Shown here: positions 1-64,000 of the stretch, piece after piece
Layout: each line of letters starts with the position of its first letter
How positions within the stretch are numbered: position 1 is the first letter of the stretch
Program-made: the position numbers and the translations under genes
Notes under the pieces: generated by a model
The model's input: the letters and a program-made list of their open reading frames with translations, nothing else
Database searches by the model: none
What the model was told of the DNA's origin: nothing
DNA from: Bacteroidaceae bacterium
GTDB taxonomy: Bacteria; Bacteroidota; Bacteroidia; Bacteroidales; Bacteroidaceae
DNA: 64,000 bases
Reading direction: 5' to 3'
Assembly (NCBI GenBank): GCA_017470525.1
Contig: JAFUYM010000060.1
Span: forward strand, 1 to 64,000

Positions 1-1
1 A

Positions 2-33
2 TTTGGCTATTCCAGATTATTTTTATACCTTTG
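2..33 (+). promoter_or_regulatory. Bacteroidota-type promoter for the small RNA
   Basis: TTTG at 2-5 and TACCTTTG (TAnnTTTG) at 26-33 are separated by 20 bases, the spacing seen at the best promoters in this window. Transcription would start near 38-41, just at the hairpin described next. Confidence 0.7.
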
Positions 34-35
34 CA

Positions 36-152
36 CCCGACAGCGAGTCATAAAACGGCTGATGGCTCTGTGTCGGGAGTTCTTTGAATGCAATTCATAG
101 CAGAATGAAGAATTGAGAACGGTTGCCAATTCGTAACCCCGTTTTTTCTCAA
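36..152 (+). ncRNA. Candidate small RNA, 6S-like (Bacteroidales-1 type)
   Basis: A strong promoter opens directly onto a long hairpin. CCCGACA (36-42) pairs with TGTCGGG (71-77) and, after a 2x2 internal loop, GAGTCAT (45-51) pairs with ATGGCTC (62-68, one G-U) around a 10-base loop. About 40 bases later ACGG (from 119) can pair with CCGT just before a six-T run (147-152), which looks like an intrinsic terminator. No credible reading frame lies between. Known background: the Bacteroidales-1 motif, later interpreted as 6S RNA, has a promoter at one end and a terminator at the other and a similar size. That this is 6S RNA, which would bind RNA polymerase, is inference; another sRNA is possible. 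Confidence 0.5.
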
Positions 153-352
153 TCCTCCAAACTGCCTTTATATAAAGAAGAATTGCTTTTCTTTCCAAAG
201 TTACGAAGAAATTCATATTCCACCACCCTGCGAAAGTTAAATAAAATTAAAAAGTCTGTTTTCCCTCTTTTTCATCCATCAGTGGGCGTTTTTCCCCTCT
301 TTTCCTCTCTCCAACTTGGCAAGAGACTGGCTGCCCATTTCATTCCACTCAA

Positions 353-430
353 CACCTCTCTTTCGGACTGGAGCACTCCGATGTGTCGGACTGCTCCAGT
401 CCGATGAAGCGCACTGCTCCAGTCCGATTT
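353..430. repeat. Triple palindrome, 23-bp period, family A copy 1
   Basis: Three 17-bp units of the type CGGACTGCTCCAGTCCG lie at 364-380, 387-403 and 410-426, separated by 6-bp spacers (ATGTGT, ATGAAG), so each unit starts 23 bp after the last. Each unit is a hairpin with arms CGGACTG/CAGTCCG and a 3-base centre. A second copy lies in opposite orientation at 29121-29198; both share the flank CACCTCTCTTT (here 353-363). The match over flank and units shows a dispersed element rather than a local duplication. Confidence 0.85.
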
Positions 431-483
431 TCATCTTCTGATAGACTTGTTTTTCAAGTTTCGGGAGTTATTTTCGCCTGCGG

Positions 484-613
484 CGGACGAAGAAAAAACA
501 GGAAAAAACAAATAAAAACAGAGAAAAACATGTTCTTCGTCTAACAGAAATGAAACAAGAAAGACTTGTTTTTATTTGTTTTTACTTATTTTTTTCTGTT
601 TTTCTTTCGTCAC
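484..613. repeat. Inverted array of 10-bp A/T-rich repeats
   Basis: Positions 491-530 are four consecutive 10-mers of the form NNNAAAAACA. Positions 568-607 hold the complementary type (TGTTTTTATT and relatives), also in a 10-bp period. The outer ends GACGAAG (486-492) and CTTTCGTC (604-611) are nearly complementary, so the whole can fold as a long imperfect hairpin with a loop of about 36 bases. No open reading frame uses it. Confidence 0.6.
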
Positions 614-774
614 GCGAAGCGTAAAAAAACATCCGAAAGTTAAGTTTGTTTCTATTGCCCAAAATAAATCAGAACCGTCACCCAATATGAAGAAAACAGA
701 CGAGGAAAGAATGAAAAAGGGGGACAAAATGAAAAAATAATCATCAAGTTCGTGTGTGGGTGAGATTTTTTTTG

Positions 775-782
775 TAATTTTG
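775..782 (+). promoter_or_regulatory. -7 box of ppiD
   Basis: TAATTTTG matches TAnnTTTG and lies 98 bases before the ATG at 881. The -33 element is not clear. Confidence 0.5.
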
Positions 783-880
783 CATGATTTTGCGATTTCA
801 TGCACGGTCGCTCCGCACCATGAACCCGCAAAACAACCACACATTGTTAATAATATCAATTCAATAAAACAAATCAAAAA

Positions 881-3031
881 ATGGCAGCATTACAAAAAAT
901 CAGAAGCAGGGGCGTGCTCCTTGTGACCATCATCGCCGTGGCGTTGTTCCTTTTCGTCGCCGGCGACTTATTCAGAGGCCTTGAGAGCCTCTTTCAGCAG
1001 TCAAGCCAGCAAATTGGCGAAGTGAATGGTAAGAGCGTCTCCATCCAGGACTATCAGAAACTGGTGGACGACATGCAGACTTACTACGAAATCGTACAGC
1101 AGAAGAGTTCTTTCAGCGAGGACGAACTGAACCGCATCAAGGATGAGGCTTGGCAGACTTACGTGCAGCAGCAACTCATCCAGAAGGAATGTGAAGAACT
1201 GGGTATCGGTGTCAGCGACGAAGAAATCTCCGAGGTCGTGAAGAGCGGCTTCAGCCAGATGTTGCAGGTGCCTGTCTTCATGAACCAGCAGACGGGTCGC
1301 TACGACTATTCAGCAGTGAGCGCCTTCCTGACCGAGTACAAGAAGTTGAAGGATGCCGGCACACAGGTTCCTGACGAATACGAGAAAATCTACAAGTACT
1401 ACCTGTTCGCACAGCGTCAGATCCGCGACCAGTTGCTCACTCAGAAGTATCAGGTGCTGCTTTCGCAGATGTTCCTCTCCAACCCTGTTGAGGCTAAGTT
1501 GGCATTCGACAGCCGTGCAGACGAGTCAGACCTCCTGCTCGCCGCCATTCCCGCATCTTCTGTAAAGGATGACGACGTGAAGGTGACCGACGAGGAAATC
1601 AAGGCTAAGTACACTGAAAACAAGGAACAGTACAAGCAAGTGGTGGAAACACGCGACATCAAGATGATTGATGTGCAGGTGGTGGCAAGCGACGCCGACA
1701 AGAAAGCAGCCGAGAATGAAATGAAGGACGCTGCTGCCAAGTTGACCGCAGCAACCAGCAGCGCGACTGCTGGCAACGTGGTTCGCCAGTTGGCTTCTCT
1801 CATCCCCTACTCTGACGTTTACAAGACAAAGGATGCCTTCCCTAACATGATTTCTTCTGCCCTCGATTCTACGGCAGTGGGCACGGTGAAGGCTGCGGCA
1901 TTCGACCCAATGACCAACACTTACTACACCTACAAGGTGCTGGGTAAGGAAACTCAGCCAGACTCAGTGCTCTTCCGCCAGATTGGTGTGATTGGCAAGG
2001 ACGATGCAGACATCGCCAAGAAGGCTGACAGCATCATGACCGCTCTGAGCAGTGGCGCTAACTTCAAGGACATCGCCAAGAAGTACAACCAGACTGGTGA
2101 CTCCACTTGGATTGCTTCTTCACAGTTCCAGAACGCATCGATTGATGCAGACAACGCACTCTTCATCAACACACTCTTCGGCATGAACGCCAACGAGAAC
2201 AAGAAACTGAAACTGGAAAACGGTGCAACCGTGATTCTTCAGGTGATGAAGACAGCCAACCCTGTCACAAAATACAATGTGGCTTCCATCGTGAAGGAAC
2301 TGAAGTTCTCTGACGAGACCTACAACAAGGCATTCAATGATTTCTCTTCCTTCGTGGCAGCAAACACGACCCTCGAGCAGGTTGAGGCAAATGCAGCCAA
2401 GAGCGGCTACACCGTTCGTCCTATCAACGACGTGACAGCGGCTTCTCACGGCATTGCCAACATCCGTGCCACCCGCGACGCTCTGAAGTGGGTGTTCGAC
2501 GAGGCTAAGGTAGGCGATGTGTCTCCGCTCTACGAGTGTGGCAGCAACGACCACCTCTTGCTGGTTGCCTTGACAGGCATCAACAAGGAAGGTTACCGTT
2601 CCATGGACAAACTGAAGGACGAACTGACCGAGGAAATCAAGAAAGAGAAGAAAATTGAGAAGATTTATGAAAGCGCAAAGAATGCCAAGAGCATAGCTGA
2701 TGCCAAGAACTTCACAGCCGCTGTTGTGGACACCGTGAAGCACGTGACATTCAGCGCGCCAACCTTCATTTCTGCAACGGGTGCATCCGAGCCTATCGTC
2801 AGTGCAGTGGCAGCCAAGACCGCCAAAGGTGCTTTCGCAAATGCCATCAAGGGCAAGAACGGCGTTTATTTCTTCCAGGTGCTCAACAAGACCAAGACCG
2901 CCGAGAAGTTTGATGCCAAGGCTGAAGAGTCATCACTGGCAGCAACCAACTTCCGCAATGCCTCCAGTGTCATCCTCAACACACTCTACCAGAAGGCAAA
3001 CGTGAAGGACCGCCGCTACAAGTTCTTCTAA
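881..3031 (+). CDS. ppiD: PpiD/SurA-type peptidyl-prolyl isomerase, inner-membrane anchored
   Basis: This 716-residue protein is a periplasmic folding factor of the PpiD class. It has a short cytoplasmic N-terminus (MAALQKIRSRG), one membrane segment at about 12-31, a SurA_N-like chaperone region to about 200, and a PpiC/parvulin-like region around 345-450 (YKVLGKETQPDSVLFRQIGV onward). A long alpha-rich C-terminal half follows. The length is close to that usual for Bacteroidota homologues. In the family the protein assists outer-membrane protein maturation at the inner membrane; prolyl isomerase activity of this copy is inferred, as parvulin domains of PpiD proteins can be inactive. It is a single-gene unit between its own -7 box and a strong terminator. 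The ATG is the first of the frame and directly precedes the membrane anchor. Confidence 0.85.
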   Translation: MAALQKIRSRGVLLVTIIAVALFLFVAGDLFRGLESLFQQSSQQIGEVNGKSVSIQDYQKLVDDMQTYYEIVQQKSSFSEDELNRIKDEAWQTYVQQQLIQKECEELGIGVSDEEISEVVKSGFSQMLQVPVFMNQQTGRYDYSAVSAFLTEYKKLKDAGTQVPDEYEKIYKYYLFAQRQIRDQLLTQKYQVLLSQMFLSNPVEAKLAFDSRADESDLLLAAIPASSVKDDDVKVTDEEIKAKYTENKEQYKQVVETRDIKMIDVQVVASDADKKAAENEMKDAAAKLTAATSSATAGNVVRQLASLIPYSDVYKTKDAFPNMISSALDSTAVGTVKAAAFDPMTNTYYTYKVLGKETQPDSVLFRQIGVIGKDDADIAKKADSIMTALSSGANFKDIAKKYNQTGDSTWIASSQFQNASIDADNALFINTLFGMNANENKKLKLENGATVILQVMKTANPVTKYNVASIVKELKFSDETYNKAFNDFSSFVAANTTLEQVEANAAKSGYTVRPINDVTAASHGIANIRATRDALKWVFDEAKVGDVSPLYECGSNDHLLLVALTGINKEGYRSMDKLKDELTEEIKKEKKIEKIYESAKNAKSIADAKNFTAAVVDTVKHVTFSAPTFISATGASEPIVSAVAAKTAKGAFANAIKGKNGVYFFQVLNKTKTAEKFDAKAEESSLAATNFRNASSVILNTLYQKANVKDRRYKFF

Positions 3032-3067
3032 ACAACTGCTCACCGGATTTACACATTATTTATATAT

Positions 3068-3104
3068 AAGGGGCGCAAGGATAAACTTTGCGCCCCTTGT
3101 TTCG
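3068..3104 (+). terminator. Intrinsic terminator of ppiD
   Basis: AAGGGGCGCAA (3068-3078) and TTGCGCCCCTT (3088-3098) form a perfect 11-bp stem with a 9-base loop, followed by a T-rich tract. Confidence 0.85.
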
Positions 3105-3197
3105 TACACAAGCCATCTTGAAAATCGGGAGTGCGAGAAGGAAAAACATGTGTTTTTAAAGATTATTGTGCAAAATAACATTTTTTTTCAAAAAAAA

Positions 3198-3229
3198 TTT
3201 GGTGGGTATTCTAAAAACCACTATTTTTG
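3198..3229 (+). promoter_or_regulatory. Promoter of the small secreted protein
   Basis: TTTG at 3198-3201 and TATTTTTG at 3222-3229, 20 bases apart. Confidence 0.75.
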
Positions 3230-3249
3230 CAGCATAAAATGTGTATTAT

Positions 3250-3570
3250 ATGATAAAGTCTTTACATAACACAGTAAAAGTCCTTCTATTGATGATTTGC
3301 TTGTCGATGCCGGTTGCTATGATGGCGCAGGACGTGCAGCAAAGCCCAGTGGAAATGGAGCAGAACCCAATCAGCATTTCTGTGAGCGGTTCAAATCTTC
3401 GTGTGAAGAACGCTGAGGGACTCGTGGTAGAGGTGTTCAGCCTGACAGGTGAGAAGGTTTATACCCAACGTGTAGAGGGGGTGTCGAAATCCTTTGACCT
3501 CGGACAGTTGCAGCGCGGCTACTATATTGTCAAGATTGGCAAGTTCACACGTAAAATCTACCTGCACTAA
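3250..3570 (+). CDS. Small secreted protein made almost only of a sorting-domain-like fold
   Basis: I start this 106-residue protein at the ATG at 3250; an in-frame GTG three codons earlier is less likely because the promoter's start site lies only a few bases upstream. Residues 1-27 form a signal peptide ending MMAQ. After about 25 linker residues comes a domain with the pattern VEVFSLTGEKVYTQRV...GYYIVKIGKFTRKIYL, which resembles the C-terminal type IX secretion sorting domain (Por secretion tail). It normally sits at the end of large cargo proteins; here there is no cargo. The gene has its own promoter and terminator. Function unknown; a minimal secreted or periplasmic beta-sandwich protein is all that can be claimed. 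Confidence 0.65.
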   Translation: MIKSLHNTVKVLLLMICLSMPVAMMAQDVQQSPVEMEQNPISISVSGSNLRVKNAEGLVVEVFSLTGEKVYTQRVEGVSKSFDLGQLQRGYYIVKIGKFTRKIYLH

Positions 3571-3613
3571 AAAAACAAATACAACTTTTATAAAGTTAGT
3601 ACGAAATACGTAT

Positions 3614-3666
3614 AAAAGTGAAAGTTCGTCTTCCCGTGTGGACAAAACGACTTTCGCTTTTTATTG
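3614..3666 (+). terminator. Terminator of the small secreted protein gene
   Basis: Positions 3614-3629 pair with 3647-3662 (AAAGTGAAAG against CTTTCGCTTT, one bulge), followed by a T-rich stretch. Confidence 0.7.
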
Positions 3667-3725
3667 TGATTATCCATTAAACCTTTACCCTCAAACTTCA
3701 TCCAACAAAGTGACAGGGCTACCCA

Positions 3726-4271
3726 ATGGCAAAGATAGATGAACAAGACATACTGAAGCGGGTGCAGAACCCGCAGACAAGGCGACGCGCTTTCGAAGAG
3801 ATTGTCAATGTCTATTCGCGGCAACTCTATTGGCAGATACACTATCTGGTGCAGAATCACGATGACACGGATGATGTGCTACAAAACACGTTCATCAAGG
3901 CGTGGAAAGGAATAGAGAATTTCAAGGGCGATTCAGCATTGTTCACTTGGTTGTACAGAATTGCTTACAACGAATCGCTCACCTTCTTGAAACAGCGCAA
4001 GCAGATGGCTTCGATAGATGATGAGGATTTTGTGGAGCAGCCTAACTTTGTGGCGGATGAATACTTCGACGGAGATGAAACACAGGAGTTGCTGATGCAG
4101 GCGGTGTCCACCCTACCCGCCAAACAACGTCAAGTGTTCTGCATGAAGTATTTTGAAGACCTAAAATACGAGGAAATCTCGGCGATGGTCGGCACCAGCA
4201 TCGGAGCACTCAAGGCTTCTTATCATATTGCAGTGGAAAAGATTACTAACTTCATAAAACTAAAAGAATAA
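3726..4271 (+). CDS. ECF-type RNA polymerase sigma factor
   Basis: This 181-residue protein is an extracytoplasmic-function sigma-70 factor. Region 2 spans about residues 22-95 (DDTDDVLQNTFIKAWKGIENF, then FTWLYRIAYNESLTFLKQRK) and region 4 about 120-175 (LPAKQRQVFCMKYFEDLKYEEISAMVGTS), with no region 1 or 3. It is followed by a single-pass membrane protein and an exported helical protein on the same strand, an order typical of sigma/anti-sigma/sensor units. It would direct RNA polymerase to envelope-stress genes when released; the target regulon is not visible here. There is no clear TAnnTTTG box in the 60 bases upstream, so it may use its own promoter class, as autoregulated ECF genes do (inference). 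Confidence 0.9.
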   Translation: MAKIDEQDILKRVQNPQTRRRAFEEIVNVYSRQLYWQIHYLVQNHDDTDDVLQNTFIKAWKGIENFKGDSALFTWLYRIAYNESLTFLKQRKQMASIDDEDFVEQPNFVADEYFDGDETQELLMQAVSTLPAKQRQVFCMKYFEDLKYEEISAMVGTSIGALKASYHIAVEKITNFIKLKE

Positions 4272-4364
4272 AGCAAGACATCACTAAAAGATTCAAAAAT
4301 CACAACACAATTTAAACCCTACAACATTTAATGAGTCTTATAATTAACTAAAAACAAAAACAAT

Positions 4365-4766
4365 ATGAGTACAAAGGATAACCGAATATTAAATCCGAAC
4401 GGTGGCAGGTACCCTTTCAAGGTGTCTGACGAATATTTCGATAATCTGACTGCTCGTATCATGGAACAAATTCCTGAGGACAATGCCTCGGAGGAGGTTC
4501 CAGAAAAGAACACAAAGTTTATCGACATCAACAGTCGCCGCCGTCGCAACCTGTGGATTAGCACTATCTCGATAGCAGCATCGCTCGTTCTCATTGCGAC
4601 CATCGCATTGAAGTTCATACCGAAGCCTGTCACGTCGGCTGAACAGACAGAAGACTTGACGGCTGAATATACATCAGACAATTACAATGAGGATTTGGTG
4701 ACTTACGCCATGGTTGACAATCTGGACGTGTACTATTACCTGTCCGCTGGCGACATGGATGAGTAA
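4365..4766 (+). CDS. Single-pass membrane protein, probable anti-sigma factor
   Basis: This protein of 133 residues has a hydrophilic N-terminal half, a basic stop-transfer start (NSRRRRN), one membrane helix at about 62-82 (LWISTISIAASLVLIATIAL), and a short acidic tail outside. No zinc-binding HxxxCxxC anti-sigma motif is present. It lies 93 bases after the ECF sigma gene and 33 bases before an exported protein. Size, topology and position suggest an anti-sigma factor with a cytoplasmic sigma-binding segment of about 60 residues. I do not recognise a named family. The assignment rests on context, not on motif. Confidence 0.55.
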   Translation: MSTKDNRILNPNGGRYPFKVSDEYFDNLTARIMEQIPEDNASEEVPEKNTKFIDINSRRRRNLWISTISIAASLVLIATIALKFIPKPVTSAEQTEDLTAEYTSDNYNEDLVTYAMVDNLDVYYYLSAGDMDE

Positions 4767-4799
4767 CCCGCTCTCCTCGCACTCTCAAAAAATATACTT

Positions 4800-5336
4800 A
4801 TGAAGAGAATTATCACATTCATGACCATCCTCCTTGTCTGCGTCTGCCTTCAGGCACAGAATCCAGGCGGTGCAGGGAAGAATCAGAATGCCCGCAAGGA
4901 ATTCAGTCCTGAACTGTACATGAAGACGCTGAATGATTTTGTGACTCGCGAAGCAAAACTGACAGAGGCAGAATCGGCTAAATTCTTCCCCTTGCTCACC
5001 GAAATGTTTGACAAGCAACGCAAAATTATGGGCGAACAGAGAGACCTCATGATGAAGACGTGGAAGAATGCAAACCTCAGTGAGGCTGATTATGAGAACA
5101 TCGTCACAAAACTGGCAGGTCTTGAAGTGGAAAGCAGGAAGGTTGAACAAACCTATTATAAAAAGTTTCATACCGTTTTGCCTTGGAAGAAAGTGTTTGC
5201 CGTCAGAATGGCACTGTCACGTTTCCAGATGGAAGCCTTGAATCATTTCCAACCAGGCAGGGGAAACAACAACATGAACAATCGGTTCAACAATTCCCCA
5301 AGATGGAACGGATGGAATAATGGCAACCGCAAATAG
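4800..5336 (+). CDS. Exported helical protein, third gene of sigma triad (CpxP/Spy-like)
   Basis: The protein has 178 residues with a signal peptide (1-20, cleavage after LQAQ), then an all-helical charged region (about 30-140: LTEAESAKFFPLLTEMFDKQ, LSEADYENIVTKLAGLEVE) resembling periplasmic heavy-metal or stress sensors of the CpxP/Spy/ZraP type, and an Asn/Gly-rich tail. It sits directly after the putative anti-sigma gene. In CnrYXH-type systems such a protein senses the periplasm and controls release of the sigma factor. That this one is a sensor is inferred. The LTxxQ motif of CpxP is not clearly present. A strong terminator follows. Confidence 0.6.
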   Translation: MKRIITFMTILLVCVCLQAQNPGGAGKNQNARKEFSPELYMKTLNDFVTREAKLTEAESAKFFPLLTEMFDKQRKIMGEQRDLMMKTWKNANLSEADYENIVTKLAGLEVESRKVEQTYYKKFHTVLPWKKVFAVRMALSRFQMEALNHFQPGRGNNNMNNRFNNSPRWNGWNNGNRK

Positions 5337-5387
5337 ACATCAGACAGAGGAGGATGGATTCTTTCTGTCAACAAAAGATGAAAAAAG

Positions 5388-5421
5388 AAAGGAGATACCA
5401 GCAATCTGGCATCTCCTTTTT
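5388..5421 (+). terminator. Terminator of the sigma operon
   Basis: GGAGATACCAG and CTGGCATCTCC form a hairpin (stem 5388-5402 with 5406-5419) with a four-base loop and a T5 tail. Confidence 0.85.
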
Positions 5422-5461
5422 GTATGATTACACCGTTTTTTAGAATATTTAGAAATAATAA

Positions 5462-5493
5462 TTTGACCATAAAGTGTAAAAGCATTAACTTTG
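5462..5493 (+). promoter_or_regulatory. Promoter of the DUF4468 gene
   Basis: TTTG at 5462-5465 and TAACTTTG at 5486-5493, spacing 20. Confidence 0.8.
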
Positions 5494-5565
5494 CAAATTG
5501 ATTGAGGGACAAATGTCTGTCCGCATCAATGGTAAAAAAGGAATAACTTACAAAACAAAGAAGAT

Positions 5566-6216
5566 ATGAAGAAGATTATGATTGCCCTCGTAGCAGTGGC
5601 TCTTCCCATGATGATGCAGGCTCAAAGTGAAGGTCTGTTCAGCCGTAAAACTCCCAAGGGAGCAAAGGTTGATGTGTCGGCATACGCTGCCAAAGGTGCT
5701 ATTCCTGAAGAGAATGGCAAAGTGGTGTTCAAGGATGTCATCACTGCACCAGGAAAGACGAAGGATGACATTTTTGCGAAAGTGGCACAATGGGCAAGCC
5801 TGCGCTATGAGCCTAACAGTATGAGGGGTAGTTACACTGATGCTGATTTTTTCAAGAACATTGAATACTCGAAAGTGAAGTCTGCAGACAAGCAGAGTGG
5901 CGCGATTGAATGCCAAGGGGCAGAAGAGATGATTTTCACGGCAAAGGCTTTGGTAAAGAACTACACGCAAGCATTCTATTTGCTCAACCTCAAAGCGAGT
6001 GACGGCAAAGTGGAGTTCAAACTTCACACTCTATCCTACAACGTTGACCAAGGCGAAGGCCAGTTCCTCCGCGTAGCAGCAGAAGAATGGGTGACAGACA
6101 AAGAATGCCTCAACAAGAAAGGTGAGATGAGACGCATTCCCAGCAAATACCGCATCAAGACCATTGACTTGGTGGAAGAACTGAAGAAGGAAATCTCTGA
6201 GGCTATCAATCAATAA
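5566..6216 (+). CDS. Exported DUF4468 (TBP-like fold) protein
   Basis: This is a 216-residue exported protein with a signal peptide at 1-19 (ends MMQAQ). The stretch from about residue 49 (GKVVFKDVITAPGKTKDDIF, then KVAQWASLRY) matches what I know of the DUF4468 family, small Bacteroidota envelope proteins with a predicted TBP-like fold. The family has no established biochemical role. The gene is monocistronic, with a canonical promoter 73 bases before the ATG and a terminator 17 bases after the stop. A periplasmic or lipid-proximal binding function is possible but unsupported. Confidence 0.7.
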   Translation: MKKIMIALVAVALPMMMQAQSEGLFSRKTPKGAKVDVSAYAAKGAIPEENGKVVFKDVITAPGKTKDDIFAKVAQWASLRYEPNSMRGSYTDADFFKNIEYSKVKSADKQSGAIECQGAEEMIFTAKALVKNYTQAFYLLNLKASDGKVEFKLHTLSYNVDQGEGQFLRVAAEEWVTDKECLNKKGEMRRIPSKYRIKTIDLVEELKKEISEAINQ

Positions 6217-6232
6217 AAGGCATTATACAGAC

Positions 6233-6272
6233 GAAAGGAGAAAATCCTACCTGAGTTTTCTCCTTTCTTTTT
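6233..6272 (+). terminator. Terminator of the DUF4468 gene
   Basis: GAAAGGAGAAAA (6233-6244) pairs perfectly with TTTTCTCCTTTC (6256-6267), followed by T5. Confidence 0.85.
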
Positions 6273-6284
6273 GAATATATCAAT

Positions 6285-6551
6285 ATGAATCAAGACGAAG
6301 TTGATAAAATCATTGCAGAAGCCGTCGCCGAAAGCAAAAGGGAAAGCAAGAAGAAATGGCACAAAGGAAAATCGTCAAATGACAGCGTTGCCACAGCGAG
6401 GCAAGTGCTCAACTGGACGTTCATGGTCGGTTTTGTCGCTGCCATCATTATCTATTTTGCCCTACCCGACCAAAGAGTTCTTTTCTTCAGTGTAGGCTTC
6501 GGAGCAGTTGTGCTCAAATTGGTTGAGTTTTATCTGCGATTCATGTTTTAG
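6285..6551 (+). CDS. Small membrane protein of unknown function
   Basis: The product has 88 residues. Its N-terminal 40 are charged and predicted cytoplasmic (DEVDKIIAEAVAESKRESKKK), followed by two membrane segments at about 44-62 (WTFMVGFVAAIIIYFAL) and 66-84 (VLFFSVGFGAVVLKLVEFYL). The start lies 13 bases past the preceding terminator, so read-through or an unseen promoter must supply transcription. A hairpin follows the stop. I do not recognise the family; size and topology fit a small inner-membrane accessory protein. Confidence 0.6.
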   Translation: MNQDEVDKIIAEAVAESKRESKKKWHKGKSSNDSVATARQVLNWTFMVGFVAAIIIYFALPDQRVLFFSVGFGAVVLKLVEFYLRFMF

Positions 6552-6555
6552 TCAA

Positions 6556-6600
6556 GAGAGGGGTCTCTTTACCATCCATATAGATGCCTCCTCTCCATTT
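6556..6600 (+). terminator. Hairpin after the small membrane gene
   Basis: GAGAGG (6556-6561) pairs with CCTCTC (6590-6595), with a short inner ATC/GAT helix and a following CATTTT. A weak terminator candidate. Confidence 0.45.
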
Positions 6601-6620
6601 TAAGTAAGCACCGTTTCATT

Positions 6621-8681
6621 TTGAAAAAAAAGCACTTATTCATACTTCTTTTCCTCATCGCTTTCGTCTCAGAGAGTCAGGCGCAACGCATTGTGTCAGA
6701 GTTGGAAACAAACTCTGACATGTCAATGGATTCGCGTCCCGATTCTGCTGACACGCACAAAAAGAAAGTGGTGCCAAATGACATCCGTGCATGGACTGTG
6801 GATGAGAAATACGGCAACTTGACTGATACGTATGTAGATACACTGCACCACATGTTCATGAACACAGACCTGCCAGAAGGCATAGAAGGACACTACAACT
6901 CATTGGGCAATGTGGGTTCGCCACGCATGTCGCGTATCTTCATGGAGCAACCTATCATCTCTGATTTCATGTTCACCACTCCATACGACATGTTTTTTGT
7001 CGATACAGAACATTTCCGCTTCTACAACACGAAATCACCGTTCATGAACATCACCTACAACTGGAATGGTTCGAAGAATACGGGTTCTGACCATGTGAAG
7101 GCAACGTTCACAAACAATGCAGGAAAAAAGTTCAACTTCGGTGGTATTTTCGACTATATCTATGGACGTGGTTACTACGACTCACAATCAGCCTCCTACA
7201 TGAACGCCTCTGCATGGGCATCATACATCGCCGACAAGTACAACTTCCACTTCTACTACCAGCACAACTTCATGAAGACGGCAGAAAACGGCGGCATTGA
7301 AGATGAAGGCTACATCACCAATCCTGAAAACATGGCAAGGGAATTTTCCTCGAATGACATTCCCACCTATCTGTCAAGCACCTGGAACCGTCAAGAGCAT
7401 GATCTCGTCTTTTTCAATCACCATTATAACATCGGCTTCTATCGCGAGGAAGAGATTGACTCTGTGACCACAAAAGAAGTGTTTGTGCCCGTAAGCAAAA
7501 TCTTCCACACGTTGAAACTGCAAAAGATGATGCGCAACAACCGCGCATACAAAGAGACCGAGAACTATCATTCCTACACCTATCTGCCAGGTGACTCGAC
7601 CGAAGACCGCACGAAACATTTCTACATCAGGAACCTGCTGGGGCTCTCGCTGTGCGAGGGTTTTAACAAATGGGCAGTATTCGGGCTGAATGCATACGTG
7701 GGCTTTGACTACAATCGGTTCATGCTCCCCGACTCCACCCAATATGGAGGCTACTACACCAACACCACAGGCAGGATAAGCAAACAATACTACAACGAAC
7801 ACAACGTGGTGGTTGGTGGACAAATCATCCGCAGCCAAGGAACAACGGTACACTATAATCTCGACGGTGAATTTGTGGTGGCAGGTACCGACATCGGACA
7901 GTTCGACATCAACGGACATGCCGAAGTCAACATACCGCTTCTGGGCGACACGGCACAAGTGGCACTCAACGCCTACATCAAAAATGTTGGACCCAGTTTC
8001 TACTTCGACCATTATCATGGTAAACACGCTTGGTGGGACAATAGTTTCGACAAAGAACTCAGGCAGCGTATTGAGGGCGTCATCGACATTCCTCACACCC
8101 ATACTAAAATCACGGTAGGTGTGGAGAACATTAAGAATTTCAGTTATTTCCAAAATACGGGTATCACGCTGAATGCTGACACAGAGAATCCTGTTGTCAG
8201 CAACAATGTCTCGCCCATCCAATGCGGTGACAATATTCAAGTGATTAGTGCCAACTTACGCCAATATCTCAAACTCGGCATCTTGCATTGGGAAAATGAC
8301 ATCACCTACCAGACATGTAGCCATTCCGACGTGTTGCCACTTTCCACCGTATCACTCTACACTAATCTTTACCTGCGATTCAAGATTGCAAAAGTCCTCA
8401 AGACTGAGTTTGGTGCCGACATGAAGTACTTCACAGAATATGAGGCTCCAGACTATTCACCAGTGATTGGTATGTTCATGAATCAGAACTCTCTGAAAAC
8501 GGTGAAGATAGGCAACTACCCGATTATTTCCGTCTATGCCAACTTCGACCTGAAGCGCACCCGGTTCTACGTGATGTATCACCACGCCAACCAATCAGAT
8601 GGCCGTTACTTCTGGGCACCAGGCTATCCTATCAATCCCAAGAGCATCCGCTTCGGATTGAGTTGGAACTTCTATGATTGA
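6621..8681 (+). CDS. Outer-membrane beta-barrel, putative porin (Porin_10-like)
   Basis: The protein has 686 residues. I use a TTG start at 6621 because it gives a clean signal peptide (MKKKHLFILLFLIAFVSESQAQ) and no in-frame ATG lies nearby. The mature part is rich in aromatic residues and alternating beta-strand patterns, and matches the Bacteroidota putative porin family by phrases such as DMFFVDTEHFRFYNTKSPF and the terminal SIRFGLSWNFYD ending in an aromatic residue, as outer-membrane barrels do. It would sit in the outer membrane and pass small solutes; its substrate is unknown. It converges with ispE, only two bases separating the stops. Confidence 0.8.
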   Translation: MKKKHLFILLFLIAFVSESQAQRIVSELETNSDMSMDSRPDSADTHKKKVVPNDIRAWTVDEKYGNLTDTYVDTLHHMFMNTDLPEGIEGHYNSLGNVGSPRMSRIFMEQPIISDFMFTTPYDMFFVDTEHFRFYNTKSPFMNITYNWNGSKNTGSDHVKATFTNNAGKKFNFGGIFDYIYGRGYYDSQSASYMNASAWASYIADKYNFHFYYQHNFMKTAENGGIEDEGYITNPENMAREFSSNDIPTYLSSTWNRQEHDLVFFNHHYNIGFYREEEIDSVTTKEVFVPVSKIFHTLKLQKMMRNNRAYKETENYHSYTYLPGDSTEDRTKHFYIRNLLGLSLCEGFNKWAVFGLNAYVGFDYNRFMLPDSTQYGGYYTNTTGRISKQYYNEHNVVVGGQIIRSQGTTVHYNLDGEFVVAGTDIGQFDINGHAEVNIPLLGDTAQVALNAYIKNVGPSFYFDHYHGKHAWWDNSFDKELRQRIEGVIDIPHTHTKITVGVENIKNFSYFQNTGITLNADTENPVVSNNVSPIQCGDNIQVISANLRQYLKLGILHWENDITYQTCSHSDVLPLSTVSLYTNLYLRFKIAKVLKTEFGADMKYFTEYEAPDYSPVIGMFMNQNSLKTVKIGNYPIISVYANFDLKRTRFYVMYHHANQSDGRYFWAPGYPINPKSIRFGLSWNFYD

Positions 8682-8683
8682 TT

Positions 8684-9511
8684 TTACAGTTCCCTCTGGC
8701 GGCAGAACATCCCGCTGAACACCTCATCCACATTTTCCACCGGGTCATCAAAGATACCAAACACACTTGAACCACTGCCCGACATGCTGGCATAGATGGC
8801 TCCAAGGTCATACATTTTATCTTTGATGGCAGCGATTTCTGGATATTTTGAAAACACACTTGCCTCAAAGTCATTCACTACTGTATCTTTCCAAGTCTCA
8901 ATTGGTTGAGATAACAATTCGGGCAATTGCTTTTCAGGATGCTGCACTTTCACTTTCGCGTATGCATCCTTTGTTGATACAAAGATGTCGGGTTTCACCA
9001 GTACCAACTGTTTGTACTGCAAATTCAGTTCAATGGGATGGAACACATTGCCAATACCTGTAGCAAATACAGGTTTGTTCTGAATGAAAAACGGACAATC
9101 GGCACCCAATTGAGAACAATAGTCTTCCATCTGTTCGTTTGACAGCCCAAGTTTGAAACGGTCATTCAAAGTCTTTATGGTGAAAGCCGCGTCCGACGAG
9201 CCCCCACCCAATCCTGCCCCCGTGGGGATATGCTTATACAGCCCGATGCTCACAGGTGGCAAGTCAAAATCCTTCTTCAGCAGTTTCAATGCCCTCACCA
9301 CCAAGTTATCCTCTGGCGAACCATCCAGCACCGTGCCAGTCACCTTGAGCCGATAACCGCAGTCAGGCACATCCGTCTCAATCTCTTGAATCTCCAGAAT
9401 GTCCTGCAAACCAATAGAATAAAACACTGTCTCCAGATTATGGTAACCATCTGGACGTTTCTCCACGACATTCAAACCAATATTGATTTTGGCATTAGGA
9501 TAGACTATCAT
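8684..9511 (-). CDS. ispE: 4-diphosphocytidyl-2-C-methyl-D-erythritol kinase
   Basis: IspE phosphorylates CDP-ME in the MEP pathway of isoprenoid synthesis. The 275-residue product is a GHMP kinase: N-terminal [15 protein letters not shown], the ATP-binding glycine-rich motif [13 protein letters not shown] at about 96-108, and the C-terminal [13 protein letters not shown] start at 9511; an upstream in-frame TTG (9541) falls inside the -7 box and cannot be translated. The gene has its own promoter and stands alone between the kduI terminator and the convergent porin gene. Length fits the family. Confidence 0.93.
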
Positions 9512-9538
9512 ACACTTCAGTTTTTTAAGTTCTGGTTG

Positions 9539-9570
9539 CAAAGATACAATTTTTTTGTGTCATTCACAAA
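9539..9570 (-). promoter_or_regulatory. Promoter of ispE
   Basis: On the minus strand TTTG (9567-9570) and TATCTTTG (9539-9546) are 20 bases apart; this settles the ispE start at 9511. Confidence 0.8.
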
Positions 9571-9577
9571 AAGTGAC

Positions 9578-9617
9578 AAAAAAAGTGAGCACATTTCTTT
9601 ATGTACTCACTTTTTCT
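9578..9617 (-). terminator. Terminator of kduI
   Basis: AAAAAGTGAG and CTCACTTTTT arms (9601-9615 with 9580-9594) with an ACAT/ATGT extension form a hairpin with T-rich ends on both strands. It lies between kduI and ispE, both minus. Confidence 0.7.
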
Positions 9618-9636
9618 GTTTGATAAATAACCACCC

Positions 9637-10623
9637 TTACTGAATGTCGCTCACCTTGATGACATCCTTGTCGTTGTAGTCGAGATTTTCGCCTGCCATG
9701 CCCCAGATGAAGGTGTAGTAGTAGGTGGCAGAGGCAGCGTGGATGGACCATTCGGGCGACATGATGGCTTGTTCGTTGTGGAGCCATACGACGCGGCTTT
9801 CCTGTGGTTCGCCCATGATGTGGCTGATGGTCTGTCCGTCGGGCAGGTTGAAGTAGTAGTAAGCCTCGATGCGGCGACCGTGGGTGTGAGGTGGCATGGT
9901 GTTCCACACACTACCCTCTTGCAACTGCGTCAAACCCATCTGCAACTGGCAAGGACCTTCTTCGAGAGCGGTGTTGACAATGAGTTGGTAGATGGTGCGT
10001 TGGTTAGATTCTGCCAATGTGCCAAGGGGCTTTTCCTTCGTGCCGATAATGGTGGCTTTGCGGCTTTGTACTTTGCCGTTCTTGCGACCGTCAAGGGTAA
10101 TCCACTGAGTCTTGTAGTGCTGATGGGCAGTGGCTGAGTTGAGATAGAACTTGGCAGGATTGGAGGGGTCAACAGAACGGAATGTCACGTTCTGGTTAGA
10201 CTCGATACCCTTTCCATTCTTGTCCTTTCCGAGGTTGCCACGACCCACATAGAGTGCCTCTTTGGAACCAAGCCTATACTCAGTGCCGTCCACTGTCACG
10301 ATGCCCTCACCTTGACCGCAGTTGATGATGCCCAACTCACGGTTGAAGAGGAAATAAGGGGCACGGAGTTCGGGGAAAGCCTCCAGTTTGAGTTCCTTGC
10401 TGACGGGCATGGCACCGCCGAAAATGAAGCGGTCATACATGGAATACGTCAGGTTGATTTCGTCGGGTGCCATCACCTTCTCCATCACGAAACGTTCACG
10501 AAGGGTCTTGGTGTCGTAGTGCTTCACATCTTCAGGATGGCAAGCGGTCTGAAAACTCACGTTCACCTGTGCAGAAGCCGTCAATGATGCAGCCAATGCT
10601 GCAAGAAAGAAAATCTTTTTCAT
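9637..10623 (-). CDS. kduI: 5-keto-4-deoxyuronate isomerase with a signal peptide
   Basis: KduI converts 5-keto-4-deoxyuronate to 2,5-diketo-3-deoxygluconate in pectin and uronate breakdown. The 328-residue protein carries the cupin metal site: H246 and H248 (PPHTHGRR), E253, and H295 (SPEWSIHAA), matching the four ligands of E. coli KduI. Unlike the 278-residue cytoplasmic enzyme, it begins with a clear signal peptide ([19 protein letters not shown]) and has insertions at about 131-144 and 176-186. The mature enzyme should therefore be periplasmic, which is unusual. It is followed upstream on the same strand by an EIIC-type transporter (115-base gap). No kduD or lyase is adjacent. Confidence 0.88.
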
Positions 10624-10659
10624 GTTAGTTATAAGTTAGTTAAGCAATAATCAGAACTA

Positions 10660-10740
10660 AATTCATGATTCATTCATGGCAATTCGTGTTCTTTTAAAAC
10701 ATAAATTATCAGAAATTAACCACGAATTTTTCATAAATTA
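10660..10740. repeat. AATTCGTG/ACGAATT repeat region
   Basis: On the minus strand this kduI-gatC gap reads ACGAATTGC, CATGAATGA, ATCATGAAT in successive 9-mers, and separately ACGAATTTT. It resembles the ACGAATT 9-mers in the 56-bp inverted repeat at 25129-25268, so it may be a degraded member of the same family. Confidence 0.4.
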
Positions 10741-12117
10741 TTTTTTGTTAATGAGTTTTCTGTTCCAAATCACCATCACAACAATAATTACTGTGAGAAT
10801 ACCGGCACCGACCCATGTGAAGAGGTACTTCATGCAAGCGTAGATGGCGAAGGCGATGGGCGAGGAGGCGAAGTCGAGGGCACCGGCACTGAAGCCTTCG
10901 GGCACCTTCACCGCTGCATCGTCGGGATGTGCGGCACTAACCATGGCAGCAGCAGAGGTGAAGTTCTCACTCATGAGGGTGACGAAGTAAAGACCTGCAG
11001 CCATCACAACGAGACCCACGATGAAGGATTTGACCACATTGCCTTTCGTGTAAGGCAGCACCATCACAAACACATAGAACATACCTGCCAACGATGCCAA
11101 CGGGAGGAACTGGTTGCCAGGGAGAACCACTGCAAGTATCAGTGTAACAGGTATCAGCAGCAGGCTGACAATCAATGTTGTAGGATGACCAATCACAAGG
11201 GCTGGAGACATGCCAATATAGAACTCCTTGTTCGCACCGAACTTCTTGGCAATCAGTTCACGAGTAGCCTCGCTGATGGGCTTGAGACCTTCGATGAAGA
11301 GGCTTGTGATGCGAGGAATCAGTTCCATCACCGCACCCATCTTGATGCCCAATCCAAGGATGCCGGGAATGCCTTCAACAATGGCTCCCCAACTCTCGCA
11401 AGCGAAACAACCGATGACGATGCCGATGATGACACCCAAGAACAACGGTTCGCCAAAGAGACCAAACTTCTTCTTCATGCCTTCCGCATCAATGTTCAGT
11501 TTGTCAAAACCCGGAATGAGGTCGAGCGCCTTGCCAATCACGATGGCAAACGGGGTGAAACCTTGGCAGAACGGCTGCGGAATGGAAATGCCCTCCATGC
11601 CCGAATAGAACGACTGAAACTTCTTGGCAGTCATGTCTGCCAGCACCAGCGTGACGATGTAGCAAATGATGGCAGCGAAGAAGCCCCAACCGATGCTGTC
11701 GGTGAGGAAATAGATCACCGCTCCAATGAAAGCGAAATGCCAATAGTTCCACAGGTCGATGTTCACGGTGCGTGTACACCCAATGAGCAACAGCACGAGA
11801 TTAATCGCCAAGCAGACGGGGATGATGAACGCACCCACCGTCGTGTTGTAAGCCACCGATGCAGCGGCAGGCCATCCCATGTCGAACACATTGAGTTCCA
11901 AGCCGTAAATCTCAACGACCTTGCTCAATGCAGGACCGAGGCTGGAGGTCAACAGACCCGTAATCACACCAAGTCCCACAAAACCGACTCCCACATAGAG
12001 TCCACTCTTTAATGCCTTGGAAAACTTTATGCCGATGCACACACCCAGAATGGTGAAAATAATCGGCATCATCACTGCCGCTCCAAGACCAATAATGTAA
12101 GCAAATACTTGTTCCAT
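10738..12117 (-). CDS. Orphan GatC-type PTS EIIC transporter
   Basis: This 459-residue, highly hydrophobic protein has about eleven or twelve membrane segments and resembles the galactitol EIIC family (GatC/SgcC), for example YVGVGFVGLGVITGLL and FYIGMSPALVIGHPTTLIVS. In classical PTS systems EIIC moves the sugar while EIIA and EIIB phosphorylate it; no EIIA, EIIB, EI or HPr gene is near. Bacteroidota usually lack a full PTS, so this is likely a PTS-independent permease or facilitator. Its neighbour kduI suggests uronate-derived sugars as substrate (inference). A -7 box at 12144-12151 lies 27 bases before the ATG. Confidence 0.75.
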   Translation of the reverse strand: MEQVFAYIIGLGAAVMMPIIFTILGVCIGIKFSKALKSGLYVGVGFVGLGVITGLLTSSLGPALSKVVEIYGLELNVFDMGWPAAASVAYNTTVGAFIIPVCLAINLVLLLIGCTRTVNIDLWNYWHFAFIGAVIYFLTDSIGWGFFAAIICYIVTLVLADMTAKKFQSFYSGMEGISIPQPFCQGFTPFAIVIGKALDLIPGFDKLNIDAEGMKKKFGLFGEPLFLGVIIGIVIGCFACESWGAIVEGIPGILGLGIKMGAVMELIPRITSLFIEGLKPISEATRELIAKKFGANKEFYIGMSPALVIGHPTTLIVSLLLIPVTLILAVVLPGNQFLPLASLAGMFYVFVMVLPYTKGNVVKSFIVGLVVMAAGLYFVTLMSENFTSAAAMVSAAHPDDAAVKVPEGFSAGALDFASSPIAFAIYACMKYLFTWVGAGILTVIIVVMVIWNRKLINKK

Positions 12118-12143
12118 AGATGTTAGTTAGTTTGATTTTATGG

Positions 12144-12151
12144 CAAAGTTA
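12144..12151 (-). promoter_or_regulatory. -7 box of the EIIC gene
   Basis: TAACTTTG on the minus strand; no exact TTTG partner at the usual distance. Confidence 0.55.
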
Positions 12152-12615
12152 CACAAACTTTCCCGAACAGAAAAGAAACTCTCCCATTTTTTTCTCTTTC
12201 GGGAAGTTTTACAACTTTTTCCCGAAGAAAAACTCTGAATCACCCCTTTCTTCATTTAAGTTTCGCACACTCCGCTATCCATCAACGGTCAGAGGGCTTT
12301 TGGGGTATGCCTGCGATGCCTTATAGCCCGACAAAATTTTTGCCACATCGGGCAGGAGACGGCACAGCCGTGCGTTTTTGTCTCCTGTTTTTTTCGTCTT
12401 TTTCTCTCTCCCTCACGCACGTATATATATATATATATTACCTTCCTTCTTTCCCCCTAATATAACTATCCCCACCACAAAAGAGACAAAAAAGACAAGA
12501 GACAAAAAACCTGTGAAGCATCATGTACAAAGAGTAAAAGGCTTCTGAAAAAGCCAACAAAATTGGCGGAATCACAAAATGCGAACAAATCTTTTCGAGA
12601 ATCAAAAAGTTTTAG
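12152..12615. other. Hairpin-rich intergenic DNA, no gene seen
   Basis: No credible coding sequence. The region contains GCCCGA/TCGGGC (12326-12331 with 12348-12353), CAGGAGAC/GTCTCCTG (12353-12360 with 12380-12387) enclosing a GCAC/GTGC helix, a TA dinucleotide run near 12422-12438, and the inverted repeat at 12374-12510. Confidence 0.55.
12374..12510. repeat. Imperfect inverted repeat around a TA tract
   Basis: The left arm (about 12374-12408, GTTTTTGTCTCCTG and on) is nearly complementary to the right arm (12479-12510, GAGACAAAAAAGAC and on). Between them lie a TA dinucleotide run and a pyrimidine-rich stretch. The style is similar to the array at 484-613: A/T-rich short repeats in two opposed arms. 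Confidence 0.55.
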
Positions 12616-12623
12616 TACATTTG
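12616..12623 (+). promoter_or_regulatory. -7 box for a long leader and the barrel gene
   Basis: TACATTTG matches TAnnTTTG. Transcription from it would give a leader of about 335 bases before the ATG at 12966, containing the structured element at 12746-12860. Confidence 0.55.
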
Positions 12624-12745
12624 CAACATCAACCATCAAACATGGATTTTGAATCTATCCATTTACAAATAAAACAAAGCCTATGAGATAAAGACAGATA
12701 TTGCATAAAGACATAAAATAAAGAGCGTTAGCTTTTGTTACTCGA

Positions 12746-12860
12746 ACTTAGGAATCTGGACAATTCCACCGAACAAGAAGAACAATCGTTATAACGCCCA
12801 TGCTGTTTCAGCGTGGGCTTGACTAAGATTTCTTGTTCGGGCAGTCCAGAGCCTCTAAGT
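12746..12860 (+). ncRNA. Structured leader or small RNA, four stacked helices
   Basis: Four nested helices fit exactly: ACTTAG (12746-12751) with CTAAGT (12855-12860); TCTGGAC (12755-12761) with GTCCAGA (12844-12850); GAACAAGAA (12771-12779) with TTCTTGTTC (12830-12838); GCCCATGCTG (12796-12805) with CAGCGTGGGC (12809-12818, one G-U-type mismatch) closed by TTT. Asymmetric internal loops separate them. It lies inside the long leader of the outer-membrane barrel gene. It could be a cis-regulatory RNA, a stand-alone sRNA, or a dispersed palindromic element. It matches no riboswitch class that I know, and no attC core sites are seen. Confidence 0.55.
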
Positions 12861-12965
12861 AGAATCGCAAAAAGTCGGCTCCACGCCTTTTTTGTGTCTG
12901 GATTTGAAAGAGAATCTTTTTTCATCATCAAGAGCGTGATGAAACAACATCCAATAAAAAGTGAT

Positions 12966-15860
12966 ATGATACACCATAAATCTGATAGATTATTTTTGCT
13001 TTTTGTGATATTTTGTGGTACAAACCTTCTTTCTGCCCAACAAAGGGAAGTGAAGACTATCTCACTTTGGGGACATGTGCTCGACTCTTTCACCAAGGCA
13101 GGAGTGAGTGCAAAGGTAACTCTTATGACTGGGGATAGTATTGTGCTTGACAGTACTATATGTGAAAACAAAGGCAATGATGCCACATATCGTTTTCATA
13201 TTCCAAGAAAGCCTGAGAAATACATTATTAAGGCAGAACATAAGGACTTTGAAACAAAATATATTGACTTCAACATTAACCATGTTGCACGCAACGAATA
13301 TTTTGACGCTCCTTGGCACTATATGAAGCGGAAGAGTATGATGAATGTAGATAAAGAACTTGCGTTGGGAGAAGTGGTTGTAAAGGCGACTAAAGTAAGG
13401 ATGGCATATAAGGGCGACACCATAGTCTTTCATGCGGATGCTTTCAATGTCCCTAATGGCAGTATGCTCAGTTCGTTAATCAAGCAGTTGCCAAACACGG
13501 AGATCAATAAAGAAGGCGAGATCTTTGTGAATGGAAGAAAAATTGATGAACTGATGCTGAACGGAGATTCTTTCTATAAGGGTAACAACAAGGTTATGCT
13601 TGACAACCTGCCATATTATGTGGTGAAGGACATCCGAGTGTTTGAGAGATCAACAGAGAAGAGTGCATGGATTGGGAAGGATATCGAGAAGAAGGATTAT
13701 GTTATGAATGTGCAGATGAAGAAGGAGTATATGGGGCGTTTCTTTGGTAATGCAGAGGCGGCAGGAGGAACAAAAGACAGGTATCTTGGACGGTTATTCG
13801 GTATGAACATCACCAACCATTCTCGTTTCACAGCCTTTGGCAATGTTAACAATATTAATGATTTCCGTCGTCCAGGCGAGGATGGCACATGGAGTGACAA
13901 TTGGAATTCCAGTGGAATCATCAAAAGGAAAGAGGCAAATGTGTCGTATTTGTTGAATGATAAGGACAAGCGGTTTTCTGAGAATTTGGAGTCTTCGTTG
14001 CTGATGCAAGATAATGATGAATGTTCATTTGGATTCACTCGTGATTATCTTGACAATGCCTGCAACTATAGCATGTTCCGCAGTAACGCATTGACCAAGA
14101 ATGTCAATCTGAATGTGGCAAATACATTCAAGATGCAGCATCCTTTCAAACCATACAGGTTTACTTCTAATCTGAAACTCAGCTACAGCACTCAGAAGTA
14201 TGACCACAAATCTAAGGGTGCAATGATGGATGACGATCCAAGCGTGATGGGTTCTTTGAGCGACATGCTTGATTCTATCCATGCAATGCCGACAACAGCC
14301 ATTACAGACAAGCATATTACATATCGTAGCGCAACAAACTCTAGAATAAAATACAAGGATTTGACTTTGTCGGGCAATATGGATTATTCTCGGAAACTGA
14401 AGAATGGAGACAATATCTCTTTTGAGATGAATGGCCATTACACCAGAAAGAATCCGAATGAAGAATTTAACCGTTTCAACAAAACGACGTTTAGTGGCAA
14501 GGCTGATGACAACTGCAACAGATATCTGAATATGGAGCATAGAGATTATGCCTATCATGCAAATCTGACATACAGCATAGTTCTGAAAGGATGGACTTGC
14601 AAACCCTCATTCTCATACCGTCAGAGTTATAGTAATTGTCTGAACTATAACTACCGTCTTGATTGGTTGCTGAATGGATGGGATGATATGGACGTTTATG
14701 ACATAGAGGCGTTACCTCTTACGGAAGACTCACTGATGCTTTCTCGTGACCATGCCAATTCCCACGACTACAGCCTTATGAACAGAGCATATAATGGTAA
14801 GATTTCATTCTACAAATACGTGGAGAATGGCAATGTGTCAAACGAAAATGATTTGCAGCTTAGCGTTCACAACAAGCATGACAAGATGACTTATCGAGGA
14901 TATCAGTTAGACACCATTGCCAAGCGTTCAAACTGGTTGTTCGATGCCAACTACAGGTATGAGCGAAAATGGGATGACTCAAACAAGACGTTTTCACTAA
15001 GTATGAGGTATGACATGAGGGAGCCTGATTTCACAAAACTTGTGGGAGAGACTGATGCGTCTAATCCAACTTACATTGAATACAAAAATGCAGGATTGAA
15101 GAAGACGGAATCCTGCAATCTCGACTTGAGGTTCGTCACACGCAAGAAATCCATCAACCAGAACATGTATGTGAGTGGACATGTTGACATGAAGAGGAAC
15201 GACATAAGCACAAGGACTGTATATGATACGGGAAAAAGTGTTTACCATTATACTCCTATGAATGTCAATGGCAACTGGCAAGCAGATGTCTCGTACGGAC
15301 TTAACAGGGATTTGGATAAAGCCAAACATTTCTATGCAAGTTCAAGGACAACACTTTCCTATATCCATAATGTAGGATATGCAATGGCATACGATTGGGA
15401 TACAGACATGCTTTGCAAAATCAATACAGGCAAGTTAGACCAAAGACTTTCCTTAACCTACACGCTGGGACAGTTTTCTTCAACTCTTAATGGTGGGGTT
15501 GACTGGAGATATTCAGTCGGCAATCTGAGCAGTTTCAATACTCTCAACAGAATAAAAATCAATTATGGTGGACAAGTCGTCTATACAACGCCATTTGGCA
15601 TGAGTGTATCTGCTGATGCCACTGTGATAAGTCGACGTGGTTATGAAGACCCTGCCATGAACAATAATGAGTTCATCTGCAATGTTTCTCTGTCTTATTC
15701 ATTTACTCGCAAAAAGAATATTACAGTTATGTTTGATGCCTATGATATATTCCACGGTATAGATACAAGGTACGAATTGTTCAACGGAACTTCAAAGATG
15801 GAAGTTTGGCTGAATAATGTCCCAAGTTATTATATGGGACACCTTGTGGTAAAATTTTAA
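12966..15860 (+). CDS. TonB-receptor-like outer-membrane beta-barrel protein
   Basis: The product has 964 residues from the ATG at 12966 (an ATG at 12939 is also possible; the frame is open further upstream but overlaps the RNA structure). The signal peptide ends FCGTNLLSAQ. Next come a carboxypeptidase-regulatory-like beta-sandwich (about 30-115), a plug-like region (LGEVVVKATKVRMAYKGDTI, then LIKQLPNTEINKEGEIFVNG), and a long barrel of the OMP_b-brl_3 type. No SusD partner or clear TonB box is seen. Codon use and base composition are more AT-rich than the flanking genes, suggesting separate ancestry. Substrate unknown. Confidence 0.78.
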   Translation: MIHHKSDRLFLLFVIFCGTNLLSAQQREVKTISLWGHVLDSFTKAGVSAKVTLMTGDSIVLDSTICENKGNDATYRFHIPRKPEKYIIKAEHKDFETKYIDFNINHVARNEYFDAPWHYMKRKSMMNVDKELALGEVVVKATKVRMAYKGDTIVFHADAFNVPNGSMLSSLIKQLPNTEINKEGEIFVNGRKIDELMLNGDSFYKGNNKVMLDNLPYYVVKDIRVFERSTEKSAWIGKDIEKKDYVMNVQMKKEYMGRFFGNAEAAGGTKDRYLGRLFGMNITNHSRFTAFGNVNNINDFRRPGEDGTWSDNWNSSGIIKRKEANVSYLLNDKDKRFSENLESSLLMQDNDECSFGFTRDYLDNACNYSMFRSNALTKNVNLNVANTFKMQHPFKPYRFTSNLKLSYSTQKYDHKSKGAMMDDDPSVMGSLSDMLDSIHAMPTTAITDKHITYRSATNSRIKYKDLTLSGNMDYSRKLKNGDNISFEMNGHYTRKNPNEEFNRFNKTTFSGKADDNCNRYLNMEHRDYAYHANLTYSIVLKGWTCKPSFSYRQSYSNCLNYNYRLDWLLNGWDDMDVYDIEALPLTEDSLMLSRDHANSHDYSLMNRAYNGKISFYKYVENGNVSNENDLQLSVHNKHDKMTYRGYQLDTIAKRSNWLFDANYRYERKWDDSNKTFSLSMRYDMREPDFTKLVGETDASNPTYIEYKNAGLKKTESCNLDLRFVTRKKSINQNMYVSGHVDMKRNDISTRTVYDTGKSVYHYTPMNVNGNWQADVSYGLNRDLDKAKHFYASSRTTLSYIHNVGYAMAYDWDTDMLCKINTGKLDQRLSLTYTLGQFSSTLNGGVDWRYSVGNLSSFNTLNRIKINYGGQVVYTTPFGMSVSADATVISRRGYEDPAMNNNEFICNVSLSYSFTRKKNITVMFDAYDIFHGIDTRYELFNGTSKMEVWLNNVPSYYMGHLVVKF

Positions 15861-15884
15861 TCTGAATCCGCCGAAAAGAAAAGG

Positions 15885-16009
15885 TTGAGATTGGAACTGC
15901 CACATAATCTTTCTTTGTTTCATCTCATAGCATTTTCATCCTAAGACCCTACTTTTTGTGTCGTTTTGCAAAAAAAAAATAAATATGTGAGACTTTTTTT
16001 GTATATTTG
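15885..16009. repeat. Long direct repeat, left copy
   Basis: About 125 bases match 16547-16678 with few differences. The copy starts TTGAGATTGGAAC, runs through a shared CATTTTCATCCTAA and TTTTTGTGTCGTTTTGC segment and ends near a -7-like box. Its first 18 bases correspond to the last codons of the DUF2442 gene in the right copy, so this is the remnant of a second gene copy. Confidence 0.85.
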
Positions 16010-16017
16010 TACAGAGA

Positions 16018-16049
16018 TTTGACAGAGAAAGATAAATTTGCTATCTTTG
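16018..16049 (+). promoter_or_regulatory. Promoter of the DUF4160-DUF2442 pair
   Basis: TTTG (16018-16021) and TATCTTTG (16042-16049) are 20 bases apart; two further TAnnTTTG matches lie at 16002-16009 and 16033-16040. Confidence 0.75.
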
Positions 16050-16067
16050 CAAAAAAAATAAAGCAAT

Positions 16068-16325
16068 ATGCCACAAATCAGTTTCTTCTATGGTATTTAT
16101 ATTTGGATGAATTTCTCAGATCACCATCCACCACATTTCCATGCATGGTATGGAGATTACAAGATTATTGTAAATATCAAAGACGGTATGGTAAAAGGAG
16201 AAATGCCAGGGAGAGCCTTACGTATGATTTTGGAATGGCTTGAAGACCACCGCAAAGAACTGATGATAAATTGGGAGAAGGCACAGAAAGGCGAACCTCT
16301 TGAAAAGATTGAACCTCTTAAATAG
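16068..16325 (+). CDS. DUF4160 protein
   Basis: This 85-residue protein carries the DUF4160 signature DHHPPHFHAWYGDYK (residues 17-32) after a short MPQISFFYGI start. The family is small, cytoplasmic and commonly encoded next to a DUF2442 gene, as here, with seven bases between the two. Such pairs have been suggested to be toxin-antitoxin-like or mobile accessory modules; no activity is established to my knowledge. The ATG lies 18 bases after the -7 box. The pair is bounded by long direct repeats, which supports mobility or duplication. Confidence 0.8.
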   Translation: MPQISFFYGIYIWMNFSDHHPPHFHAWYGDYKIIVNIKDGMVKGEMPGRALRMILEWLEDHRKELMINWEKAQKGEPLEKIEPLK

Positions 16326-16332
16326 TTGTGTT

Positions 16333-16569
16333 ATGTTTCTTGAAGTCGTAAAAGCAGAATACCTGAATGGCTACAAAGTGAAGTTGCTGTTCAACAATGG
16401 AGAAACAAAGATTGTCGATTTGAGTCAATCTTTGAATGGCAGTGTGTTTGCACCACTGAAAGACCTTGACTATTTTAAGAAATTCTCTATTAAGTTTAAC
16501 ACCATCGAGTGGGAGAACGGGGCTGATTTTGCCCCTGAGTATCTTTTTGAGATTGGAACCGCTGCGTAA
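16333..16569 (+). CDS. DUF2442 protein
   Basis: This protein of 78 residues starts at the ATG at 16333; an in-frame TTG at 16300 overlaps the preceding gene and is less likely. It has the DUF2442 pattern: VVKAEYLNGYKVKLLFNNGETKIVD, a central FAPLKDLDYFKKFSI, and WENGADFAPEYLFE near the end. It is probably co-transcribed with DUF4160 and probably its partner. Its last codons (EIGTAA) are already part of the right-hand direct repeat, and the same end is left as a remnant at 15885-15902. Confidence 0.8.
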   Translation: MFLEVVKAEYLNGYKVKLLFNNGETKIVDLSQSLNGSVFAPLKDLDYFKKFSIKFNTIEWENGADFAPEYLFEIGTAA

Positions 16570-16678
16570 TCTTTGCTCTATCTCATGGCATTTTCATCCT
16601 AAAACCCTGCTTTTTGTGTCGTTTTGCAAAAAAGGTCTTGCATATTATAAAATATGTGAGACTTTTTTCGTATCTTTG
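16547..16678. repeat. Long direct repeat, right copy
   Basis: This is the right partner of 15885-16009. It begins inside the DUF2442 gene and ends at the -7 box used by the oad operon, so the repeat brings a gene end and a promoter. An insertion of about 15 bases (GTCTTGCATATTATA region) distinguishes it from the left copy. Confidence 0.85.
16671..16678 (+). promoter_or_regulatory. -7 box of the oad operon
   Basis: TATCTTTG, 40 bases before the oadG ATG, at the edge of the right direct repeat. Confidence 0.6.
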
Positions 16679-16717
16679 CATCGTTTTTTAACGTAGAAAG
16701 ATTAAGATTTACAGAAT

Positions 16718-16987
16718 ATGATTACAAATGACATTTATGGGGCTTTGCAGCTCCTCGTTGTCGGTATGGTCACGGTGTTCCTCGTGTTGCTCATCGTGAT
16801 TTATCTCGGCAAACTCCTCATCTGGGCAGTGAACAAATGGGCTCCCGAAGAGACGGTGGCAAAGAAGGTGGCTCCTGCCGCTAAGGCTATTGACACGATT
16901 GATGCCAACACGAAAGCAATTATTGACGCTGCCATCAGCCAAATCACTGGCGGCAAGGGTCGTGCAAGCAAAATCACTAAATTGTAA
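16718..16987 (+). CDS. oadG: Sodium-pumping decarboxylase gamma subunit
   Basis: This 89-residue protein has one membrane helix at about 9-31 (LLVVGMVTVFLVLLIVIYLGKLL), a basic-Trp junction (IWAVNKWAPEE) and an Ala-rich soluble tail. In the family the gamma subunit anchors the biotin-bearing alpha subunit to the membrane beta subunit. It is the first gene of a gamma-alpha-beta operon, with 26 bases to the alpha gene. The sequence is short and poorly conserved in general; the call rests on topology plus operon position. Confidence 0.8.
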   Translation: MITNDIYGALQLLVVGMVTVFLVLLIVIYLGKLLIWAVNKWAPEETVAKKVAPAAKAIDTIDANTKAIIDAAISQITGGKGRASKITKL

Positions 16988-17013
16988 GGTAAAATTTTAA
17001 GGATAAAAAGAAT

Positions 17014-18855
17014 ATGGCAAAAGAAGTAAAGTTCTCATTGGTCTTCCGCGACATGTGGCAGAGTGCTGGCAAGTATCAGCCTCGCGTTGACCAACTCGTA
17101 AAAGTGGCTCCTGCCATCATCAAGATGGGATGCTTCGACCGTGTGGAAACCAACGGTGGTGGCTTTGAGCAGGTAAACCTTCTCTACGGAGAAAACCCTA
17201 ACAAGTCTGTGCGTGAGTGGACAAAGCCTTTCCATGAGGCTGGCATCCAGACGCACATGTTGGACCGTGCACTGAACGGTCTCCGCATGAGCCCAGTGCC
17301 AAAGGACGTGCGTAAACTCTTCTACAAGGTGAAGAAGGCACAGGGCACTGACATCACCCGTATTTTCTGTGGATTGAACGACCCACGCAACGTGATACCT
17401 TCCATCAAGTATGCCAAGGAGGCTGGCATGATTGCCCAAGCTTCTCTCTGCATCACTTACTCCCCTATCCACACCGTTGACTACTACGTGAACCTTGCCA
17501 AGCAGTTCATCGAGGCTGGTGCTGACGAAATCTGCCTGAAGGACATGGCAGGTATTGGTCGCCCTGTTTCGCTCGGCAAGATTGTGGAGGGCATCAAGAA
17601 ACTGAAGAAGGACATCGTGATTCAGTATCACTCTCACGCAGGCCCTGGCTTCAACATGGCTTCTATTCTTGAGGTTTGTGAGGCAGGTTGTGACTATGTG
17701 GACACTGGTATGTCTCCACTCTCTTGGGGTACTGGTCATGCTGACATCATCGCCGTGCAGGAGATGCTGAAGGACGCTGGCTTCAAGGTGAAGGAAATCA
17801 ATATGGCTGCCTACATGGAGGTGCGCACGCAGATTCAGGAGATGTGCGACGACTTCCTTGGCTACTACATTCCCGACCTCAACCACATCAACAACTCATT
17901 GCTTGTGAAGCCCGGTCTTCCTGGTGGTATGATGGGTTCGCTGATGACCGACTTGGAGGATAACCTCAAGTCGCTGAACAAGTGGAAGGTGAAGAACAAT
18001 CAGCCAGAACTGACCACCGACGACCTGCTCATCAAACTCTTTGACGAGGTAGCATACGTTTGGCCAAAGGTCGGTTATCCTTGCCTCGTGACTCCATTCT
18101 CTCAGTATGTGAAGAACCTCGCCTTGATGAACGTGATTCAGATGGAGAAAGGCAAAGAGCGTTGGAGCATGATTGCCGACACCATTTGGGACATGATTCT
18201 TGGCAAGGCAGGTCAGTTGCCTGGCCCTGTGGCTCCAGAACTCATTGCGATGGCAAAAGAGCAGGGTCGTGAGTTCGAGACCGAAGACCCACAGTCTTAC
18301 TATCCCGACAAACTCGATGAGTTTAAGAAGGAAATGCAGGAGAACGGTTGGGAACTCGGCGAGGACGACGAGGAACTCTTTGAACTCGCTATGCATCCAG
18401 AGCAGTATCGTGCTTACAAGAGCGGTAAGGCAAAGGCTGACTTCGAGGCAGACTTGGCAAAGCGTAAGGCTGCCAAGAACGCACCAGCCGCAGGTGCCGA
18501 AGGTCCTAAGAGCGTGACTGTTCAGGTGAACGGCGTGAACTACAAGGTGGAAATCGCTTATGGCGACGCTACTCCTGCTGCTCCAGCCGCAGGTGCTGCA
18601 CCCGCTGCCGCCCCTGCTGGTGAAGGTGAGGACATCCTCGCTCCACTGGAGGGTAAGTTCTACCTCGTGAAAGACAACTCAGAGACTCCTAAGAAGGTTG
18701 GCGACGCTGTACAGGCTGGTGACACCCTTGGCTACATCGAGGCAATGAAAACTTTCAATGCCATCCGTGCCGACAAGGCAGGCACCATCACCGCCATCCT
18801 CGTCAACTCAGGTGACTCTGTAGAAGAAGATGACCCAATCATGAAAATGGCTTAA
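17014..18855 (+). CDS. oadA: Decarboxylase alpha subunit with biotinyl domain
   Basis: This is the carboxyltransferase subunit of the oxaloacetate (or methylmalonyl-CoA) decarboxylase sodium pump. Of 613 residues, the HMGL-like TIM barrel covers about 1-280 (FRDMWQSAGKYQ, the carboxylated-lysine motif CLKDMAG, and metal-binding YHSHAGPGF). A conserved carboxylase domain (PYC_OADA) follows to about 470, then an Ala/Pro-rich hinge and a C-terminal biotinyl domain with the attachment motif EAMKT, Lys579. The active-site segments differ in detail from E. coli-type OadA but keep the key residues. Substrate (oxaloacetate or another 2-keto or CoA acid) cannot be settled from sequence. It lies two bases upstream of the beta subunit gene. 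Confidence 0.87.
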   Translation: MAKEVKFSLVFRDMWQSAGKYQPRVDQLVKVAPAIIKMGCFDRVETNGGGFEQVNLLYGENPNKSVREWTKPFHEAGIQTHMLDRALNGLRMSPVPKDVRKLFYKVKKAQGTDITRIFCGLNDPRNVIPSIKYAKEAGMIAQASLCITYSPIHTVDYYVNLAKQFIEAGADEICLKDMAGIGRPVSLGKIVEGIKKLKKDIVIQYHSHAGPGFNMASILEVCEAGCDYVDTGMSPLSWGTGHADIIAVQEMLKDAGFKVKEINMAAYMEVRTQIQEMCDDFLGYYIPDLNHINNSLLVKPGLPGGMMGSLMTDLEDNLKSLNKWKVKNNQPELTTDDLLIKLFDEVAYVWPKVGYPCLVTPFSQYVKNLALMNVIQMEKGKERWSMIADTIWDMILGKAGQLPGPVAPELIAMAKEQGREFETEDPQSYYPDKLDEFKKEMQENGWELGEDDEELFELAMHPEQYRAYKSGKAKADFEADLAKRKAAKNAPAAGAEGPKSVTVQVNGVNYKVEIAYGDATPAAPAAGAAPAAAPAGEGEDILAPLEGKFYLVKDNSETPKKVGDAVQAGDTLGYIEAMKTFNAIRADKAGTITAILVNSGDSVEEDDPIMKMA

Positions 18856-18857
18856 AT

Positions 18858-20120
18858 ATGGAAGAAATACTGAATAATGTGTACCAGATGACTGCGTTCA
18901 GCGACATCATCGCGTCAAACGGTACCTACCTCATCATGTATCTGCTTGCCTTCGTACTTCTGTACCTCGGCATCGTCAAGCACTTCGAGCCCCTGCTGCT
19001 CATCCCCATTGCCTTCGGCGTGTTGATTGCCAACTTCCCCGGCGGCGACATGGGCGTGTATCAGGCAGACGAAGCCGGACGCATTGTCGATGCTGCGGGC
19101 AATGTGCTGGCAGAGAACATCTGGGAGATGTCGCTTCCCCAGATTGCTCACGACCTCGGATTGATGAACTTCCTCTACTACATGCTCATCAAGACGGGTT
19201 TCCTCCCTCCAGTGATTTTCATGGGTGTGGGCGCATTGACCGACTTCGGTCCTATGCTTCGCAACCTTCGCCTTTCCATCTTCGGTGCTGCTGCACAGAT
19301 GGGTATCTTCGCTGTGCTCATCATCGCTGTGGCTTCAGGGCAGTTCAACATCAAGGAGGCTGCTTCACTCGGCATCATCGGTGGTGCTGATGGTCCTACC
19401 GCCATCTTCACAACCATCAAGTTGGCTCCTCACCTCCTCGCACCAATCGCCATTGCTGCTTATAGTTACATGGCACTCGTACCAGTCATCATCCCACTCG
19501 TGGTGAAGTTGCTCTGCTCGGAGAAAGAACTGAAAATCAACATGAAGGAGCAGGACAAACTTTTCCCACCCAGCAATAAGATTAAGAACGAGAAGGTCAT
19601 CAAGATTATCCTCCCGATTGCTGTGACTACGATTGTGGCTCTGCTCGTACCATCGGCAGTTTCTCTGATTGGTATGCTCATGTTCGGTAACCTCCTGAAA
19701 GAGATTGGTTCCGACACCAGCCGTCTGTTCGACACCGTCAGCAACTCCATCATGAACACCGCAACCGTCTTCCTCGGTCTTTGCGTGGGTGCCACCATGA
19801 CTGTTCAGGCATTCCTCAACTGGACAACCATCGGCATCGTGGTCGGCGGCTTCTTCGCCTTCGGTCTTTCGATTGCCTCTGGTATCTGCATGGTGAAGAT
19901 TACGAACCTCTTCTCCAAGAAGAAAATCAACCCGCTCATCGGTGCAACAGGTCTTTCTGCCGTACCTATGGCATCTCGTGTCTGCAACGAGATTTCCACC
20001 AAGTACGACCCCAAGAACCACGTGCTCAACTACTGCATGTCCTCCAACGTCTCTGGCGTGATTGGCTCTGCCGTAGCAGCCGGTGTACTCATTTCGTTCT
20101 TGCAGAACATGAGTTTGTAA
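18858..20120 (+). CDS. oadB: Sodium-pumping decarboxylase beta subunit
   Basis: The beta subunit is the membrane part that decarboxylates carboxybiotin and exports Na+. The 420-residue protein has about nine to eleven membrane segments and the family signature GIIGGADGPTAIF (about residues 173-185), plus NFLYYMLIKTGFLPPVIFMG and the C-terminal SSNVSGVIGSAVAAG. It follows oadA by two bases. The operon lets the cell conserve energy from decarboxylation, fitting a succinate/propionate fermenter (inference from the group's physiology). A perfect terminator follows. Confidence 0.92.
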   Translation: MEEILNNVYQMTAFSDIIASNGTYLIMYLLAFVLLYLGIVKHFEPLLLIPIAFGVLIANFPGGDMGVYQADEAGRIVDAAGNVLAENIWEMSLPQIAHDLGLMNFLYYMLIKTGFLPPVIFMGVGALTDFGPMLRNLRLSIFGAAAQMGIFAVLIIAVASGQFNIKEAASLGIIGGADGPTAIFTTIKLAPHLLAPIAIAAYSYMALVPVIIPLVVKLLCSEKELKINMKEQDKLFPPSNKIKNEKVIKIILPIAVTTIVALLVPSAVSLIGMLMFGNLLKEIGSDTSRLFDTVSNSIMNTATVFLGLCVGATMTVQAFLNWTTIGIVVGGFFAFGLSIASGICMVKITNLFSKKKINPLIGATGLSAVPMASRVCNEISTKYDPKNHVLNYCMSSNVSGVIGSAVAAGVLISFLQNMSL

Positions 20121-20147
20121 AAGACTACACATTATTAATAATTATAA

Positions 20148-20179
20148 GGGGGCACTTCAAATGAAGTGCCCCCTTTTTT
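20148..20179 (+). terminator. Terminator of the oad operon
   Basis: GGGGGCACTTCA (20148-20159) and TGAAGTGCCCCC (20162-20173) pair perfectly with a two-base loop, followed by T6. Confidence 0.92.
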
Positions 20180-20275
20180 ATTTATGAACGAAACATCAAA
20201 ATCATTTCAGTTTCTTGCCATCAGCAAGAGCGTGGCTTAATAATTAAGACGTTACAAATATACACTTCTTTCAGA

Positions 20276-21472
20276 TTACCGCAATCGGTTCTGAATGAAA
20301 TGTTGACGGGCATACACGAAATAGAAGAGGACACCGAGGGTGTTGACAATGAAAGCGAGCCAAAAAGCAGAAGAGTAACCCGTGTGGTGAATCGCCATGC
20401 CGCCAAGGACAACCCCAAGTCCCATGCCGATGTCCCAACAAGTGAGTTGGGAAGAATTGGCTGTGCCACGCTTATTGTTCGGGGCGAGGTTGATAAACAT
20501 GGTTTGCATGCCTGGCCAGATGTGACCATTGCCAAGACCAATGATGAGAGCAGCACCATAGTAAGCAAAAGGTGACTTGAACAAGGCAAAAAGAAGATAA
20601 CCGAAAAGGCTGATAAGAATGCCATGATTGACATTCTCAACCACCTTTCCCTTCCGCAATGTCCGTGCACCAATGAGACGAGACAAGATAAGACCTGCGC
20701 TGAGAATGGCAAACCACGCTCCCGTTCCAGCCGTCATGCCGAGCACTTCCTTTCCATAGATGGCAAGATAATTGGAAAGCACCCCATAGGACATGCCAAC
20801 ACACACCATCACGACACCCTGGCTCCACCCCTTCACCAAAAAGAAACGGTCGAAAGACAGAGGGTCTTTGTTTGGAATGATTTCTTTGGCAGGGAATTGG
20901 ACAGTGGCGTTAATCGCGCATCCAATGCCTGCTGCCACTAACGCAATCAGAAAGATGATATTATAGTTTCCGATGGAATCATAAATCAGCAAACCTACTG
21001 TGGGCGCAATGCTGGTGGCAAGGTTGTTAGACAAACCATAATAACCGATTCCTTCTGCACGACGGGAAGACGGCAGCACATCAATGGCACACGTACTGTT
21101 CGCCACTGTAACTGCCCCCATCGGTGCACCATGCATCGTGCGGATAATGGCAAAGAGCGTCATTGTGCCAGCAATGAGATAGCCAGCAAAGAAAGAGAAA
21201 AACAAGAAATAACTGGTGAGCAACACCACACGACGAGGAAAACTATCCACCAAATAACCAGCAACAGGACGTGCCAGCAATGCGGTCAGCGTATATCCCG
21301 ACAACACAAAGCCAATCGTATCCTTATCAGCCTGATACGTCTCACTCAGATAGAGAGGAAGCAGTGGAGTGACAATCATGAAGGAAAAGAATATCATGAA
21401 GTTGGCACACCACACTTTCGTATAATTCGAGTTCCAAAGTTTATCCATCTTTTCCATGCTACTCATGTTCAT
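20276..21472 (-). CDS. MFS transporter
   Basis: This 398-residue protein shows twelve hydrophobic segments and major-facilitator features: the loop 2-3 region DSFPRRVVLLTSYF and internal repeat symmetry. I take the ATG at 21472, which overlaps the end of the upstream GH92 gene by 14 bases; ATGs at 21466 and 21457 are alternatives. The overlap implies co-translation. A sugar or glycan product released by the mannosidase is a reasonable substrate guess, but MFS substrates cannot be read from sequence. No strong terminator follows; only a weak CTTGC/GCAAG hairpin near 20215-20229. Confidence 0.82.
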   Translation of the reverse strand: MNMSSMEKMDKLWNSNYTKVWCANFMIFFSFMIVTPLLPLYLSETYQADKDTIGFVLSGYTLTALLARPVAGYLVDSFPRRVVLLTSYFLFFSFFAGYLIAGTMTLFAIIRTMHGAPMGAVTVANSTCAIDVLPSSRRAEGIGYYGLSNNLATSIAPTVGLLIYDSIGNYNIIFLIALVAAGIGCAINATVQFPAKEIIPNKDPLSFDRFFLVKGWSQGVVMVCVGMSYGVLSNYLAIYGKEVLGMTAGTGAWFAILSAGLILSRLIGARTLRKGKVVENVNHGILISLFGYLLFALFKSPFAYYGAALIIGLGNGHIWPGMQTMFINLAPNNKRGTANSSQLTCWDIGMGLGVVLGGMAIHHTGYSSAFWLAFIVNTLGVLFYFVYARQHFIQNRLR

Positions 21473-23786
21473 TTGTCATTATGAATCTCAGTGTTCCACC
21501 CTTCATGATGTCTTGATGCGTAATGTATGGAAGCGTGTGTTTCAGTCCGTTCATTTTCACAGACTTAACATAAATATTCTCCGCAGATGCATTCTCTGTC
21601 ATAATGGTGAAAATGCGCCCGTTCTCCAAATGAATATCCACCCGAGGAAACAACGGAGAACCCAGATAGTAGCGGTCAGTAGATGGGCACACAGGATAGA
21701 AGCCAAGGGCTGAAAAGATGTACCATGCCGACATTTGCCCTGCATCGTCATTGCCAGACAACCCACCGACAGCATTCATGTATTCCGTCTCCATGATGTG
21801 CCGCACTGCTCGTTGTGTTTTCCAAGGCTTCCCGATGAAATCGTATAGGTAAGCAATTTGGTGACAAGGCTCATTGCCATGCCAGTAATATCCTTTCTCA
21901 AACATACTGTCCAACTTCGCCTCAAAAGCCTTCTTCCCTCCCATCGCCTTGATGAGATTAGAAATATCGTGTGGCACATACCATGTGTAATGGCAAGGAG
22001 TGCCTTCGGTGATGAACGTGGCAAAAGTGGTTTCGGTCAAAGCATGGGCATCAGGATGCTTTTCAGGTTCTTTCAGATACTGCGTATCGGCAGGGACAAG
22101 AAAGGCACCATCAGCATGCCGACCATTCGCATACCCCGTTGCAGGGTCAATGATGTTCTTCCAATTCTGACTTCGTCTCATCAATGCACGATAATCCTTT
22201 TCCATCGCCGCACGGTCAATGCCCTTCAGAAGAGGATTATCTATCATTTTCCTTGCCAACTGTGCCAAGGCATAGTCATCGTAAGCATATTCCAATGTGC
22301 GCGACACCTGCTCCTGCTGATGAAATGCCTCTTTCACACTGTCTTCCAACGGGATATAGCCATACTGCACATACGATGCCAACGCCCTTCTTCCCATTCC
22401 ATTCCTGTATTCCTCTTCCGTAGCAGGACTTTCAAACGCATTCTTCCGCAAGCCTTCGTAAGCCTTCACCACATCAAAATTGCGGATGCCCTTCACATAG
22501 GCATCGGCAATGGCAGCAGCACAATGGTCACCAATCATGGCAGCCGTATAAGAATTCCAACAAGGGAAAATAGGCATCCATCCTCCTTGCCAATACTTCA
22601 TCACCAGCGACTGCATCATCTCCCCACTCTTCTGCGGTTCAAGGATGGTCAGCAACGGATGCAACGCACGATAGGTGTCCCACATCGAAAAGTCGTCATA
22701 ATAATCAAACATGCTCAGTTGCAAACCAAAATCCACCAATGTATTGTCATTGCGAATCGTCTTGCCATCAGCAAACTGCGGATAAGAACCATCAGCATCA
22801 TTGATGATATGGGGCAGGAAAGAAGCATGATACAGTGCTGTATAGAAATTCGCCAGAGCGTCCTTGTCATCTGCCTGAACCTCAACAGTGGTGAGTTTCT
22901 TCTCCCATATCTCTTCCAACTCCGTCCTTGTCTTCTCAAAGTCCCAGTGCGGCATTTCCGACTCCATGTTTATCAAGGCTCCATTCACCGATGTGAACGA
23001 ACTGGCAGCCTTCACCAACACAGATTTCTCCACCCTCTTGAACTTCACCCAAATGCGTTGCTGGTCAATCCTACCACTCCGTTCAATCTCCGCATCACAC
23101 TTCATCACAAACCATCCGCTGAAACCAGCCCTCTCTCCCCATCCTTGATAAATACGGTGTACAGGGTTCTTCCCCCAGATGAGTTTCCGCTCATAGTCAA
23201 TGCCTATTTCGCCCTCTCCTTCATCGCTGTTCACCGTCACCACCCAATAAGCCGAATCAGGGTCAGCGTATGTCACACGGAACATGGCAGAACGGCTTCG
23301 ACCCGTCATCTCCACTTTCGTCTGAGAATCGTCCAAATAAACAGAATAATAAGCAGGTGTGGCAATCTCCGAAGAATGTGAGAACCTGCTGCCACCCAAA
23401 AGGTTCCCATCTTTAGAAACCAAGCATTGCGGCATCACAGAAAACGAACCATAATCCTGCGTACAACCACCGACAATCCAATGCGAGCATCGGAATCCCG
23501 TCATCCGTTCCTGCTCATACCGATAAGGGCACACACCTTTTTTCTCCGTTGCACCCGCCGTTTCAGGTGTCCAAAAGTTCATTCCATTCGGTTCCAACAC
23601 AGCAGGCAACGTATGCGCATACTCCTCCGTCCCCTTTCCGAACATCCCCGCTGTTTGAGTTGCACTCGCCGCCGTCCCCACACGCGTATCTATATATTGA
23701 AGACAAGTCTCCTGTTGTGCCCTCAACCCAAGAGCACACACCACCCCACCTATCCAACATAAAAATCTTCCGTACACCATTCTCAT
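21459..23786 (-). CDS. GH92 family alpha-mannosidase
   Basis: This 775-residue enzyme belongs to glycoside hydrolase family 92, calcium-dependent exo-alpha-mannosidases used on N-glycans and yeast mannan. Signal peptide at 1-23 (ends LGLRAQ). The N-terminal beta-sandwich begins YIDTRVGTAA; the catalytic (alpha/alpha)6 domain includes SMWDTYRALHPLLT, HYTWYVPHDISNL and the C-terminal signature GLSGNDDAGQMSAWYIFSAL, which carries the usual catalytic acidic residues. Likely periplasmic. Linkage specificity (alpha-1,2, -1,3 or -1,6) is not predictable here. It is the first gene of a two-gene operon with the MFS transporter. Confidence 0.9.
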   Translation of the reverse strand: MRMVYGRFLCWIGGVVCALGLRAQQETCLQYIDTRVGTAASATQTAGMFGKGTEEYAHTLPAVLEPNGMNFWTPETAGATEKKGVCPYRYEQERMTGFRCSHWIVGGCTQDYGSFSVMPQCLVSKDGNLLGGSRFSHSSEIATPAYYSVYLDDSQTKVEMTGRSRSAMFRVTYADPDSAYWVVTVNSDEGEGEIGIDYERKLIWGKNPVHRIYQGWGERAGFSGWFVMKCDAEIERSGRIDQQRIWVKFKRVEKSVLVKAASSFTSVNGALINMESEMPHWDFEKTRTELEEIWEKKLTTVEVQADDKDALANFYTALYHASFLPHIINDADGSYPQFADGKTIRNDNTLVDFGLQLSMFDYYDDFSMWDTYRALHPLLTILEPQKSGEMMQSLVMKYWQGGWMPIFPCWNSYTAAMIGDHCAAAIADAYVKGIRNFDVVKAYEGLRKNAFESPATEEEYRNGMGRRALASYVQYGYIPLEDSVKEAFHQQEQVSRTLEYAYDDYALAQLARKMIDNPLLKGIDRAAMEKDYRALMRRSQNWKNIIDPATGYANGRHADGAFLVPADTQYLKEPEKHPDAHALTETTFATFITEGTPCHYTWYVPHDISNLIKAMGGKKAFEAKLDSMFEKGYYWHGNEPCHQIAYLYDFIGKPWKTQRAVRHIMETEYMNAVGGLSGNDDAGQMSAWYIFSALGFYPVCPSTDRYYLGSPLFPRVDIHLENGRIFTIMTENASAENIYVKSVKMNGLKHTLPYITHQDIMKGGTLRFIMTNEHE

Positions 23787-23811
23787 CTTAAATCATCTTG
23801 ATAATAAATTA

Positions 23812-23845
23812 GGCACTTCGAATGATGATGTTCATTTGAAGTGCC
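23812..23845 (-). terminator. Terminator of the tRNA operon
   Basis: GGCACTTC (23812-23819) with GAAGTGCC (23838-23845) plus an inner AATGA/TCATT helix form a 14-bp stem with one G-U pair. It lies just after the second tRNA-Glu on the minus strand. The T tract is weak. The core resembles the oad terminator. Confidence 0.6.
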
Positions 23846-23853
23846 CTGTTTTG

Positions 23854-23925
23854 TAGCGCCTACGGGAATCGAACCCGTGTTCCATGCGTGAGAGGCATGT
23901 GTCCTAGCCGCTAGACGAAAGCGCC
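23854..23925 (-). tRNA. tRNA-Glu(CUC), copy 2
   Basis: The 72-nt cloverleaf has acceptor GGCGCTT/AGGCGCT with G-U pairs, anticodon arm CATGC-CTCTCAC-GCATG (anticodon CTC, codon GAG) and T arm ACGGG-TTCGATT-CCCGT. CCA is not encoded. It is identical to 23941-24012. Confidence 0.95.
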
Positions 23926-23940
23926 GTGATTGTCTTTTTG

Positions 23941-24012
23941 TAGCGCCTACGGGAATCGAACCCGTGTTCCATGCGTGAGAGGCATGTGTCCTAGCCGCTA
24001 GACGAAAGCGCC
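23941..24012 (-). tRNA. tRNA-Glu(CUC), copy 1
   Basis: All 72 bases match the copy at 23854-23925; the two are separated by 15 bases, showing a recent tandem duplication. Both follow tRNA-Ser in one transcription unit. Confidence 0.95.
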
Positions 24013-24025
24013 AAAAAGAAAGGTG

Positions 24026-24112
24026 CGGAAGGAGGGGGATTCGAACCCCCGGTACGGTAACCCGTACGTCAGTTTAGCAAACTGGTGGTTTCAGCCACTC
24101 ACCCATCCTTCC
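24026..24112 (-). tRNA. tRNA-Ser(GCU)
   Basis: The 87-nt class II tRNA has acceptor GGAAGGA/TCCTTCC, anticodon arm AGTTT-GCT-AAACT (reads AGC/AGU) and a long variable arm (GTACGG/CCGTAC). CCA is not encoded. It is first in the tRNA operon. Confidence 0.95.
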
Positions 24113-24190
24113 GGAACCATGCGTTCTGAATTGCAACGACATTGTGGTGTAAATCCCTCGCAAAAGGGTTCCCCTTGTCAATTGCGAGTG

Positions 24191-24221
24191 CAAAGGTAGC
24201 ACAAATTTTAGATATGACAAA
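24191..24221 (-). promoter_or_regulatory. tRNA operon promoter
   Basis: On the minus strand TTTG (24218-24221) and TACCTTTG (24191-24198) are 19 bases apart. The surrounding 50 bases are nearly identical to the tRNA-His promoter at 63701-63731, including the ACTCGCAA just downstream. Confidence 0.85.
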
Positions 24222-24242
24222 ATAAATGAGAGAAAAAAATCG

Positions 24243-24250
24243 TAACTTTG
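24243..24250 (+). promoter_or_regulatory. -7 box of mazG
   Basis: TAACTTTG, 41 bases before the ATG, divergent from and nearly abutting the tRNA promoter. Confidence 0.65.
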
Positions 24251-24290
24251 CAGAAATTTTATCAATAACATCATCAGAAAAAAGATAAAG

Positions 24291-25145
24291 ATGCATACGA
24301 AGCAAGAAAAGATGGAGGCTTTCGGACGTTTGCTCGACGTGATGGACGACCTCCGAGAGAAGTGTCCGTGGGACAGGAAACAGACGAACGAATCGCTTCG
24401 TCCCAACACGATTGAGGAAACTTACGAGTTGTGCGATGCCCTTCTGAAGAACGACGAACTGAACATCTGCAAGGAACTGGGCGACGTGCTCCTACACATC
24501 GTGTTCTACTCGAAGATTGGCGAGGAGAAAGGTGCCTTTGATGTGGCAGATGTGTGCAACAAACTTTGCGACAAACTCATCTTCCGCCATCCCCATGTAT
24601 ATGGCGATGCCAAGGCGAACACGGCTGGCGAGGTGGTGCAGACATGGGAACAAATCAAGACGAAGGAGAAGGACGGCAACAAGACCGTGCTGTCGGGTGT
24701 GCCCGATGCCCTACCCTCGCTCATCAAGGCATACCGCATTCAGGACCAGGCGCGCAATGTGGGTTTCGACTGGGACGACCGTCGCGATGTGTGGAAGAAG
24801 GTGAAAGAAGAGATTGGCGAGTTTGAGACAGAGGTGGAACAAGCCCAAGCGCTTGACGATTCTCTCCATGCGGATGAAACAGCATTCGAAGAAGCGAAAA
24901 AAGTCGCCAAGCAGCATGCCACCGAAGAGTTTGGCGACGTGATGTTCAGCCTTATCAACGCTGCCCGGCTCTACAAAATCAATCCCGACAACGCCCTCGA
25001 ACTGACCAACCAGAAGTTCATCCACCGCTTCAACTATGTGGAGGCAAAGGCAAAAGAAAAAGGTCAAGCCCTGAAGGACATGACCCTGGAGGAGATGGAC
25101 GCGTTATGGAACGAGGCAAAAACTGCGAATAAAACAACGAATTGA
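24291..25145 (+). CDS. mazG: Nucleoside triphosphate pyrophosphohydrolase
   Basis: MazG hydrolyses (d)NTPs to NMP and pyrophosphate, cleaning nucleotide pools and lowering ppGpp under stress. The 284-residue protein contains two MazG repeats: CPWDRKQTNESLRPNTIEET with EExxE-type metal residues and KELGDVLLHIVFYSKI near the N-terminus, and a second (VKEEIGEFETEVEQ, EEFGDVMFSLINAAR) from about 170. Length fits the two-domain form. The stop lies inside the left arm of the 56-bp inverted repeat that separates it from convergent metH. Confidence 0.93.
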   Translation: MHTKQEKMEAFGRLLDVMDDLREKCPWDRKQTNESLRPNTIEETYELCDALLKNDELNICKELGDVLLHIVFYSKIGEEKGAFDVADVCNKLCDKLIFRHPHVYGDAKANTAGEVVQTWEQIKTKEKDGNKTVLSGVPDALPSLIKAYRIQDQARNVGFDWDDRRDVWKKVKEEIGEFETEVEQAQALDDSLHADETAFEEAKKVAKQHATEEFGDVMFSLINAARLYKINPDNALELTNQKFIHRFNYVEAKAKEKGQALKDMTLEEMDALWNEAKTANKTTN

Positions 25146-25268
25146 TTCTTTTTAACTACGAATTGCACGAATGAAACGAATTTTACTATGCAGCAAGCAT
25201 GGTCTACTTCCAAAAATTCGTTTCATTCGTGCAATTCGTAGTTAAAAAGAATCAATTCGTTGTTTTAT
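25129..25268. repeat. 56-bp perfect inverted repeat between mazG and metH
   Basis: Positions 25129-25184 and 25213-25268 are exact reverse complements, with a 28-base loop. The arm contains ACGAATT motifs at 25137, 25158, 25167 and 25176, the last three in a 9-bp period. The left arm includes the mazG stop codon; the right arm ends three bases before the metH stop. It could act as a two-way terminator, but is far longer than needed and may be a mobile or recently duplicated palindrome. Confidence 0.95.
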
Positions 25269-25271
25269 CAA

Positions 25272-28037
25272 TTATTCAAAGTATTTAGGTCTTCTTTGCC
25301 GTGCCTCTTCCAAACTGACCATGCCGGACTTCTCGTCAGCCTTGTCTGAACGGAGTTCGGCATATTTTTTGTCCAATTCATCCGTCAATTCAGCCCTCGT
25401 GTCGGGATTGAGCAGTTTGGCGCTGGCAATCACATTCTGCGAGGCATCTTTCATCCAGAGCACGGGACCATGATAGACAGGGGCAATCTTCAGGGCAGTG
25501 TGCAGTTCGCTGGTGGTGGCGCCGCCAATCATGATGGGGATATGGGCACCACGCTCCTCAAGGGCACGTGCCACATTCACCATCTCTTCCAGCGAGGGGG
25601 TGATGAGACCTGAAAGCCCGATGATATCGACGTTTTCTTCGATGGCTCGGTCAACAATCGTCTCCGTAGGCACCATCACGCCGAGGTCAATAATCTCATA
25701 GTTGTTGCAGGCGAGGATGACGCTCACGATGTTCTTGCCGATGTCGTGTACATCGCCTTTCACCGTTGCCAACAGCACCTTGCCCGCCTTCTGTGCCCCT
25801 TCCGAACGGCTTGCCTCGATGAGCGGCTGAAGAATGCCTACCGCCTTCTTCATCGTGCGAGCCGTCTTCACCACTTGCGGCAGGAACATTTTGCCTGCTC
25901 CGAACAGTTCGCCCACCGTGTTCATGGCATCCATCAGAGGTCCCTCAATAATCTTCACGGGATTGCCGTACAGTTGTACCGCTTCGTCAAGGTCGGGCTC
26001 CAGATAGTCGCCCACTCCCTTCACCAAGGCATGTTTCAGCCGTTCTTCCACAGAGCCGTTCCGCCAATTGTCAGCACTCGCCTTAGGTGCTACACCTCCA
26101 TTTTTAATTGATTCTTTTTCAGCATCTTTCTCTGCTTTGATTTGAGCAGCAATTTCAATCAGCCTTTCCGTCGCCCCAGCATCACGATTCAGCAGCACAT
26201 CGTCGATGGCAGTCAAAACGTTTTCGGGGATGTCGCTATACAGCACCTGCGTGGCAGGGTTCACGATGCCCATGTCCTGTCCCTTGCCGATAGTGTGATA
26301 GAGAAAGACGGCATGCATCGCCTCGCGGATGTAGTTGTTGCCCCGGAAGGAGAACGAAAGGTTGCTGATGCCGCCCGACACATGTGCCCCAGGCAGGTGC
26401 AGACGAATCCATTCTGTGGCACGGATAAAGTCCAAGCCATAACTGTTGTGCTCTTCCATGCCCGTTGCTACTGCCAGCACATTCGGGTCGAAAATGATGT
26501 CGAGAGGATTGAAGCCCACCTTGTCCACTAAGAGATGATATGCTCGTTCGCAGATTTCGATTTTCCGTTCGTAGGTCGTTGCCTGTCCCTGCTCGTCAAA
26601 TGCCATCACCACCGTGGCAGCACCCAAGCGTTTGATTTCCCGTGCATGTGCCAAGAACTTCTCCTCGCCTTCCTTCAGCGAGATGCTGTTCACGATGCTC
26701 TTGCCCTGCACACACTTCAATCCTGCCACGATGACCTCCCAGTCGCTGGAGTCAATCATCACGGGCACCTTCGAGATGTCGGGGTCGCTCATCAGCAGAT
26801 TCAGGAAGGTCACCATCTCGTGCTTGGCATCCAGCAGACCGTCGTCCATGTTGATGTCGATGACCAAAGCCCCATCCTCCACCTGCTTGCGGGCAATCGA
26901 GAGGGCTTCTTCGTAGTTCTTTTCGTTGATGAGTCGGAGGAATTTGCGCGAGCCAGCCACGTTACAACGTTCACCTACGTTCACGAAACGGCACTCGGGA
27001 GTCAGTTCCAGCAGTTCGAGACCACTCAGCCACATGTTTTTCGGCTTCTCCACGGGCACATGCGGCTTCTTTCCTTTCACCAAATCGGGATACAGCGCAA
27101 TGAACTTTTCCGTCGTACCGCAGCAGCCGCCGATGATGTTGACCAATCCTTCGTCCACATACTCCTTCACCTGCTCCGCCATCATGTCGGGTGTCTGGTC
27201 GTACAAGCCCAGCGAATTGGGCAATCCTGCATTGGGGTGCGCCGAGATATAGTAAGGTGCTTTCTCTGCCAACACCTTCAGGAAGGGTTTCAGTTGACGT
27301 GCACCAAACGAGCAGTTCAATCCGATGGAGAAGATGTCGGCATGCTGCACACTGGCAAGGAACGCCTCCAAAGTCTGTCCCGACAAGGTTCTGCCAGCCG
27401 TGTCGCTCACCGTCACCGACAGCATCAGCGGCACACGCTTTTGGGTCGATTCCATCGCCATTTCAGCCGCATAGATGGCAGCCTTGGCGTTGAGCGAATC
27501 GAAGATGGTTTCTATCAGCAGGGCATCCACCCCACCCTCCAGCAAGGCTTCCATCTGCTCCACATATGCCGCCACCAACTCATCGTAGGTGAGGCTTCGC
27601 AAGGCAGGGTTATTCACGTCGGGCGAGATGCTCAACGTCTTGTTGGTAGGTCCCACGTCGCCCAGCACAAAACGTGGTTTCATCGGGTTTTTCTGTGTAT
27701 ATTCATCTGCCAACCGCCGTGCAATCTTCGCCCCAGCCAAGTTCATCTCCCTGCAATATTCCTGCACGTTGTAGTCTGCCATCGACACCCGCTGTGAAGA
27801 GAACGTACACGTGGTAATCATATCTGCTCCTGCCTCCAAATACTTCCGGTGAATATCCTCAATCACATCGGGACGGGTCAGGCAGAGGATGTCGTTGTTA
27901 CCCTTCATCAGCCCCGGCACATCCTTGAACCGTTCGCCTCTGAAGTCCTCCTCTTTCAACCCATACCGCTGAATCATCGTGCCCATCGCACCGTCCAGAA
28001 TCAGTATTCGCTCCTTGATGATGTCGTGTAGTGTCAT
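25272..28037 (-). CDS. metH: Cobalamin-dependent methionine synthase without reactivation domain
   Basis: MetH transfers a methyl group from methyltetrahydrofolate through cobalamin to homocysteine. The 921 residues give the homocysteine domain with zinc ligands Cys242, Cys305 and Cys306 (GGCCGTT), the pterin-binding domain (about 345-610, FVNVGERCNVAGS), the B12 cap, and the cobalamin domain with DVHDIG (762-767, His764 the lower ligand). It stops at about 921, so the roughly 330-residue AdoMet-binding reactivation domain of E. coli MetH (1227 residues) is missing. A split arrangement is known in some bacteria. It is the last gene of a DUF4375-smpB-metH operon, 11 bases from smpB. Confidence 0.93.
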   Translation of the reverse strand: MTLHDIIKERILILDGAMGTMIQRYGLKEEDFRGERFKDVPGLMKGNNDILCLTRPDVIEDIHRKYLEAGADMITTCTFSSQRVSMADYNVQEYCREMNLAGAKIARRLADEYTQKNPMKPRFVLGDVGPTNKTLSISPDVNNPALRSLTYDELVAAYVEQMEALLEGGVDALLIETIFDSLNAKAAIYAAEMAMESTQKRVPLMLSVTVSDTAGRTLSGQTLEAFLASVQHADIFSIGLNCSFGARQLKPFLKVLAEKAPYYISAHPNAGLPNSLGLYDQTPDMMAEQVKEYVDEGLVNIIGGCCGTTEKFIALYPDLVKGKKPHVPVEKPKNMWLSGLELLELTPECRFVNVGERCNVAGSRKFLRLINEKNYEEALSIARKQVEDGALVIDINMDDGLLDAKHEMVTFLNLLMSDPDISKVPVMIDSSDWEVIVAGLKCVQGKSIVNSISLKEGEEKFLAHAREIKRLGAATVVMAFDEQGQATTYERKIEICERAYHLLVDKVGFNPLDIIFDPNVLAVATGMEEHNSYGLDFIRATEWIRLHLPGAHVSGGISNLSFSFRGNNYIREAMHAVFLYHTIGKGQDMGIVNPATQVLYSDIPENVLTAIDDVLLNRDAGATERLIEIAAQIKAEKDAEKESIKNGGVAPKASADNWRNGSVEERLKHALVKGVGDYLEPDLDEAVQLYGNPVKIIEGPLMDAMNTVGELFGAGKMFLPQVVKTARTMKKAVGILQPLIEASRSEGAQKAGKVLLATVKGDVHDIGKNIVSVILACNNYEIIDLGVMVPTETIVDRAIEENVDIIGLSGLITPSLEEMVNVARALEERGAHIPIMIGGATTSELHTALKIAPVYHGPVLWMKDASQNVIASAKLLNPDTRAELTDELDKKYAELRSDKADEKSGMVSLEEARQRRPKYFE

Positions 28038-28048
28038 TTGCTTGTGTT

Positions 28049-28525
28049 TTATACGTATTTCTTCTTCGCCCTGTCAATCTCCCTCCTGTCCTCCTTCTCC
28101 TTCATCGTCTGGCGTTTATCATATTCCTTCTTACCTTTCGCCAAAGCAATATCCAGTTTTGCCAATCCGTTCTCGTTGATATAGAGAAGGATGGGTACAA
28201 TCGTGAAGCCTGGAGCCTTCGTGTCATTCTGCAAATTGCGGATTTCCTTCTTGTTCAGCAGCAACTTCCGTTCCCGACGCTCCACATGGTTATTGTACGA
28301 ACCCTCCGAATAAAGAGCCACATACATGTTCTTCACCCAAATCTCACCATTATTGATGTAGCAGTACGTGTCCACCAGACTTGCCTTGCCCGCACGGATG
28401 CTCTTGATTTCCGTACCCGTCAAGACGATGCCCGCCGTGAAGGTGTCGATAAACTCATAGTCGAACGACGCCCTCTTGTTCTTGATGTTCACCTGCTGAT
28501 TCTTTGCTATCTTATTCTTTGCCAT
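28049..28525 (-). CDS. smpB: SsrA-binding protein
   Basis: SmpB binds tmRNA and delivers it to stalled ribosomes for trans-translation. The 158-residue sequence has the family core: [35 protein letters not shown], and [11 protein letters not shown], with a basic C-terminal tail ([11 protein letters not shown]) that enters the mRNA channel. Length is normal. It lies between a DUF4375-like gene (three bases upstream) and metH (11 bases downstream), so all three are probably one transcript; no tmRNA gene is visible in this window. Confidence 0.95.
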
Positions 28526-28528
28526 AAA

Positions 28529-29026
28529 TCACATATACTTCTCTAAGTTCTCTACTATCATCTTCGCCACCAACGGGGTCACTTCCTCTTGATGCTCGTC
28601 CAGAAAGTCATCGCCCAACTCGTTCAGTTCTTCCAACTGCTCATAGAGTGCCATAAACTCGTCGTCCGTCATGTCCTTCGACAACTCCTCTTGATGCTTA
28701 TGGTACTCTTTCTTCACCTCATACAGCAATTTGGAAAAGTCCTTCATGCCCCACTCTTTTTTTGTTATCATCGGGAAGGGACCTTCCAGCACATACGGAG
28801 CATACCCGTTCAGAATCAACTGGATAAAACCGCCCTCCATCACCTCATCCAACACATAGCGATAACACAACACCGCATGCTGCTCCGCACTCAGCATCTC
28901 CATGTTCTCTGCTGTCAATCCACCTCCGACAGCCTCCAAATAGCCATCAGTCACCCACTGGATAAACCCGATGCTATCCAGTTCCTCATACTTTTCAACC
29001 GCCAATGTTCCGTCCAAATGTACCAT
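28529..29026 (-). CDS. DUF4375/DMP19-like protein
   Basis: The product has 165 residues. I start at the ATG at 29026 because the promoter's -7 box lies at 29057-29064; the longer open frame to 29152 would begin upstream of the transcript. The sequence is acidic and helical (VLCYRYVLDEVMEGGFIQLILNG; EELSKDMTDDEFMALYEQLEELNEL), and the GGFIQLILNGYA segment recalls the GGFxQYFxN pattern of DUF4375 (DMP19-type) proteins. Cytoplasmic, no catalytic motif seen. It heads the operon with smpB and metH. Function unknown. Confidence 0.65.
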   Translation of the reverse strand: MVHLDGTLAVEKYEELDSIGFIQWVTDGYLEAVGGGLTAENMEMLSAEQHAVLCYRYVLDEVMEGGFIQLILNGYAPYVLEGPFPMITKKEWGMKDFSKLLYEVKKEYHKHQEELSKDMTDDEFMALYEQLEELNELGDDFLDEHQEEVTPLVAKMIVENLEKYM

Positions 29027-29056
29027 AATCCTGCACGTTCTTCTCGTTTTAACTTG

Positions 29057-29088
29057 CAAAGTTACGACTAAGTGAACAAAATACCAAA
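29057..29088 (-). promoter_or_regulatory. Promoter of the DUF4375-smpB-metH operon
   Basis: On the minus strand TTTG (29085-29088) and TAACTTTG (29057-29064), spacing 20. It fixes the first gene's start. Confidence 0.8.
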
Positions 29089-29120
29089 TTTCACACCCAT
29101 TAAAAACAAAAACATCCCCA

Positions 29121-29198
29121 AAATCGGACTGCTCCAGTCCGACGTGCCGCACTGGAGCAGTCCGATGTGTCGGAGTGGAGCAGTCCGAAAGAGAGGTG
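29121..29198. repeat. Triple palindrome, 23-bp period, family A copy 2
   Basis: 17-bp units at 29125-29141, 29148-29164 and 29171-29187 with 6-bp spacers. It is the reverse complement of the element at 353-430, sharing the CACCTCTCTTT flank (reverse strand, 29188-29198). Unit centres (CTCC or GGAG) and one spacer (ATGTGT or ACACAT) are inverted relative to the other copy. Confidence 0.85.
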
Positions 29199-29200
29199 CT

Positions 29201-29254
29201 GAAAGCGCGCTTTCCTGGACTTGTCCCCGGCAGGGCTGATGGAAGCCCCGCCTA
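29201..29254. other. Palindrome and hairpin after the small Cys-protein gene
   Basis: GAAAGCGCGCTTTC (29201-29214) is a perfect palindrome. GGCAGGGCT with AGCCCCGCC (about 29229-29253) is a hairpin directly at the stop of the next gene on the minus strand. No T run, so terminator function is uncertain. Confidence 0.4.
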
Positions 29255-29473
29255 CCAGAATATCATGGTCAACTCTTCGCCCAGGTCAGGCCTCATCTTG
29301 GATTCTGGGTCAAGGATTCCGCCGGCTTCCACGCCGCCGTAGTCGGCATCCACCAGACTCATAAGCGCACACCCACAACCCTCGCAAGTCTTGTGAGTGT
29401 GCATCTTCTCTACTCCATACAGGGATTCGAACACGTACCACAACAGCGGTGGTTGATGATCAGAAAAGTACAT
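29252..29473 (-). CDS. Small Cys-rich protein downstream of mtgA
   Basis: This open frame of 73 residues starts six bases after the mtgA stop and so is probably co-transcribed. It contains the cluster CEGCGC (about 31-36) and an ordered acidic C-terminus (DADYGGVEAGGILDPESK, then RPDLGEELTMIFW). The cysteines could bind a metal. Codon use looks coding, and the tight spacing supports reality. I do not recognise the family. There is no signal peptide or membrane segment. It might also be the remnant of a larger gene. Confidence 0.5.
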   Translation of the reverse strand: MYFSDHQPPLLWYVFESLYGVEKMHTHKTCEGCGCALMSLVDADYGGVEAGGILDPESKMRPDLGEELTMIFW

Positions 29474-29479
29474 TCGAAC

Positions 29480-30184
29480 TTATTTCGGGAATGTCCCCAA
29501 CCACTTCATTTGCCGCAAACACCAGGATTGGCGCCGGTACATGTAGTTGGTGGGTGAGGCTGAGTTCATCTTCAGCGGATTGGGCAAGGTAATGGCAATC
29601 ATGGCACATTGGTTGCGTGTGAGGTCTTTGGCATCGCAACCGAAATGCTCTTGCGCCACGGCTTGAGCACCATAAATGCCATCGCCCATCTCGATGGTGT
29701 TGAGATAGACCTCCATGATGCGCTGCTTGTCCCACATGAACTCGATGAGGACCGTGAAGTAGGCTTCCACACCTTTGCGGAACCATGCCAACTTGCCTGT
29801 GGATGCCGTTGGGAAAAGGAACACATTTTTGGCAGTTTGCTGACTGATGGTGGAGCCACCACGGAAACGCTCCCCCTCCTCTCGTTCTTCCATGACTTTC
29901 TGAATGGCATCCCAGTCGAAACCATTGTGACTGAGAAAGTTCTGGTCTTCACATGACATGACGGCAAGCGGAAGGTCTGGCGAAATGCTATCCAATGGCA
30001 TCCATTCATGATGCCAACGGATTTTCTCTCCTCGGCTCACCTGTTCATACGCACGGATGAACATGAGCGGGGAGGTATAGACAGGAATGTATCGGAACAA
30101 TAAAACAAGTAGGATGCTCCCCGCCAAAAGGACGATGAGCACCCACTTGATGATGTTTCCTATTGTGGAAAAGAATTTACCCAT
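29480..30184 (-). CDS. mtgA: Monofunctional peptidoglycan glycosyltransferase
   Basis: MtgA polymerises lipid II into glycan strands at the inner membrane. The 234-residue protein has one membrane anchor at about 13-31 (WVLIVLLAGSILLVLLF) and a GT51 domain with motif 1 EDQNFLSHNGFDW (catalytic Glu), motif 2 FRGGSTISQQTAKNVFL, and the KRIMEVYLNTIEMGDGIYG-type motif (here DKQRIMEVYLN). No transpeptidase domain follows. The ATG overlaps the stop of the upstream OmpA-family gene by one base (TAATG), so translation is coupled, linking wall synthesis with an envelope-anchoring lipoprotein. Confidence 0.95.
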   Translation of the reverse strand: MGKFFSTIGNIIKWVLIVLLAGSILLVLLFRYIPVYTSPLMFIRAYEQVSRGEKIRWHHEWMPLDSISPDLPLAVMSCEDQNFLSHNGFDWDAIQKVMEEREEGERFRGGSTISQQTAKNVFLFPTASTGKLAWFRKGVEAYFTVLIEFMWDKQRIMEVYLNTIEMGDGIYGAQAVAQEHFGCDAKDLTRNQCAMIAITLPNPLKMNSASPTNYMYRRQSWCLRQMKWLGTFPK

Positions 30185-30906
30185 TACTGCAATGTTCCTG
30201 CTTCGGCTGCGTTAATCATTGCCTCTGAAGCATAAAGATAAATTTCAACACGGCGGTTCTGAGCCTTACCTTCCTTGGTGTCATTGCTTGCCACTGGATT
30301 GTTCTCGCCGTAGCCTATGCTGCTCTTGATTTGAGAAGTTGCTGCTCCTTGTGCAAGGAGATAGGACTTCACAGCATCAGCACGATCCTGGCTGAGTTTG
30401 ATGTTTTTCTGGAAACTCTCTTCAACGGTAGAGCCTTTGAAACCTGTGTTGTCAGTATAGCCCTGGATAGCGACATCGCAATCAGGATATACTTTCAGCA
30501 CCTCGTTAGTGAGTTTGTTGAGATTCTGCATGGCATCTTTGCTGAGCATAGATTTGCCTGTAGCGAAAAGAATACCTGAGTCGAAGGTCATCTTCACTGC
30601 ATCAAGACCGTTGCTGTCTTTCACGCTCTCCACTTGGGCATTCGCCACAGCAGCCTCAGCAGCAGCCTTCATCTTGTCCATCTTCTTGCCAATGAGCACA
30701 CCTGCAGCCGTACCCACAGCAGCGCCAATACCTGCACCAGCCAATGTGCCACCTGCATTCTTGCCAATCAGGTTACCGACCATAGCACCGATTCCTGCAC
30801 CTGCGCCACCACCAATGAGACCGCCTTTGGTAGTATTGTTCATACCACATCCCGCAAAGATAATGATCGCAGCCATGAGGAGCGCACCAAACTTAAATTT
30901 AGTCAT
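30184..30906 (-). CDS. OmpA-family lipoprotein with glycine zipper
   Basis: The protein has 240 residues. Lipoprotein signal with lipobox FAGC at about 17-20, a glycine-zipper segment (28-75: GGLIGGGAGAGIGAMVGN and repeats) and a C-terminal OmpA-like peptidoglycan-binding domain (VKMTFDSGILFATGKS, GYTDNTG, KLSQDRADAVKSYL, NRRVEIYL). The architecture is that of YiaD-type proteins that tether the outer membrane to the wall. It is translationally coupled to mtgA. No clean TAnnTTTG box; the nearest resemblance is GATATTTG near 30972-30979. Confidence 0.9.
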   Translation of the reverse strand: MTKFKFGALLMAAIIIFAGCGMNNTTKGGLIGGGAGAGIGAMVGNLIGKNAGGTLAGAGIGAAVGTAAGVLIGKKMDKMKAAAEAAVANAQVESVKDSNGLDAVKMTFDSGILFATGKSMLSKDAMQNLNKLTNEVLKVYPDCDVAIQGYTDNTGFKGSTVEESFQKNIKLSQDRADAVKSYLLAQGAATSQIKSSIGYGENNPVASNDTKEGKAQNRRVEIYLYASEAMINAAEAGTLQ

Positions 30907-31055
30907 AGATTCTTTCGTTTTTAATGTTAATAATATGGTTTGTTTTCTTCTTCCTTTGGTTTGTCTTCAAGTGCAAATATCGGGATTTTCATCGATATAA
31001 ATGGCAATTGCGATAAATAAAATGAAAAAATGATGTTTTTTTCACAAAAAGGTCG

Positions 31056-31063
31056 TAATTTTG
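31056..31063 (+). promoter_or_regulatory. -7 box of proS
   Basis: TAATTTTG, 39 bases before the ATG; -33 region is only T-rich. Confidence 0.6.
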
Positions 31064-31101
31064 TGGCTTGAATTTGATTTATCAACAATTAAAAACAGAA
31101 T

Positions 31102-32580
31102 ATGGCAACAGAATTGAAAGACCTGACCAAGCGGTCAGAGGACTACTCGAAGTGGTATAACGAATTGGTGGTGAAGGCTGAATTGGCTGAACAAGCCGAT
31201 GTGAGAGGATGTATGGTGATTCGTCCATACGGATATGCAATTTGGGAAAAGATGCAGCGAGTGCTCGACGATATGTTTAAGGAGACAGGGGTACAGAACG
31301 CTTATTTTCCCTTGCTCATTCCAAAGAGTTTCTTAAGCAAAGAGGCTGAGCACGTGGAGGGTTTTGCCAAGGAGTGTGCAGTGGTGACTCACTATCGACT
31401 GAAGACCAACGACACACATGACGGCGTGGTGGTTGACCCTGCCGCTAAATTGGAAGAAGAACTGATTATCCGTCCCACTTCGGAAACCATCATCTGGAAC
31501 ACTTATAAGAACTGGATTAAGTCTTACCGTGACCTCCCTATCCTGTGCAACCAATGGTGTAACGTGATGCGCTGGGAGATGCGTACCCGCCTGTTCCTGC
31601 GCACTTCTGAGTTCCTTTGGCAGGAGGGTCACACGGCTCACGCCACTCGCGAGGAGGCTGAAGAGCGCACCAAGCAGATGATTGGCATTTATGCCAAATT
31701 TGCAGAAGAATACATGGCAGTTCCGGTGATTCAGGGTGTGAAGAGTGAGACAGAGCGTTTTGCAGGAGCACTCGACACTTACACGATTGAAGCCATGATG
31801 CAAGACGGCAAGGCTCTGCAGAGCGGTACGAGCCACTTCCTCGGTCAGAACTTCGGTAAAGCATTCGACGTGCAGTTCCTCAACAAGGACAACAAACCTG
31901 AATATGCTTGGGCAACTTCATGGGGGGTATCGACCCGACTGATGGGTGCACTCATCATGACCCACTCCGACGACAACGGTCTCGTTTTGCCTCCACGGTT
32001 GGCTCCGCTGCAGGTGGTCATCATCCCCATCGGTAAGGGAGACCAGATGGCTATGCTCGACGAGAAGGCTGAGGCGATTGTAAAGAACCTCAAGGCAATG
32101 GGCATCAGCGTGAAGTACGACAATGCCGACAACAAGCGTCCGGGCTTCAAGTTCGCCGACTACGAGTTGAAGGGTGTGCCAGTACGTCTCGTGTTGGGTG
32201 CCCGCGACTTGGAGAAGGGACTTGTGGAGGTGATGCGCCGCGACACTTTGGAAAAAGAGAATGTGTCCATCGAGGGTATCGAGGAGTACATCAAGAATCT
32301 TCTCGACGACATTCAGAAGAACATCTACCAGAAGGCTGTCACCTACCGTGATGCCCATATCTACGAATGCGACAACTACGACGAGTTCAAGGAGCGCATC
32401 AAGGATGGCGGCTTCTTCCTCTGCCACTGGGACGGCACTGAGGAAACAGAGGCAAAGATTAAGGAAGACACTCAGGCAACTATCCGTTGTGTACCGTTCA
32501 TGTTTGAACAGACAGAAGGCACCGACATGGTGAGCGGCAAACCAGCCAAGTGCAGAGTGTTGATTGCAAGGGCTTATTAA
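31102..32580 (+). CDS. proS: Prolyl-tRNA synthetase, eukaryote/archaeon-like type
   Basis: ProRS charges tRNA-Pro. The 492-residue class II synthetase lacks the bacterial INS editing domain and has the eukaryote-like layout: motif 1 around [11 protein letters not shown], motif 2 with [20 protein letters not shown], motif 3 near [22 protein letters not shown], then an anticodon-binding domain and a zinc-like C-terminal domain. This short type is typical of Bacteroidota. Monocistronic, with a -7 box upstream and a triple palindrome (32606-32666) after the stop. Confidence 0.95.
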
Positions 32581-32605
32581 AAGTTTTTTCTTTCTTATAA
32601 AAACC

Positions 32606-32666
32606 GTACCCCTCGGGTACACCATGCCGTACCCCTCGGGTACGCCACATTGTACTCGAGGGGTAC
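32606..32666. repeat. Triple palindrome, 23-bp period, family B copy 1
   Basis: 15-bp units GTACCCCTCGGGTAC at 32606-32620 and 32629-32643, and an inverted related unit at 32652-32666, with two 8-bp spacers. Each unit forms a GTACCC/GGGTAC hairpin. It lies between proS and the peptidase gene and might act as a terminator, but there is no T run. Confidence 0.85.
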
Positions 32667-32727
32667 GATAAATAACGTCTCACTTCGGGGAATCTCCTTA
32701 CCCCATCAATAAAGCAAAAAAAACGAT

Positions 32728-34026
32728 ATGAAACGACCTTTTTTCTGCATTCTCCTTGTCCTCACGGCTTTGAGCCTTGCAGCACAAACAGACACCACCC
32801 CATTCATGCAGCAACTTTGTGCGGTGGAGGGTGTGAGCGACGTGAAGCCATTAGAGACCACCAAGTTTAAGGAGAAGTATGTGCTGAAGATGGAACAGCA
32901 GGTGGATTGGAAGACCTTTAACAAAGGAACTTTCGGAGAACGTATCATCGTGGGAATGAAAGGTTTGGATAAGCCTACGGTGATTGTCACCGAGGGTTAC
33001 TTTGCCGACTATGGTATGCGTCCAGACTACGAAGAGGAGTTGAGTGCCTTGTTCGATGCCAATGTGGTGTTGTGCGAGTATCGCTACTTTGCCGAAAGTG
33101 TGCCACAGCCTACTAATTGGGACTACATGACAGTCGATAATTCCTTGGCTGACTACCACCATGTGCGTCAGGCTTTGGGTACCCTTTTCAAGGGCAAGTG
33201 GATTAGCACCGGCATCAGCAAGGGAGGACAGACGACGATGTTCTACCGTGCCACCTACCCCGACGACGTGGATGTGAGTGTCAGTTATGTGGCACCGCTG
33301 AACCGTGCGGTGGAAGATGGCAGACACGAGAAGTTCTTGGCAAAGCAGGTGGGAACGAAAGAAGAACGTAAAGCCATCAAGGATGCCATGCAGGAACTGA
33401 TGAAGCGGAAGCCTGAACTGATGGAACTATTCAAAAAGTACAATGCTGAACACGGCTATCATTTCTACCTCTCCGAAGAGGACATCTACGACTATTGTGT
33501 ACTGGAATACCCCTTTGCCCTGTGGCAGTGGGGCACACCTGTCAGCACCATCCCGTCGCTCACGGCTGACAATCAGACATGGTTTAGCAACATGATGGAG
33601 GTGGCAGGTCCCGATTACTTCATCTACCCCAACCGCTTCATGCCTTTCGACGTGCAGGCAAGCCGCGAACTGGGCTATTACGGCTATTCGCTCAAGCCCA
33701 TCAAAAAGTGGACGTCGCTGAAGAGCACGAAGGGGTATCTGAAAGAAATCATGCTACCTGATAGTTTGCGTGGCTACGACTTTGACCCAACACTCTATGA
33801 CCGCACGGTCAAGTTCCTCAAGCAGGAAGACCCTACACATATATTTATATATGGAGAGATTGACCCATGGAGTGCCAGTGGTGTGTGTACATGGCTCAAC
33901 TGCAAGAAGAAGGAGAACATGCGTGTGTATGTGCAGCCAAGAGGAAGTCACCGTGCCAGAATTAACAACATGCCAGCCGACATGAAGCAGGAAATCATGG
34001 AAAGACTGACAAAATGGCTACAATAG
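32728..34026 (+). CDS. Exported serine peptidase, S28/S37-like
   Basis: This 432-residue exported alpha/beta-hydrolase has a signal peptide at 1-19 (ends LSLAAQ) and a serine-peptidase triad consistent with Ser164 (GISKGGQT), Asp379 (GEIDPWSASG) and His408 (RGSHRAR). Overall it resembles tripeptidyl/prolyl aminopeptidases of the S37 (PS-10) group, which trim peptides from the N-terminus. It is likely periplasmic, supplying peptides from host or dietary protein. Monocistronic. The exact family (S37 versus S28) and cleavage preference are uncertain. Confidence 0.75.
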   Translation: MKRPFFCILLVLTALSLAAQTDTTPFMQQLCAVEGVSDVKPLETTKFKEKYVLKMEQQVDWKTFNKGTFGERIIVGMKGLDKPTVIVTEGYFADYGMRPDYEEELSALFDANVVLCEYRYFAESVPQPTNWDYMTVDNSLADYHHVRQALGTLFKGKWISTGISKGGQTTMFYRATYPDDVDVSVSYVAPLNRAVEDGRHEKFLAKQVGTKEERKAIKDAMQELMKRKPELMELFKKYNAEHGYHFYLSEEDIYDYCVLEYPFALWQWGTPVSTIPSLTADNQTWFSNMMEVAGPDYFIYPNRFMPFDVQASRELGYYGYSLKPIKKWTSLKSTKGYLKEIMLPDSLRGYDFDPTLYDRTVKFLKQEDPTHIFIYGEIDPWSASGVCTWLNCKKKENMRVYVQPRGSHRARINNMPADMKQEIMERLTKWLQ

Positions 34027-34121
34027 CAGCATCGGCACTTCTTTTGTCTGAGTGCAGGGGAAAATGATAATTCATTTCCTATCATACGTTAATTAAATTA
34101 TAAAGAGAACAACATCGGCTC

Positions 34122-36638
34122 ATGAATTATAAATATTCCGATAGAGTAACAAGGATTCTTGGCTACAGCAAAGAAGAGGCATTGAGACTTAACAATGACT
34201 ACATCGGTCCTGAACACCTGATGCTGGGTTTGATACGCGACGGTGAGAGCCGTGCCATTGATGTGCTGAAGAAAAAATTCTACGTGAACATTCCATCTGT
34301 CAAGGATGTGCTGGAACGTTCCGTGAGAGACTTCGGTGCCAAACTTCTCTCGACCGACATTGCACTGAATCAGAAATCCAACACCATCATGCGCCTGACA
34401 GTGCTTGAAGCCCGCCTGATGAAAAGTGACGAAAGCGATGCTGAACACATGTTGCTTGCCATTCTCAAGCAGCACGACAATATCGTGGCAAGAATTCTTA
34501 GCGACTGCGATGTTACTTATAAAGACCTCTACGACTCTTTGAACACACAACCTGCGCCCACTCAGATAGAGAATAGTGTGGATTATGATGAAGAAGATGA
34601 GGAGGATGCCCCTCCCCCATCTGGCAACGGAACATCGTCTAACACCAATGGCAATACGACGGCAAAAACCACGAAAAAGGGAAATTCGGACACACCTGCC
34701 ATTGACAAATTCGCTTTCGACCTAACCCGTGCTGCGAGTGAAGGGCGACTTGACCCTGTGGTGGGACGCGAAACGGAAATTGAGCGTTTGGCACAGATTC
34801 TCTCCAGAAGGAAGAAGAATAACCCAGTGCTGATTGGTGAACCAGGTGTTGGCAAGAGCGCGATTGTGGAAGGTTTGGCTGCACGTATCAATGAACGAAA
34901 AGTGGCACGTGTTCTGTTTGGCAAGCGCATTGTGAGCCTTGATATGTCAAGCGTGGTGGCTGGCACCAAATACCGTGGGCAGTTTGAGGAACGTATGCGC
35001 AGCATCATCAACGAATTACGTTCCAATCCTGATATCATCGTGTTCATCGACGAAATCCATACACTGGTGGGTGCTGGCAATCAGGCTGGTCAGATGGATG
35101 CTGCCAACATGATGAAGCCAGCCTTGGCACGAGGCGAATTGCAATGCATCGGTGCGACAACCCTCGATGAATACCGCAAGAGCATTGAGAAAGACGGTGC
35201 GTTGGAACGCCGTTTCCAGAAGGTGATTGTGGAACAAACCACACCAGAAGAGACGCTGACCATTCTGCACAATATCAAAGACCGTTATGAGGAACATCAT
35301 AATGTCTGCTACACAGAAGAAGCACTGGTGGCATGTGTCAAATTGACAGAACGCTACATCACCGACCGCAGTTTCCCTGATAAAGCCATTGATGTGTTGG
35401 ATGAAGTGGGCTCCCGTGTCCGCATTAAGAACATCTGTGTACCCAAGGAAATCGAAGACAAAGAGGCAATGCTTGCCGACCTCAACATACAGAAAGAAAA
35501 CGCTGTCAGAGACGAGAATTATGCTTTGGCAAGCAACTTGCGTGACCAATCGAAACTTGTGAGCGACGAACTGGAACAGATGAAGAAACGGTGGGAAGCG
35601 TCGTTGGAAGACAAACGGCAAAAGGTCACAGAAGAGCATGTGGCTCAGACTGTTTCCATGATGACAGGCATACCCGTTAGCAAAATGGCAAGTGCTGAAG
35701 GCATCCGCATGAAGGGGATGCGTCAGGAGTTGAAAGGCACGGTCATTGCACAGGATGCGGCAGTGGACAAACTGGTCAGCGCCATCCAGCGTAGCCGAGT
35801 GGGGTTGAAAGACCCGAACCGCCCGATTGGCACGTTCATGTTCCTGGGTCCTACAGGTGTGGGCAAGACCTTCTTGGCAAAGAAGTTGGCTGAACACATG
35901 TTCGGTTCGGCTGACGCATTGATTCGTATCGACATGAGCGAATATATGGAGAAGTTCACCGTGAGCCGGTTGGTGGGTGCACCTCCTGGATATGTGGGAT
36001 ATGAAGAAGGAGGTATGCTCACCGAGAAGGTTCGCCGCAAGCCCTACTCTATCGTCCTCCTCGACGAAATCGAGAAGGCGCATCCCGATGTGTTCAATCT
36101 GCTCTTGCAGGTGATGGACGACGGACGACTGACCGACACGCAAGGCAGAACGATTGACTTCCGCAACACGGTCATCATCATGACCAGCAATGTGGGCACT
36201 CGTCAGTTGAAGGAGTTTGGTCGTGGGGTCGGATTCTCTGCCATGGTGGGCAAGGATGACAAGGAAGTGTCTCGCTCTGTGATTCAGAAGGCACTCAACA
36301 AGCAGTTTTCGCCTGAGTTTCTGAACCGTGTCGATGAAATCATCACGTTCGACCAACTGGAACTCGATGCCATCCTGCAAATCATCGGCATCGAACTCAG
36401 AGGACTCTACAAGCGCATCGAAGACCTTGGCATGCACCTCGAAATCACCGAGGAAGCCCAGAAGTTCATTGCCGAAAAGGGCTACGACAAGCAGTTTGGT
36501 GCCCGTCCATTGCGTCGTGCCATCCAACAGCACCTCGAAGATGGCATCAGCGAACTCATCGTGGAAGAACAAGTACACGAGGGCGACACCATCCTGGCAG
36601 AACTGAAAGATGACAAGATTGTCATTGGCAAGAAGTAA
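34122..36638 (+). CDS. clpC: Clp protease ATP-binding subunit
   Basis: ClpC unfolds proteins and feeds them to ClpP in the cytoplasm. The 838-residue protein has Clp_N repeats (about 1-145), a variable acidic and Asn/Thr-rich linker (about 150-195), AAA module 1 with Walker A GEPGVGKS (239-246), a UVR/middle coiled-coil region (about 420-500), AAA module 2 with GPTGVGKT (576-583) and DMSEYMEK, and a ClpB_D2-small C-terminus. The linker composition is odd but common in this clade. No ClpP or McsB partner is nearby. Its promoter is not evident; a terminator follows. Confidence 0.92.
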
Positions 36639-36655
36639 ACAACGATAACACCGAC

Positions 36656-36690
36656 AAAATGTCAGTCATGAAAGTGGCTGGCATTTTTTT
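36656..36690 (+). terminator. Terminator of clpC
   Basis: AAAATGTCAG (36656-36665) pairs with CTGGCATTTT (36678-36687), one G-U, followed by T residues. Confidence 0.85.
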
Positions 36691-36739
36691 TGCCCAAGTG
36701 GTTAACTCGGAACATAAAAACTAAAATTGAAAGAACAAT

Positions 36740-38596
36740 ATGGCTCAACAAGGTAACATCGGGGTTACGACTGAGAACATCTTCCCCGTCATCAAAAAGT
36801 TTCTCTATAGTGACCATGACATCTTTATCCGTGAAATCGTGAGCAACGCTGTCGATGCCACCCAAAAACTCAAGACTCTTGCCAGCAAGGGCGAGCTGAA
36901 AGAGGAGGCAGGCGACCTGACCGTACATGTGAGCATTGACAAGGACAAGGGCACGCTGACGGTGAGCGACCGTGGCATCGGCATGACTGAGGAGGAGATT
37001 GACAAGTACATCAACCAGATTGCCTTCTCGGGTGCCAACGACTTCCTCGACAAGTATAAGGAGGATGCCAACGCCATCATCGGCCACTTCGGTTTGGGCT
37101 TCTACTCAGCCTTTATGGTGAGCAAGAAGGTGGAAATCATCACGAAGAGTTGGCAGGAGGGCAGCAAGGCTGTGAAGTGGAGTTGCGACGGAAGCCCAGA
37201 GTTCACCATCGAGGACGCAGAGAAGGCTGACCGTGGTACGGACATCGTGATGTATATCGATGATGACTGCAAGGACTTCTTGGAGAAGTACAAAATCAGT
37301 GAACTCCTGAACAAATACTGCAAGTTCCTCCCCGTGCCTGTGGCATTCGGCAAGAAAACCAAGTGGGACGACAAGGAGAAGAAGAGCGTGGAGACGGACG
37401 AGGACGATGTCATCAACGACACCACCCCACTCTGGACACGCAAGCCATCGGAACTGAAGGATGAGGACTACAAGGAGTTCTACAAGAAACTCTACCCCAT
37501 GAGCGACGAGCCTCTCTTCTGGATTCACCTTAACGTCGATTATCCCTTCAACCTCACGGGTATCCTCTACTTCCCCAAGGTGAAGACCAACCTCGACATT
37601 CAGAAGAACAAAATCAACCTCTACTGCAACCAGGTGTTTGTGACCGACAACGTGGAAGGCATCGTGCCCGACTTCATGACCCTGTTGCATGGTGTGATTG
37701 ACTCGCCAGACATCCCGCTGAACGTGAGCCGCAGTTACTTGCAGAGCGATTCCAACGTGAAGAAGATTTCTACTTACATCTCCAAGAAAGTCTCTGACCG
37801 CCTGTCTTCCATCTTCAAGAGCGACCGCAAGCAGTTTGAGGAGAAGTGGGACGACATCAAGATTTTCATCAACTACGGAATGCTCTCCGAGACCGACTTC
37901 TACGACAAGGCCAAGGCTTTCGCCCTGCTGAAAGACACAGAAGGCAAGATGTACACCTTCGAAGAGTATCAAACCCTCATCAAGGGTGAGCAAACTGACA
38001 AGGACGGCAACCTCATCTACCTCTATGCCAACAACAAGGATGACCAGTACAGTTACATCGACGCTGCCAATGCCAAGGGTTACAACGTGCTCCTGATGGA
38101 CGGTCAACTCGATCCTGCCATGTGCAACCTCTTTGAAGAGAAGTTCGAGAAGAGCCGCTTCACCCGTGTCGATTCAGACGTGGTGGATAAACTCATCGTG
38201 AAGAGCGACGAGAAGAAGGAGGAACTGCCAGAGGACGACAAGAAGGCGCTCACCGAGACCTTCAAGAACGCCCTGCCAAAACTCGACAAAATCGAGTTTA
38301 ACGTGGAACCACAGGCATTGGGCGAGACGGCTGCCCCTGTCATCATGACCCAGAGCGAGTACATGCGTCGTATGAAGGACATGTCACGCTTGCAGCCAGG
38401 TATGGCATTCTATGGCGAAATGCCGACGATGCTCAATCTCGTGCTCAATACCGACCATCCGCTCATTAAGGCGAACATCAAGGATGCGAAACCAGAAGTG
38501 GTGAGCCAACTCATCGACTTGGCACTGCTCCAGAACGGTTTGCTGCGCGGCGAAGCACTCAACAACTTTGTGAAGAGGAGCATCGACCTCATCTAA
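36740..38596 (+). CDS. htpG: Hsp90 chaperone
   Basis: HtpG is the bacterial Hsp90, an ATP-driven dimeric chaperone. The 618-residue protein shows the N-terminal ATPase motifs (IREIVSNAVDATQKL, DRGIGMTEEEI, IGHFGLGFYSAFMV), the middle domain with the catalytic NVSRSYLQSD arginine region, and a shortened C-terminal dimerisation domain with no MEEVD tail. Length is near the E. coli protein (624). It follows clpC, so two protein-quality genes are adjacent but separated by a terminator. Its promoter is not obvious. Confidence 0.95.
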   Translation: MAQQGNIGVTTENIFPVIKKFLYSDHDIFIREIVSNAVDATQKLKTLASKGELKEEAGDLTVHVSIDKDKGTLTVSDRGIGMTEEEIDKYINQIAFSGANDFLDKYKEDANAIIGHFGLGFYSAFMVSKKVEIITKSWQEGSKAVKWSCDGSPEFTIEDAEKADRGTDIVMYIDDDCKDFLEKYKISELLNKYCKFLPVPVAFGKKTKWDDKEKKSVETDEDDVINDTTPLWTRKPSELKDEDYKEFYKKLYPMSDEPLFWIHLNVDYPFNLTGILYFPKVKTNLDIQKNKINLYCNQVFVTDNVEGIVPDFMTLLHGVIDSPDIPLNVSRSYLQSDSNVKKISTYISKKVSDRLSSIFKSDRKQFEEKWDDIKIFINYGMLSETDFYDKAKAFALLKDTEGKMYTFEEYQTLIKGEQTDKDGNLIYLYANNKDDQYSYIDAANAKGYNVLLMDGQLDPAMCNLFEEKFEKSRFTRVDSDVVDKLIVKSDEKKEELPEDDKKALTETFKNALPKLDKIEFNVEPQALGETAAPVIMTQSEYMRRMKDMSRLQPGMAFYGEMPTMLNLVLNTDHPLIKANIKDAKPEVVSQLIDLALLQNGLLRGEALNNFVKRSIDLI

Positions 38597-38625
38597 GAGC
38601 ATCGTTCAAATATGACCAGAAAACC

Positions 38626-38695
38626 GATAAGCCCTGCATCGCAATTACGTTGCAGGGCTTATCGTAATTACGGTGACGGGTGCAACGTAATTACG
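38626..38695. repeat. Triple palindrome, 23-bp period, family C
   Basis: Ten-base cores CGCAATTACG (38640-38649), CGTAATTACG (38663-38672) and CGTAATTACG (38686-38695) repeat at exactly 23 bp. The first is nested in a 13-bp stem, 38626-38638 with 38651-38663, which may serve as the htpG terminator although no T run follows. Confidence 0.85.
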
Positions 38696-38791
38696 ATGGT
38701 GGGTACAGCACAGGAAGGGAACTGCCTTGAGTGTCATTTCGTCACGGAAAGAGGTCTTTTTACTTTCAAATATAAAAATTTTCAGGCTTTC

Positions 38792-38824
38792 TTGTGATAA
38801 AAAGAAAATAAATCCGTACCTTTG
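38792..38824 (+). promoter_or_regulatory. Promoter of glmS operon
   Basis: TTG at 38792-38794 and TACCTTTG at 38817-38824, spacing 22; the ATG follows 23 bases later. Confidence 0.75.
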
Positions 38825-38847
38825 CACCAACAAAATAAAAGAATACT

Positions 38848-40692
38848 ATGTGTGGAATTGTTGGCTATTTAGGCAAACGTAATGCCTATCCCGTTTTGAT
38901 TAAGGGACTTAAACGTTTGGAATACAGAGGCTATGACAGTGCTGGTGTGGCACTGCTGACAGAAAATGGAGATTTGAGGGTCTATAAGACCAAAGGAAAA
39001 GTGGCTGACCTTGAGGGCTATGCCTCAGACAAGGACACCAGCGGCACCGTCGGCATCGCTCACACACGTTGGGCAACCCACGGCGAACCCAACTCCACCA
39101 ATGCTCACCCACACATTTCTTATACAGGCAATCTTGCCATCATTCACAACGGCATTATCGAGAACTATGCTGTGCTGAAGAAGCAGCTGCAGGAAAATGG
39201 CATCGAATTCAAGAGCAATACAGACACCGAGGTGCTGGTTCAACTGATTGAGTACATCCGCACCCAACGGAATCTCGACTTGCTCACCGCCGTGCGTATC
39301 GCCCTTCGTTCCGTCATTGGTGCCTATGCCATCGCCATTCTCGACAAAAATGACCCCGACCAAATCATTGCAGCCCGAAAGAGCAGCCCGTTAGTGGTGG
39401 GCATCGGTGAAGAGGAGTTCTTCTTAGGTTCGGATGCCAGCCCGATTATCGAATACACGGACAAGGTGATATACTTGGACGACAAGGACATCGCCGTCAT
39501 CCGTCGTGGCAAGGAGGTGGAAGTGGTCGATTTCAACAACGAGAAGATGGAACATGAGGTGAAGAAGGTTGACCTCAATTTGGCTCAAATTGAGAAAGGT
39601 GGTTTCCCCCACTTCATGCTGAAGGAGATATTCGAGCAGCCCGAATGCCTGAAAGACTGTATGAGAGGTCGTGTGAATGTGGAGGCAAACAACGTCACCC
39701 TTTCTGCCATCATCGACTATCGCAAATACCTGATTAATCCCCGCCGCATCATTATCGTGGCTTGCGGAACCAGTTGGCATGCTGGCTTGATTGGCAAGCA
39801 GTTGATTGAGGATTTCTGCCAGATTCCTGTCGAAGTGGAATATGCCAGCGAGTTCCGCTACAGCAAGCCTGTCATCAACGAGCAGGACGTGGTGATTGCC
39901 ATCAGTCAGTCGGGTGAGACGGCAGACACCTTGGCAGCCATCGAACTGGCAAAGTCGAAAGGGGCTTTCATCTATGGCATCTGTAACGCCATCGGCTCCA
40001 GCATTCCACGCGCCACCGACACAGGTTCCTACATTCACGTCGGTCCCGAAATCGGTGTGGCTTCCACGAAGGCATTCACCGGTCAAGTGACCGTGCTGAC
40101 CATGTTGGCACTGGCACTTGGCAAGGAGCGTGGCACTATCGACAATGTGCGCTATGCTAAGGTGTTGGAAGAACTGAATGCCGTGCCTGACAAGATGCAG
40201 GAACTGCTCAAGCAGGGCGATGCCATCAAGGACATCAGCCGCATCTTCACCTATGCCCACAACTTCCTCTACCTCGGCCGTGGCTACAACTACCCCGTAG
40301 CGTTGGAAGGAGCCTTGAAACTGAAGGAAATCTCCTACATTCATGCCGAGGGTTATCCTGCCGCCGAGATGAAGCACGGCCCCATCGCGCTGATTGACGA
40401 CGAGATGCCAGTGGTGGTCGTTGCCACGAAGAATGTGCTCTACGAGAAGGTGGTCAGCAACATTCAAGAAATCAAGGCACGAAAGGCACGTGTCATTGCC
40501 ATTGTGAGCGAAGGCGACGAGACCATCCGCAAGATGGCAGATGCCGTCATCGAACTGCCCCACACGGAAGAATGCCTCGAACCACTCTTGGCTTCCATCC
40601 CGCTCCAAATGCTGGCTTACTACATTGCCGTAGCAAAGGGCAAGGATGTTGACCAACCTAGAAATTTGGCAAAATCGGTGACCGTAGAGTAA
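38848..40692 (+). CDS. glmS: Glutamine:fructose-6-phosphate aminotransferase
   Basis: GlmS makes glucosamine-6-phosphate for wall and LPS synthesis. The 614-residue protein starts MCGIVGYLGKR, with Cys2 as the glutaminase nucleophile, and contains GTVGIAHTRWATHGEP, then two SIS domains (CGTSWHAG, SQSGETADTLAA) and the C-terminal KSVTVE. Length matches the family. It has a good promoter and heads a run of glutamine amidotransferase genes: a PurF-like gene 40 bases on, carA and carB, then trmD. No glmS ribozyme features are seen in the short leader. Confidence 0.97.
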   Translation: MCGIVGYLGKRNAYPVLIKGLKRLEYRGYDSAGVALLTENGDLRVYKTKGKVADLEGYASDKDTSGTVGIAHTRWATHGEPNSTNAHPHISYTGNLAIIHNGIIENYAVLKKQLQENGIEFKSNTDTEVLVQLIEYIRTQRNLDLLTAVRIALRSVIGAYAIAILDKNDPDQIIAARKSSPLVVGIGEEEFFLGSDASPIIEYTDKVIYLDDKDIAVIRRGKEVEVVDFNNEKMEHEVKKVDLNLAQIEKGGFPHFMLKEIFEQPECLKDCMRGRVNVEANNVTLSAIIDYRKYLINPRRIIIVACGTSWHAGLIGKQLIEDFCQIPVEVEYASEFRYSKPVINEQDVVIAISQSGETADTLAAIELAKSKGAFIYGICNAIGSSIPRATDTGSYIHVGPEIGVASTKAFTGQVTVLTMLALALGKERGTIDNVRYAKVLEELNAVPDKMQELLKQGDAIKDISRIFTYAHNFLYLGRGYNYPVALEGALKLKEISYIHAEGYPAAEMKHGPIALIDDEMPVVVVATKNVLYEKVVSNIQEIKARKARVIAIVSEGDETIRKMADAVIELPHTEECLEPLLASIPLQMLAYYIAVAKGKDVDQPRNLAKSVTVE

Positions 40693-40732
40693 CATTCACA
40701 CAAACACACATAATAAAAAGAAATAAGGACTT

Positions 40733-42643
40733 ATGGAACCTCTCAAGCACGAATGCGGCATCGTTATGCTCCGCCTTCGCAAACCACTGGAGTACTACCA
40801 GCAGAAGTACGGCACATGGCAGTACGGGCTGAACAAACTCTATCTGATGATGGAGAAGCAGCACAACCGTGGTCAGGAAGGTGCAGGCATCAGTTGCGTG
40901 AAGTTGGCTGCCAACCCTGGCGAGGAATACATGTTCCGCGAAAAGGCACTCGGTTCGGGTGCCATCACCGAGATTTTCGCCAATGTCCACCAATACTTCA
41001 ACAACTATTCCCCTGAAAAAGTCGCTGACGCTGCTTACGCAAAGAAAAACCTCCCCTTCGCCGGGGAACTCTATATGGGCCACCTCCGGTATTCAACCAC
41101 CGGCAAGAGTGGCTTATCTTTTGTGCATCCATTCCTGCGTCGCAACAACTGGCGCGCCAAAAACCTATGCTTGTGCGGAAACTTCAACATGACGAATGTG
41201 GATGAGTTCTTTGGAGAGTTGGCACGTACAGGGCAGCATCCACGCATCTATAGCGATACCTACATCATGCTGGAACAGGTAGGGCATCGCCTTGACCGAG
41301 AAAGTGAACGCCTTTTCGAAGAGGCTGAAAAGATGGGATTGGAGGGGTACGACATCACCGACTACATCGAAGAGCACATCAAGATGGAAAACGTGCTCAA
41401 GAGATCCGCTCCACTGTGGGATGGCGGCTATGTCGTGTGCGGGCAGAATGGTTCTGGCGAAATGTTTGCCATGCGTGACCCTTGGGGCATCCGACCCGCT
41501 TTTTGGTATATGGACGATGAGATTCTGGCAGTCGCCAGCGAACGCCCTGCCATCCAAACCACTCTCGACCTCGATGTGAACCAAGTGCATGAACTGGAAC
41601 CAGGACAGGCAATCATCTGCAACAAATACGGTGATGTGCGCTTCTCGCAAATCATCGAACAGAAAGAGAACCAGCGGTGTTCATTCGAACGCATCTATTT
41701 CAGCCGAGGCAGCGACAAGGACATCTATCTGGAACGGAAAGCATTGGGCAGCCAGTTACTCGCCCCCATCCTGAAAGCCATTGACAACGATGTGGAACAC
41801 ACGGTGTTCTCGTTTATCCCCAACACTGCTGAAGTGGCATTCTACGGAATGTTGGAAGGATTCACCGCCTACATGCACGAGAAGAAGATTGAGCAGATTC
41901 TTTCGCTTGATCACACCCCTACAGCCGATGAATTGCGCGCCATTATCACTCCACAAGTACGTTCAGAGAAAGTGGTGCTGAAAGATATCAAACTGCGCAC
42001 CTTTATCACCGAAAGCGACTCACGCAACGACCTTGCTGCCCATGTGTACGACATCACTTACGGAAGCCTCGTGCCACAGGTAGATAATCTGGTAGTGATT
42101 GACGACAGCATAGTGAGAGGCACCACTCTGCGAGAAAGCATCATCCGCATCCTTGACCGTCTTCACCCCAAGAAGATTGTCATTGTCTCTTCATCTCCAC
42201 AAGTACGCTACCCCGACTACTACGGTATCGACATGTCGAAGATGGAAGAATTCATTGCCTTTCGTGCCGCCATCGAACTGCTGAAAGAGCGCAACAAGGA
42301 ACAAATCATCTATCGTGTCTATCAGAAGTGTAAGGCACAGATACACCTTCCCAAGGAAAAGATGAAGAACTACGTGAAAGAGATTTATGCCCCCTTTACC
42401 GACGAGGACATCAGCCACAAGATGGCAGAGATGCTTCGTGCACCAGGTGTCACTTCCGACATCGAGATTGTCTATCAAAGCCTTGAAGGACTCCATCGGG
42501 CATGCCCCAACCATCCGGGCGACTGGTACTTCTCGGGCAACTACCCAACTCCTGGCGGTGTCCGCCTGGTCAATCAGGCGTTCATCAACTACGTGGAAAA
42601 GTACTATTTCACAGAGCCTGCAAGACTCAACTTCAAAGACTAA
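40733..42643 (+). CDS. Long PurF-like amidophosphoribosyltransferase paralogue
   Basis: This 636-residue class II amidotransferase has candidate nucleophile Cys8 (HECGIVM), a glutaminase domain with NRGQEGAGISC and LRYSTTGKSG, and a phosphoribosyltransferase domain with the PRPP motif VVIDDSIVRGTT. It is about 130 residues longer than E. coli PurF, with an added C-terminal part (IHLPKEKMKNYVKEIYAP onward), and keeps seven residues before Cys8 that may be removed. Position between glmS and carA is known from other Bacteroidales. It may supply phosphoribosylamine for purines or act in another branch; a second PurF may exist elsewhere. Confidence 0.8.
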   Translation: MEPLKHECGIVMLRLRKPLEYYQQKYGTWQYGLNKLYLMMEKQHNRGQEGAGISCVKLAANPGEEYMFREKALGSGAITEIFANVHQYFNNYSPEKVADAAYAKKNLPFAGELYMGHLRYSTTGKSGLSFVHPFLRRNNWRAKNLCLCGNFNMTNVDEFFGELARTGQHPRIYSDTYIMLEQVGHRLDRESERLFEEAEKMGLEGYDITDYIEEHIKMENVLKRSAPLWDGGYVVCGQNGSGEMFAMRDPWGIRPAFWYMDDEILAVASERPAIQTTLDLDVNQVHELEPGQAIICNKYGDVRFSQIIEQKENQRCSFERIYFSRGSDKDIYLERKALGSQLLAPILKAIDNDVEHTVFSFIPNTAEVAFYGMLEGFTAYMHEKKIEQILSLDHTPTADELRAIITPQVRSEKVVLKDIKLRTFITESDSRNDLAAHVYDITYGSLVPQVDNLVVIDDSIVRGTTLRESIIRILDRLHPKKIVIVSSSPQVRYPDYYGIDMSKMEEFIAFRAAIELLKERNKEQIIYRVYQKCKAQIHLPKEKMKNYVKEIYAPFTDEDISHKMAEMLRAPGVTSDIEIVYQSLEGLHRACPNHPGDWYFSGNYPTPGGVRLVNQAFINYVEKYYFTEPARLNFKD

Positions 42644-42662
42644 AAAACAAAACATAACCATA

Positions 42663-43784
42663 ATGAGAAACGTAACACTTCTTTTAGAGGATGGCACAGC
42701 CTTTCACGGCAAGTCCTTCGGCTACGAAAAGCCCGTGGCTGGCGAAGTGGTCTTCAATACAGCCATGATGGGCTATCCTGAGAGTTTGACCGACCCCTCC
42801 TATGCTGGGCAGATGATGGTGCTCACCTACCCTCTTGTGGGCAACTATGGAGTACCTCCTTTCAGCATCGAAGAGAATGGCATTGCCACCTTCATGGAGA
42901 GCGACAAAATCCATGCCGAAGCCATCATCGTCAGCGACTACAGTACCGAATACTCCCATTGGAACGCCAAGGAAAGCCTTTCCGACTGGCTCAAACGAGA
43001 GCAGATACCCGGCATCACTGGCATCGACACTCGCCAACTCACCAAAGTGCTGCGCGAACATGGCGTGATGATGGGAAAAATCCTTTTCGACGATGAGCCA
43101 GACAACATCCCCACCGCTCAATACGAGGGAGTAAACTACATTGACAAGGTCTCTTGCAAGGAAGTCATTACTTATCAACCTCAAAACGCTGATTCAACCC
43201 ATTCACCCCATAAGAAAGTCCTCCTCGTCGATTGCGGCGTGAAGAACAACATCATCCGTTGCCTGTTGAAACGTGGCGTTGAGGTCATCCGTGTTCCTTG
43301 GAACTATGACTTCAACACGCTCGACTTCGATGGGCTTTTCCTTGCCAATGGTCCTGGCGACCCCGACACAGCGGTGGATGCCGTCGCCCACATCAAGGAG
43401 TTCCTCAAGCATGAAAAGGCAAAGGCGGAGAAGGGCGAAAAGGTTCGTCCCTGCATGGGTATCTGCATGGGCAATCAACTGCTCTCCAAAGCCGCTGGAG
43501 CCACTATCTATAAACTGAAATACGGACACCGTTCCCACAACCAACCCGTTCGTCAAATAGGCACTAACCGTTGTTTCATTACTTCACAAAACCACGGTTA
43601 TGCAGTTGACAGCCAAACACTTCCATCTGATTGGGAGCCTCTCTTCGTCAACATGAACGACGGCTCTAACGAAGGCATTCGCCACAAGAAATACCCTTGG
43701 TTCTCGGCACAGTTCCATCCCGAGGCAGCCAGCGGACCTGTCGATACAGAATTTATGTTTGACGAATTTGTAGAAATCCTTTAA
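42663..43784 (+). CDS. carA: Carbamoyl-phosphate synthase small subunit
   Basis: CarA hydrolyses glutamine and passes ammonia to CarB for carbamoyl phosphate, feeding pyrimidine and arginine synthesis. I start at the ATG at 42663 (373 residues); the open frame continues upstream inside the previous gene but MRNVTLLLEDGTAFHG is the standard N-terminus. The class I amidotransferase motif CMGICMGNQLL holds the nucleophile and resembles eukaryotic forms; the His-Glu pair lies in SAQFHPEAASGP. It sits 19 bases after the PurF-like gene and 12 before carB. Confidence 0.95.
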   Translation: MRNVTLLLEDGTAFHGKSFGYEKPVAGEVVFNTAMMGYPESLTDPSYAGQMMVLTYPLVGNYGVPPFSIEENGIATFMESDKIHAEAIIVSDYSTEYSHWNAKESLSDWLKREQIPGITGIDTRQLTKVLREHGVMMGKILFDDEPDNIPTAQYEGVNYIDKVSCKEVITYQPQNADSTHSPHKKVLLVDCGVKNNIIRCLLKRGVEVIRVPWNYDFNTLDFDGLFLANGPGDPDTAVDAVAHIKEFLKHEKAKAEKGEKVRPCMGICMGNQLLSKAAGATIYKLKYGHRSHNQPVRQIGTNRCFITSQNHGYAVDSQTLPSDWEPLFVNMNDGSNEGIRHKKYPWFSAQFHPEAASGPVDTEFMFDEFVEIL

Positions 43785-43796
43785 GACTTCAAGACA

Positions 43797-46700
43797 ATGA
43801 TAGACAAAAGCATTCAAAAAGTTCTTCTCTTAGGCTCTGGAGCCTTAAAGATTGGTGAGGCTGGCGAGTTCGACTATTCGGGCAGTCAAGCCCTGAAAGC
43901 CCTGAAAGAAGAGGGCATCGAAACCGTCCTCATCAACCCCAACATTGCCACCGTGCAGACATCTGAAGGCGTTGCTGACAAGATTTACTTCTTGCCAGTC
44001 ACGCCTTTTTTTGTTGAAAAAGTCATCCAGAAGGAAAAGCCACAAGGCATCCTCTTGGCTTTCGGAGGACAGACAGCCCTCAACTGCGGTGTACAATTGT
44101 ATCAGCAGAAGATTCTCGAAAAATATAACGTTCAGGTGCTTGGCACTCCTGTTCAGGCAATCATTGACACCGAAGACCGTGAATTGTTCGTCAAGAAACT
44201 GGACGAAATCGATGTCAAGACCATCAAGAGCCACGCTTGCGAAACCATCGAAGCGGCAAGGCAGGCGGCTTCCGACCTTGGCTACCCCGTCATCATCCGC
44301 GCTGCCTATGCTTTGGGCGGTCTCGGTTCTGGCTTCTGCGACAACGAGGAAGAACTGAACAAATTGGCAGAGAAAGCCTTCTCATTCTCTCCACAGGTTT
44401 TGGTGGAGAAGTCGTTGAAGGGTTGGAAAGAGATTGAGTATGAAGTGGTTCGTGACCGTTTCGACAACTGCATCACCGTCTGCAACATGGAGAACTTCGA
44501 CCCTCTCGGCATCCATACCGGAGAGAGCATCGTTATTGCTCCTTCGCAGACACTCACCAACAGCGAATACCACAAACTCCGTGCCCTCGCCATCAAGATT
44601 ATCCGCCACATCGGCATCGTGGGCGAGTGCAACGTGCAGTATGCCTTCGACCCCGAAAGCGAGGACTATCGTGTCATCGAGGTGAATGCCCGCCTGTCCC
44701 GTTCCTCAGCCTTGGCATCGAAAGCAACAGGTTATCCCTTGGCATTCGTGGCAGCCAAACTCGGACTTGGTTACGGGCTTTTCGACCTGAAAAACTCTGT
44801 CACCAAAACCACTTCCGCTTTCTTCGAACCAGCCCTCGACTATGTGGTGTGCAAGATTCCTCGTTGGGACCTCGGCAAGTTCCGCGGTGTAGATAGAGAA
44901 CTTGGCTCCAGCATGAAATCGGTGGGTGAGGTGATGGCGATTGGCAGAACCTTTGAAGAAGCCATCCAGAAGGGTCTTCGCATGATTGGGCAAGGGTTGC
45001 ACGGTTTTGTCGGCAACCATGAACTGGAGATTGACGATGTGGATGCAGCCCTCAAGGCTCCGACGGACAAGCGTGTGCTCGTCGTGGAGAAAGCCCTGCA
45101 CATGGGCTATACCGTTGACCAAATCCACGACCTCACCAAGATTGACAAGTGGTTCTTGCAGAAACTGCAGAACATCCTCAACACCTACACAGAACTGCAA
45201 CAGCGAGGTGCCATCCAGCATGTTGATGCTGAACTGATGCGCCGCGCCAAGGTACAAGGCTTCACCGACTTCCAGATTGCTCGTGCCGTCGGCTTGGAAG
45301 CCCTCATCGACTCAGAAATCGCCACCAAACTGGTGCGCGAACTTCGCAAGCAGATGGGCATTCTCCCCTCCGTCAAGCAAATCGACACCCTTGCCGCCGA
45401 ATACCCTGCACAGACGAACTACCTCTATTTGACCTACCAAGGCAGCGGTTCTGTTTGCAGTGATGGCACCGCTGCACAGGGAACAACCGCCCACGACATC
45501 ACCTACGAAAATGACCGTCGCTCCATCATCGTCCTTGGTTCTGGTGCCTATCGAATTGGTTCAAGTGTCGAGTTTGACTGGTGTGGTGTTCAAGCACTTA
45601 ACACTATCAGGAAGAACGGCTACCGTTCCGTGATGATTAACTATAACCCCGAGACAGTTTCCACCGACTACGACATGTGTGACCGCCTCTACTTCGACGA
45701 ACTCACCTTCGAGCGTGTGATGGACATCATCGAACTGGAGAATCCCCACGGAGTCATCGTCTCCACCGGCGGACAAATCCCCAACAACCTCGCCATGCGT
45801 CTTGACAGCGAGCGTGTTCCCATCCTCGGTACCAGTGCCAAGAGCATCGACAATGCCGAAGACCGCGACAAGTTCTCTGCCATGCTCGATCGCATCGGGG
45901 TGGACCAACCGGCATGGGCAGCCCTCACCTCGATGGACGACATCAACGCCTTCATCGACAAAGTCGGCTTCCCTGTCCTCGTGCGTCCGTCCTACGTGCT
46001 CAGTGGTGCAGCCATGAATGTCTGCTCCAACCAAGAAGAGTTGGAACGTTTCCTTCAACTCGCTGCCAACATCAGCAAGAAACATCCTGTGGTGGTCAGC
46101 AAGTTCCATGAGCACAACAAGGAAATCGAGATGGACGCGGTGGCAAAAGATGGTGAAATCATTGCCTATGCCATCAGCGAACACATCGAGTTTGCGGGTG
46201 TCCACTCGGGCGATGCCACCATCCAGTTCCCACCACAAAAGATATATGTGGAGACCGTTCGCCAAATCAAGAAAGTCTCCAAGAAGATTGCCAAGGAACT
46301 GAACATCTCAGGACCTTTCAATATCCAGTTCCTCGCCGAGCAGAACCATCTGCGTGTCATCGAGTGTAACCTGCGAGCCTCGCGCTCCTTCCCCTTCGTA
46401 TCGAAGGTGCTCAAACTCAACCTTATCGAACTGGCAACCAAAATCATGTTGGGGCTTCCTTTCGAGCGACCCGAAAAGAACCTCTTCGACCTCGACTATG
46501 TGGGCATCAAAGCCAGCCAGTTCTCTTTCAACCGCTTGCAGAAAGCCGACCCTGTATTGGGTGTCGATATGGCATCGACCGGCGAAGTGGGCTGCATCGG
46601 CGATGACACCTCCTCAGCCCTCCTCTGCGCCATGCTCTCAGTGGGGCATCGCATTCCGAAGAAAGGCGTCCTTCTCTCCACAGGCCCCGGCAAACAGAAA

Positions 46701-47063
46701 GCCGACATGCTTCGAGCCGCCCAGCAACTCATTCAGCACGGCTATCACCTTTATGCCACAGGTGGCACCTCTCGCTATCTGGAAGACAACGGCATCCCCA
46801 ACACCCTCGTCCATTGGCCCAGCGAGGAAGGACAGCAACCACAAGCCCTCGACCTGCTCCACAGCCACGACATCGACATGGTGGTCAACGTGCCCAAGAA
46901 CCTCTCCGTCGGCGAACTCACCAACGGCTACAAGATTCGCCGTGCCGCCATCGACCTCAACATCCCTCTCATCACAAACTCTCGCCTCGCTTCTGCCTTC
47001 ATCGATGCCTTCTGCACGAAGAGCCTCGATGACATCGAAATCAAGGCATGGAGTGAGTTCTAA
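43797..47063 (+). CDS. carB: Carbamoyl-phosphate synthase large subunit
   Basis: The 1088-residue large subunit has two tandem ATP-grasp halves. The first (about 1-400) includes LLLGSGALKIGEAGEFDYSG and NMENFDPLGIHTGESI; the second (about 555-940) includes IIVLGSGAYRIGSSVEFDW and EFAGVHSGDATIQFPP. A C-terminal MGS-like allosteric domain (about 955-1080, LLSTGPGKQKADMLRAAQQL, LYATGGTSRYLED) follows. The length and the half-domain order are standard. It is co-transcribed with carA and followed by trmD after six bases. Confidence 0.97.
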   Translation: MIDKSIQKVLLLGSGALKIGEAGEFDYSGSQALKALKEEGIETVLINPNIATVQTSEGVADKIYFLPVTPFFVEKVIQKEKPQGILLAFGGQTALNCGVQLYQQKILEKYNVQVLGTPVQAIIDTEDRELFVKKLDEIDVKTIKSHACETIEAARQAASDLGYPVIIRAAYALGGLGSGFCDNEEELNKLAEKAFSFSPQVLVEKSLKGWKEIEYEVVRDRFDNCITVCNMENFDPLGIHTGESIVIAPSQTLTNSEYHKLRALAIKIIRHIGIVGECNVQYAFDPESEDYRVIEVNARLSRSSALASKATGYPLAFVAAKLGLGYGLFDLKNSVTKTTSAFFEPALDYVVCKIPRWDLGKFRGVDRELGSSMKSVGEVMAIGRTFEEAIQKGLRMIGQGLHGFVGNHELEIDDVDAALKAPTDKRVLVVEKALHMGYTVDQIHDLTKIDKWFLQKLQNILNTYTELQQRGAIQHVDAELMRRAKVQGFTDFQIARAVGLEALIDSEIATKLVRELRKQMGILPSVKQIDTLAAEYPAQTNYLYLTYQGSGSVCSDGTAAQGTTAHDITYENDRRSIIVLGSGAYRIGSSVEFDWCGVQALNTIRKNGYRSVMINYNPETVSTDYDMCDRLYFDELTFERVMDIIELENPHGVIVSTGGQIPNNLAMRLDSERVPILGTSAKSIDNAEDRDKFSAMLDRIGVDQPAWAALTSMDDINAFIDKVGFPVLVRPSYVLSGAAMNVCSNQEELERFLQLAANISKKHPVVVSKFHEHNKEIEMDAVAKDGEIIAYAISEHIEFAGVHSGDATIQFPPQKIYVETVRQIKKVSKKIAKELNISGPFNIQFLAEQNHLRVIECNLRASRSFPFVSKVLKLNLIELATKIMLGLPFERPEKNLFDLDYVGIKASQFSFNRLQKADPVLGVDMASTGEVGCIGDDTSSALLCAMLSVGHRIPKKGVLLSTGPGKQKADMLRAAQQLIQHGYHLYATGGTSRYLEDNGIPNTLVHWPSEEGQQPQALDLLHSHDIDMVVNVPKNLSVGELTNGYKIRRAAIDLNIPLITNSRLASAFIDAFCTKSLDDIEIKAWSEF

Positions 47064-47069
47064 AGCATT

Positions 47070-47771
47070 ATGAGAATAGATATTATCACGGTACTACCAG
47101 AACTCATTGAGCCTTTCACACAAGAAAGCATTCTCGGCAGGGCACAGAAAAAAGGCTTGGCAGAGATTCATGTGCATAACCTGCGCGACTACACAGCCGA
47201 CAAGCATCGGAGAGTAGATGACTACCCCTTTGGTGGTGCAGCGGGCATGCTCATCCAATGCCAGCCTTTGGATGCCTGCATCTCGGCATTGAAGGCAGAG
47301 CGGCACTACGACGAAATCATCTTCACCGCTCCCGACGGCGAGAAGTTTGACCAGCCGATGGCGAACGAGTTGAGTCTCAAGGAGAACATCATCATCATCT
47401 GCGGGCACTACAAAGGTATCGACTACCGCATCCGCGAACATCTTATCACGAAGGAAGTTTCCATCGGTGACTACGTGCTGACAGGTGGTGAACTGGCTGC
47501 AGCAGTGATGGCAGACAGCATCGTGCGTGTCATCCCCGGTGTCATTGGTGACGTGGAAAGTGCGCTTTCCGACTCGTTCCAGGATAATCTGCTCGAGCCG
47601 CCTGTTTATACACGTCCTGCGGAGTATCACCCTGTGTCGAATCCCGACGAGACATGGAGTGTGCCCGAAATCCTCCTTTCAGGGCATGAGGCAAAGATTA
47701 AGGAGTGGGAATATGAACAGGCATTAAAACGCACAAAAGCATTACGTCCAGATTTACTGGAAGAATCATAG
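47070..47771 (+). CDS. trmD: tRNA (guanine-N1)-methyltransferase
   Basis: TrmD methylates G37 of tRNAs with a G36, preventing frameshifts. The 233-residue protein shows the SPOUT trefoil-knot motifs: [50 protein letters not shown], and [10 protein letters not shown]. Length is normal. Unlike the common rpsP-rimM-trmD-rplS context, it follows carB by six bases here, so it is probably the last gene of the glmS transcript. A family B palindromic repeat lies after it in place of a T-run terminator. Confidence 0.95.
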
Positions 47772-47797
47772 AAGAAAACAAACAGACCATTACAAGT

Positions 47798-47858
47798 GTA
47801 CCCCTCGACTACGCTATCTTGTAGCCGAGGGGTACACTTGTTCGTATCCGAGGGGTAT
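47798..47858. repeat. Triple palindrome, 23-bp period, family B copy 2
   Basis: 15-bp units at 47798-47812 (GTACCCCTCGACTAC), 47821-47835 and 47844-47858 (both inverted orientation), with 8-bp spacers. The layout 15-8-15-8-15 is identical to 32606-32666, but the spacers are unrelated. It sits between convergent trmD and the Na/Pi transporter gene, ending six bases from the latter's stop. Confidence 0.85.
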
Positions 47859-47864
47859 GGTCTA

Positions 47865-49559
47865 TTACGCCACACGTAAACGTGTGCCCATACGTGCTTC
47901 AACTACATTCACTACATAGTCGCCGAGTTTCTCACACTCGTTGATGAGGTCCATGTAGATAGTGCCGACCGCATAGGTGTATTTGTGGTCGTTGATGTCG
48001 TTGATGTTCTGCGCCTTGAGTTGATTGCGATAGTTGTTGATTTCGTTCTCGATGTTGAAGGTCTTGTTCACATCGAAAGACTCCTTGCGACCACCCATGA
48101 GCGAATTCATCTGAGTGAGTGCAGATTCGGTGAGGTCCATCATCTGGTGGATGTGGTCATACTGCTGCTCGTCGAAATGGTCTTGCTTGCCATTAAACTT
48201 GCGGTTGATGGTACGTGCCAAATTGTAGCAAGAGTCGCCGATACTCTCAAGTTCTGAGATTTCGCGCAACATGGCACGAATCTTCGCTTTTGTCTCATCT
48301 GAAAGGTGAGCATCGCTGACTTGGTCGAGATATTTGGCAATCTCCAATTCCATATTATCGGAGATGTTTTCGTACTTCTCGATGCGTGAGAAAAGTTTGG
48401 CAAATGCCTTCTCGTCCTTCTCGGTGAGGAGTTCGCGCACCATGCCGAACATGCGCTGCATGCGGTCGGAGAAGGACTGGATTTCCTTGTGTGCCTCCAG
48501 CACGGAAAGTTCGGGAGTCTTCATGATACCCGAAGTGATGAAGTGCAGACGGAAATCCTCTTCCTCATCCACTTTCTTCGGTTTGATTGCCCAGCAAACG
48601 AACTTCTCGATGTAGGGGATGAACCAGATGAGCAGCAAGGTGTTGCTGACGTTGAAGGCGGAGTGGAAGGTTGCCAGAACGACTGACACTTTCTTGAGGT
48701 CGGGATTGGCTACGTCATAACCAGCGATGTGATAAACGCCATCCAAGAACCAAGGCAGCACAGCGAGCACCCATGCCACACCGAGCACGTTAATGCTCAT
48801 GTGGGCGAATGCCGCGCGACGCGCCTGGGTGTTGGCACCCATTGCCACGATGTTGGAAGTGATGGTGGTGCCGATGTTCTCGCCGAGCACGAGCATGATG
48901 CCCTGGTCGAGATGGAGCACACCCGTAGAACAGAGCGTCATCGTGATTGCCATGATGGCGGCTGAAGACTGCACACAGAGGGTCAGCACCGTACCCATCA
49001 GCAGGAAGAAGAGCGAATTGAGGAAAGTCGGCTCGTTGAATCCGCCGAAGAAAGTCTTAATCACTTCGCTGGTCTCAGGGTCATCCACGAGGCTGAAGCC
49101 CGTCTCCTTCAGCGTGGTCAATCCGAGGAACAGAAATGAGATACCAAAGAGGAAGTCGCCGATGATGCGGCGTTTCTTCATGTAGATGAGGATGATGCCG
49201 ACGAAGAAGGCGGGATAGATAACGTTTGCCACGTTGAACATATCGGTCAAGGACATCAGCCATGCGGTGACCGTCGTACCGATATGGGCACCCATAATAA
49301 CAGAAATCGCCTGCACGAGCGTGAGCAAGCCTGCATTGACAAACGAAACGGTCATCAGCGTTGTGGCTGTAGAACTCTGCACGGCGGCGGTTACGAACAT
49401 ACCCGTCAGGGCACCTGTGAAACGGTTGGTGGTCATGGCTCCGAGCACATGTCGGAGTTGCGGACCTGCCATCTTCTGGAGGGCTTCACTCATGGCTTTC
49501 ATACCAAACATGAGCAGCGCCAACGAACCCAGAAGTTTAAAAATAATCCAAATTGACAT
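47865..49559 (-). CDS. Na+/phosphate cotransporter with PhoU-like tail
   Basis: This 564-residue protein belongs to the NptA/YjbB family. The membrane part (about 1-340) has two inverted repeats with the QSSTATT motif (VQSSTATTLMTVSFVNAG and VQSSAAIMAITMTLCSTG) typical of Na/Pi-II cotransporters. A cytoplasmic PhoU-like helical domain (about 355-545) follows. It would move phosphate with sodium, in or out, and the PhoU part may regulate it. Sodium use fits the oad pump encoded in the same window. Monocistronic with a good promoter. Confidence 0.9.
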   Translation of the reverse strand: MSIWIIFKLLGSLALLMFGMKAMSEALQKMAGPQLRHVLGAMTTNRFTGALTGMFVTAAVQSSTATTLMTVSFVNAGLLTLVQAISVIMGAHIGTTVTAWLMSLTDMFNVANVIYPAFFVGIILIYMKKRRIIGDFLFGISFLFLGLTTLKETGFSLVDDPETSEVIKTFFGGFNEPTFLNSLFFLLMGTVLTLCVQSSAAIMAITMTLCSTGVLHLDQGIMLVLGENIGTTITSNIVAMGANTQARRAAFAHMSINVLGVAWVLAVLPWFLDGVYHIAGYDVANPDLKKVSVVLATFHSAFNVSNTLLLIWFIPYIEKFVCWAIKPKKVDEEEDFRLHFITSGIMKTPELSVLEAHKEIQSFSDRMQRMFGMVRELLTEKDEKAFAKLFSRIEKYENISDNMELEIAKYLDQVSDAHLSDETKAKIRAMLREISELESIGDSCYNLARTINRKFNGKQDHFDEQQYDHIHQMMDLTESALTQMNSLMGGRKESFDVNKTFNIENEINNYRNQLKAQNINDINDHKYTYAVGTIYMDLINECEKLGDYVVNVVEARMGTRLRVA

Positions 49560-49594
49560 ACGATTGAATATTGTGGGATAATAGTTAGTTGTTG

Positions 49595-49627
49595 CAAAGA
49601 TACATCAATTTTTTAGTTTGATACAAA
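49595..49627 (-). promoter_or_regulatory. Promoter of the Na/Pi cotransporter gene
   Basis: Minus strand TTTG (49624-49627) and TATCTTTG (49595-49602), spacing 21; divergent from the GH35 promoter. Confidence 0.75.
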
Positions 49628-49642
49628 AATTCGCAAAGAAAG

Positions 49643-49674
49643 TTTGCTAAGAACTGAAAAAAACAGTACCTTTG
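49643..49674 (+). promoter_or_regulatory. Promoter of the GH35 gene
   Basis: TTTG (49643-49646) and TACCTTTG (49667-49674), spacing 20. It rules out the in-frame ATG at 49672 as the start. Confidence 0.85.
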
Positions 49675-49710
49675 CCACATAAAACCTATAACTTAATACC
49701 TATTTATACA

Positions 49711-52080
49711 ATGAAAAAAATCTTTTGTTTGTTCTCATTGCTGGCAGCAATGATGGTGGTAACACCTACTTTTGCACAAAAAGCAAAGGGAACATTTGAG
49801 GCAGGCGAAGGAACATTCCTGCTCAATGGAAAGCCTTTCGTGGTGAAGGCTGCTGAGATTCATTATCCTCGTATTCCCAAGCCCTATTGGGACCACCGCA
49901 TCAAGATGTGCAAGGCTCTGGGCATGAATACCGTGTGCATCTACATCTTCTGGAACATCCACGAACAGCAGGAAGGTCAGTTCGACTGGACAGGCAACAA
50001 CGATGTGGCTGAGTTCTGCCATCTGGCACAGAAGAACGGGATGTACGTCATCGTGCGTCCAGGACCTTACGTATGTGCCGAGTGGGAAATGGGCGGTCTG
50101 CCTTGGTGGCTCCTGAAGAAGAAGGACATCCGTCTCCGCGAACAAGACCCCTATTTCATGGAGCGTGTGAAGATTTTCGAGGCTGAAGTGGGCAAGCAAT
50201 TGGCTCCGCTGACCATCCAGAATGGCGGCCCCATCATCATGGTACAAGTGGAAAACGAGTATGGTTCATACGGCGAGAACAAGCCATACGTGAGCGAAAT
50301 TCGTGACTGCCTGCGTGGCATCTATGGCGACAAGGTGGCGCTCTTCCAGTGCGACTGGTCTTCCAACTTCGAGAAGAACGGCTTGGACGACCTCGTTTGG
50401 ACGATGAACTTCGGCACAGGTGCCAACATCGACGACCAGTTCCGCCGCCTGAAGCAGTTGCGTCCCAAGGCTCCGCTGATGTGCTCGGAGTTCTGGAGCG
50501 GATGGTTCGACAAATGGGGCGCTCGTCATGAGACCCGTCCGGCGAAGGACATGGTGGCTGGCATGGATGAGATGCTGTCGAAAGGCATTTCCTTCTCCCT
50601 CTACATGACGCATGGAGGCACTTCGTTCGGTCATTGGGCTGGTGCCAACTCTCCCGGCTTCGCTCCCGACGTGACCAGTTACGATTATGATGCCCCCATC
50701 AATGAGTACGGACAAACCACTCCTAAATATTTTGAACTGAGGGAAATGATGCAGAAGTACAGCGATACAAAACTCCCTGCTGTACCCAAACCTGTTGCAC
50801 CAATCATCACCGTGCCAAAATTTGAACTGAAGGAATTTGCACCACTCATCTATGGCTGCGGTGGCTTACAAACAGAAGAGAATCCTAATGACCTTACATT
50901 TGAGTATGCCGGCATGGGATGGGGTTCTATGGTATTTACTCACAGCCGCCTTCCTGAAATTCCGGTGCCAAGCATACTCAGTTTCGATGCCCATGATTAT
51001 GCTCAAGTGTTTATCAATGAGAAGTTCGTAGGCAAGATAGACCGTGTAAAGAACGAAAAGAGCATCACTATTCCTGCAATCAAAAAAGGCGATGCATTAA
51101 CCATTCTGGTAGAAGCAATGGGACGCATCAACTTTGGACGTGCCATCAAGGATTTCAAGGGTATTCCCGGTGATGTGAAAATAGAAGCCACCATCGACGG
51201 CAACGATGTTTGCTATACTTTGAAAGATTGGGAGAAGGTTGGCATCAAGGATGACTATGAAGTGGCTATCAGTGCCTTGGATTGTTTTTCTGGCAAACGG
51301 GTAGATGAATATCATTCTGAAATGCAGCACGATGTCAGGGCTATGGGCTCTCGTGGCTACTACCGTGGCTACTTCAATCTCACCAAAGTGGGTGACACCT
51401 TCCTGAATTTCGAGACATGGGGCAAGGGACAGGTCTATGTGAATGGCCATGCGCTGGGTCGCATCTGGAGCATTGGTCCTCAGCAAACGCTTTACTGCCC
51501 GGGTTGCTGGCTGAAGAAAGGCAAGAACGAGATTATCGTCCTTGATGTCGTTGGTCCCAAGGAGACAATTGTTTGGGGACAGGACAAGCCTGAACTGAAC
51601 AAACTCCAATTGGAGAAAAGCAACAAGCACAACAACATCGGCGACAAGCCCGACCTCAACAGTGCCACTCCTGCTGCCACAGGTACCTTCAATGCTGGCA
51701 ATGGCTGGCAAACCATTAAGTTCAACGCTCCTGCCAAGGGTCGTTACCTCGCCATCGAATGTCTCTCCACTCAGAAGGAGAATGACCGTGTAGCCATTGC
51801 TGAACTCTACCTGCAAGGCACCGACGGCAAGCGCATCTCTCGCGAACCTTGGACAACCAAGTATGCCAACAGCGAGGAAGAAAACGGCAACCACACCGGT
51901 GACAAGGTCTATGACCTGCAAGAATCCACCTACTGGCAGACGGAGAAAAGTGCAACCCTCCCTCACTTGCTAGTCATCGACCTCGGCAGCGAACAGACCA
52001 TCTCCGCCCTCGAATACCTGCCACGTGCTGAACAAGGTGCCCCAGGTAGCGTGAAAAACTACAAGATATATCTCTATTGA
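49711..52080 (+). CDS. GH35 beta-galactosidase with discoidin-like domain
   Basis: This exported glycosidase of 789 residues starts at 49711 (see promoter). Signal peptide MKKIFCLFSLLAAMMVVTPTFAQ. The TIM barrel carries the GH35 signature RPGPYVCAEWEMGGLPWWLL; acid/base Glu183 (VENEYGSYG) and nucleophile Glu260 (CSEFWSGW). Beta-sandwich domains follow, and an F5/8-type C-terminal domain (about 655-789: GRYLAIECLST, LLVIDLGSEQTISALEYLP) may bind glycans. It removes terminal beta-galactose, likely from plant or host glycans, in the periplasm or at the surface. Monocistronic, sharing a two-way terminator with ilvC. Confidence 0.93.
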   Translation: MKKIFCLFSLLAAMMVVTPTFAQKAKGTFEAGEGTFLLNGKPFVVKAAEIHYPRIPKPYWDHRIKMCKALGMNTVCIYIFWNIHEQQEGQFDWTGNNDVAEFCHLAQKNGMYVIVRPGPYVCAEWEMGGLPWWLLKKKDIRLREQDPYFMERVKIFEAEVGKQLAPLTIQNGGPIIMVQVENEYGSYGENKPYVSEIRDCLRGIYGDKVALFQCDWSSNFEKNGLDDLVWTMNFGTGANIDDQFRRLKQLRPKAPLMCSEFWSGWFDKWGARHETRPAKDMVAGMDEMLSKGISFSLYMTHGGTSFGHWAGANSPGFAPDVTSYDYDAPINEYGQTTPKYFELREMMQKYSDTKLPAVPKPVAPIITVPKFELKEFAPLIYGCGGLQTEENPNDLTFEYAGMGWGSMVFTHSRLPEIPVPSILSFDAHDYAQVFINEKFVGKIDRVKNEKSITIPAIKKGDALTILVEAMGRINFGRAIKDFKGIPGDVKIEATIDGNDVCYTLKDWEKVGIKDDYEVAISALDCFSGKRVDEYHSEMQHDVRAMGSRGYYRGYFNLTKVGDTFLNFETWGKGQVYVNGHALGRIWSIGPQQTLYCPGCWLKKGKNEIIVLDVVGPKETIVWGQDKPELNKLQLEKSNKHNNIGDKPDLNSATPAATGTFNAGNGWQTIKFNAPAKGRYLAIECLSTQKENDRVAIAELYLQGTDGKRISREPWTTKYANSEEENGNHTGDKVYDLQESTYWQTEKSATLPHLLVIDLGSEQTISALEYLPRAEQGAPGSVKNYKIYLY

Positions 52081-52094
52081 TTGGTCTTTATCAT

Positions 52095-52152
52095 CTAGAA
52101 AAACTATACCATATAGACCTTCTAGTATTTCTAGTCTTCTAGAAAATCTAAA
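52095..52152. repeat. CTAG repeat, 9-bp period, copy 1
   Basis: CTAG or one-base variants occur at 52095, 52104 (CTAT), 52113 (ATAG), 52122, 52131 and 52139, nearly all nine bases apart. It lies between the GH35 stop and the terminator. A related array lies at 55735-55783; both share CTAGAAAAACTA (on opposite strands). Confidence 0.7.
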
Positions 52153-52156
52153 AAAC

Positions 52157-52204
52157 AAAAAAGGAACGCCTCGGTTGGAAATCCAACCGAGGCGTTCCTT
52201 TTTT
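52157..52204. terminator. Bidirectional terminator of GH35 gene and ilvC
   Basis: A 22-bp perfect stem (52157-52179 with 52182-52204; core GGAACGCCTCGGTTGG) with a two-base loop, flanked by A and T runs, ends both converging genes. Confidence 0.95.
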
Positions 52205-52228
52205 ATGTATATAATATTGAGTCAAGAA

Positions 52229-53272
52229 TTAGTTGTTCTCAGGACGGAGTTGACGAACAACCTCGGCAGTACGCCACATCTCAGAATCGTGGAGAGCAGC
52301 GAGTTCCTTCTCCAGACCAACACGGTAGTCGGGCTTAGAGTTGGCATCAATAGAAATCTGAGCCTCGTGACCTGACTTCACAGAAGCGTAGAGCTTCTCA
52401 ACCACAGGCTTGATGGCATCGTGGAAAGGACCCATCCAGTCAAGGGCACCACGCTGTGCGGTGGTTGAGCAGTTTGCATACATCCAGTCCATACCCTTCT
52501 GAGCGAAGAGAGGCATGAGTGACTGGGTAAGCTCCTCAACTGTCTCGTTGAATGCCTCAGATGGAGTGTGACCGTTCTCACGAAGCACTTCGTACTGAGC
52601 GAGGAGAAGACCCTGAATAGCACCCATAAGCGAACCACGCTCACCCGTAAGGTCAGAAGTAGCCTCGCGCTGGAAAGTGGTCTCGAACAGGTAGCCAGAA
52701 CCAATACCGATACCAAGGGCAAGTGTACGGTCAAGAGCCTTGCCCGTAGCGTCCTGATATACAGCGTAAGAAGAGTTCAGACCGCGACCCTCGAGGAACA
52801 TGGTGCGGAGTGATGTGCCAGAACCCTTAGGAGCCACCATAATCACGTCAATGTCCTTGGCAGGAACACAGCCTGTGCGGTCGTTCCAAGTGATAGCGAA
52901 ACCATGAGAGAAGTAGAGTGCCTTACCAGGAGTGAGATACTTTTTCAGAGTTGGCCATACAGACATCACGGCTGCATCAGAAAGCAGACACATCACGATA
53001 GTACCCTTTTCAGCAGCCTCTTCGATAGAGAAGAGTGTTTCGCCTGGAACCCAACCGTCCTTAATTGCCTTCTCGAAAGTCTTGCCCTGACGCTGACCAA
53101 CAATCACGTTGAAGCCATTGTCACGGAGGTTGCAAGCCTGACCAGGACCCTGAACACCATAACCAATCACTGCGATAGTCTCGTCTTTGAGAATCTCACG
53201 AGCCTTCTCAAGTGGGAATTCTTCACGTGTCATTACCTCTTCGATAACGCCACCAAAATTCATTTTTGCCAT
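52229..53272 (-). CDS. ilvC: Ketol-acid reductoisomerase
   Basis: IlvC converts acetolactate and acetohydroxybutyrate to dihydroxy acids for valine, isoleucine and leucine. The 347-residue protein has the Rossmann motif GYGVQGPGQACNLRDNG, a class I-length C-terminal knotted domain, and metal-binding acidic residues around LTGERGSLMGAIQGLL and EAFNETVEELTQ. It is last in the ilvD-ilvB-ilvN-ilvC series, 59 bases after ilvN. No acyl-ACP thioesterase gene intervenes, as I recall it does in some Bacteroides. Confidence 0.95.
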   Translation of the reverse strand: MAKMNFGGVIEEVMTREEFPLEKAREILKDETIAVIGYGVQGPGQACNLRDNGFNVIVGQRQGKTFEKAIKDGWVPGETLFSIEEAAEKGTIVMCLLSDAAVMSVWPTLKKYLTPGKALYFSHGFAITWNDRTGCVPAKDIDVIMVAPKGSGTSLRTMFLEGRGLNSSYAVYQDATGKALDRTLALGIGIGSGYLFETTFQREATSDLTGERGSLMGAIQGLLLAQYEVLRENGHTPSEAFNETVEELTQSLMPLFAQKGMDWMYANCSTTAQRGALDWMGPFHDAIKPVVEKLYASVKSGHEAQISIDANSKPDYRVGLEKELAALHDSEMWRTAEVVRQLRPENN

Positions 53273-53331
53273 TTTCTTTTTGTTTTAATTGTGCAAGGCG
53301 TTGCCCTTGCTGGTTTATAATGGAATTTCTT

Positions 53332-54018
53332 TTAATTCTTCAACGAAGCGTTTCTTTTTGCCTCACGCACAGCCAGATACTCATCCAGATGTTCCACACG
53401 GCTCTTGGTGATGCAGATGCGACCTGAACGCACGAACTGCAACACGCAATCCATCGACTTCAAAGCACCAAAGAGCGACAGGATGTCGTTGGTGATTCCT
53501 GTGATTTCTGCCACTGCGTATGTGTTGTTCACCTCGATGATGCTACCATTGTGAAAACGGATGAGACGTCCAACTTCTGGATTCTTCAACATGACAGGTG
53601 TGCTCAACTTGAACAATGCTGTCTCGTTGATGAAAAGTTGGTCGTCTGTATAATAATGTGCTTGCAGCACCTCAATGCGCTTCTCAATCTGTGCGGTCAG
53701 GATGCGCGCCATACGCTCGTCGCAGTTGGCTGTGACGGTGTATTTGTGTGCTCCCGGTGTGCTGGACGCGCACACATTGAGCGACTCGATGTTGACCTGA
53801 CGACGTGTGAAGACTGCCGTAATCTGCGAGAGCAGACCTGGCACATTCTCTGAATAAATCAGGAAGGTATAGAGTTTTGTACTTGTATCTTGTTCTTGTT
53901 CCATTGTTGGAGTTTTTGTTTTGGTTGTCAAAGGAGGAAGGTTGCGGTTTAACAGCCGCTCGCACTTTCCACATGAGGAACACTCCCCACACTGACCACC
54001 AAAAGTTTTTCGTTCCAT
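53332..54018 (-). CDS. ilvN: Acetolactate synthase small subunit, possible Cys-rich extension
   Basis: IlvN regulates acetolactate synthase through valine binding. From Met at 53904 the protein is 190 residues: an ACT domain (YTFLIYSENVPGLLSQITAVF, VNIESLNVCASS) and a C-terminal part (about 85-175). The same frame opens at an ATG at 54018, four bases after the ilvB stop, adding 38 residues that include C-x2-C-x2-C-x2-C (GQCGECSSCGKCERLL). The tight spacing favours 54018, but the usual family start is 53904, so the extension may be real, a short separate leader, or unused. Confidence 0.88.
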   Translation of the reverse strand: MERKTFGGQCGECSSCGKCERLLNRNLPPLTTKTKTPTMEQEQDTSTKLYTFLIYSENVPGLLSQITAVFTRRQVNIESLNVCASSTPGAHKYTVTANCDERMARILTAQIEKRIEVLQAHYYTDDQLFINETALFKLSTPVMLKNPEVGRLIRFHNGSIIEVNNTYAVAEITGITNDILSLFGALKSMDCVLQFVRSGRICITKSRVEHLDEYLAVREAKRNASLKN

Positions 54019-54022
54019 TGAT

Positions 54023-55717
54023 TTACACTTCAAGCAGCATTTCGTCCACGTTGGCACCAGGAGGTGTCATCGGAAGCACGTTGTCCTCCTCCTTGATGGC
54101 GCACTGCAACAGGTAGGGACCTGAAGTGGCAAACATCTCGGCAATGGCTGCATCGAGGTCACCACGTTCAATGACCGTCTTGGCAGGAATGCCATAACCC
54201 TTGGCAATCAGTTCGTAGTTGGGGTTCAACATCGGTGTGAACGAATAGCGGTGAGCGAAGAACATCTCCTGCCACTGGCGCACATTGCCCAGATAGTTGT
54301 TGTTCAGCAAGATGATCTTCACAGGCGCACCCTGTTCCATGATGGTGCCAAGTTCCTGAATGGTCATCTGCAAACCGCCGTCACCCACAAAGAGGCACAC
54401 CGTGCGGTCGGGTGCTCCGAAGGTGGCACCGATGGCAGCAGGAAGACCGAAGCCCATCGTGCCAAGACCACCAGAAGTGACCACTGAACGCGGTTGGGTG
54501 AACTTGAAATAACGGCAAGCCATCAACTGGTTCTGCCCCACATCCGTCACCATGATTCCCTCGTTATGAGCAGCCTCGCTGACCTTACGAATCACCTCAC
54601 CCATGAGAAGTGGTCCTTCCTTGGGGTGGAGAGCCTTATCAATCACCTTCTCGTATTCCTTCTCATTATATGGCTTGAAACCATCAATCCATGCCGTATG
54701 CTTCGACTCGCTCATCAACTTTGTCACCGCTGCCAATGTCTGCTTGCAGTTGCCCAACACTGTCAGGTCAACTGCCACATTCTTGTTAAACTCAGCAGGG
54801 TCAATGTCGAAGTGAATAATTTTTGCCTGTTTTGCATAGGTGGCAAGATTGCCCGTCACACGGTCGTCGAAACGCATGCCGACAGCAATGAGCAAGTCAC
54901 ATTGGTTGGTCATCACATTGGGACCGAGATTGCCGTGCATACCGAGAATACCCATGTTCAGACGATGATCGGAAGGAATGGCAGAAAGACCGAGGAAAGT
55001 TGTTCCACATGGCAGGTCTGCCTTCTCCAAGAACGTGCGCAATTCCTCTTGTGCATTACCCAACTCAACACCTTGACCGACAAGAACAAAGGGCTTTACG
55101 CTGTTGTTTATCAACTTGGCTGCACGTTCGATGTCCGTCATGTTCAAATCAGGCTCGGGGTCGTAACTGCGGATAAAATCCACCTTAGCAGGTTCAAAAT
55201 CCACCATGCCCGTCTGTGCATTCTTGGCAAAGTCAAGCACCACAGGACCCGGACGACCACTTTTGGCAATGTAGAATGCACGGGCAACCGCCCAAGCCAC
55301 ATCCTCTGCACGACGAATCTGATAACTCCACTTGCTGATTGGTGATGTCACACCCACCACATCGACCTCTTGGAAGGCATCTGTACCCAGCATGGCAACA
55401 CCCACCTGACCGCAGATGACCACCATCGGTGTGGAGTCAATCATCGCATCGGCGATACCTGTGACGGTGTTGGTGGCACCAGGACCCGAAGTCACAATGG
55501 CGCATCCCACCTTTCCGCTCACACGGGCATAGCCCTGAGCAGCATGCACCGCACCTTGCTCATGACGAACAAGGATATGGTTCAACGTCTTTTTATGGTC
55601 GTAAAGTGCATCGTATGTCGGCATGATGGAACCGCCCGGATAGCCGAAAAGGACATCTACCCCTTCATGCTCCAAGGCACGCATCATTGCTTCTGCACCT
55701 GTTATTTTTTCTGTCAT
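54023..55717 (-). CDS. ilvB: Acetolactate synthase large subunit
   Basis: This is the catalytic, thiamine diphosphate-dependent subunit that condenses pyruvate to acetolactate. The 564-residue protein shows the N-terminal Glu motif HILVRHEQGAVHAAQGYARV, the FAD-binding-like middle domain, and the ThDP motif GDGGLQMTIQELGTIMEQG followed by NNNYLGNVRQWQ. Length is normal. It follows ilvD across a gap that holds a CTAG repeat, and is four bases ahead of ilvN. Confidence 0.96.
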   Translation of the reverse strand: MTEKITGAEAMMRALEHEGVDVLFGYPGGSIMPTYDALYDHKKTLNHILVRHEQGAVHAAQGYARVSGKVGCAIVTSGPGATNTVTGIADAMIDSTPMVVICGQVGVAMLGTDAFQEVDVVGVTSPISKWSYQIRRAEDVAWAVARAFYIAKSGRPGPVVLDFAKNAQTGMVDFEPAKVDFIRSYDPEPDLNMTDIERAAKLINNSVKPFVLVGQGVELGNAQEELRTFLEKADLPCGTTFLGLSAIPSDHRLNMGILGMHGNLGPNVMTNQCDLLIAVGMRFDDRVTGNLATYAKQAKIIHFDIDPAEFNKNVAVDLTVLGNCKQTLAAVTKLMSESKHTAWIDGFKPYNEKEYEKVIDKALHPKEGPLLMGEVIRKVSEAAHNEGIMVTDVGQNQLMACRYFKFTQPRSVVTSGGLGTMGFGLPAAIGATFGAPDRTVCLFVGDGGLQMTIQELGTIMEQGAPVKIILLNNNYLGNVRQWQEMFFAHRYSFTPMLNPNYELIAKGYGIPAKTVIERGDLDAAIAEMFATSGPYLLQCAIKEEDNVLPMTPPGANVDEMLLEV

Positions 55718-55734
55718 TGTTTATTTTTGTTTTG

Positions 55735-55783
55735 CTAGCCTATCTAGACATGCTAGTCATACTAGTTTTTCTAGTTAATCTAT
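55735..55783. repeat. CTAG repeat, 9-bp period, copy 2 (ilvD-ilvB gap)
   Basis: CTAG at 55735, 55744, 55753, 55762 and 55771, exactly nine bases apart, with a CTAT at 55780. It fills most of the gap between ilvD and ilvB and overlaps the ilvD stop region. Related to 52095-52152. Confidence 0.85.
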
Positions 55784-57577
55784 AATTCTTACGCCTCCCT
55801 TGTCTGCCGATGCTACACTTTGAGCGTAGGCGCGGAGGGCTTTTGATACAACACGCTTGCGCTTCAATGGCTGCTGCGGACGCGCTGCCAATTCTTCATC
55901 TGAGAGGCGTACATTGATGGAACGGTTCGGGATGTCGATGTCGATGATGTCGCCATCCACAATCTTGCCAATGTTGCCGCCCGATGCAGCCTCTGGAGAA
56001 ACGTGACCAATGGAAAGACCTGAAGTACCACCAGAGAAACGGCCGTCGGTGATGAGGGCACATTCCTTACCCATGTGCATGCTCTTGATGTAAGAGGTTG
56101 GGTACAGCATCTCCTGCATGCCAGGACCACCCTTAGGTCCTTCGTGTGTGATGACCACCACGTCACCCTTCTTCACCTTGCCGCCAAGGATGCCCTCGCA
56201 AGCGTCTTCCTGTGAATCGAACACCACAGCAGGACCCGAGAACTTCCAGATGCTCTCATCCACACCTGCCGTCTTCACCACGCAACCGTCCTGTGCAATG
56301 TTGCCAAAAAGGATTGCCATACCACCATCCTTGGTGTAAGCATGCTCGATGTCGCGGATGCAGCCGTTCTCACGGTCAGTGTCCAAGGTCTCGTAGTTCG
56401 CGTTCTGCACACCCAGTTGGTTACAGAACACACCAGCAGGTGCGCTCGAATAGATGCGCTTTGCCTCTGGGTCGATATGGTCTTTCAGAATTGAATACTT
56501 TTCAATGTCCTCAGCCAAAGTGGCGCCGTTCACACGCTTCACAGAAGTGTCAATCAAACCGCCCTTTGCCAATTCGCCCAGCAGATTCAGCATACCGCCT
56601 GCACGACCACACTCCTGCACACTGTACTTCTGAGAGTTTGGAGCCAGTTTGCAAAGGAAAGGAGTCTTGCGAGACAGCGCATCGATGTCAGCCATCGTGA
56701 AGTCCACTCCTGCTTCCTGAGCCACAGCCAAGAGATGCAGCACCGTGTTGGTAGATGCGCCCATCGCAATGTCGAGGGTCATTGCATTGAGAAATGCCGT
56801 GCGAGTGGCAATAGAACGAGGAAGCACAGACTCGTCGCCATCCTCATAGTAAGCCAACGCATTCTTCACAATCTGACGGGCAGCCGCCTTCATCAGTTCC
56901 TTGCGGTTCACATGCGTGGCAAGGATGGTTCCGTTGCCTGGCAATGAAAGACCGATGGCTTCCGTCAGGTTGTTCATTGAGTTTGCCGTGAACATACCTG
57001 AGCAGCATCCACAACCGGGACAAGCACGGTTCTCCACTTCAGCCAGTTCCTCGTCGTTCACCGTAGGGTCTGCACCCTTAATCATGGCAGCAATCAGGTC
57101 GAGGTTCTCGCCCTTATATTTACCAGCCTCCATTGGTCCACCGCTGACAAACACGGCAGGGATGTTCAGACGCATGGCAGCCATCAGCATGCCCGGTGTA
57201 ATCTTGTCGCAGTTGGATATGCAAATCATCGCATCCGCCTTGTGCGCATTGCACATATACTCCACAGAGTCGGCGATGATGTCGCGTGAAGGCAACGAAT
57301 AGAGCATGCCGTCATGTCCCATCGCAATACCGTCGTCGATGGCGATGGTATTAAATTCTGCCGCATAGCATCCCATCCTCTCAATCTCCGCCTTCACAAT
57401 CTGTCCTGCCTCATGCAGATGGGTATGTCCGGGAACAAACTGAGTGAACGAATTGACGATGGCAATGATTGGCTTGCCAAACTGTTCACGCTTCATGCCG
57501 TTAGCCACCCACAACGCGCGGGCTCCTGCCATACGGCGACCTTCTGTGCAAACCGCACTACGTAACTGATGTTTCAT
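55775..57577 (-). CDS. ilvD: Dihydroxy-acid dehydratase
   Basis: IlvD dehydrates dihydroxy acids to keto acids, the third step of branched-chain synthesis. The 600-residue protein has the Fe-S cysteines at [12 protein letters not shown] and [17 protein letters not shown], and the C-terminal [23 protein letters not shown]. It is first in the ilv operon, with a -7 box 113 bases upstream (57690-57697). The leader contains an eight-codon open frame without branched-chain codons, so classical attenuation is not supported. Confidence 0.96.
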
Positions 57578-57689
57578 CTTGTATGTTAGAGTTCTTATAA
57601 TCTTTTTACACTTTCACATCCACTCCTTTTCGGCGCTCATCGACAACAAAACACCTCTCCCGAAACGGGGGAAAGGAGTAAAACGATTG

Positions 57690-57697
57690 CAAAATTA
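57690..57697 (-). promoter_or_regulatory. -7 box of the ilv operon
   Basis: TAATTTTG on the minus strand, giving a leader of about 105 bases. -33 element unclear. Confidence 0.6.
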
Positions 57698-57800
57698 CAA
57701 AAAAATGTCGAGATTCAGCACCTTTTTTCCAACAAAAAGAGCGAAGACCTCACATTTCGTCAGGTTTTCACCCTTTTCAGGTTGCTCCGATGCACAAATC

Positions 57801-57844
57801 CCCCAGAATTGAGAACCCAAGTTTGCACCTTTCTGCATCTGGGG
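57801..57844 (-). terminator. Hairpin after the SGNH hydrolase gene
   Basis: CCCCAGA (57801-57807) with TCTGGGG (57838-57844), just after the stop; weak T tract, so only a candidate. Confidence 0.4.
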
Positions 57845-57848
57845 AGGG

Positions 57849-58520
57849 TTACTTTTTCATCTTCTCCTGGAACCACAATAATGCCACTGGAAAGAACAAG
57901 TCATGACCTGCTGCATTCAGATGCGCCGTGTCGTCAGCACTCTGAAAATATATCTTTCGAAACAGCGCATCACGAACATTGATGATGCACTTCTTATCGT
58001 AATTCCATAGCACAGGGATGCCATGCCGCTTGCAGGTTTTCTTGATGACCTTGCACACCTGTGCAAAGCCCGGACGATCCACATACCACGGAGTGACATA
58101 GCCAATCTTAGCCTTGGGACAAAGTTTTTCGATGCCACTCAGCAGCACCTCCAATGAGTCGGCAAACATCTGCAGGGAATCAGCATTCTGTTTCACCTTG
58201 TCGGCATCGTTGTGACCGGCAATAATGAGCACATAGTCGGCATCAGGTGCCATGGCTGTATAACGCACCCACATGGCAGGACCGAAATTATATTTCCCAT
58301 CGTGTGTGCGGTCGAAAGCCACACAGGAACCGTTGCGCCCATAATTGTTATAGACCATTCCTAACTCAGCCGCCAGTTTCGAGTGCCAAGCCTCCTCTTT
58401 GGGACGTTTGTGGTTTGCCACATAACTGTCGCCTATCACGTTCAGCACTTCCTGTGCCTGAACGCTGCCCGCTGTCGCAAAGGTCAGCAGGAGCACAAAA
58501 ACAAGTTGCAGTTGCTTCAT
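57849..58520 (-). CDS. Exported SGNH-fold hydrolase (esterase)
   Basis: This 223-residue exported protein has a signal peptide at 1-22 (ends AGSVQAQ) and the SGNH blocks: block I GDSYV (Ser about 32), block II Gly in NYGRNGS, block III GHND (Asn), and block V DTAHLNAAGH (Asp-x-x-His). The class removes acetyl or acyl groups from carbohydrates or lipids. Near arabinoxylan genes a carbohydrate deacetylase role is plausible, though it is on the other strand. No recognised promoter; the 23-bp repeat family D lies upstream. Confidence 0.8.
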   Translation of the reverse strand: MKQLQLVFVLLLTFATAGSVQAQEVLNVIGDSYVANHKRPKEEAWHSKLAAELGMVYNNYGRNGSCVAFDRTHDGKYNFGPAMWVRYTAMAPDADYVLIIAGHNDADKVKQNADSLQMFADSLEVLLSGIEKLCPKAKIGYVTPWYVDRPGFAQVCKVIKKTCKRHGIPVLWNYDKKCIINVRDALFRKIYFQSADDTAHLNAAGHDLFFPVALLWFQEKMKK

Positions 58521-58557
58521 ATCAGTTCTTCTTTTTATGTTGTTTCATCCCCCCCTT

Positions 58558-58624
58558 ACCGACATCGTCGACATCGGTTCACCGACCTCGTCGACATCGG
58601 TCGACCGACGTCGACGAGGTCGGT
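58558..58624. repeat. Triple palindrome, 23-bp period, family D
   Basis: Three 21-bp units start at 58558, 58581 and 58604, each beginning ACCGAC and ending GTCGGT or ATCGGT around a GTCGAC-type centre, with two-base spacers. The third unit is in inverted orientation. It lies between riboflavin synthase and the SGNH gene, both minus strand. Confidence 0.9.
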
Positions 58625-58705
58625 AAAGAGGTAACGACAGAGGTGAAAAAGGACATTGAAAAAGCCGCCTCGGGGTTTCCAGCGTTGCCGCTTTCAAAGT
58701 TATGG

Positions 58706-59308
58706 TTAATTGAACGATTGGATTCTGGCGATATACTTTCCGATGATGTCGAACTCGAGGTTCACCCGTGTACCCACTTCAATCTGATGGAAGTTGGTGT
58801 TATCATAAGTGTAGGGAATGATGTTCACCTCGAACGAGTCGTCCTGCGAGTTACAGACGGTCAAACTGACACCGTTGACGGTCACGCTTCCCTTATCGAC
58901 CGTCATGTAGCCCTTTTTCGCCATTTCCTTGTCGAAAGCATAATGGAAACGGAACGTATAACTGCCCTGCTGGTCAATCTTAGCCACACACTCAGCAGTT
59001 TGGTCAACGTGTCCCTGCACGATGTGACCATCCAACCTTCCATTCATCATCATCGAACGCTCCACATTCACCTTGTCGCCCACCTTGAGCAAGCCGAGAT
59101 TGCTCCTGTCGAGGGTTTCCTTCATGGCTGTGACCACGTACTTGCCGTCAAAAATCTTCACCACCGTGAGGCACACACCATTGTGCGCCACACTCTGGTC
59201 AATCTTCAACTCATCTACAAACGAACAGGTCAACGTGAAATGCACATTCTCCTGCTCTTTCTCAATTGCCACGACGGTGGCAAATTCTTCTACAATTCCA
59301 CTAAACAT
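58706..59308 (-). CDS. ribE: Riboflavin synthase alpha chain
   Basis: The enzyme dismutates two lumazines to riboflavin. I start at Met 59308 (MFSGIVEEFATV), the family's typical N-terminus; the longer frame begins upstream of the promoter. The 200-residue protein has two lumazine-binding repeats (NGVCLTVVKIFDGKYVV and VNGVSLTVCNSQDDSFEV) and the trimer-forming C-terminal helix. No FMN riboswitch is seen in the short leader (about 20 bases). Monocistronic. The neighbouring genes are unrelated to flavin synthesis. Confidence 0.95.
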   Translation of the reverse strand: MFSGIVEEFATVVAIEKEQENVHFTLTCSFVDELKIDQSVAHNGVCLTVVKIFDGKYVVTAMKETLDRSNLGLLKVGDKVNVERSMMMNGRLDGHIVQGHVDQTAECVAKIDQQGSYTFRFHYAFDKEMAKKGYMTVDKGSVTVNGVSLTVCNSQDDSFEVNIIPYTYDNTNFHQIEVGTRVNLEFDIIGKYIARIQSFN

Positions 59309-59334
59309 ATCCAAAATACCATTAAATTTGTATG

Positions 59335-59365
59335 CAAAGATACTACAAATCAAACGTTAGGCAAA
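59335..59365 (-). promoter_or_regulatory. Promoter of riboflavin synthase
   Basis: Minus strand TTTG (59362-59365) and TATCTTTG (59335-59342), spacing 19. Confidence 0.75.
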
Positions 59366-59438
59366 CAAAAACTGCTCATTTTTGTTCCACTATGACGTTA
59401 ATCTTCTTGAAAGACACGCTTATTTCCACAATTTTCGA

Positions 59439-59446
59439 TAACTTTG
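59439..59446 (+). promoter_or_regulatory. -7 box of the lipoprotein gene
   Basis: TAACTTTG, 42 bases before the ATG at 59488. No TTTG at the usual distance. Confidence 0.6.
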
Positions 59447-59487
59447 CAACAAAAATAAACCTATCAAACAAAATCAACACATTGACA

Positions 59488-59928
59488 ATGAAACGAAACA
59501 TCTTTGCACTGGCAGCAATGGCACTCATTGCCAGCCCACTTTTCATGAGTTGCAGCAACGACCCTGAAATGGATTCTGTACCCCCATCTTTCAAGGAAGT
59601 GGTCATCGACCCCAGCAGTCCTGCAATGGGAGACACGGTGACAGCCACCGTCAAGTTCCTCTCGCAAGGTAAGAAGTGGTATAAACTGACCTACAATTGG
59701 ATTCTCAGCCGTTCGGGGCAGGATTCTCAATACTTTGTCACCAATGAGGAAACCCTCATCGGCGAAAAAGAACCAAGTTTCCAGTTTGTAGTGCCCGACA
59801 CCCTCGGTTCTTACACACTGACCGTCCACATGGGCATCGTTCAGGCATCCAGCCTTTTCCCGGGCGGAACCCTTTCTGCCACCACTACCATCAAAGACGG
59901 AACAACCTCCTTCAATGTGACCAAATAG
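59488..59928 (+). CDS. Lipoprotein of unknown function
   Basis: The 146-residue product starts at ATG 59488 (after its -7 box; the longer frame from 59332 is not transcribed). Type II signal with lipobox FMSC (about 20-23). The mature part is a single beta-rich, Ig-like domain (FKEVVIDPSSPAMGDTVTATVKF, LGSYTLTVHMGI). It is 28 bases upstream of the GH51 gene, so it probably belongs to the same unit and may bind or stabilise the glycan-degrading machinery. Family not recognised. Confidence 0.65.
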   Translation: MKRNIFALAAMALIASPLFMSCSNDPEMDSVPPSFKEVVIDPSSPAMGDTVTATVKFLSQGKKWYKLTYNWILSRSGQDSQYFVTNEETLIGEKEPSFQFVVPDTLGSYTLTVHMGIVQASSLFPGGTLSATTTIKDGTTSFNVTK

Positions 59929-59956
59929 ACTTTACACACCGTACACATTATTACTT

Positions 59957-62440
59957 ATGACCAAAACTATGAAACAAATCATCCTTTCGGCAGTGTTCGC
60001 CCTCGCATCGCTGCCCACGTTTGCCAATCATCCCGATTCGGTTTATGTGAAGCCTGATGTGAAAAACGGCACACGCGATTTCCAAATTGCTTATTCCATC
60101 GATGGAAAGCATTGGACACACGTCTATTGCAACCTCTTCGAAAGCGACTACGGACCTTGGGGCAGCGAAAAGAAACTGTACTACCCTATCCTGTCTTTCG
60201 ACGGAAAGCAGTATCATGCCACCTTCATTCCCAATCCGAAGATTGCCCAGATTGCAGTCACCACATCCGACAATTTCTCTCTTTGGGAACCACAGGATTA
60301 TCCTAAATGCCCGCAAGAGCAATTTGAAGCCCTATTGAAAAAGCAGCAAAAGGATTCGGAAGAGAACATCATCCGCATCCCATACGAAGGATTGCAGAAC
60401 CTGCTGACCAAGAAGTTACGTGCCGACCAAAACGGTGCGTGGGAACGGGAAGACTTCATCAGAAACGGTGAAGGATTTAGACAAGTAACTAAGAGCATCA
60501 ACGCACAACTGAAAGTGAATCTGAACGATACGAAGAACATATCGCCCGACCTCATGGGCATCTTCTTTGAAGACATCAGTTATGCAGCCGATGGTGGTCT
60601 CTATGCAGAACTGATTCAGAACCGCGACTTTGAATACACGGCAGACGACCATCGCGGATGGAATGCACAGACGGCATGGAAACTGGAAGGCGAAGGCACT
60701 ACATGGAGCATCGAAACGCAAGTTCCTCTCCACAAGAACAACCCGCACTACGCCGTTCTCACCACCACCGCCAAAGGTACCCGACTCATCAACGAAGGCT
60801 GGGATGGCATTCTCCTCCAGAAAGGCAAAAAGTACAACCTCTCCCTTTTCACAAAAGGCACTGGTTCTCTGCGCCTTTCCCTCGTGAGCGACAATTCCGT
60901 TGTCGCTTCCACCACCCTCAAAGCCACCAAAGAATGGCAACAGCAGAAAGCCACCCTCACCCCCACCTCCTCTGCCGACAAAGCGACTCTCGTCATCGAA
61001 CCGCTCACTCCTGGCACCCTCAACCTCGACTTCATCTCCCTCTTCCCCCAAGAAACCTTCAAGAATCGTCCCAACGGTCTTCGCAAAGACTTAGCAGAAG
61101 TGATTGCCGACCTCCATCCTCGCTTTGTCCGTTTCCCTGGCGGCTGCGCCACTCATGGTCAAGGCATCGACAACATCTACCACTGGCAAGCCACCGTAGG
61201 CGACCTGTGGGAACGCCAACCCGACATGAACATCTGGAGTTACCACCAGACACGCGGCATCGGCTTCTATGAGTATTTCCTGTTCTGCGAAGACATCGGT
61301 GCCGAACCACTCCCCGTGCTGGCAGCAGGTGTGCCTTGTCAGAACTCATGGAAAGGCGGCAACGGTCAGCAAGGCGGCATCCCCTTCGAGGCAGAACTGA
61401 ACGGAAAACCCTCACCCTACACCTACAACGGCAAGCCCCTCACGATGGAGAGTTATCTGCAAGAACTGCTCGACCTCATCGAATGGGCAAACGGCGATGC
61501 AAAGACATCCGAACTTGCCAAAATCCGTGCGAAAGCAGGACATGTCAAACCTTTCAACCTCAAATATTTAGGTATCGGAAATGAAGACCTCATCAGCGAG
61601 ACCTTCCTGAAGCGTTACCGTTTCCTCATCGAAGGCATTCAGAAGGTGCACCCCGAAATCACCATCGTCGGCACAGTCGGTCCTTTCTGGGAAGGCAGCG
61701 ACTACGAATACGGTTGGAAAGAGGCAAAAGAAAAGAACATTCCTATCGTGGATGAGCACTACTATAACTCCATCGGTTGGTATTTCCACCATCGCGACTA
61801 CTACGACAACTATGACCGTCAGGGTACGAAGGTCTATTTGGGCGAATGGGCATCGAAAGGCAACAATGTGGTCAACGCACTGGTCGAAGCCGCCTATCTC
61901 GCCAATGTGGAACGCAATGCTGACGTAGTGGTCATGTCATCCTATGCGCCACTGCTCGCCAAAGAAGGACACACCAACTGGAATCCCGACCTCATCTACT
62001 TCAACAACAAGGAGGTAAAGCCTACGGTCAACTACTTCGTGCAACGTGGATATGGTCAGAATGCTGGCGACAAATATGTGTACTCAGACCTTCAGGCATC
62101 CTACACTCCATCTGACGGTCAGCAGCCCTTCTCAAGTGCTCGCCTCATGGACTATTTAGACAAGTCGGTGGTCATCGACACCCAGACAGGCGACCTCATC
62201 ATCAAACTGGTCAGCCTTCTGCCAATAGAAACAAATGTCAACATTGACCTTGGCGAAGATGCCATCAAGGGCTACAACACCGCAGCCGATTTCACGGTAA
62301 TGGCAGGAGACAACGCTCCCGGGAAAGAGCGCAATTGGAAAACCAACGAAACCAAGACACTCACTGTGGACAGCAAGTTTGAGGTGACCATTCCTGCTTA
62401 TTCTTTCTCCATCATCCGCATCAAAAAGAACAAGAAATGA
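59957..62440 (+). CDS. GH51 alpha-L-arabinofuranosidase
   Basis: The enzyme removes arabinofuranose branches from arabinoxylan or arabinan. The 827-residue protein (or 823 from the second ATG at 59969) has a signal peptide ending ASLPTFAN, an N-terminal beta-sandwich extension (about 25-130), a carbohydrate-binding-like region, and the GH51 TIM barrel with acid/base Glu543 (YLGIGNEDL) and nucleophile Glu630 (LGEWASKG). A C-terminal beta domain follows. It overlaps the following esterase gene by four bases (ATGA), so the two enzymes are made together. Confidence 0.9.
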   Translation: MTKTMKQIILSAVFALASLPTFANHPDSVYVKPDVKNGTRDFQIAYSIDGKHWTHVYCNLFESDYGPWGSEKKLYYPILSFDGKQYHATFIPNPKIAQIAVTTSDNFSLWEPQDYPKCPQEQFEALLKKQQKDSEENIIRIPYEGLQNLLTKKLRADQNGAWEREDFIRNGEGFRQVTKSINAQLKVNLNDTKNISPDLMGIFFEDISYAADGGLYAELIQNRDFEYTADDHRGWNAQTAWKLEGEGTTWSIETQVPLHKNNPHYAVLTTTAKGTRLINEGWDGILLQKGKKYNLSLFTKGTGSLRLSLVSDNSVVASTTLKATKEWQQQKATLTPTSSADKATLVIEPLTPGTLNLDFISLFPQETFKNRPNGLRKDLAEVIADLHPRFVRFPGGCATHGQGIDNIYHWQATVGDLWERQPDMNIWSYHQTRGIGFYEYFLFCEDIGAEPLPVLAAGVPCQNSWKGGNGQQGGIPFEAELNGKPSPYTYNGKPLTMESYLQELLDLIEWANGDAKTSELAKIRAKAGHVKPFNLKYLGIGNEDLISETFLKRYRFLIEGIQKVHPEITIVGTVGPFWEGSDYEYGWKEAKEKNIPIVDEHYYNSIGWYFHHRDYYDNYDRQGTKVYLGEWASKGNNVVNALVEAAYLANVERNADVVVMSSYAPLLAKEGHTNWNPDLIYFNNKEVKPTVNYFVQRGYGQNAGDKYVYSDLQASYTPSDGQQPFSSARLMDYLDKSVVIDTQTGDLIIKLVSLLPIETNVNIDLGEDAIKGYNTAADFTVMAGDNAPGKERNWKTNETKTLTVDSKFEVTIPAYSFSIIRIKKNKK

Positions 62441-63525
62441 TGAAATACACTTCCACTCTATGGGCTTCACTGCTTGTCTGCCTCTCTCTGCATGGACAGA
62501 CAAAAGAACCCACAGGAACACTCATTCAACCGACTGATAAAAACATTCAATACATAGGACGCATCGAGGAATCTCGCCCCGAGCGTCCTATGTTCACCTA
62601 CCCTGGTGTACAGATTCGCTGCGGTTTCACGGGCACATCGTTGTCCATGATGGCAAAGCCTCAAAGTGGTTACTTCATGGCAGAGATTGATGGCGGAGAG
62701 GCTTTCAAAGTCTCTTTCTTCGACAACACCATCGTTACTCTTGCTTCCAATTTGCCTAATGGCACCCATCAAGCCATCGTCACCTACATCAGCGAAGGAT
62801 ATGAACGATTGCCTGAATTTCGCGGATTCTTCGTTGACAAGGGTGCCTCTTTGGCACCAGCCACACCTCTACCCTCCCGCAAGATAGAGTTTATCGGCAA
62901 TTCCATCACCTGCGGCTATGGAATCGAAGCCAACGACCCTACCGCCCCCTATCTGGAGGAAACCGCCAATTACTACTACACCTACGCTGCCCGCACAGCA
63001 CGAAACCTCAATGCACAAGCCGTCGTGGTAGCTCGCAGCGGCATCGGTGTCTATCGCAACTACAACGGTCCTCAGACAGGCGATGCAGTGAACATGAACA
63101 CGGAGTACCCCCATACATTATTATATAATAATACTTACAAGTGGGACTTTTCCCGCTACACTCCCGATGTGGTTTGTGTCAACCTCGGCACCAACGACAC
63201 CTCCACCCAAGGTGCCGACTCCACTCTCCTGCTCAATGCTTTCAAACAACTCTATCATCAAATCCGCACCCATTATCCCCACACTCGCATCGTTCTTCTT
63301 TCAGGCTCCATGATGACAGGCAAAGCACTCCAAACAGCCCGACAAGCCTTAGATGCCACTCTCGCCTATGCCCACCAACAGGACGACTCCAACATCTACC
63401 GCTTTGACTTTCCTCCCCACGACGGCACTCTCGGCTACGGTGCTTCCTACCATCCCTCCATGCGCCAACACGAAAAAATGGCAAACGAATTGACCACTTA
63501 CCTGAAAGAACTGATGGGATGGTAA
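62437..63525 (+). CDS. CE2-like acetyl esterase
   Basis: This 362-residue exported esterase starts at 62437, overlapping the GH51 stop. Signal peptide ends LSLHGQ. An N-terminal jelly-roll (about 35-140) precedes an SGNH domain with Ser156 in IEFIGNSITCGYG and His339 in GYGASYHPSM. This two-domain layout matches carbohydrate esterase family 2, in which a Ser-His dyad deacetylates xylan. Together with the arabinofuranosidase it would strip side groups from arabinoxylan. It ends at a strong terminator. Confidence 0.85.
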   Translation: MMKYTSTLWASLLVCLSLHGQTKEPTGTLIQPTDKNIQYIGRIEESRPERPMFTYPGVQIRCGFTGTSLSMMAKPQSGYFMAEIDGGEAFKVSFFDNTIVTLASNLPNGTHQAIVTYISEGYERLPEFRGFFVDKGASLAPATPLPSRKIEFIGNSITCGYGIEANDPTAPYLEETANYYYTYAARTARNLNAQAVVVARSGIGVYRNYNGPQTGDAVNMNTEYPHTLLYNNTYKWDFSRYTPDVVCVNLGTNDTSTQGADSTLLLNAFKQLYHQIRTHYPHTRIVLLSGSMMTGKALQTARQALDATLAYAHQQDDSNIYRFDFPPHDGTLGYGASYHPSMRQHEKMANELTTYLKELMGW

Positions 63526-63547
63526 ACTAACAATTACACAAAAAGCA

Positions 63548-63588
63548 ATGGGACTCTTGAATCAAACGACTCAAGAGTCCCATTTTTA
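63548..63588. terminator. Terminator of the GH51-CE2 operon and tRNA-His
   Basis: ATGGGACTCTTGA (63548-63560) and TCAAGAGTCCCAT (63571-63583) form a perfect 13-bp stem with T5 after it; the minus strand also ends T-rich, so it may serve both converging units. Confidence 0.9.
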
Positions 63589-63595
63589 AGAGAGG

Positions 63596-63670
63596 GGTGG
63601 AGGGTGGGACTCGAACCCACGACATTCAGAACCACAATCTGACGCTCTAACCAACTGAACTACATCCACC
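63596..63670 (-). tRNA. tRNA-His(GUG)
   Basis: Cloverleaf with anticodon arm CAGAT-TGTGGTT-CTG type (anticodon GTG), T arm GTGGG-TTCGAGT-CCCAC, and the extra G at position -1 (63670) facing C73, as expected for tRNA-His. The acceptor stem has one U-C mismatch. CCA is not encoded. Confidence 0.95.
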
Positions 63671-63700
63671 ATGTAGCAATCCTTTTCAGATTTGCGAGTG

Positions 63701-63731
63701 CAAAGGTAGTGCAAATTTTAGACACTACAAA
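63701..63731 (-). promoter_or_regulatory. tRNA-His promoter
   Basis: Minus strand TTTG (63728-63731) and TACCTTTG (63701-63708), spacing 19. About 50 bases are nearly identical to the tRNA-Ser/Glu promoter. Confidence 0.85.
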
Positions 63732-63817
63732 ATAAAAGAAGACTTTTTTTTATTTTTAGGGTTAAAATGCCGCCTATCTTATCCAACGGTAGGGAGTTTT
63801 GGAGGATTGACCAAATA

Positions 63818-63862
63818 AAAAAGCGAAGAAAATTCGGCAGATGCCTCTTTTTCTTCACTTTT
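63818..63862 (-). terminator. Terminator of folD
   Basis: AAAGTGAAGAAAA-type and TTTTCTTCGCTTT-type arms (63862-63847 with 63832-63818) form a hairpin followed by T6 on the minus strand. Confidence 0.75.
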
Positions 63863-63897
63863 AAGGGGATGAGGGTTTCTTTACCTCGTACTATCTA

Positions 63898-64000
63898 TTA
63901 TTTATAAAATTCTTTGCGACCAGCACTAAGTGTGTTCTTCATCAGCGAGCAGATGGTCATCGGTCCAACACCGCCGGGAACAGGAGTGATATAGGAGCAT
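63898..64000 (-). CDS. folD: Methylenetetrahydrofolate dehydrogenase/cyclohydrolase, 3' end
   Basis: Only the last 33 codons and the stop (63898-63900) lie in the window; the gene continues past the right edge. The residues [19 protein letters not shown] and the ending [12 protein letters not shown] match the conserved C-terminus of FolD, the bifunctional enzyme that makes 10-formyl-THF from methylene-THF in the cytoplasm. A terminator hairpin follows the stop. The identification is firm for the family although most of the protein is unseen. Confidence 0.88.

Follow-up and report, generated by a model that had tools for sequence, protein, structure and literature searches.

Introduction

The closest published element that we have seen to the arrays described here is BrickBuilt, a MITE of Porphyromonas gingivalis (PMC4596501); the available part of that report records it from P. 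gingivalis and P. gulae. A second relevant system is IS1272, a member of the IS1182 family, which replaces inverted-repeat targets and leaves no target-site duplications, according to the available part of its description (PMC5678879). Palindromic extragenic repeats are usually defined by their sequence. Here, about ten sequence families keep one geometry.

The window analyzed is a stretch of 64,000 nucleotides from a Bacteroidaceae bacterium (GCA_017470525.1, contig JAFUYM010000060.1, positions 1 to 64,000). Its initial annotation reported six sites with three palindromic units each and noted that minisatellite-bearing MITEs of Porphyromonas have a repeat of similar size. BrickBuilt bears this likeness out, with a 23-nt repeat in the available part of PMC4596501. 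The elements of the window resemble small mobile elements, of a kind not yet described and from one gut-bacterial genus; judged by title, none of the best matches in a literature search, mostly outside subscription journals, described such elements.

Results

All six window sites were present, each with three units whose starts lie 23 bp apart, as the initial annotation had it. TRF reported a 23-bp period at four of the six. A simple palindrome scan also found four of the six, and its loosest settings returned scattered single matches at other periods. The features are as follows.

58560..58622, no strand: F3-type triple (main element); 17-bp palindromes at 58560-58576, 58583-58599 and 58606-58622, with 6-bp spacers
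58623..58640, no strand: right inverted arm of the main element, GTAAAGAGGTAACGACAG, like the arm consensus ATTTAGAGGNTSTGAAAG by eye
58543..58559, no strand: possible degenerate left arm of the main element, TTTCATCCCCCCCTTAC, weak and by eye
364..426, no strand: F1 triple of CGGACTGCTCCAGTCCG-type units, 23-bp period, left arm CAACACCTCTCTTT
29125..29187, no strand: F1 triple, right arm AAAGAGAGGTGCTGAAAG at 29188-29205
32605..32667, no strand: F2 triple of CGTACCCCTCGGGTACG-type units, 25 bp past the stop of a prolyl-tRNA synthetase-like gene (31102-32580)
47797..47859, no strand: F2 triple, a divergent copy flanked by convergent genes; not recovered by the blind scan and added by hand
38640..38695, plus strand: F4 triple; CGTAATTACG-type 10-bp palindrome with a 13-bp directional spacer, in three direct 23-bp repeats

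The unit sequences of the remaining families, together with those named above, are given here.

F1 CGGACTGCTCCAGTCCG, F2 CGTACCCCTCGGGTACG, F3 CGACATCGACGACATCG, F5 GGGAGAGAGTCTTACCC, F6 nGGTCTGAGTCACACCn
F7 CGATGTGCTCCACATCG, F8 CGACCACGTCGTGGTCG, F9 CGCACCCGTCGGGTGCG, F10 CGATTCTATTAAAATCG, F11 CGGAGTCCCCGACTCCG

The main element is flanked by two genes, one lumazine-binding (riboflavin synthase-like) and the other GDSL-lipase-like, and its palindromy reaches two bases further out on each side, to 58558-58624. Read in register, this site is CGACATCGTCGACATCG plus 6 bp with two extra paired bases per side, and F2 is CGTACCCCTCGGGTACG plus 6 bp. The 15+8, 17+6 and 21+2 arrangements, which had been taken for separate layouts, are thus one 17+6 frame. 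The only window site with another layout is 38640 (10+13, direct repeats); other F4 copies lie at L042:243 and L141:18655, giving three in 830 kb. An Rfam search of the window returned four tRNAs at the gathering score and no family match for the elements. Apart from the arrays, the window holds two identical tRNA-Glu genes in an 87-bp tandem duplication beside a tRNA-Ser gene (23849-24012), and two direct-repeat pairs about 660 bp apart (15912-16036 and 16570-16705; 91% and 79% identical).

In all families except F4, a 17-bp palindrome is followed by a 6-bp spacer (F6 also occurs as 17+7), normally in three units. The core is 63 bp long, with three 17-bp palindromes on 23-bp centers (24 in F6). 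The division into about ten families is our own grouping, in which F10 is a single element. MAFFT aligned 38 chosen elements from nine families without gaps. Among these 38, G at unit position 2 and C at position 16 are invariant in units 1 and 3 and occur in 35 of the 38 middle units; among 73 elements, the counts for units 1, 2, and 3 are 73, 69, and 71. The spacers read RYNNRY, with a pyrimidine at position 2 in 140/146 and a purine at position 5 in 138/146. By eye, a similar flanking arm accompanies F1, F3, F5, F7, and F11. The annotation had regarded the window arrays as four unrelated families. Instead, F1, F2, F3, and several others have a common frame, nearly invariant G/C at positions 2 and 16, and RYNNRY spacers. 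The simplest account of the period is descent of the families from one ancestor.

We then scanned 829,773 of the 3,236,980 bases of the host genome (G000) for three palindromic units, neighbors being alike in either orientation, at any period from 13 to 80 and blind to sequence. Period 23 accounted for 35 of the 41 sites; the other six comprised three at 41 and one each at 14, 21, and 24. By eye, L031:15866 is an ordinary tandem repeat, which leaves 34 of the 35 accepted. No sites were found in Markov-1 random sequence or in five 830-kb sets of Markov-2 random sequence. The suggestion of a locked period with nearly free sequence thus holds in the host. These counts are underestimates, as the scan missed the window sites 47798 and 38640. 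Applied to about 644 kb from 14 congeners, the scan returned 11 period-23 sites, 4 period-24 sites, and a few with periods of 15, 21, 22, and 29; we set aside one site from each of the first two groups as other repeats. The elements are short (63 to 142 bp), non-coding, dispersed, and multi-copy, at 34 accepted period-23 sites per 830 kb; F1 units alone have 106 matches across the G000 genome. Palindromic arrays of another class were set aside: L144 (21 bp, four units), L080 (21, four), L132 (22, four), L303 (22, four), L296 (22, six), and L124 (23, four). Arrays of 17-bp units with periods of 21 or 22 and four to six copies (L144:11503, L080:7200, L132:13892, L303:12527, L296:2133) were seen both within the genus (host genome and congeners) and in other genera of the family.

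Family F6 departs from the 23-bp pitch. Its period is 23 in G000 and G015 and 24 (17+7) at L142 in the host sample and at L085, L087, and L131 in relatives. Of about 74 model matches in G031 and G034, roughly 32 span 73 bases, corresponding to period 24 (hand count), and all 16 places fetched from these two genomes carry three F6 units at that period. The rule that unit plus spacer always equals 23 therefore stands in the window and for most of the host, and fails in the congeners G031 and G034. In the host, other periods are rare (6/41); in G031 and G034, the frequency of period 24 approaches that of 23. As F6 is abundant at 24 in two congeners, 23 is not universal. Moreover, F6 keeps the 17-bp unit and the three copies at its longer pitch, which weakens any mechanism obliged to read 23. 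The annotation had proposed a spacing-reading protein, a recombinase, or an array builder, and no evidence singles one out. Three units and a 17-bp palindrome are the more general features, and 23 is the pitch of the remaining families.

Among 42 arrays in 830 kb, none has four units. Three-unit arrays number 14 for F1/F7, 9 for F2, and 4 for F5. F3 has eight triples, one true pair (L146:601), and two singles (L043); F6 has two triples and one pair (L033:7613), and F8 has one triple. Leftover single-unit matches, and a pair at L034 within an F7 triple, were judged from context to be chance matches or double counts. Among 33 distinct F1-like arrays, three of them from other genomes, 32 have three units. 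The one- and two-unit F3 variants are shorter than the three-unit form by exactly 46 and 23 bp, as would be expected if the arrays were ordinary products of minisatellite slippage with no mobile or binding role. We consider this explanation very improbable: none of the 42 arrays has four units, unlike the four- and six-unit arrays of 21 to 22 bp, the units are inverted rather than direct only, and near-identical copies are dispersed.

The orientation of the units is biased. In 79 elements, none of them from the covariance model, units 1 and 3 face opposite ways in 60 and the same way in 16, with 3 ties; the F3 members of this set, taken by themselves, show no preference (6 to 8). Among 118 elements with full flanks, period-24 elements being set apart, 97 are opposite, 20 the same, and 1 other, although 43 of the 118 came from the covariance model, whose sequence part could favor the commoner orientation. 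The middle unit is randomly oriented in these 118 (57 opposite and 60 same relative to unit 1; 56 and 62 relative to unit 3). Units 1 and 3 pair in antiparallel at 89.5% of positions, compared to 82.6% and 81.4% for the other unit pairs. The core is usually an inverted repeat around a palindromic center.

Covariation was scored for both possible folds. Three hairpins pair in 86.3% of cells (score, 0.671 versus 0.187 shuffled), and unit 1 with unit 3 pairs in 87.7% (0.719 versus 0.198), so that three hairpins and one long stem fit about equally well. Changes on both sides that keep the symmetry occur in 228 cells, compared to 86 in the shuffles. Related sequences can surpass such shuffles, in both scores as well, even without structure. 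When the partners were slid, which keeps relatedness, pairing fell to 28 to 42%. The drift of unit sequence by family while dyad symmetry is kept implies that selection acts on the symmetry, possibly as a DNA dimer site, as a hairpin or cruciform used in transposition, or as an RNA hairpin.

Outside the core, pooling the 136 arms of 68 elements (L031:15866, L124:17018, and L132:12334 set aside) revealed a degenerate inverted arm of about 18 positions, ATTTAGAGGNTSTGAAAG reading outward. F2 has no clear arm, and palindromy of its flanks is not general. Exact arm motifs lie within 30 bp of a core in 12 cases and elsewhere in 1; at up to one mismatch, the counts are 19 and 11. We rejected the arms as generic terminators because exact motifs adjoin cores in 12/13 cases, though in 19/30 with one mismatch. 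A compensating closing stem was also rejected. With period-24 elements set apart, pairing between the two arms does not exceed the level expected from column composition, position 1 excepted, and the arm therefore appears to be conserved as sequence, as a transposase-bound end would be. By eye, an arm-like motif, CACARCCTCYAA, stands three times at 23-bp steps to the left of the core at L315 (G031) and L289 (G026), as if the arm were also part of the 23-bp ladder.

The gene context is mostly, and not uniformly, as annotated. All sites had been placed between genes and 3′ of one, which suits most of 36 host elements (14 in tandem and 12 in convergent gaps) and fails for five in divergent gaps and one within the start of a called open reading frame; four lie at stretch edges. 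For the 31 elements between two called genes, the background of gaps of at least 60 bp, with genes called by our own script, is 183 tandem, 54 convergent, and 62 divergent (299). Convergent gaps thus hold 12/31 elements against 54/299 of the gaps, in keeping with an RNA-level structure at transcript 3′ ends, that is, clustered hairpins or one long hairpin serving as a terminator or mRNA stabilizer. Mean core energies, computed for up to 12 elements per family, are -33 to -44 kcal/mol in all but one of the nine families; these values, and a weak outward rise in T to 0.43-0.49 at arm positions 24 to 27, point the same way. Against it, single F3 and F5 units reach only about -3 kcal/mol and F10 cores -11, five elements sit in divergent gaps, and Rfam has no match, which together make this reading quite improbable; the sites are not ordinary terminators, an outcome that the annotation had named as a refutation. 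A G-U test of RNA selection was dropped, as G-U on one strand is A-C on the other. Such counts cannot decide the RNA reading because the element strand is arbitrary and not tied to transcription.

A match to the riboflavin synthase-like gene was found in 43 genomes, and the downstream gap was read by eye in 30 loci. Three units with three different sequences occupy this gap in G000, G015, and G012; G010 has two units where G012 has three, with matching flanks, and G007 has a degenerate pair. No array was recognized in the other 25 of the 30 loci, one of which (L249) is cut short. The recurrence beside this gene can be coincidence because 36 elements are set against 299 gaps of at least 60 bp.

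The host range was determined with a covariance model of the three palindromes, searched across the genus at E ≤ 0.001 with both strands counted and 111 candidates scored per genome. The model matched 25 of 45 genomes of the genus and all 14 congener assemblies with completeness of 90% or more and contamination of 5% or less; in one of these 14 (G002) the match is single and weak (2.1e-4), with no triple recognized at L276. In a sample of the family covering 201 genomes and 30 genera, 16 genomes matched at E ≤ 1e-5. Thirteen of them belong to this genus, a number that counts matching congeners within the 201-genome draw and is not a share of the congeners drawn. The other three belong to one other genus (g9); two of these (L284, L285) carry another family of three units at 23 bp, and the third is G118. 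Searches of viral contigs and plasmids with an F1 pattern, an F2 pattern, and a 201-base sequence found no match. At one mismatch, F1 is matched in 4 of the 44 other genomes. The 106 F1 units in G000, and the absence of any match in 40/45 genomes, suggest a lineage-specific burst. Separately, the F1 element of a goat-reticulum Bacteroidaceae MAG has left and right flanks like those of two different host copies (loci compared: L051, L030, L002), which suggests that the element was a point of rearrangement or that one of the assemblies is mis-joined.

These distributions bear on the idea that the arrays are binding sites for a dimeric host DNA-binding protein, placed about 2.2 helical turns apart, with a cellular function and family-specific specificities. 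The dyad symmetry with its two-sided changes, the nearly invariant G/C at positions 2 and 16, the center spacing fixed within a family, the three units, and the RYNNRY spacers would all suit such sites. We nevertheless regard them as rather improbable: F1 reaches high numbers in one genome and has matches in just 4/44 others, the gap beside one conserved gene has different units or no recognized array, and F6 is spaced at 24.

Part of the superfamily has defined outer ends. In eleven host F3 elements, both ends are GAGGGTGTGTCAAAA / TTTTGACACACCCTC, allowing two mismatches. Elements with both ends measure 141 bp (six), 140, 132, 118 (two units), and 95 bp (two, one unit each), forming a ladder of 95, 118, and 141 bp for one, two, and three units. 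An F8 element of G015 (L209, 142 bp) has GAGGGTGTGTCAAAA at both ends; L211 (F8), L158, and L210 (both F6) have it at one end only, and it was not seen in F1, F2, F5, or F7. These 15 bases are the terminal repeat of an IS1182-family insertion sequence in congeners. The insertion sequences that open with GAGGGTGTGTCAAAA are 1,850 bp (L204, complete), 1,385 bp (L203, transposase incomplete), and 2,956 bp (L205) long, the last split by an IS256-type gene, and their open reading frames match the IS1182 family (L204 against NF033551, E=1.3e-138). The L205 element (237-3192, G027) is an IS1182-type element interrupted by an IS256-type (variant zinc-binding) transposase gene.

The elements, at up to 142 bp, encode no IS1182 transposase. 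NF033551 gave no match in G000 at E ≤ 0.001 and exceeded the cut-off in 5/45 congeners and in two (G041, G043) of the 16 element-richest genomes, defined by at least 70 strand matches of the covariance model. G009 has 18 exact terminal-repeat matches, many near contig ends, and no transposase match, which suggests that assembly gaps may hide copies. No target-site duplication was convincing; the best of 2,220 combinations was a 3-bp match in 6/68 elements, where 1.2 were expected. Immediately beyond the ends of F3 elements, the flanking base is complementary in 10/11 by eye. We rejected palindromic flanks as IS1182-style targets, which this base fits in F3 and which are not general in F2. A comparison of orthologous gaps yielded no clean empty site: the presence/absence pair G031 L315 and G034:C6 is not clean, and the G031/G034 search gave no clean case.

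The lack of a convincing target-site duplication would also suit REP/BIME-like palindromes mobilized, as single-stranded hairpins, by a Y1 (RAYT) transposase, as would intergenic, multi-copy palindromes. Y1_Tnp matches occur in 20/45 congeners, including one in G000 (L104). However, of the 16 element-richest genomes (70 or more strand matches of the model), only 4 have one, and the 62 kb of sequence surrounding the Y1 matches contains no period-locked triple. The palindromes beside the Y1 genes of two congeners are other repeats by eye (L102, L105), and the available part of PMC3733652 describes REPs as singles, pairs, and clusters of variable spacing. RAYT was rejected as the mover on the Y1_Tnp distribution and the missing triples, and we hold this origin to be quite unlikely. 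The RAYT-like genes of G025 and G004 (L102, L105) are bordered by palindromic repeats of their own, around TGGATAATCAAGGGGTCTGACCCCTTGATTATCCA and CGCACTTTAGTGCG.

Discussion

On balance, we favor as the probable explanation a genus-specific superfamily of small, non-coding, non-autonomous, MITE-like palindromic elements. In our model, the outer two units, usually inverted to each other, would make the core an inverted repeat whose center, the middle unit, is palindromic and may face either way. The geometry would be inherited and constrained, and sequence families would come and go. The F3 and F8 elements, closed at both ends by GAGGGTGTGTCAAAA, and F6, closed at one, would be moved by an IS1182-type transposase supplied in trans; for this subset such movement is probable, on the strength of the terminal repeats.

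It is unlikely, in our estimate, that propagation of the elements depends on machinery recognizing shape and spacing rather than sequence, namely three 17-bp dyads at a fixed pitch with the outer pair inverted and the middle one flippable. If this were true, new sequence families would arise repeatedly under one recognizer, and the identity of an element would be its geometry. One geometry in about ten sequences is a natural experiment on whether sequence, hairpin, or spacing is recognized. It offers a testable pattern, with outer units inverted 97 to 20 and the middle unit 57 to 60. As the covariance model matches 14/14 well-assembled congeners, the elements could be used as markers and to seek the recognizer.

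Among known systems, BrickBuilt is, in the available part of its report (PMC4596501), similarly intergenic, multi-copy, and MITE-like, with a 23-nt repeat unit (24 also occurs in F6) and, like the F3, F6, and F8 subset, IS-like ends. It differs in having 1 to 22.8 direct tandem units, where the elements here have at most three; one repeat consensus, as opposed to about ten unit families; and ends that are GAGACCTTTGCA-type and of the IS5 family, compared by eye with the IS1182-type GAGGGTGTGTCAAAA. BrickBuilt also has leader and tail segments. The F3, F6, and F8 ends match an IS1182-family insertion sequence, the family of IS1272, which also lacks target-site duplications; unlike IS1272, with its stem-loop-replacing transposition (PMC5678879, available part), the elements here encode nothing. 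As described in the available part of PMC3733652, the RAYT-linked REP and BIME sequences are likewise short extragenic palindromes in many copies whose families differ between genomes. The elements described here differ from them in their fixed number and period, their inverted arms, and the lack of any RAYT association seen; by inspection, the GTAG/CGTC end tag of REPs is absent, and the units of most families begin and end with CG.
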